Source: a virus
Direction: 5' to 3' (one strand)
IMG/VR virus record: IMGVR_UViG_3300043331_002190
Span: 1 to 20,810 of that record
Length of the DNA stretch: 20,810 nucleotides
Below are positions 1 through 20,810 of the stretch, in pieces. The notes beneath the pieces were generated by a model, which saw only the letters and a list, made by a program, of their open reading frames with translations, did no database searches and was not told where the DNA came from. The translations under genes and the position numbers were made by a program. How positions within the stretch are numbered: position 1 is the first letter of the stretch; each line of letters opens with the position of its first letter.

Positions 1-480
1 GGACGCCGCGGGGGCCTGCTGGGGTGTGGCCGCCTCGGCACTGGCCGGGCTCAGGATGGACGCGGCCCGGCTCAACACCCCTGGCCGCTGCTGAGGCATG
101 TGCCGCCGCACGTGGGCCACATAGTTGGGATCGCCGCCGCCGTTGTAGAGTCTGAGGGCTTTATCCACATCGCCCCCGGCCTGATCGAGTTTTTGCCGGA
201 GATAGCGCACGCCGCCCAGCATGTTGAGCCAGGGATCATGGCGCATGGCGGGATCAATCCCGGCGTCCTTCGCGGCGCCGGGATGCAGTTGAAACCAGCC
301 CTTGGCCCGCCCGCCATCGCCCTCGGCGCCCACGTCCCAGTTCGACTCTTGTTTGACCACGGCGTGCACCAGGTCACGGGGCAGGCGGTACTGCTCGGCC
401 AGGGCATCGAGACGCCCCGTCAACTGCGTCCAGTCCGTGGCACTCCGGTCAAAAATGTCCTCGAAGGGTGATGCCATCAT
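1..480 (-). CDS. Lytic transglycosylase domain, N-terminal part of a possible ejection protein (partial)
   Basis: The reading frame is open to the left edge, so only the first 160 residues are present. It matches a soluble lytic transglycosylase (SLT/goose-lysozyme-like) fold. The likely catalytic Glu45 sits in VVKQESNWD, followed by AKGWFQLHP (the usual substrate-groove motif) and LRLYNGGGDPNYVAHV (the YNxG-type motif). These enzymes cut the glycan strands of peptidoglycan. After about residue 135 the chain turns into an Ala/Pro/Ser-rich linker and continues out of the window. By analogy with T7 gp16 it may therefore be a large internal virion protein that opens the cell wall during DNA ejection; a free endolysin is the alternative. 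The ATG at 478-480 overlaps the TGA of the upstream gene (ATGA), which suggests translational coupling. The domain call is strong; the ejection role is inferred from position. Confidence 0.85.
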   Translation of the reverse strand, partial: MMASPFEDIFDRSATDWTQLTGRLDALAEQYRLPRDLVHAVVKQESNWDVGAEGDGGRAKGWFQLHPGAAKDAGIDPAMRHDPWLNMLGGVRYLRQKLDQAGGDVDKALRLYNGGGDPNYVAHVRRHMPQQRPGVLSRAASILSPASAEAATPQQAPAAS

Positions 481-2069
481 TGCACCGTATAGCCTTTCGA
501 TATGGCCATCTGTTCCGCCTGGGCCGGGGAGATATTGCGCCGCCGCGCCTCCGCATGGAGATCAGCCCGACTGACCACCTTGCCGCCAGCCGGTGCCTGA
601 CTGGTCGGCTGGCCGCCGCTGGGCGCGGCCTGTGCCCCACCCTGGGGCGCCGGGCCTCCTGTCCGCCCCGTGGCACGCGCTTCCTCTTCGAGGTTGCGCG
701 TAATCCGCTCACGGGCCTGCCGTTTTTGTTCGATCACGTCTTTGCTGTTGCCCGGTTGCGGGAAATAAATCTGATCGGTCATGTCCCATTCCATCTGGGT
801 GACATTGGCCCCAGACGTCTTGCGCAACCACGCCGCCGCAAATTCCCCGACCGCTTGCTTGTATTTTTGATAGTCCTCGCCAGTCAGGTAATTACTGATG
901 CCGTAGGGCAGTTTCTGGTCAGCAAGCTTCTCCCAAAAGCCCGGCTGAAAGCCTTTCTTCTCCATCTCGGCCGTAATGGCCTGGGAGCTTTTGGCGAGAT
1001 CATAATACGTGCCAGCTTTCTGCTCCGCTTCGGTCGGTTTGCCCAGGAGCGGCCCGCCGCCCGGCGCCTGGAGATACTCCACCTCCCCCGTTTTGCCAAT
1101 GCGGACCATACCGCCAGGCGTCTCTTTGATCTGCCCGGCCCCATGCAGCGCGGACACCCGCTCTTTGGCCGCCTCGGCTTGCTGGATGGCCCAGGCGCGT
1201 TCCTGTGGCGTGGCCGTCTCCCAGGTTTTGTTCAGGGTCCCTAAGTACTCCGTCACTGGCGCGCTAATCCCTTCCCGCCGCGCCTTCATGAGCTGCGCCT
1301 GCGCCTCGACTTGCTGAATCCCCAACGCCGCCCGACTCTTCGCATCAATCGCCGCATCGATGAACGGCTGTACCCCCTCAGCGCTATAGACCTGGGGCAG
1401 CGCCGCGGCCCACTGCGGCGACACCTCCGCTAACTGTCTACGAATCACGTCGTAGGATGCTTGATCATGGGCGCCGCCGAGCAGTTGCCCGGTGGTCTCG
1501 GCGAGCTTCTCGCGTATCTTGAGCCCCTGCTCCTGGCGCTTGTAGCCCAGCTCTTCTTGCTGCTGCATGCGCCCCTGGAGGAGCAGCGCGGCGTCGGGAT
1601 TGACGCGGGCCATCTGCATGAGCGTGGCCTGCGGGGACGGGGAGGACGCGGGGACGCCAGGACGCGGGGACGCGGCGAGGGAGGACAGGACAGGCGGCGG
1701 GCCCCCGGCAAACTGGCTGAGGTCCGGATACGCCCCCACCTGCTGCGCCGCCCCAGGGCCACCCGGGCCAAAGGCCTGCTGCGTGATCGGGCCAGGCGGA
1801 CCCCCTGCAGGAGGCATGCCGCCAGGGCCAAGCTGCGCCAGCATGGGTTGCTGCCCACCCCCGCCAAAGAGCAAGCCAGGGTTCTGCTGCACGGCCTGGC
1901 GATACGCCGCCTCGGCTTGGCTCTGGCGCTGTGCCTCCTGGAGGGCGAGCAGCGCGGTCTGGTTCTGTGTGCGGCTGCCGCGCAGCCGCTCCACGTCAAG
2001 CGGGTCATAGGTGTCAATGCGGGGATACTGGTTCGTCATCAAGGAAGCGAGGACACCCATACTTGCCAT
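477..2069 (-). CDS. Putative internal virion / DNA ejection protein
   Basis: About 530 residues. The first third is rich in Gln, Ala, Pro and Gly (a helical Q/A stretch, then low-complexity Pro/Gly linkers). The middle is helical and charged. The C-terminal third holds a compact domain with KYKQAVGEFAAAWLRKTSG and DQIYFPQPGNSKDVIEQKRQ, a pattern I associate with minor virion proteins of podoviruses. It follows the 836-residue ejection-type gene and is translationally coupled to the transglycosylase gene, so a role in the ejection apparatus is likely. I chose ATG 2067-2069. A TTG lies immediately before it, and the only Shine-Dalgarno-like run is AAAGGGGG, five bases upstream. That run belongs to the non-coding element inserted in front of this gene. 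No enzymatic motif is visible. Confidence 0.75.
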   Translation of the reverse strand: MASMGVLASLMTNQYPRIDTYDPLDVERLRGSRTQNQTALLALQEAQRQSQAEAAYRQAVQQNPGLLFGGGGQQPMLAQLGPGGMPPAGGPPGPITQQAFGPGGPGAAQQVGAYPDLSQFAGGPPPVLSSLAASPRPGVPASSPSPQATLMQMARVNPDAALLLQGRMQQQEELGYKRQEQGLKIREKLAETTGQLLGGAHDQASYDVIRRQLAEVSPQWAAALPQVYSAEGVQPFIDAAIDAKSRAALGIQQVEAQAQLMKARREGISAPVTEYLGTLNKTWETATPQERAWAIQQAEAAKERVSALHGAGQIKETPGGMVRIGKTGEVEYLQAPGGGPLLGKPTEAEQKAGTYYDLAKSSQAITAEMEKKGFQPGFWEKLADQKLPYGISNYLTGEDYQKYKQAVGEFAAAWLRKTSGANVTQMEWDMTDQIYFPQPGNSKDVIEQKRQARERITRNLEEEARATGRTGGPAPQGGAQAAPSGGQPTSQAPAGGKVVSRADLHAEARRRNISPAQAEQMAISKGYTVQ

Positions 2070-2073
2070 CAAA

Positions 2074-2086
2074 ACCCCCTTTGGGG
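2074..2086 (-). promoter_or_regulatory. Ribosome binding site inside a small hairpin
   Basis: On the minus strand CCCC-AAA-GGGG (plus 2076-2086) can fold into a 4-bp hairpin whose 3' arm is the GGGG(G) Shine-Dalgarno run of the gene starting at 2069. Pairing would hide the ribosome site, and the larger adjacent stem (2088-2107) could compete with it. The pairing is seen in sequence; any regulatory effect is inferred. Confidence 0.45.
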
Positions 2087-2460
2087 ACTCCGGCGTTTAG
2101 GCCGGAGGGGAAAAAGGGTTGCCGCCAACGAGCGGCAATTCCCGGTGCGGCAACGCCGCATAAACGATTCGCATAGGTCACAAAATACTGGATATACTTT
2201 CTTCAGGTATGACTTAATCTGCATTGCGACTCGCTCGTAAGGCTGTCTAAGCCTCTACCGTAGGGCATACGGGAAGTAAAGCCTGCCGAGATCATGTGAG
2301 ACCTGCGGGGATTTGCGGGTTGCTTTCGCCAGCGTAAAAGTCCCCAAGAGGGGACTGGTGTAGCGAAAACCAAGCGCACTTCCCCGTGGGCAGGATCGAT
2401 GAAACAGGAACGGGGATTCGTCCCCGGAATCTCCGTCGTTTACGGCGGAGAGCATGTCAA
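2075..2460 (-). ncRNA. Hairpin-rich non-coding element, candidate OMEGA/HEARO-like RNA or IS200/IS605-type remnant
   Basis: This is the only gene-free stretch above 300 bases (2070-2470). Read on the minus strand it starts with TTGACATGCTC and a stem around a TAAA loop (2428-2451). Perfect small hairpins follow: GGGGA-CGAA-TCCCC (2412-2425), a 7-bp stem at 2339-2356, a 6-bp stem at 2146-2160, a 7-bp stem at 2119-2138, and CTCCGGC-CTAAAC-GCCGGAG at 2088-2107. TTTCGC/GCGAAA (2323-2368) can close a larger stem. The start motif resembles the terminal hairpins of IS200/IS605 elements and the RNAs that precede iscB genes. The 3' end, a hairpin then a G-run directly before an ATG, is arranged as in iscB loci, but here a virion gene follows. 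No transposase or nuclease ORF is inside. The 70-residue ORF at 2255-2467 is probably not translated: it lacks known motifs and runs through the hairpins. The structure is seen directly; the family name is inference. Confidence 0.5.
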
Positions 2461-2464
2461 GGCG

Positions 2465-2472
2465 CACCTCCT
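2465..2472 (-). promoter_or_regulatory. Orphaned Shine-Dalgarno sequence
   Basis: The stop TAG of the 836-residue gene is embedded in TAGGAGGTG on the minus strand, an ideal ribosome site with no start codon of a gene at the right distance. Other junctions in this operon have the same stop-plus-SD design directly before the next start (for example before the coat gene). It therefore looks like the original ribosome site of the gene now starting at 2069, separated from it by the inserted element. Confidence 0.55.
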
Positions 2473-4981
2473 AAGCGTTTAAGCCGCGCAGATACGCGGT
2501 GGCATTATTGGTAAGCCCGCCAAGGGCGGTCTGGAAGCCCTGCGCCTGGCCGAGCGGTCCCAGGGCCTGGGCCGTCCCGAGCTGGCCATAGAGGTTGCCC
2601 ATCTGCCCGGCATAGCCCGCCCCGAGTTGCCCCAACTGGCTCCCGGCGAGTTGCCCTAAGCCGGCGACGGAGGCGAACTGATTCCACTGCCTGGTCAACT
2701 CCGCAATCTGCTGGGCATACGCCTGCTGCTGGCGCTGATAGTCCTGCTCATTCTGATAGACATCGCGCCCGTAGCCGATCTGCGACTGCTGGAGGAGGCG
2801 GTTGTACAGCGCCGTGTCGTAGGCCTCGCGCTCGCGTTGGGTCTGTTGCTGGCCCTGGAAGCCCGCCTGCCAGCCAAATTGCTGCTGCTGGGCGCGCGCC
2901 TGGGCCTCTTGGAGGGCCTGCTGCCAGTTCTGCGCCCCGGCCACCTGCGCCAGTTGTTCACGCAGCCGCGTCTCGTCCATGGCCTGACCAAAGCCGAGCT
3001 GACTCGCCGTCTGCGCCCAGCCCTCGCGCATCTGCGCTTGTTGCGCCGCGCGCTGCCAGGCGTTGGCATATTCCTGGGAGGCGAGATCCTGGCCTTGCTC
3101 CTGGAGCGCCGCCAGGGTCGGGCCACTGAGCAGGCTGCCGCGGGCCGCCGCCGAGCCTTCCAGGGCGTTCCTGGCCCGGTCGAGGCGGAACTGCACGCCC
3201 GGATCATTGGCCAAAAGCTCCTTCCCGCTCAAGGTGGGCAGCGCGCCCGGCGTATAGCGGTACTGCGCCGCCCCGGGCACCTGGCCCGGCCGGTAGGCAT
3301 AGGGTGCGGCACTCGGGACGTCTGTCGGCGTATAGCCCGCATAGGTGGAGGGCTGCCACCCCGGGGTGGTGCCAGGCAGCGCGTAGTTCGCGCCGGAGAC
3401 GGCCGGCGTGGCGCCCGGTTGCTGCGGACCGTTCCACGCCATGCGGCCGGTCATGTGGCCGAGGGCCTCCCGCCCGGCTTGCAGCCAGGGCGCCTGATTG
3501 GCCTGGGTCTGCAACCACTGCGCCGTCTGGAGGTCGAGCCCGCGCTGGAGGGCGGCCGCCTGCGCGGCAGAGGCATTCCCGGCCGCGTTGGCACCGAGCA
3601 GGCCGCTGCCGAGCGAGCCCAGGGCACTGACGCCGGCGCCGAGCAGGCCCGGTTTGCGCCCGAGGGCCCCGAGCGCGCCACTCGCCAGTCCCCCGAGGGA
3701 GCCCAGCCACGAGCCGCCGCCACTGCCACCCCAATCCGTGAGCTCCTGGCCATACCAGCTGCCCGGCCCGCCGGCCGTGAAACTGCCCCAGTCGAGCCCG
3801 GATCCCGCATCCGACAGGAGCATGCCCTGCCCCCCGCCGCTCCAGTTAAGCCAGTCCTGATCGCCAAAGTCATCCCATGCCATAGGTCCTCCTGTGGCGC
3901 CGGCCTGCACGCCCTGCGCCGCCCCGAGTAGTCCCGCCACGCCACTGCCCAGACTGCCGAGCTGGGAGCCTAACCCGAGATAGCGCCCGGCCTGCTGTAA
4001 AGGCTCCACGCCACTCGCCCGGCCCAGGGCGCCCGTGATGCGTCCGGCACTGCCGGCCAGCCGCGCCACATCGCCGACGTTCTGTATGCCGCCGCTGAAC
4101 ACGTTGCCCAGGCCCGCGAGGCCACCCGCCAGGCCGCCGACCACGCCGAGCCCGAGACCAAGCTTGCTCAACCACGGTTGCCCGGTCACGGCGCCGAGCA
4201 GGCCCGCCCCGGTGCCGCCGTAGGAGCCGATCGCCCCAATGGTGCCGAGGGTGGACGTCGGGATCCCCAGGAGAGACGGCGCCGCCGCCCCAGCCGCCGC
4301 GCCACCCGCCCCCGCGACAGGGGCAAAGGCGCCAAAGGCCCCGGCACCGCCCACCGCACCGCCCAGAGCGCCGAGCGCCAACATGAACTCGTTTGAAATG
4401 GGCGAAAAGGCGTCGCTGGCCTGGGGCACGCTCGCCACGTAATTCTGGTGCCGCATCTGCGCCAGGAACGTGTCAAAGAGTTGCCGCTCCTGCCCGGTCG
4501 CCTGGCCGCTGCGGATGCGCTCATCGAGCTGGAGCATAATCGCGCCGGCATCTGGACTGGACGGTGTGAGATACTGGCTCCAGTCGCCCCCTTCCCCGGG
4601 ATAGCCGGCCTGGAGCTGCGTCCAGTCCCGGTGGGGAATGGCCATCGCCTGCTGGCGCATCTGCTCGTACTGCTCGCGCTCGTAGTCCTTGAGCGTGCCA
4701 GCACGCTGCGCCTCGCCCATCTCCATGAGCGAGGGGATATAATTGACCGCGTAGGACGACAGCCCTGGCAACCACTCCTGCGTATGCGCGCCCGGACGCC
4801 ACTGGAAGCGTGCCTCACCAAATTGTGCGGGCAGCGTGTACTCTGGCAGCCGCTCGACGCCCTTGTCGCCCCAGGTGATCTTTTCGCCATTGGGCAAGGT
4901 CAGCTCGCCGTATTCTGGGATGGATGCCCCTTCCTCCTGATCGTCGACCAGCCCGCGCCCGGGCACCCAAAACAGGGCCAT
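2471..4981 (-). CDS. Large Gly/Ala-rich ejection-type virion protein
   Basis: 836 residues. The N-terminal 170 are mixed and acidic (LPNGEKITWGDKGVERLPEY, then a helical region). Residues of about 195-500 are extremely Gly/Ala/Leu-rich with several weakly hydrophobic segments, as in podovirus internal proteins that insert into or cross the cell envelope. A Pro/Tyr-rich linker follows. The C-terminal 230 residues are Gln-rich helix with RGSLLSGPTLAALQEQGQDL followed by ASQEYANAWQRAAQQAQ, a pattern recurring in phage DNA-transfer/injection proteins. ATG 4979-4981 is preceded by GGAGGGAGG and lies one base after the previous stop. It is followed by another ejection-type gene, as in P22-like and T7-like ejection clusters. 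The family assignment rests on composition and the C-terminal motif, so the exact orthologue (P22 gp7, gp20 or gp16 type) is not decided. Confidence 0.75.
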   Translation of the reverse strand: MALFWVPGRGLVDDQEEGASIPEYGELTLPNGEKITWGDKGVERLPEYTLPAQFGEARFQWRPGAHTQEWLPGLSSYAVNYIPSLMEMGEAQRAGTLKDYEREQYEQMRQQAMAIPHRDWTQLQAGYPGEGGDWSQYLTPSSPDAGAIMLQLDERIRSGQATGQERQLFDTFLAQMRHQNYVASVPQASDAFSPISNEFMLALGALGGAVGGAGAFGAFAPVAGAGGAAAGAAAPSLLGIPTSTLGTIGAIGSYGGTGAGLLGAVTGQPWLSKLGLGLGVVGGLAGGLAGLGNVFSGGIQNVGDVARLAGSAGRITGALGRASGVEPLQQAGRYLGLGSQLGSLGSGVAGLLGAAQGVQAGATGGPMAWDDFGDQDWLNWSGGGQGMLLSDAGSGLDWGSFTAGGPGSWYGQELTDWGGSGGGSWLGSLGGLASGALGALGRKPGLLGAGVSALGSLGSGLLGANAAGNASAAQAAALQRGLDLQTAQWLQTQANQAPWLQAGREALGHMTGRMAWNGPQQPGATPAVSGANYALPGTTPGWQPSTYAGYTPTDVPSAAPYAYRPGQVPGAAQYRYTPGALPTLSGKELLANDPGVQFRLDRARNALEGSAAARGSLLSGPTLAALQEQGQDLASQEYANAWQRAAQQAQMREGWAQTASQLGFGQAMDETRLREQLAQVAGAQNWQQALQEAQARAQQQQFGWQAGFQGQQQTQREREAYDTALYNRLLQQSQIGYGRDVYQNEQDYQRQQQAYAQQIAELTRQWNQFASVAGLGQLAGSQLGQLGAGYAGQMGNLYGQLGTAQALGPLGQAQGFQTALGGLTNNATAYLRGLNA

Positions 4982-4982
4982 G

Positions 4983-5162
4983 CTAGGGACCTCCCTCCAG
5001 CGCCGCGACGCGCGCCTCTACGTCCGCCAGGCGTGCCTCCTGACGTTGCTGCTGCGTCCTGAGCGCGTCAAGCCAGCGCACCCACACGGCCATGAGCAGC
5101 AGCGAGTCCCTGGCCGCAATCGGTTCCCGCACCGGCACCGGGTCCAGTCCAGGCTCAGCCAC
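4983..5162 (-). CDS. Small coiled-coil protein
   Basis: 59 residues, starting at GTG 5160-5162. An upstream GGGAGA on the minus strand lies eight bases before this GTG, and the start overlaps the previous gene's TGA by eight bases, so coupling is likely. The N-terminal half is Pro/Glu-rich. The C-terminal half (LLLMAVWVRWLDALRTQQQR, then EARLADVEARVAALEG) has clear heptads and should form a coiled coil or amphipathic helix. I do not recognise a family. Its place between the tail hub and the ejection proteins suggests a minor virion or assembly role. A longer in-frame ORF reaches 5369, but that upstream part is the shadow of the neighbouring gene. Confidence 0.65.
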   Translation of the reverse strand: MAEPGLDPVPVREPIAARDSLLLMAVWVRWLDALRTQQQRQEARLADVEARVAALEGGP

Positions 5163-5373
5163 TGGCGTAATCTCCCGCGAGCAATTTGTGCTTAAACAGC
5201 TCCAGCCACCACAGCAGCGTCCCGCCATCGCCCGTGGTACTGGCGGCGTAGAGCTGGCCCTCCGCGTCCCAGCCGAGCACCAGGACCTCGGTACACCCGT
5301 GCGCGGCCTCCAGCACGCGCGCAACCGGCAGCGGCAGCGTGGTGCCGCCGGGAAAATGGAGCAGATCACCCAT
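5155..5373 (-). CDS. Small hypothetical protein in the tail module
   Basis: 72 residues starting MGDLLHFPGGTTLPLPVARV. The ATG 5371-5373 overlaps the TGA of the gp10-like gene by one base (TGATG), a typical reinitiation junction. The sequence EVLVLGWDAEGQLYAASTTG, then LWWLELFKHKLL, has a beta-strand pattern followed by a helix. It is reminiscent of small phage proteins that carry an ILVLGWDEDGELYFAS-like motif and accompany structural genes, but I cannot name it. The next gene starts inside its last codons. No signal peptide or transmembrane segment is seen. Confidence 0.7.
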   Translation of the reverse strand: MGDLLHFPGGTTLPLPVARVLEAAHGCTEVLVLGWDAEGQLYAASTTGDGGTLLWWLELFKHKLLAGDYASG

Positions 5374-6797
5374 CAGGCCACCTCGACGCGGGCGCCCAGG
5401 ATACTCACGGGCACCGGATCCGTCACCACACAGCGAAACGTCCGCTGTCCACTGCGGCACTGGCCCAGGCGCCGCCAGCGCACGAGCCGTGTCCGTTCCC
5501 CGATCTTCCCGGCACTGCGCCACAGGGGGTACGACCACTGGCGGCCCCCGTCGTCACTCCAGGAGAGCTGGACCTGCGGATCTGCCCCAACGGCTGGCGC
5601 GCCATCGAGCCCCACGCCCGTGTCCATCACGAGCTCGAACAGCTGATACGTGAGGCGCTGCTGATCATTCCTGACGTGCGGGGAGACCCGCTCGCGGTAC
5701 AGCGGCGCGGTGCCATAGTGGTACCAGCTCGCATCGAGTACATACAGATCGCCCGTCGTCCGGTCCCCCAGGACATGCTCGCCGGCGGAGTACGCATGCG
5801 TATAGCAGCGGTAGGCCTGCTGCGTGCCATCTGCCGCCAGGTCCACCAGCTCGCACCAGCTCTGGAGCGTCGTGTCATAGAGCCACGTCTGGCCCCCCGT
5901 GGGGAAGTACCACAGGATAAACGAGTGCCCGGCCCACGACACCGGCGTGGCGATGCAATCCCCCACCGTGCTCATGGTGGCCATGGCCGACTCAATCGCC
6001 TGCGTCGAGACGCGCTCCGGCGTGGCCCCTGCCAGGCGCCAGATGGGCCCCTCGCCGCGCGCACTGCCCCCCAGCCAGTACAGGGCATTGTTGGCCGCCG
6101 TGACCGCTGCCGGGGCTTCCGTGCCCTGCTCGATGAAGCTCGACTGGTTGCGGGCGAAGGGATTCAGGGCGTCGCCCGTCGGATACCACACCTCGGTCGA
6201 TTGCCGACCCAGCAGGTAGAGGGTGCGGGCATCGACGTAGAGCGTCACGAGCGGATCAGGGCGGGCTTCGGCGGCGTAAAAGTTCAGGGCCGGCCAGGTC
6301 GTGGCGGCCAGGATATCGGTGTACCAGAAGCGCGAGGTGCCTGGTTCATGCGTGAGCACCCTGCCATCGAGATAGCCCAGGCGGCCCCACGACTGCGGCC
6401 CGGTCAAGGGCAGGGTCGCCAGGACGTTCGTGGCAAAGGGCATGGCCAGGCCCACCCCCTCGACACTCAAGACAAGGTGAATCCCGTCGTCGATGAGACT
6501 TACTGGATTTGTGCCCGTGGGGACGGTGCCCCGGGCCGTGAACGAGCCGCCTTGAAACAGCTCGAACAGCGTCGTCGAGGTCACCGCGAACGTGCGGCCC
6601 ACTGAGGACTGATACAGGGCGCGCACCGGTGCCGAGGGCAAGAGCGCCAGGGGGCGCAGTCCTGGCATCGAGAGCAGCACATAGGTGCCACGCTGGGCGG
6701 GGAGTTCATCGAGATAGAGATTCACGCTGCGGTCTGCCGCCAGAAATGGGCTGCGCATCTGGCCACTGGGTCCGCAAAAGTTCGGGAGCGCTGGCAC
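5373..6797 (-). CDS. P22 gp10-like tail accessory factor / packaged DNA stabilisation protein
   Basis: 474 residues, close to the 472 of P22 gp10. The chain is beta-rich and repetitive with many Trp/Tyr. It contains LYLLGRQSTEVWYPTGDALN then PFARNQSSFIEQGTEAPAAV, which resembles the conserved 'sequence of tests against zero, RxxTxEFWxxTG...F' region of gp10-type tail hubs, and later LYWLGGSARGEGPIWRL. Gp10 plugs the portal after packaging and builds the tail below gp4. I chose GTG 6795-6797 because VPALPNFCGPSGQ looks like a real N-terminus and GGGAAGAG lies just upstream. The frame stays open to 6941, but that extension would overlap the divergent plus-strand cassette. The gp4-like gene lies upstream, separated by two plus-strand genes. 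Confidence 0.82.
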   Translation of the reverse strand: MPALPNFCGPSGQMRSPFLAADRSVNLYLDELPAQRGTYVLLSMPGLRPLALLPSAPVRALYQSSVGRTFAVTSTTLFELFQGGSFTARGTVPTGTNPVSLIDDGIHLVLSVEGVGLAMPFATNVLATLPLTGPQSWGRLGYLDGRVLTHEPGTSRFWYTDILAATTWPALNFYAAEARPDPLVTLYVDARTLYLLGRQSTEVWYPTGDALNPFARNQSSFIEQGTEAPAAVTAANNALYWLGGSARGEGPIWRLAGATPERVSTQAIESAMATMSTVGDCIATPVSWAGHSFILWYFPTGGQTWLYDTTLQSWCELVDLAADGTQQAYRCYTHAYSAGEHVLGDRTTGDLYVLDASWYHYGTAPLYRERVSPHVRNDQQRLTYQLFELVMDTGVGLDGAPAVGADPQVQLSWSDDGGRQWSYPLWRSAGKIGERTRLVRWRRLGQCRSGQRTFRCVVTDPVPVSILGARVEVA

Positions 6798-6919
6798 TGG
6801 TCTCTTCCCTCGCTGTTGGGTATACTCTGGTATACTTGCTGACGTGGCAGGGTGTGGGTCGCTCCCACAGACGTGCCTTAACCATGTCAGCTCTGCCACA
6901 CCTGTTAAGGAGGTGTCCG
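6798..6919. promoter_or_regulatory. Divergent control region with GGTATACT direct repeats
   Basis: About 120 bases between the gp10-like gene (minus) and a plus-strand cassette. Two GGTATACT copies, ten bases apart start to start (6819-6826 and 6829-6836), could be operator half-sites or -10-like elements. A hairpin TGTGGG-TCGCT-CCCACA lies at 6853-6869, and GTGGCAG/CTGCCAC forms a wider inverted pair (6844-6850 and 6893-6899). AAGGAGGTG at 6908-6916 is the ribosome site of the plus-strand gene. The repeats are seen; promoter function is inferred. Confidence 0.4.
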
Positions 6920-7198
6920 ATGACCCGCAAACACGTCCCATCCTGCTGGCAACTCGTCCCTGCTCCCGCTCCGGAACCCGCGCCCGTCTTGTTGACCGAT
7001 GCCGAACTGGCGGAGGTTAACACGCTCTACGACCCCATCGATGCCATCCTCGAGCGCTACATCGAGAACTCCCCCGCGTACCCCTACGACACCATCCTGG
7101 AAGCCCTGGCACGCCTGACGCACTACTACGAGGGCATGCAGGCATATATTGATGCCGAGATCGCCAAGGACATCGCCGCCGAGGAGGCTGACGCATGA
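6920..7198 (+). CDS. Small acidic helical protein, opposite-strand cassette gene 1
   Basis: 92 residues. ATG 6920-6922 has a strong AAGGAGGTG six bases upstream; the longer frame back to 6629 is the shadow of the gp10-like gene. After a Pro-rich stretch (PAPAPEPAPV) the protein is helical and acidic: LTDAELAEVNTLYDPIDAIL, then ALARLTHYYEGMQAYIDAEI, ending in Glu/Asp/Ala. I do not recognise the family. It runs against the late operon and is coupled to the next gene by an ATGA overlap, so the pair has its own transcription start. That arrangement is typical of morons or of lysis/host-interaction cassettes. Confidence 0.75.
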   Translation: MTRKHVPSCWQLVPAPAPEPAPVLLTDAELAEVNTLYDPIDAILERYIENSPAYPYDTILEALARLTHYYEGMQAYIDAEIAKDIAAEEADA

Positions 7199-7416
7199 CC
7201 CCGCATCGGCAATCCCTCACCCTCTTCTGGCTCCAGGTCAGCACGTATCTCAGCGCCATCCTCTTTCTGCTCTCGACCATGACCCTGCTCTGGGTGTTCG
7301 TCACCGGGCAGATGCGCGCGCTGGAGCAGGACCGTAGCAAGCATGACGCGATGCTGTCCTCGCACTTCAAGGCCCTCAAGGACCACGAGGCGGTCATGGA
7401 GCGCCTGCGCCGCTAA
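7195..7416 (+). CDS. Small single-pass membrane protein, holin-like candidate
   Basis: 73 residues. The ATG at 7195-7197 overlaps the TGA of the previous gene. Residues of about 14-37 (LQVSTYLSAILFLLSTMTLL and onward) form one long hydrophobic segment after a short basic N-terminus. The remainder is charged and helical (MRALEQDRSKHDAM...KALKDHEAVMERLRR), probably a short coiled coil. Size and layout would fit a one-transmembrane (class III) holin, a spanin-like anchor or a superinfection-exclusion protein; the sequence alone does not decide. It converges on the gp4-like gene, and the two share the bases CTAA for their stop codons (TAA here, TAG on the other strand). Confidence 0.72.
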   Translation: MTPHRQSLTLFWLQVSTYLSAILFLLSTMTLLWVFVTGQMRALEQDRSKHDAMLSSHFKALKDHEAVMERLRR

Positions 7417-8132
7417 GCCATCCCCCCGCTATAAAACGCCACCAGCCCGCCCCAGCGTTGCGGCCGCCCCGCGTCCAGCCGCAGGCGCCCGATCTCGGCG
7501 TTGAGCGGCGCCAGCGCCGACTTACTCTCTGCAGCCGCGCGCACCAGGAGCGGCGAGGGCTGCACGCTGTAGGAGGGACTGGCTTCCAGCGCGAGGTTCG
7601 TGCGCAGCATGCGGGCGTAGCCCGGCGGAAACAGGATCTCGTCATCGAGGGCCACGAACTGCCCCAGGACCCGCCAGGGCCGGACCGTGAGCGTCACCTG
7701 AACCGTGGGCACGGGCCACACGCGCACCTCGCCCAGCGGCATCTGGGGGGCATACGAGAGTGCCTGCGGGTCGGCGTTGGGGAGCCCCTTCATGGCCACC
7801 TCCTGGTACTGTGCTGGCGTGAGCAGGGCGATCTCCCACTCGACCTGGGCGCTGTGCGGGTCGGTGAGCATCACCGGCGGCTCCAGGCGCAGCGGCCGCT
7901 CGCTGGGGATGTCCCCGCCCAGGCCCCAGGTCTGGAGCGGGACACCCGGCGGCCAGACCAGGGCTTCCGGGGGGAGATAGTAGACCAGGAGCCGCTCAAG
8001 ACTGAGTGAGTCGAGGAGCTGGTTGAGCAGGTCGAGGGCGTCCTCGGCCATGGAGGCGTCCATCGGCTGCTCGGCGCCCGCCACGCCCAGGTCCGTGAGC
8101 GCACCCCTGATGATGCTGCGTGCTGTGGGCAT
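7413..8132 (-). CDS. P22 gp4-like head-tail adaptor / tail accessory factor
   Basis: 239 residues. The N-terminal helical region MPTARSIIRGALTDLGVAGA, then MAEDALDLLNQLLDSLSLER and LLVYYL, is the usual signature of gp4-type adaptors that bind below the portal ring (helix, loop, 'AL..LN.mLdsws.erl.iy'). Later ALSYAPQMPLGEVRVWPVPT and LFPPGYARMLRTNLALEASP fit the conserved C-terminal part of the family. ATG 8130-8132 has GAGGAG upstream, overlapping the region of the previous stop. P22 gp4 is shorter (about 166 residues), but longer relatives are common. Position after coat and before gp10 matches the P22 gene order. Confidence 0.82.
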   Translation of the reverse strand: MPTARSIIRGALTDLGVAGAEQPMDASMAEDALDLLNQLLDSLSLERLLVYYLPPEALVWPPGVPLQTWGLGGDIPSERPLRLEPPVMLTDPHSAQVEWEIALLTPAQYQEVAMKGLPNADPQALSYAPQMPLGEVRVWPVPTVQVTLTVRPWRVLGQFVALDDEILFPPGYARMLRTNLALEASPSYSVQPSPLLVRAAAESKSALAPLNAEIGRLRLDAGRPQRWGGLVAFYSGGMA

Positions 8133-8141
8133 GATGGCTCC

Positions 8142-8621
8142 TCACGCGTCGATGAGATACGCCAGGTGTCCGTGCACCGTGGCCCCGGCCGGAATGGGCG
8201 CGCCGGTCACACGCAGCGCCAGCGTGACTGGCACCTCGCTCCAGTGCTCCTGCACAGCATTGGCCAGCGTGCTGAGCCAGGCCATGCCGGCCAGTTCGAC
8301 AGCAAACGAGGGCACCAGGGCGTCCCAGCTCTCCGGGTGCCTGACGCCGTCCCTGCCGCGCCAGGCCTCAACGCCCAGGGCCAGCAGGGCCTCGGCGCCG
8401 AAGGGCGACCAGGCCAGCCAGGAGAGTGCCGCCAGGTAGCGGGCCCCTGCAGGGAGCACCAGGACGCGCCAGCCCGAGCCCGCGTCGCCGGTCTCAGCGC
8501 CCTGCGTACAGACCAGGCGCGTCAGGCGCAGGGCGGCCGCGCGGCGCGCCGGATGCGCCGGGAGCGCGACATCGCCCGGAGGCATGGTCAAATAATCGGC
8601 CTGTCCATACGTCGTGGCCAT
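8142..8621 (-). CDS. Putative head-associated structural protein
   Basis: 159 residues beginning MATTYGQADYLTMPPGD. The core, VLVLPAGARYLAALSWLAWS followed by ALLALGVEAWRGRDGVR, resembles small phage structural proteins found beside coat genes whose motif is 'vkvPAGarvl...l.lGa...l.lGv'. I infer a decoration or head-fibre-like protein, not an enzyme. ATG 8619-8621 has AGGAGG upstream (AGGAGGTAAGCCATG). It ends ten bases before the adaptor gene's ATG. Its codon use and GC content match the operon. The exact family is uncertain. Confidence 0.6.
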   Translation of the reverse strand: MATTYGQADYLTMPPGDVALPAHPARRAAALRLTRLVCTQGAETGDAGSGWRVLVLPAGARYLAALSWLAWSPFGAEALLALGVEAWRGRDGVRHPESWDALVPSFAVELAGMAWLSTLANAVQEHWSEVPVTLALRVTGAPIPAGATVHGHLAYLIDA

Positions 8622-8624
8622 GGC

Positions 8625-8846
8625 TTACCTCCTGCGCCGAGGCGCGGGCGCGTCCTCGGTCTCAGGGACCGCGTCCGCCTCCTGCACAGCCGTCGCCTGG
8701 GCCGCGGCCGCCGCCTGGGCCGCCTCGGCCGGTGAGGCAAACCATTCGCCTGGCGCCAGGGCCTCCAGCTCCTCGACGGTGGTCACAATACGGGACGCGC
8801 CACTGACGTGATAGCGCCAGGACGGCAGCACGGGGGGATCAGGCAT
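8625..8846 (-). CDS. Small WRYH-motif phage protein
   Basis: 73 residues, MPDPPVLPSWRYHVSGASRI then VTTVEELEALAPGEWFASPA, followed by an Ala-rich, Glu/Pro-rich and finally Arg-rich tail (APRRRR). The pattern 'P.WRYH..G.SRIV.s.eEe.al...W..sPae' recurs in short proteins of tailed phages near head genes; their function is unknown to me. I chose ATG 8844-8846 because AAGGA lies at a fitting distance. The frame continues upstream to a GTG at 8873 that lacks a ribosome site. It is the first late gene after the coat gene and the inserted HNH gene. Confidence 0.7.
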   Translation of the reverse strand: MPDPPVLPSWRYHVSGASRIVTTVEELEALAPGEWFASPAEAAQAAAAAQATAVQEADAVPETEDAPAPRRRR

Positions 8847-8887
8847 AGCATTCGTCCTTCTCGTTTGGTACACTTAGGATGCCAGGT

Positions 8888-8901
8888 GGTGTGGCCACAC
8901 C
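8888..8901. repeat. 14-bp perfect palindrome upstream of the HNH gene
   Basis: GGTGTGGCCACACC reads the same on both strands. It lies about 70 bases before the HNH start codon and about 40 bases before the WRYH gene on the other strand. It could be an operator, a short terminator stem or a cleavage site. Only the palindrome itself is certain. Confidence 0.4.
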
Positions 8902-8968
8902 CGCAAGTTCTTCGTGCCTATTCCACGGGGAAGCCTGGTACACCACCATCGCCTGAATAGGAGGCATC

Positions 8969-9808
8969 ATGGCAACCTTTTTATGCCGCAAGTGTCAAAA
9001 GATTCTTCCAGTCTCACACTTTTACCCCTCACGCCTGACGACAGAACGCGGCAATAACTGGTGTAAAGCATGTCTGGGCTATACCAGGCCTATCCTTTCA
9101 GTCAAGCAACGCTGCTATTGGGTTGCTTCACCTGAAGGACTTCTCGAAGCACGCTACTGCCATGCATGCGTGCGTGTCTTACCAGTGAGCGAGTTTCAAC
9201 CAAGGCCAGGAAGACCACGGGGATATCACTCACGTTGTCGTATATGTTCTACAAAGATGCGAACAAAACATCGCCTTGACCATCATGAGCACAATCTTGA
9301 GTACTATCGTGCGTACTATGCTCTTCACAAGGAAGAACAAGCACAAAAACGCCAAGCAAATCCTGCGGTGCGTGCTAAACGCTACCAGAATTTCCGGCGA
9401 TGGGCGCTCGCAAATCCTGACAAACATGCTGAGCAACACAGTCGGCGCCGGGCACGCAATCGTGGTGCCAACATTCGTGATTTGACTGCACAGCAATGGC
9501 AAACCATCAAAAGCCTGTATGACAATCGCTGTGTCTACTGCGGACGTGGCCCCAAACGATTGACCCGTGACCATATCATTGCCCTTGCTAATGGTGGAGA
9601 TCATACCGCAGCCAATATCGTCCCAGCATGTGGATCCTGTAATGCGCGAAAACGATTAGGACCACCACATTGCCCTATGCTCTATCTCCTCTACATTCCA
9701 GCACTATGGCATACAGATATTCTTGTTCGATGGTTTACTACATGGCTCTATAGTTCTATAAATATTACTACATTGGCGACCATATACGCGCGAGACACTC
9801 TCCCATGA
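8969..9808 (+). CDS. HNH homing-type endonuclease with N-terminal zinc knuckles
   Basis: 279 residues. Two N-terminal Cys knuckles (C6/C9...C32/C35 and C64/C67...C90/C93), each followed by an LPVSxF phrase, belong to the 'CxxC..k.l.eF...Ck.C' type common in phage HNH proteins. A basic helical linker follows. The HNH nuclease spans about 185-230: C188-x2-C191, the catalytic DH at 201-202 in LTRDHIIALANGGDH, N216, and C221-x2-C224 with N225. The protein should nick or cut DNA, probably as a selfish gene. ATG 8969 has AGGAGG upstream. The gene is much more AT-rich than its neighbours, which signals recent transfer. It runs against the late operon, and its last 41 bases overlap the 3' end of the coat gene. 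The C-terminal 45 residues are hydrophobic and unlike a known domain, perhaps because the reading frame ran on into older sequence. Confidence 0.9.
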   Translation: MATFLCRKCQKILPVSHFYPSRLTTERGNNWCKACLGYTRPILSVKQRCYWVASPEGLLEARYCHACVRVLPVSEFQPRPGRPRGYHSRCRICSTKMRTKHRLDHHEHNLEYYRAYYALHKEEQAQKRQANPAVRAKRYQNFRRWALANPDKHAEQHSRRRARNRGANIRDLTAQQWQTIKSLYDNRCVYCGRGPKRLTRDHIIALANGGDHTAANIVPACGSCNARKRLGPPHCPMLYLLYIPALWHTDILVRWFTTWLYSSINITTLATIYARDTLP

Positions 9809-10982
9809 CTACGCGCCAGCCGTATAATATGTCTGCCCTCGACAGGTGTTCGTCGGTGCGCACGTCGCTCGCCTTCCACACGCGTATGGAGAGCTTGACT
9901 TGTTCATCTTGGGCTGAACTCGCCTCATCGCCGTAGGGCATAAACAGCTTGACGCAGCCGAGGGTCACGCCCATGGGGTGATACATCATATTCTGGGCAT
10001 AGGGCGTGTCGGGATCGCCCACAAAGGTGATAGTGGCGTTGTCGAGGGGCAGCGCCGTCACCGTGGCGCGTGGGTCCGGCGGGACGATCAGCGCCGGGTA
10101 GACCGTGACTGCCGCCGTGCCCGTGCCTGAGGCGTCCACATCGGCCTGCACGCTAAAATCGCGCAAGCGCCCGGTGGACTGGAGGGACTGCGGATTGACC
10201 GCGTACACGCCCGCCACCTGGAACACGTCACCGCGCTTCAGCACGTCCGTGGCACTCGCCGTAAAGCCCTTGAGATTAATCGTGGTGCCACTACTCCCGG
10301 CCGCCGCCTGGATGGTGCCACCGGTCGCTCGGGAGCCCGTGGTATGCACCGCCACGTTCTGGTCCATACTCCACTTCGCCCCGGCTGTCCGCCCCATCTG
10401 GCCATCGGTATACTGGCGCCCGATCTCGGTACTCTGCTGGAACAGGCCCTTGAGTTGGTCGAGGAGGGGCGGCTGCTGCGTCGGGTGCACCACGACCGCA
10501 CGCTGATCGTCGCGGGGGACGGCCTCCATGTCGAGGAGCGCGGCCGCATCGAGGTAGCCGCGATAGGGCGCGTCGGCATCGGCGGGGAGCACGGAGTTGT
10601 ACGCCTGCCAGTAGAGCGCCAGGCCGTCGTAGTCCACCTCGTTGGCGAGGCGGGCGGCCTGGGGCTTGCCGACGCGATTATTCCAATCGTCAAAGAAGAG
10701 GGTGTTTTCGACGCTGGTGAAATCCACGTCCGTGTGGGCTTGTTGGTCGATGATGAGACGCACCGTCTCTTCCACATAGTTCTGGCCGACATACGCCGCG
10801 CTCTTGTGCACGCTGTAACGTGGGGTCCGGCGGATATCCAGGGTATCGCCGATCTTGTGTCCCTGTTTCCCGAAATCATCCTCGAACCTGCGGTCTGCGC
10901 CAGCCGCGAAGACCAGATTGTTCACGAGGTTCGCCAGGAGCACCTGGGTGACCATCTGGATCACAGAAAATGAGTTTGGCAC
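9768..10982 (-). CDS. Major capsid protein, P22 coat (gp5) family
   Basis: 404 residues. The N-terminus MPNSFSVIQMVTQVLLANLV followed by DDFGKQGHKIGDTLDIRRTP and RYSVHKSAAYVGQNYVEETV fits P22-type coat proteins (HK97 fold). LFQQSTEIGRQYTDGQMGRT and the C-terminal ADILYGWRVVMGECLARIW also match the family. P22 gp5 has 430 residues. GTG 10980-10982 follows GTAGGAG. The scaffold gene lies just upstream, as in P22. The 3' end is overlapped in antisense by the HNH gene; the last residues (IWSPM) may have been altered when that gene arrived. Confidence 0.88.
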   Translation of the reverse strand: MPNSFSVIQMVTQVLLANLVNNLVFAAGADRRFEDDFGKQGHKIGDTLDIRRTPRYSVHKSAAYVGQNYVEETVRLIIDQQAHTDVDFTSVENTLFFDDWNNRVGKPQAARLANEVDYDGLALYWQAYNSVLPADADAPYRGYLDAAALLDMEAVPRDDQRAVVVHPTQQPPLLDQLKGLFQQSTEIGRQYTDGQMGRTAGAKWSMDQNVAVHTTGSRATGGTIQAAAGSSGTTINLKGFTASATDVLKRGDVFQVAGVYAVNPQSLQSTGRLRDFSVQADVDASGTGTAAVTVYPALIVPPDPRATVTALPLDNATITFVGDPDTPYAQNMMYHPMGVTLGCVKLFMPYGDEASSAQDEQVKLSIRVWKASDVRTDEHLSRADILYGWRVVMGECLARIWSPM

Positions 10983-10994
10983 TGTGCACCACTC

Positions 10995-12044
10995 CTACCG
11001 AGCAAATTGGTCAGGTCGTGGCCGCCATCCTGCCGCCCACTGCTTGCGAAACTCGGCCTGCGTCGCCGTCGTCGGGTCGAACCCGGCGGGTGCGGACGTG
11101 GCCGTGCCCCCCACGGGGCGCAGGGGTTCCGGGATGGGGACCGGGAGCGTCCCTGTGGCTGGTGGTGTGGCTTGCGCCGGTGGCTGCGGCGTCGGGGAGA
11201 CCGGTGGCGCGGACTCCGGGGTGGTCGTGACCGGCGGCGTGGCGGTCGCCGGCAGGAGCCGCCCCAGCTCCAGGAGCATGAGGGGCGGTGGTAACTGATT
11301 GAGCCGGGTCAGGGTCTCGGGTTGCGTCGCCAGGGCGTAGGCCAGGGCCGGGCCGTCGGGGAGCACCATCAGGGCCTGCTGCACGTGCGGCGCCACTTTC
11401 CCGGCCAGGCCGGTGCGGATGCGCTCGTCAAAGTCCCTGTGCTGGGCGCGAAACGCCTGCTCGCGGGCCATCAGGTCCCGCTGGTGCGCTTCCATCTGCG
11501 CCTGCTGCTGGCTCTGCTGCTGGCTCTGCTGCTGCACCTGCTGCGCTTCGAAACGGGCCGCAGCGCGCACGTAGTCCTCGTGGCTCTGGAACTGCTCGGG
11601 CTGGGGCGGCCCGCTGGGTGCCTGCGGCGTGTCGGGCATGCCCCCCTGCAGGAGGCGCGCCTGGGCTTCGAGCTGGCCCTGCAAATGGGCGCGCTCCTGG
11701 CTCCACTGCTGTTCACGGGCGGCCTGCTGGCGCTCGGTGTTGCGTAAACGGGCGGTAATCCGGTTAATGCGCCGCGCCACGTAATCGACCGTGGCGGTCT
11801 CGGGAATCTCGCTGTCGTCCCCGTCCTCGGCACCCTCACCCCCAGCCACAGAGGGCGGGGATGCCGCGGGTGTGGGCTGAGGCGCTGATCCCTCAGGAGC
11901 CTCCGGCGGGGCCGGAGGGGCAGCAAGCACCCCTGATGCCTGGCCGTCCGGAGCGGCCGCGGCCGGCGGGGTGACCCCGTTGTCATAGGGCACAGTCACA
12001 ATCTGGCCGGTGTCTTTGTCCCGGTGGCTCAAGCTAATCGACAT
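10995..12044 (-). CDS. Scaffolding protein
   Basis: 349 residues with low complexity and little predicted fold. It has an acidic Pro/Ala-rich N-terminus, then helix (VDYVARRINRITARLRNTER), a Gln-rich coiled-coil region, a charged helix, and a Pro/Thr-rich tail. The C-terminus ends in a small basic part (FRKQWAAGWRPRPDQFAR), where P22-type scaffolds bind coat. This composition and the position between portal and coat identify a capsid scaffold, which templates procapsid assembly and then leaves. ATG 12042-12044 overlaps the portal's end by 11 bases and has GGTGGAG upstream. Sequence similarity to P22 gp8 itself is not obvious. Confidence 0.75.
   Translation of the reverse strand: MSISLSHRDKDTGQIVTVPYDNGVTPPAAAAPDGQASGVLAAPPAPPEAPEGSAPQPTPAASPPSVAGGEGAEDGDDSEIPETATVDYVARRINRITARLRNTERQQAAREQQWSQERAHLQGQLEAQARLLQGGMPDTPQAPSGPPQPEQFQSHEDYVRAAARFEAQQVQQQSQQQSQQQAQMEAHQRDLMAREQAFRAQHRDFDERIRTGLAGKVAPHVQQALMVLPDGPALAYALATQPETLTRLNQLPPPLMLLELGRLLPATATPPVTTTPESAPPVSPTPQPPAQATPPATGTLPVPIPEPLRPVGGTATSAPAGFDPTTATQAEFRKQWAAGWRPRPDQFAR
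11502..11537 (-). repeat. 12-bp tandem repeat encoding QQQS units
   Basis: Three near-identical 12-base units (CTGCTGCTGGCT on the plus strand; the third ends in GCAC) encode QQQSQQQSQQQ in the coiled coil of the scaffold. It is an in-frame microsatellite that can gain or lose four-residue steps. Confidence 0.8.
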
Positions 12045-14097
12045 CTGACTCCACCTGTCCGTTCATGGCAGCACGCTGCTGCATCTGGGCCATGTCCAGC
12101 AGCAATTTCTGCCGCTCCAGGTCGAGTTTCGCCATCTGGAAGGCGTGGTCCTGCTGGTTCTTTTGGGACTCCAGGGCGTTCTCCTCGGTTTTGTCGGCCA
12201 TTCTGGCCTGCATCGTCGCCACCTGCTGTTCTAAGAGCTTCACGGCCTGCACGGCCGTCTCCTCGGTGGTCTTGCTGTCCTGCAACTGTTGCTGGAGCGC
12301 TTTAAATTGCTCGCCCAGTTGCGTCAGTTGGGTCTGGAGCTGGGCCACGCGCGTCTCCGGCCGCTTCGCCTCGGTCGCCGCCAGCGCCTGTGGGGGGACG
12401 GCCGTGGCCAGCCGCGCGCTAATCTCGTCGGCCAGCGGAATATCGAGGTTTTTCACCCACAGGTCGCTGTAGTAGGGCGCCAGATCAGGCTGGGCCTGCG
12501 CCAACTGCCCCAGTTTGTCTGCGGCCATCTCGCGCTGCGTACTGTAGGCCGGGCCGACGTCAATAGCCACGGTATAGGTCCCCTGCGCCAGCAGGGTCTC
12601 GTCGCCGTCCGGCCCCGGCTGATTCACTGGCGCCATCGTCACGTCGCCATCTTTGGCCACCTGGCGGAGGGCCGTGGCCCCCGGATGGAGGGCGCGGATG
12701 AGCTCGAGCAGTTGCACGCCACAGGCACGAATCGACCACGCCAGGTTGGCGGGGTAGTGGTAGGTGGCTTCGTCGGCTTCGATCTTCTGGGACCGTAAGG
12801 CCACCCCGGAGCGTTCCTTGCCGGGCTCGCCGAGGGACGGCGCGTAGACGCCGAGGGCAGCGCGCATATCCTCGATCGCCCCCTGCTTCGCCTGTGTTAT
12901 CGCGCCTATCGCGGGCTCGACGGTCATGCGCTGCGGTGACGGCAGGAGTTGGCCGTCTGGTCCGGTCGCATCGGTAATCGGCAGGTAGGGCTGGTACGAG
13001 TCATTGGCCTTGTTCCAGTAGCCCTCGAGACCTTGAATCTGTTTGAGGTACAGCAGCCACGGGGCTTTGGGCGCCAGGGCGATGGCTTCGGTCTCGGCGC
13101 TGGTGTAGTAATCCACCTGGAGCTGCGGCGTCATGGTGGCCTGGATCATGCCCGTGCGCTGCGTGCGGCCGTCGAGGTCGAGGCGCTCGCCTTCGACCCG
13201 AATGACCGGGATGTAGGTCCCGAGCCAGCGCTCTTGTTGGAGAATCGCCTGGCCGCAGAGCTGCACCCACCACACGGCGCGGGTGCGCGTCCAGCGGGTG
13301 GGCCAGAGGGGATCATCGGCCGCGCCGACGTATGCCACCTGGCCCGTGGGCAGCTGCACGATCTGCTCGCGGGTCTCCACCACGTAGTAATAGTCGGCAA
13401 CCTGCACGGTGTCCTGGTCGTACCAGGCCGCGTCGCCGGTCGAGGACCACTGCGCCGCGCTGACGGGTTCGAGGTTGTACGTGGCGCGAAACTGCGCCCG
13501 GCTCATGCGTGAGACGACAAAGGCCCAGCGCGCATCGAGGGCGGCCGGGTGGGTGGACTCCGGGTCCATGTACACCGTGAAGCGGTTGTAGATGGGGCAG
13601 ATCGTGATGGTGCGCGTAAAGCTCAGCGGGTCGTCATAGTCGGTGAGGAGGCGAAAGTAGCCCAGGCCTTGCCCCACGGCCTGATCGAGCGCCACGCTGT
13701 AAGCAATTTCGGCTTCGGACTCCTGCTCGATGGAGCGGATGTGGGCTTCCAGGATGTCCGCGACCTTTTTGCTGGCACCACCGCCTTTGGGGCGGACGCG
13801 GATACCCAACGGCGCGGCCCGGTAGGCGTTGACGCACTGGTGGATGAACTGCGACTGGCGGTCCACCGTGAGGAGCGGCGCGGGGTAACTCTCGCCGCGG
13901 CCGATGGTGCCCGGGGCGACGTGCTCGCCACTGCGAAAGCGCAGTGCGTGACTCTGCTGACGCCGCTCGTCGGACTCGCGGTCGGCGGCCTGTTTGAAGC
14001 GTGAGAGGGCTTCGCGCAAGACGTCCTCTTCCGCACGGGGGTCGAGCGCGGTGCGGGCTTCGCGGGTCAGGGGGGCGAGTGGGGTGACGGTGGCCAT
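12034..14097 (-). CDS. Portal protein, P22 gp1 type
   Basis: 687 residues (P22 portal 725). SRFKQAADRESDERRQQSHA, then FIHQCVNAYRAAPLGIRVRP, fits the conserved clip/wing start of P22-like portals. EIAYSVALDQAVGQGLGYFR followed by ICPIYNRFTVYMDPEST is the family's core. WVQLCGQAILQQERWLGTYI and GAIEDMRAALGVYAPSLGEP follow in order. The last 110 residues form a long Gln-rich coiled coil comparable to the portal barrel. The portal is the dodecameric DNA gate of the head. I chose ATG 14095-14097, with GGAGG upstream, over the longer frame starting at 14238, which overlaps the Cys-rich gene in another frame. It is coupled to the scaffold gene. Confidence 0.88.
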   Translation of the reverse strand: MATVTPLAPLTREARTALDPRAEEDVLREALSRFKQAADRESDERRQQSHALRFRSGEHVAPGTIGRGESYPAPLLTVDRQSQFIHQCVNAYRAAPLGIRVRPKGGGASKKVADILEAHIRSIEQESEAEIAYSVALDQAVGQGLGYFRLLTDYDDPLSFTRTITICPIYNRFTVYMDPESTHPAALDARWAFVVSRMSRAQFRATYNLEPVSAAQWSSTGDAAWYDQDTVQVADYYYVVETREQIVQLPTGQVAYVGAADDPLWPTRWTRTRAVWWVQLCGQAILQQERWLGTYIPVIRVEGERLDLDGRTQRTGMIQATMTPQLQVDYYTSAETEAIALAPKAPWLLYLKQIQGLEGYWNKANDSYQPYLPITDATGPDGQLLPSPQRMTVEPAIGAITQAKQGAIEDMRAALGVYAPSLGEPGKERSGVALRSQKIEADEATYHYPANLAWSIRACGVQLLELIRALHPGATALRQVAKDGDVTMAPVNQPGPDGDETLLAQGTYTVAIDVGPAYSTQREMAADKLGQLAQAQPDLAPYYSDLWVKNLDIPLADEISARLATAVPPQALAATEAKRPETRVAQLQTQLTQLGEQFKALQQQLQDSKTTEETAVQAVKLLEQQVATMQARMADKTEENALESQKNQQDHAFQMAKLDLERQKLLLDMAQMQQRAAMNGQVESDVD

Positions 14098-14099
14098 CC

Positions 14100-14336
14100 C
14101 TAAGCCTCCATGTACAGGCCATGCGCGGGTCGAGGCGCGGGCGGGCGTAGCCCGTCTTCCTCCAGATACAAGCCACACCAGCAACACGTGTGTGCATGCC
14201 AGCAATGCCGGCAGGAGCGCTGGCACTGCTGCTGACACATCGCGTCCACGAGGGCCACGAGATAGGTGTCCAGGTCCGCAAAGTCTGCGGGTTGAGGCAC
14301 AGTGATGTTGGTGTGGCGGTGGGCAACGGTGGTCAT
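14100..14336 (-). CDS. Small Cys/His-rich putative zinc-binding protein
   Basis: 78 residues. The centre, MCQQQCQRSCRHCWHAHTCC followed by WC, packs eight Cys and two His into about 22 residues, so one or two zinc sites are likely. The flanks are plain (MTTVAHRHTNITVPQPADFA...; tail RPPAPRPAHGLYMEA). ATG 14334-14336 has AAGGA upstream, and the TAG lies inside the ribosome-site region of the portal gene. No family is recognised. Its place between terminase and portal suggests a packaging accessory or a late regulator, but that is inference. Confidence 0.68.
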   Translation of the reverse strand: MTTVAHRHTNITVPQPADFADLDTYLVALVDAMCQQQCQRSCRHCWHAHTCCWCGLYLEEDGLRPPAPRPAHGLYMEA

Positions 14337-14346
14337 GGCTCAGTCC

Positions 14347-14529
14347 TTAGTACGACGATTTCGAACCGCGTTTGCTGGCCTTGCGGGCCTTGCTATAGGC
14401 AATGGCGACCTTCATTTTCTGCTTCCTCTCTGGTGACACATCGGCCCGCGTGACGGTCGAGGGCTCGTGCGTCATAACCTCGCGCATAGCCGCCTCAAGT
14501 TTCTTTTTCGACGGGGCTTTCTTCGCCAT
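14347..14529 (-). CDS. Small Lys-rich protein
   Basis: 60 residues starting MAKKAPSKKKLEAAMREVMT, with a strongly basic C-terminus: SPERKQKMKVAIAYSKARKA, then SKRGSKSSY. The 'K.K.AIAya.aRka' pattern resembles small basic proteins (DUF6496-like) found beside phage terminase and portal genes; the resemblance is weak. It may bind DNA. ATG 14527-14529 is preceded by AGGAGAGG. The first 35 bases overlap the previous gene in another frame. The extra upstream in-frame residues to 14607 lack a ribosome site. Confidence 0.65.
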   Translation of the reverse strand: MAKKAPSKKKLEAAMREVMTHEPSTVTRADVSPERKQKMKVAIAYSKARKASKRGSKSSY

Positions 14530-14725
14530 TGTCCTCTCCTTCATAGGCCGGGAAGTACCCATAGCGCACACTGTACATCCCGCAGGTGCACACCGCTTGC
14601 GGCGCATGCGTGACGCACACCCGGTAGCGCCAGCGCCGCGGCAGCCACAGGGGGAAGCGCCGTCTGGTGCGGTGCGTCCAGGGACTGACGGGCGCCCAGG
14701 CTTCGGGGAGGCGGGTCGTGGGCAT
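14495..14725 (-). CDS. Small hypothetical protein after the large terminase
   Basis: 76 residues. MPTTRLPEAWAPVSPWTHRT is followed by a basic Trp/Arg-rich segment (FPLWLPRRWRYRVCVTH), a CTCG pair and an acidic tail (EGEDNGEESPVEKET). ATG 14723-14725 lies four bases after the large terminase stop; a weak GGACGG is the only ribosome-site candidate. The 3' end overlaps the next gene by 35 bases. No family is recognised. The reading frame is supported mainly by its tight fit between neighbours. Confidence 0.55.
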   Translation of the reverse strand: MPTTRLPEAWAPVSPWTHRTRRRFPLWLPRRWRYRVCVTHAPQAVCTCGMYSVRYGYFPAYEGEDNGEESPVEKET

Positions 14726-14729
14726 AGGA

Positions 14730-16214
14730 CTACCGTCCCCGCATCCGAAAGAATGCCTCTCGTTGCCAGGGCGGACCATGGGGCATCGCTGGCACCACCA
14801 CGGGCATCCCCTTAAGCGCCACCGTCTCACAAAACGTGTGGACGAGCGCATCCGCCACGTCCGAGGACGCCAGGCCGCGCGCTTTCATCGACGCTTTCGT
14901 TTCGATCTGGAGCCGCCCCTGCCCGTCGTAGGCATACTCGGGCGCCGTCAGGTCTGCGACCAACTCGCGGGTGGTGGACGCCTGGGCATCCAGACAGGCG
15001 CGCGTCGCCAACCACTGGCGCGTGCGGTCCCACATTTCGGCGCGTTTATTGGCATAGTGGCGTGGGGCCTGGGCGGAGCCGCCGGCCTGCACTTCCTGCA
15101 CCGCGTAGCCGCGCGTGCGGCACTGATCCACCACCCCGGCGCCAATCCCCACGGCGTCAATAAACAGGGTGGGCTGCTCCAGGCGGTACTGCTCTGCCAC
15201 CTCGCAGACGTAGCCGGCCAGGCGCACCGTATCAATCTCCCGGTAGACGCGCGTCTCGCGGATGGTCCCCCCGCAGCGCACCAGGATGACGCTCCGGTCG
15301 TCGCCAAAGCGGGCCACGTCGACCCCCACGATGGTGGGCTGCAGGGGGTCCTCGACGGGCTGCCGGGCGCTGGCCTGGGCAATGAGGTCCTCGCCAATGA
15401 ACTGCCCCACGGCCTGGCGCGGGAACTGCCCTTTGACACGCACGCGGACGAAGTCGGAGTCCTCGCCGTAATCCATCATCCACTGGGCAATCTGGGCCTG
15501 GTCGGCCATTTTCGCGTCGCGGCTATCGACCTGCATGGTGTGCCAGCGATGCGCGAAGCGGCCGCCGGGGAAGCACTCCCGGAAGCGGCCCTGCGTGCGG
15601 GTCGGGTTGCCAAAGGCCAGCCACAGGGCGCCGGGCGTGGTCATGGCGCCTTCGGTGGTCTCCCAGATAATGTCGTCAATGGCCGAGGCTTCGTCTTTGA
15701 GAATCAGGACATGGTGCTCGTGCGTCCCGGCAAACGCTTCCGGGCGATCGGCGCGCCAAGGGATGGCCGAGGCGAACCAGGTCGCCGGGTAGTCCCGGTG
15801 GTAGCATTTGGTGGCCGTCCAGACGAAGGTGTCGGCGAGCACCGAGAGCTGCAACCACTTGGCGAGTTCGCGCCACGTCTTGGTGGCGAGCTGCGTGCCG
15901 GTATTGGCCGTCACAACAATTTGCGGGTGTGGCCTGGTGGCCAGAAACCACAGGATGACCCAGGCCGAGAGCGCCGATTTCCCGACGCCGTGGCCCGACG
16001 CCACGGCCAGGCGCACGGACGCGCCCGAGGTCGCCACATGCGCGCCGAGCACCTCTAAGAGATCACTCTGCCAGGTATCGGGGCCCGTGTGCCCGGCGAG
16101 CAGCGTGCCCGCCTCGCCCCAGGGAAAGGCCGCCAGCACGAAGGTGAGCGGGTCGGCGACACAGTCGGCCGCGAAATCCATGAGGACCTCAGGTGGCAGG
16201 GTGAGCGTGGCCAT
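14730..16214 (-). CDS. terL: Terminase large subunit
   Basis: 494 residues, the DNA-packaging motor. The ATPase half has Walker A SGHGVGKS (73-80), Walker B HVLILKDEAS (168-177, with D174/E175) and a following GNPTRTQGRF coupling region. The nuclease half (RNase H-like) has VGVDVARFGDD with D299 as first metal ligand, LFIDAVGIGAG (about 350) and SSDVADALVHT near the C-terminus with a further Asp. All key residues are present, so the enzyme should be active. ATG 16212-16214 has GAGGAG upstream and overlaps the small subunit's 3' end by 26 bases, which implies coupling. It is close in type to terminases found with P22-like portals. Confidence 0.93.
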   Translation of the reverse strand: MATLTLPPEVLMDFAADCVADPLTFVLAAFPWGEAGTLLAGHTGPDTWQSDLLEVLGAHVATSGASVRLAVASGHGVGKSALSAWVILWFLATRPHPQIVVTANTGTQLATKTWRELAKWLQLSVLADTFVWTATKCYHRDYPATWFASAIPWRADRPEAFAGTHEHHVLILKDEASAIDDIIWETTEGAMTTPGALWLAFGNPTRTQGRFRECFPGGRFAHRWHTMQVDSRDAKMADQAQIAQWMMDYGEDSDFVRVRVKGQFPRQAVGQFIGEDLIAQASARQPVEDPLQPTIVGVDVARFGDDRSVILVRCGGTIRETRVYREIDTVRLAGYVCEVAEQYRLEQPTLFIDAVGIGAGVVDQCRTRGYAVQEVQAGGSAQAPRHYANKRAEMWDRTRQWLATRACLDAQASTTRELVADLTAPEYAYDGQGRLQIETKASMKARGLASSDVADALVHTFCETVALKGMPVVVPAMPHGPPWQREAFFRMRGR

Positions 16215-16761
16215 TGCGGCGCTCCTCTAAGGCCTGATGGGCCGCGCTCAGGCGTTCCTGCCAGGTGTGCAGGAGCTCACCACTATGGGTCACTTCGACG
16301 CGCTCCACCAGGAGGTGCAGGTACTGCGCCAGGAGTTTCTGGCTCGCCTCTTTGGGCGCCAGGCGGATTTTGCGGGTCCGGGTGAGGAGGGGCTCGTCCG
16401 TCTCCTGACTCACGTATTCGGTCTGCTCCACGTAGGTCACGGCGGCCGCGATGTCGTCGTCGAGCTCGTGTGGGGCTTTCATGTGGCCCGCCGCGTCATA
16501 GAGCTGGCGCACGTCACTGAAGCCCAGGCGGGCGATCTCGCGCAGCACGGCCGCGGCGGTAATGCCGAGGTCACGCAGATCGTCCGTGTCAAGACGGTCG
16601 ATCTCGGCGCGGAGGCTAGCATTTGCTAGCAAGCGTGCGGCGTTATCACGCGCGACTTTCCCTTTCGCCTGATAGACCTGCTCGTAGGCGCGCTGCGCGT
16701 TACGCGGCGTGGTCGCGCGGTACAGGGCGATGAAGCGGCGCTGGTTGTCGTTCAGCGGCAT
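16189..16761 (-). CDS. terS: Terminase small subunit
   Basis: 190 residues. The N-terminal part MPLNDNQRRFIALYRATTPR, then NAQRAYEQVYQAKGKVARDN and AARLLANASLRAEID, is the helix-turn-helix type DNA-binding region of the Terminase_2 family (small subunit recognising the packaging site). ITAAAVLREIARLGFSDVRQ and an acidic middle follow; the C-terminal helices (KLLAQYLHLLVERVEVTH) should mediate ring assembly. I chose ATG 16759-16761, with GGGGGA upstream; the frame extends to 16890, but that part translates the operator-like repeats. It is the first gene of the late operon. Confidence 0.85.
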   Translation of the reverse strand: MPLNDNQRRFIALYRATTPRNAQRAYEQVYQAKGKVARDNAARLLANASLRAEIDRLDTDDLRDLGITAAAVLREIARLGFSDVRQLYDAAGHMKAPHELDDDIAAAVTYVEQTEYVSQETDEPLLTRTRKIRLAPKEASQKLLAQYLHLLVERVEVTHSGELLHTWQERLSAAHQALEERRNGHAHPAT

Positions 16762-16998
16762 ACGTCCCCCATCCGTCCGCCGGTGTGGGCGACGGACGGC
16801 GGGTGTAGTAGTAACCAGAGAGTCCTGAATGGCCGTGGAGTAATCGAGAGGGGAATACACTACCGGAGTGTAGGCGTACCAGTAGTGCATTCAGGTATAG
16901 TAAGTAAAATAATATACTACTTACTATATCCCTCTAGACTACTAGCACGCCGTGAGGGTAAAAGAGCATCGCGCCGGTGTCAAGGGCAAAATGTGCCC
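16762..16998. promoter_or_regulatory. Late-operon promoter/operator region
   Basis: About 235 bases between terS and the next minus-strand gene. It turns from GC-rich to markedly AT-rich around 16890-16940, which is unlike the rest of the window. ACTACT/AGTAGT-type words recur: at 16806-16811, 16881-16886, near 16916-16923 and 16938-16943. The late operon needs a start here, and minus-strand -10-like words (TATATT, TATACC) are present, but no convincing -35/-10 pair could be fixed by eye. Confidence 0.45.
16896..16928. repeat. 11-bp perfect inverted repeat upstream of the terminase operon
   Basis: TATAGTAAGTA (16896-16906) and TACTTACTATA (16918-16928) are perfect inverted copies around an 11-base AT-only-plus-C spacer. 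The centre-to-centre distance of 22 bases (two helical turns) suits a dimeric regulator. It may be the operator of the late promoter; an AT-rich hairpin terminator for the minus-strand gene ending at 16999 is the alternative. Confidence 0.6.
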
Positions 16999-17214
16999 CT
17001 AGCGTCCCGCCTCCGCGCGCAGGGCCGCCACCAGGGCGTGCGGCAGGAGACTCCCCAGGGTCCCCATGCCGGCGAGGGCCTGCTGCTGGAGAGTGGCAGG
17101 CGGGGCGGCAGGCTTCGGACATCGCGTGCCCTGGCCCTGGAGGGTGCAGGCCAGACGGGCCTCAGGCGCGGCCAGGAGGCGGCGAACCAGCTGGCGGAAT
17201 TCGTCATCGGTCAT
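16999..17214 (-). CDS. Small hypothetical protein
   Basis: 71 residues: MTDDEFRQLVRRLLAAPEAR then LACTLQGQGTRCPKPAAPPA and QQQALAGMGTLGSLLPHALV. The N-terminal helix is acidic then basic, the rest is Ala/Leu-rich, with no known motif. ATG 17212-17214 has no clear ribosome site and shares two bases with the start codon of the divergent plus-strand gene. It lies upstream of the terminase operon and could be its first gene or an independent regulator. The alternative upstream GTG (17244) adds MRAFFTPESR and would overlap the divergent gene further. Confidence 0.5.
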   Translation of the reverse strand: MTDDEFRQLVRRLLAAPEARLACTLQGQGTRCPKPAAPPATLQQQALAGMGTLGSLLPHALVAALRAEAGR

Positions 17215-17479
17215 GCGGGACTCAGGCGTGAAGAAAGCGCGCACGCTGGCGCTGCGCTCTGAGGCCGTGCGCTACTTCGCGACGTACTACGCGCCGTCGG
17301 GCGAGGCGTACCAGGGCATCGCCACGCAGACGGGTCAGGGCTGGCTGTTTGTGGCGGAGGACGGCCTGGACCCACTGTTCGCGTCGAGCGCGGCGCTGGC
17401 GCTCGGGGGACGGGTGGACCTCTACGAGGCACAGCGTGAGGCGGATGGGGACCTGGTCCGCAAGGTCTGCGGATACTAA
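17213..17479 (+). CDS. Small hypothetical protein, divergent
   Basis: 88 residues: MRDSGVKKARTLALRSEAVR then YFATYYAPSGEAYQGIATQT and GWLFVAEDGLDPLFASSAAL. The sequence has a beta-alpha character (GWLFVAEDG, GGRVDLYEAQRE) and normal codon use. No family is recognised. ATG 17213-17215 overlaps the start of the opposite gene; GTG 17228 is a possible later start that would remove the overlap. A terminator-like hairpin follows the stop. Confidence 0.6.
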   Translation: MRDSGVKKARTLALRSEAVRYFATYYAPSGEAYQGIATQTGQGWLFVAEDGLDPLFASSAALALGGRVDLYEAQREADGDLVRKVCGY

Positions 17480-17486
17480 CCACACG

Positions 17487-17508
17487 GGGGAGCCAGATGC
17501 TCCCCTTT
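17487..17508 (+). terminator. Terminator-like hairpin
   Basis: GGGGAGC-CAGAT-GCTCCCC (17487-17505) is a perfect 7-bp stem with a 5-base loop followed by only TTT. It lies eight bases after the stop of the plus-strand gene. The stem is strong but the T-run is short, so it may be a weak Rho-independent terminator. Confidence 0.5.
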
Positions 17509-17524
17509 CCATACATGAAGGAGC

Positions 17525-17791
17525 ATGTACCATGCACCAGTTAATTTTGACCCATGGGTTGCTTGCCGGAACGCCCTATGCTTTGTCATGGCCGCGCCGC
17601 TGCGGCGCGTCGTTGGCGCCGTGCAGACCGGGACCTACAGCAACGGCGCCCCCCTCTGGCGCGAAGCCCTGGAGTGCGGGCACGCCAGCGCGCTGCCGCT
17701 CGCCTCGGCGGACGACGCGGCCTGGCGCGTCAGCCGCGGGCTCAGGCGGCGCTGCCTGCAGTGCGCCCAGGCACCAGCCGGCGGCGCCTGA
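17525..17791 (+). CDS. Small CxxC protein, start uncertain
   Basis: Up to 88 residues. The trustworthy part is VVGAVQTGTYSNGAPLWREA then LECGHASALPLASADDAAWR and RRRCLQCAQAP, with a C-G-H and a CxxC pair that could form a small zinc ribbon. The start is unclear. The good ribosome site AAGGAG (17518-17523) is eight bases from ATG 17532, which is in a different frame (MHQLILTHGLLAGTPYALSW...), but only one base from ATG 17525, which is in the right frame; ATG 17588 has none. A small hairpin (ACATG-AAGGAG-CATGT) holds the ribosome site in its loop. A leader peptide, a frameshift or an indel could explain this. Confidence 0.55.
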   Translation: MYHAPVNFDPWVACRNALCFVMAAPLRRVVGAVQTGTYSNGAPLWREALECGHASALPLASADDAAWRVSRGLRRRCLQCAQAPAGGA

Positions 17792-17815
17792 CCCACCCCG
17801 GGCGGCCCACGCAGG

Positions 17816-18070
17816 TCACGCCAGCCGGTTGTGCCGCACAAACGCCTCCCACCAGTCGACGCTCAGGCGCTCCCGCTGCCGCTGCTTCACCGCCTGATAA
17901 CAGCGCGCCACCCGCTGCGGGCCCAGGCGCGCCGTGATCTGGCGCCGGAGCGCCGCGGCCTGCACCTGCGCCGTGTAGGCCAGAGGCCCCAGCAGATCCA
18001 TACACGTCTCACACCACCAGGCCCCGACCGCCATCGGCGCCTCGCACAACGGACACCGCTCCCACTGCAT
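17816..18070 (-). CDS. Zinc-ribbon small protein
   Basis: 84 residues. The N-terminus MQWERCPLCEAPMAVGAWWC followed by ETC is a clear CxxC-x12-CxxC zinc ribbon. The rest is a basic helical stretch (LRRQITARLGPQRVARCYQA then VKQRQRERLSVDWWEAFVRH), suitable for nucleic-acid or protein binding. ATG 18068-18070 has AGGTG upstream. It converges with the previous gene, 24 bases apart. The frame continues upstream for nine codons without a better start. No named family. Confidence 0.68.
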   Translation of the reverse strand: MQWERCPLCEAPMAVGAWWCETCMDLLGPLAYTAQVQAAALRRQITARLGPQRVARCYQAVKQRQRERLSVDWWEAFVRHNRLA

Positions 18071-18100
18071 GGTGCACCTGCCTTCCGAGAAGGGCATATT

Positions 18101-18211
18101 ATGTCGCCCTTAGAATTGGCTTCCCCTTCAGCAACGACGCGCACCCATCACGCCAATATGACCCCCATGGCAGGCATGACCCACTTTTCGCATCGATATC
18201 CCTCATACTAA
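18101..18211 (+). CDS. Possible very small ORF
   Basis: 36 residues (MSPLELASPSATTRTHHANM then TPMAGMTHFSHRYPSY). AAGGG lies about eight bases before the ATG, and His/Met/Ser are common. It fills the gap between the zinc-ribbon gene and the repressor, but nothing else supports translation. The remaining bases to 18254 hold only a GCACATGTGC palindrome. Confidence 0.22.
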   Translation: MSPLELASPSATTRTHHANMTPMAGMTHFSHRYPSY

Positions 18212-18254
18212 GGGGGGGAGCACGCACATCTGCGGCGCCAGGCAGCACATGTGC

Positions 18255-18665
18255 CTACCCCGCCGGCCGCTCTGGTCCCTGGTCGCGCAGCCGACTCCAG
18301 GCCGCCACCCACGCGTCGACGTCCTCCCTCGCGTACTTGTCGAACACCACCAGGCCCGGGTTGGACACCGTCACCTGCACTTCGCCGGGCGCGTGGTGGT
18401 GATGCACCGTCGTGCCGGGCGGCGCCAGCCCGCACATCCCCTCGACGCTGGTGTGCAGGAGCTGGGCAATCTCCAGCGCCACCTCCAGCGGCGGGAGCTG
18501 CTCGCCGGCCAGAATTTTGGATATCATCGTGCCGTCGGCGTAGCCCAGCCGCAGCCCGAACTCGTCCTGCTGCCAGCCCTCCTGCTCCAGGAGGCGCCGC
18601 AGTGCCGGCCCATACTGCGGCAGCCCCCGCCGACTCCGCCCGCGTCGTCCGCTGCCCTCGACCAT
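18255..18665 (-). CDS. XRE-family HTH regulator, repressor-like
   Basis: 136 residues. After a basic N-terminus (GSGRRGRSRRG) a lambda-repressor-like HTH spans about 18-75: YGPALRRLLEQEGWQQDEFG then LRLGYADGTMISKILAGEQL and LEVALEIAQLLHTSVEGMCG. The C-terminal part (VHHHHAPGEVQVTVSNPGLV, then DAWVAAWSRLRDQG) is short and has no LexA-type peptidase, so induction would not use RecA cleavage. ATG 18663-18665 has AAGGGGG upstream; a TTG start at 18698 is less likely. It diverges from a second HTH gene, the classic lysogeny-switch layout, and probably binds the inverted sites between them. Confidence 0.82.
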   Translation of the reverse strand: MVEGSGRRGRSRRGLPQYGPALRRLLEQEGWQQDEFGLRLGYADGTMISKILAGEQLPPLEVALEIAQLLHTSVEGMCGLAPPGTTVHHHHAPGEVQVTVSNPGLVVFDKYAREDVDAWVAAWSRLRDQGPERPAG

Positions 18666-18689
18666 CGTACCCCCTTTACCATATTGGCT

Positions 18690-18778
18690 TTTTGGCAAGT
18701 TTACATTTTTTTATCGCGCCATAAGCAGCGATAGCATAATGGTATAGGCGTATAGCGGAATTGTAACACTTGCCAAAA
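18690..18778. promoter_or_regulatory. Divergent switch region with inverted operator-like sites
   Basis: TTTTGGCAAGTTTACA (18690-18705) and TGTAACACTTGCCAAAA (18762-18778) are inverted copies that differ by one base insertion. They flank an AT-rich core with several TATA-like words (GGTATAGGCGTATAGC). A further TTGGC lies just beside the first copy. The pair sits between the divergent HTH genes, where cI/Cro-type operators are expected. Promoter hexamers could not be assigned with confidence; TTGCAG at 18803 is a weak -35 candidate for the plus strand. Confidence 0.6.
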
Positions 18779-18887
18779 GAGCACGACAGGGGATTTTTCC
18801 GCTTGCAGTCCAGTAAAGGCATGATTAAGGTAACGAAAAACAGCCGTCGTTGGAGTGGAAAAGGCCCCTGCTAGCAGAGGAGGGTGC

Positions 18888-19190
18888 ATGTTCCTACGTC
18901 ATATTGTCTATTCGCTGCGCCGCCGTGCCGGTCTCACGCAAGCCGAACTTGCCAGTAAAGCCCGCACCACTGAAAGCACCATCTGCCATATCGAACAGGG
19001 GGACCGCACCCCGTCGACGCGCCTGGCGAGCCGCCTGGCCACCGCCCTGGAGGAGCCGCCCGAGACGTTTGCCAGGGCCCTGATGGCCGAGCACTGGTGC
19101 GGCGACGTGCGCTGTCCCCAACTCACCAAACGTGCCCGGTCTCCCCTGCGGACGCTGAGTCTGCTCCTGGCGTGGCTGCCATGGCTCTAG
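18888..19190 (+). CDS. XRE-family HTH regulator, Cro-like
   Basis: 100 residues. The HTH occupies about 5-62: IVYSLRRRAGLTQAELASKA then RTTESTICHIEQGDRTPSTR and LASRLATALEEPPETFARAL, a textbook XRE fold with the recognition helix around STICHIEQG. A CGDVRC pair and a short hydrophobic C-terminus (LSLLLAWLPWL) follow, which is unusual and might contact a membrane or another subunit. ATG 18888-18890 has GAGGAGG upstream. It is first in the plus-strand early operon, opposite the repressor-like gene, so a Cro or transition-regulator role is likely. Confidence 0.8.
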   Translation: MFLRHIVYSLRRRAGLTQAELASKARTTESTICHIEQGDRTPSTRLASRLATALEEPPETFARALMAEHWCGDVRCPQLTKRARSPLRTLSLLLAWLPWL

Positions 19191-19200
19191 GGAGGTGGGT

Positions 19201-19422
19201 ATGCTGCACTGCACCATCTGCGGAGAACGCTTCCGGCCGCCGTGGGCGTCCCTCATGACGGAAGACGACGCGGTGTGCCAGCCGTGCTTCACGGCCAACC
19301 TCAGTGGCAACCCCCTGGAGGAGGAGCGCCCGCCACCCCTGCCGCTGCCGCTGACGCCCAGGCAGGTGGAGGCGATGCGGCGGGTGGCGGAGGCGTGGCA
19401 GAGGGAGCGGGAGGGCAGTTAG
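19201..19422 (+). CDS. Small zinc-finger protein
   Basis: 73 residues: MLHCTICGERFRPPWASLMT then EDDAVCQPCFTANLSGNPLE. The two CxxC pairs (C4/C7 and C26/C29) should bind one zinc. A Pro-rich linker (PPPLPLPL) and a charged helix (RQVEAMRRVAEAWQREREG) complete it. GGGAGGTGG precedes ATG 19201. It starts 10 bases after the HTH gene and ends two bases before the methylase, so it belongs to the same early operon. No function can be assigned. Confidence 0.7.
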   Translation: MLHCTICGERFRPPWASLMTEDDAVCQPCFTANLSGNPLEEERPPPLPLPLTPRQVEAMRRVAEAWQREREGS

Positions 19423-19424
19423 GT

Positions 19425-20456
19425 ATGCAGGCTCCGTTCCCGTGGTACGGCGGCAAGACCAGGGCGGCGCCGCTCATCTGGCAGGCCCTGGGCAACGTCC
19501 AGAACTACTGCGAACCCTTTGCGGGGAGTCTGGCCGTGCTGCTCAACCGACCTCATGCGCCAGGCATCGAAACGGTCAATGACAAGGATGCGTTTGTCTG
19601 CAACATGTTTCGAGCGCTCCAGGCTGATCCAGCAGCGGTGGCGCACTGGTGTGATCGGCCCGTGAATGAGGCCGATCTCCACGCCATCCACACCTCTCTG
19701 GTGGCACGGCGGGAGACCTTCACGACGCGGCTCTTGGGTGATCCAGACTACTACGACGCGAAAATTGCCGGCTGGTGGTGTTGGGGCATCTGCTGTTGGA
19801 TCGGCAGCGGATGGTGCAGCGGCAACGGCGCCTGGCAGAGCATCGACGGCCAGCTCGTCCACCTGGGGAGTGCCGGGCAGGGCGTGCATCGCCAGCTCGT
19901 CCACCTGGGGAGTGCCGGGCGGGGCGTGCATCGCAAGCTCGTCCACCTGGGGGGCGGAGATGGGCAGGTGGGCCAAGGTATCCACACGTTGCGTGCCCGT
20001 GATGGCGGCCTCTACGAGTGGTTTGCCGCGCTCCAGCAGCGCCTGCGCTACGTGCGCGTGTGCTGTGGCGACTGGACGCGGGTGCTCGGTCCCTCACCCA
20101 CGACGAAACTGGGGCTCACGGGCATCATCTTTGACCCCCCCTACCCCACGGAGGCAGATCGGGAGATGGGCCTGTACCGTGAAGAGGACGGCCAGGTCGC
20201 GCATGCCGTCGAGCACTGGTGCGCGGCGCATGGGCATGATCCACAGCTACGCATTGTCCTCTGTGGCTACGGGACGTCGCATGACACACTGCTCGCCAAG
20301 GGCTGGACGCGGGTGGCGTGGAAAAACAACGGTGGCTACGGCAACCAGGGGAATGGGCGGGGGCGGGCCAATGCGCAGCGCGAGGTGCTGTGGTGCTCGC
20401 CACACTGCCAGGCCATAACGCAGCAACTCGGGTTATTTGGGGAGGAGACGCTATGA
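19425..20456 (+). CDS. D12-class DNA adenine-N6 methyltransferase (Dam-like)
   Basis: 343 residues. APFPWYGGKTRAAPLIW (near residues 3-19) is the N-terminal motif X of D12/alpha-class methylases. CEPFAGSLAVLL (29-40) is motif I, which binds S-adenosylmethionine, and IIFDPPYP (D237-P238-P239-Y240) is catalytic motif IV. The target-recognition region between them carries a Cys/Trp-rich segment (WWCWGICCWIGSGWCSGNG) and a tandem repeat. It should methylate adenine in a short site, probably to protect phage DNA or tune gene expression. ATG 19425 is chosen because the upstream in-frame extension is the shadow of the zinc-finger gene; a good purine run (GAGGG) precedes it. No partner restriction enzyme is seen nearby. 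Confidence 0.88.
   Translation: MQAPFPWYGGKTRAAPLIWQALGNVQNYCEPFAGSLAVLLNRPHAPGIETVNDKDAFVCNMFRALQADPAAVAHWCDRPVNEADLHAIHTSLVARRETFTTRLLGDPDYYDAKIAGWWCWGICCWIGSGWCSGNGAWQSIDGQLVHLGSAGQGVHRQLVHLGSAGRGVHRKLVHLGGGDGQVGQGIHTLRARDGGLYEWFAALQQRLRYVRVCCGDWTRVLGPSPTTKLGLTGIIFDPPYPTEADREMGLYREEDGQVAHAVEHWCAAHGHDPQLRIVLCGYGTSHDTLLAKGWTRVAWKNNGGYGNQGNGRGRANAQREVLWCSPHCQAITQQLGLFGEETL
19851..19952 (+). repeat. 42-bp tandem repeat in the methylase recognition region
   Basis: Two full 42-base units (19851-19892 and 19893-19934) differ at one base, and a third partial unit follows (19935-19952). They encode QLVHLGSAGQGVHR, QLVHLGSAGRGVHR and KLVHLGG (about residues 143-177). The near identity at DNA level points to recent duplication. 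The unit length keeps the reading frame. Confidence 0.9.
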
Positions 20457-20632
20457 CCCACACACACCAGTTTCGCCCCCTCTGGCTGCTGCTCACGAGC
20501 CCCGCCGACCTGGAGGGCTGGCAAACGGTCGTCTTTGAGGGCCGCTGCCAGGTGTGCGGCCTGGTCGCCACGCTCGCCGGCGAGCAGCACCCGGGCCGGG
20601 CGCAGAGTCGGCTGAGAGAGGCGGGGCCCTAG
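20453..20632 (+). CDS. Small CxxC protein
   Basis: 59 residues: MTHTHQFRPLWLLLTSPADL then EGWQTVVFEGRCQVCGLVAT. It has one CQVC pair plus scattered His, so metal binding is possible but incomplete. ATG 20453-20455 overlaps the methylase TGA (ATGA), and GGGGAGGAG lies upstream, so it is coupled to the methylase. No family recognised. Confidence 0.65.
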   Translation: MTHTHQFRPLWLLLTSPADLEGWQTVVFEGRCQVCGLVATLAGEQHPGRAQSRLREAGP

Positions 20633-20714
20633 GCCCCCAGCGAGATTTGGCACGGCGGGCTATGGCTCGGCATGGCACCGTCCGGTCAGGCCGGGTTGGG
20701 TCAGGCGCGGGATG

Positions 20715-20810
20715 TTGACGTCCTCCCCGGCATAAATGCCGAGGATTCCTGAGACCAGGGTACAACGTCCTGTACCGGGAGAGATGCTGTCTCCCTTATT
20801 TGCTGACGGG
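20715..20810 (+). ncRNA. Start of a second hairpin-rich element (partial at window edge)
   Basis: TTGACGTCCTCCCCGG starts a 35-base block that matches the left element's start at 26 positions. It folds around the same TAAA loop. Two further perfect hairpins follow: GGTAC/GTACC (20759-20776) and GGGAGA/TCTCCC (20777-20795). The element continues beyond the edge. It lies about 80 bases after the last plus-strand gene. As for the left copy, an IS200/IS605 end or an OMEGA/HEARO-type RNA is the best explanation; if so, a nuclease gene may follow outside the window. Confidence 0.5.

Follow-up and report, generated by a model that had tools for sequence, protein, structure and literature searches.

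Why does a Shine-Dalgarno (SD) sequence in a phage late operon lie ~395 nt from the next start codon, and what occupies the space between them? The window analysed here, which at 20,810 bases spans its IMG/VR virus record completely, represents the late region of a P22-like podophage, as judged from matches to the P22 portal, P22 coat and head-closure. On its minus strand, gene calls and phrog matches place a DNA-ejection-like late gene (2471-4981; phrog_598) upstream of a late gene of unknown function (480-2069; phrog_35431), and the ~395 bases that separate the two are without a conserved protein. The ejection gene had originally been taken for the downstream one, but the phrog_598 match lies in the upstream gene. 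Elsewhere in the window, an HNH endonuclease gene (8969-9808, plus strand) is situated between late genes in antisense orientation.

Two ribosome sites for one start codon

The upstream gene terminates in ...AACGCTTAGGAGGTG, and its stop codon TAG overlaps the native SD TAGGAGGTG (2473-2465, minus strand). The ATG of the following gene is located at 2069-2067 (minus strand), ~395 nt past this SD, and is directly preceded by a second ribosome site (2067-2082 including the ATG), in which AAAGGGGG (2082-2075) and the spacer TTTTG (2074-2070) give a spacing of 5 nt. Both the ~395-nt separation and the new site five bases before the ATG had been pointed out in the original prediction, and both are exact. 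The predicted SD:anti-SD pairing amounted to -11.6 kcal/mol for AAAGGGGGU at the new site and to -13.5 kcal/mol for the orphaned UAGGAGGUG with the flanks joined. Whichever strand was folded, the interval proved more structured than expected by chance (z -4.2 and -4.4; 0/100 shuffles as stable).

The interval as an insertion

At the same junction in three related phages (L002, L004 and L005), the SD and the ATG were found to lie only a few nucleotides apart, the sequence being TTAGGAGGTCCAGGCATG in L002 and TTAGGAGCAGGCCATG in L004 and L005; comparison of related phages, which had been proposed as a check, therefore did reveal the empty site. When the flanks of the window itself are joined at a TCAA repeat, TAGGAGGTGCGCCTTG-ATG results, which is a normal start. 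Since the upstream proteins of these relatives are only 54-55% identical to that of the window, some room is left for loss instead of gain. In L003 (60% identical), the gap at this junction is ~900 nt long and contains an HNH-like ORF in antisense orientation. This ORF is similar to the HNH gene of the window (E 1.7e-7) and is not called HNH by Pfam. A homologue of the window HNH gene is located at 796-329 (minus strand) in L003.

A full-length copy (copy A) resides at a different gene in the related phage contig G002, exhibiting 78% identity to the window over 294 nt and 82% over 45 nt of the left end (LE). The same contig also holds an LE half (copy B) and a right end (RE) at the contig start (C); signs of decay and truncation are evident in copy B as well as in the RE pieces. 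Although ORFs are present on both strands of the interval, a coding gene in the gap was rejected, because one-base indels between the two copies disrupt the frames and argue against a conserved protein. With empty alleles and a second copy in hand, the proposal of a mobile structured element between SD and start codon holds.

Anatomy and identity of the element

The whole element, delimited by the empty sites and by a full-length copy in L017, comprises 388 nt (2073-2460) and reads on the plus strand, antisense to the phage late genes, and not on the minus strand to which it had previously been assigned. TCAA both precedes (2069-2072) and closes it (2457-2460), so that the exact borders can shift within the repeat. 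Subterminal palindromes are present at both ends. The LE (2073-2107, plus strand) consists of the outer CCCCTTTGGGG (2076-2086) and the palindrome CTCCGGC-GTTTAG-GCCGGAG (2088-2107), a hairpin that recurs in other copies with changed arms. A second LE hairpin, TTGCCGC..GCGGCAA (2119-2138), persists in copies A and B with a different stem; on the gene strand it is followed by CCCTTTTTCC and is thus terminator-like, and the T run is also found in copy A. Further inside lies a 29-nt motif, GCATAGGTCACAAAATACTGGATATACTT (2171-2199, plus strand), which is the best-conserved stretch among the copies in six phage contigs, and its position hints at a former tnpB promoter region. The interval yielded no promoter-like site.

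The right half begins with VGHTGSKACRDHVRPAG (2260-2310, plus strand), an in-frame fossil tnpB 3' end comparable to ..ACGADVRRAG in L016 and ..ACGDGVRPPRT in L007. The RE (2426-2460, plus strand) is composed of GGAAT, the palindrome CTCCGTCGTTTACGGCGGAG (2430-2451), AGCATG and TCAA, and matched by blastn the REs of plasmid elements whose annotated tnpB, on the same strand, extends to the match or stops shortly upstream of it. The window record gave no match to a Y1_Tnp or TnpB domain, and the element is without a transposase gene. The related contigs, like the window, yielded neither tnpA nor tnpB; as all of these are fragments, the absence of partners is not proof. Rfam searches gave no intron family (group I intron or IStron) in the element at E<=1. 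The insert was thus securely identified as a non-autonomous IS200/IS605-type element (PATE/MITE). Very probably, it is an internally deleted tnpB-carrying IS that was inserted at TCAA between the native SD and the ATG.

A TnpB guide RNA scaffold without tnpB

After the start of the fossil tnpB end comes a TnpB reRNA (omega-RNA) scaffold, GCCTGC..GTGAGACC..GATGAAACAGGAA..GGAATCTCC..GCATGTCAA (2276-2460, plus strand). A covariance model, R1, for which the window and copy A were the sole input, gave full-length matches at the tnpB 3' ends of L016 (62 bits, E 5e-18), L007 (59 bits, E 4e-17), L018 (53 bits), L014 (49 bits) and L008 (46 bits), and it detected homologous RNA at tnpB 3' ends on the same strand also in L010, L006 and L009. 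R1 further matched TnpB-free RNAs in L013 and L015, two phage contigs that a pattern scan had brought up, and no TnpB domain was found anywhere in these two records. R1 did not match L030, L031, L033 and L034, which are TnpB loci from other clades, and is therefore subgroup-specific. In a 14-sequence alignment, which was fitted to R1 and thus leans towards the structure of the model in its favor, 94% of the cells pair, as compared with 41-49% after a shift of the partners by 1-3 columns. Both sides change in 26 of the 49 pairs, exceeding all 500 shuffles. Between the window and copy A, moreover, the reRNA half is much better kept than the LE half and shows compensatory changes. One reRNA stem is ~60 nt longer here than in the TnpB-linked homologues found in the analysis.

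Rfam HgcC (RF00062) aligned at full length to the reRNA/RE part on the same strand (2337-2471) with 24.5 bits, below the gathering cutoff of 50 (E 0.0012 for the interval and 0.05 for the whole window). In 41 kb from L007, L013, L015 and L017, Rfam at E<=0.5 gave three HgcC matches and nothing else; each coincides with an R1 match, and they mark the homologous places in L007, L015 and L017.

Since only the last tnpB codons are left in the window, and tnpB is not present there in cis, the RNA is an reRNA homologue without its gene. The scaffold is complete and covarying, and its RNA may still be used by a TnpB acting in trans. By position only, under the rule described for ISDra2 (PMC8612924), the would-be guide is GGCGCACCTCCTAAGCGTTT (2461-2480, plus strand), the RE flank that covers the native SD and the stop codon.

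Related elements in other phage contigs

The 29-nt LE motif, with at most five changes from the query, was found at nine places in six phage contigs, and none of 200 shuffled windows gave a match. Through this motif, the element is linked to further TnpA/TnpB-free elements in four other phage contigs. Neither TnpA nor TnpB was detected in these six contigs, which are all fragments. The RNA bodies differ among the elements sharing the motif; the window and copy A share the present reRNA. At L035:3020-3420, L035:4480-4870 and L038:11790-12200, the same LE motif accompanies a different, strongly structured and TnpA/TnpB-free body, AATACGAC..GCGTAAAAGTTGAACCGACG..GAGAGAAAC, which ends in GTTCAA in two of the three cases and for which no Rfam match was found. 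A third body type, with an ACTCC..GGGAG hairpin, shares the motif at L017:8163-7800 (minus strand), L036:1656-2010 and L037:2521-2200 (minus strand), and a short motif, GCGTAAAA, recurs in most body types.

Several further pieces were noted. At L013:13726-13820 (plus strand), a tnpB-free, reRNA-like element of 95 nt immediately precedes the start of a terminase-like gene, in antisense orientation to it, and L017:11846-11867 (plus strand) is a palindrome outside the recognised copies, GTCACTCCGTCGTTTACGGCGGAGTGAC, whose core is identical to the RE hairpin of the element. An RE remnant at G008:C1:11755-11827 (plus strand; the same stretch as L039:456-528) lies a short way ahead of an ORF start and in antisense to it, on the phage contig that also holds L036. 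At 20715-20810 (minus strand), the window itself contains a second, different IS605-type right end, GGAATCCTCGG..CCGGGGAGGACGTCAA (R1 E 2e-5), which is cut by the contig end, and contig G002 likewise begins inside an RE, since assemblies break at repeats. When the viral and genome collections were scanned by exact pattern for the RE, the LE and a gapped form of the reRNA, no match was obtained; a looser pattern scan found six viral contigs, and a short-motif BLAST for an autonomous parent among plasmids and phages returned chance-level matches only.

Origin of the ribosome site

The SD that now precedes the ATG lies in element DNA, and it is thus the element that supplies the ribosome site in the window, as had been proposed. 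This SD belongs to the outer part of the LE and is directed away from the element, and it would not otherwise serve a nuclease ORF as the original prediction supposed. The statement is restricted to the window, because the native leader of L002, GGCTATCTGCTATGGCT, resembles the region before the ATG at copy A, where the SD may be native; a first reading in which the LE border of copy A adjoins the ATG as in the window was dropped on the same grounds.

The hairpin CCCCAAAGGGG overlapping the new SD, together with the terminator-like hairpin on the gene strand, would fit a 5' regulator domesticated by the phage for switching translation of the downstream gene. With the element present, the core of the new SD is indeed predicted to be mostly paired (GGGGG unpaired 0-0.3); the native SD with the flanks joined, however, is predicted to be equally paired (AGGTG unpaired 0-0.02), and the empty-site relatives manage without the element. 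Translation controlled by an SD-hiding fold is thus not supported, and we regard such a regulator as very unlikely.

Proposed history and competing explanations

The original prediction had proposed an iscB/HEARO-type omega-RNA element, to which structured DNA without an ORF and with a ribosome site at one end would correspond. The proposed search with Rfam HEARO (RF02033) gave no match at the gathering threshold, nor at E<=1 with laxer filters, and the RNA is situated at the RE, with tnpB upstream on the same strand in the linked homologues. The absence of a HEARO match and the R1 matches at tnpB 3' ends refute this identity, which retains hardly any probability.

For the preferred reading, a deleted IS200/IS605-type element, the following history is very probable. 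Internal deletion of a tnpB-carrying IS gave rise to a derivative that retained both ends, the final tnpB codons and the entire reRNA scaffold. This derivative then entered the late operon downstream of the native SD and ahead of the ATG, at a TCAA on the plus strand (TTGA on the gene strand). TnpA from the host or a co-resident element presumably moved it in trans by peel-and-paste, and it may owe its survival here to a ribosome site in the outer LE that was usable, be it by chance or through selection. More tentatively, the reRNA might be transcribed in a cell with a matching TnpB and direct cleavage of empty sites in element-free phages, which would help the element to persist or home.

Within this explanation, two sub-cases can be considered. 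The element may be an inert fossil that moved in once, is tolerated by the phage and carries an reRNA unused today, for which we see a little less than an even chance; the lack of detected tnpB in related contigs, the lack of a promoter-like site and the decayed copy B and RE pieces are consistent with it, whereas the far better preservation of the reRNA half between the full copies, with compensatory changes, is not readily accommodated. Alternatively, the TnpB of a host or co-infecting element could load the reRNA and cut empty sites. The covarying scaffold, copies at several loci, the matching reRNAs of TnpB-linked elements that other phages and plasmids carry, and the HNH-like gene occupying the same gap in a related phage all point in this direction, but no partner TnpB was found; moreover, the known empty sites of the relatives would not be targets, because they are without TCAA and match the guide poorly near the RE. 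A working trans-acting guide is hence possible though rather unlikely, and so, to a similar degree, is the spread that it would afford in the manner of homing endonucleases. We consider it improbable that the dispersed protein-free elements, each taking its guide from its own insertion site, are trans-acting guides for the TnpB of a host or another element, by which element-bearing phages cut and convert, or exclude, rivals without them.

Relation to known systems

Transposase-free IS605-type elements are already known from cellular genomes (PMC3119063, PMC7290912). Like the palindrome-associated transposable elements (PATEs) of Haloquadratum, which were reported in 2011, ahead of the discovery of TnpB guide RNAs, the present element has no transposase gene, IS605-type subterminal palindromes, no target duplication and outer ends that vary in sequence; those PATEs reside in a cellular archaeal genome, whereas this element is in a phage (PMC3119063). 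The PATE-like element of Halanaerobium hydrogeniformans, which keeps the last 58 nt of tnpB, displays the same deletion layout of LE hairpin, tnpB end and whole RE; it is, however, a single copy on a bacterial chromosome, its report predates TnpB guide RNAs, and the present element is located in phage late operons, several contigs containing relatives of it (PMC7290912). As in the reRNA of ISDra2, the RNA comprises the tnpB 3' end and the RE, with a guide, here predicted, from the RE flank; unlike ISDra2, no tnpB adjoins it, the RE ends in GTCAA, and the left flank CATCAA replaces the TTGAT motif (PMC8612924, PMC10097598). The accessible part of the open-licence literature gave no account of phage-borne reRNA elements that are free of TnpB.

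The locus shows how insertion at a TTGA/ATG site parts an SD from its start codon and yet keeps a ribosome site. The usual view of a TnpB reRNA is that of a component of tnpB in cis. Here, the reRNA scaffold, complete and covarying, is carried in phage late operons without TnpB, and several phage contigs contain related elements with a common LE motif and partly different RNA bodies. These findings raise the testable question of whether a TnpB guide RNA may spread alone by borrowing a nuclease.
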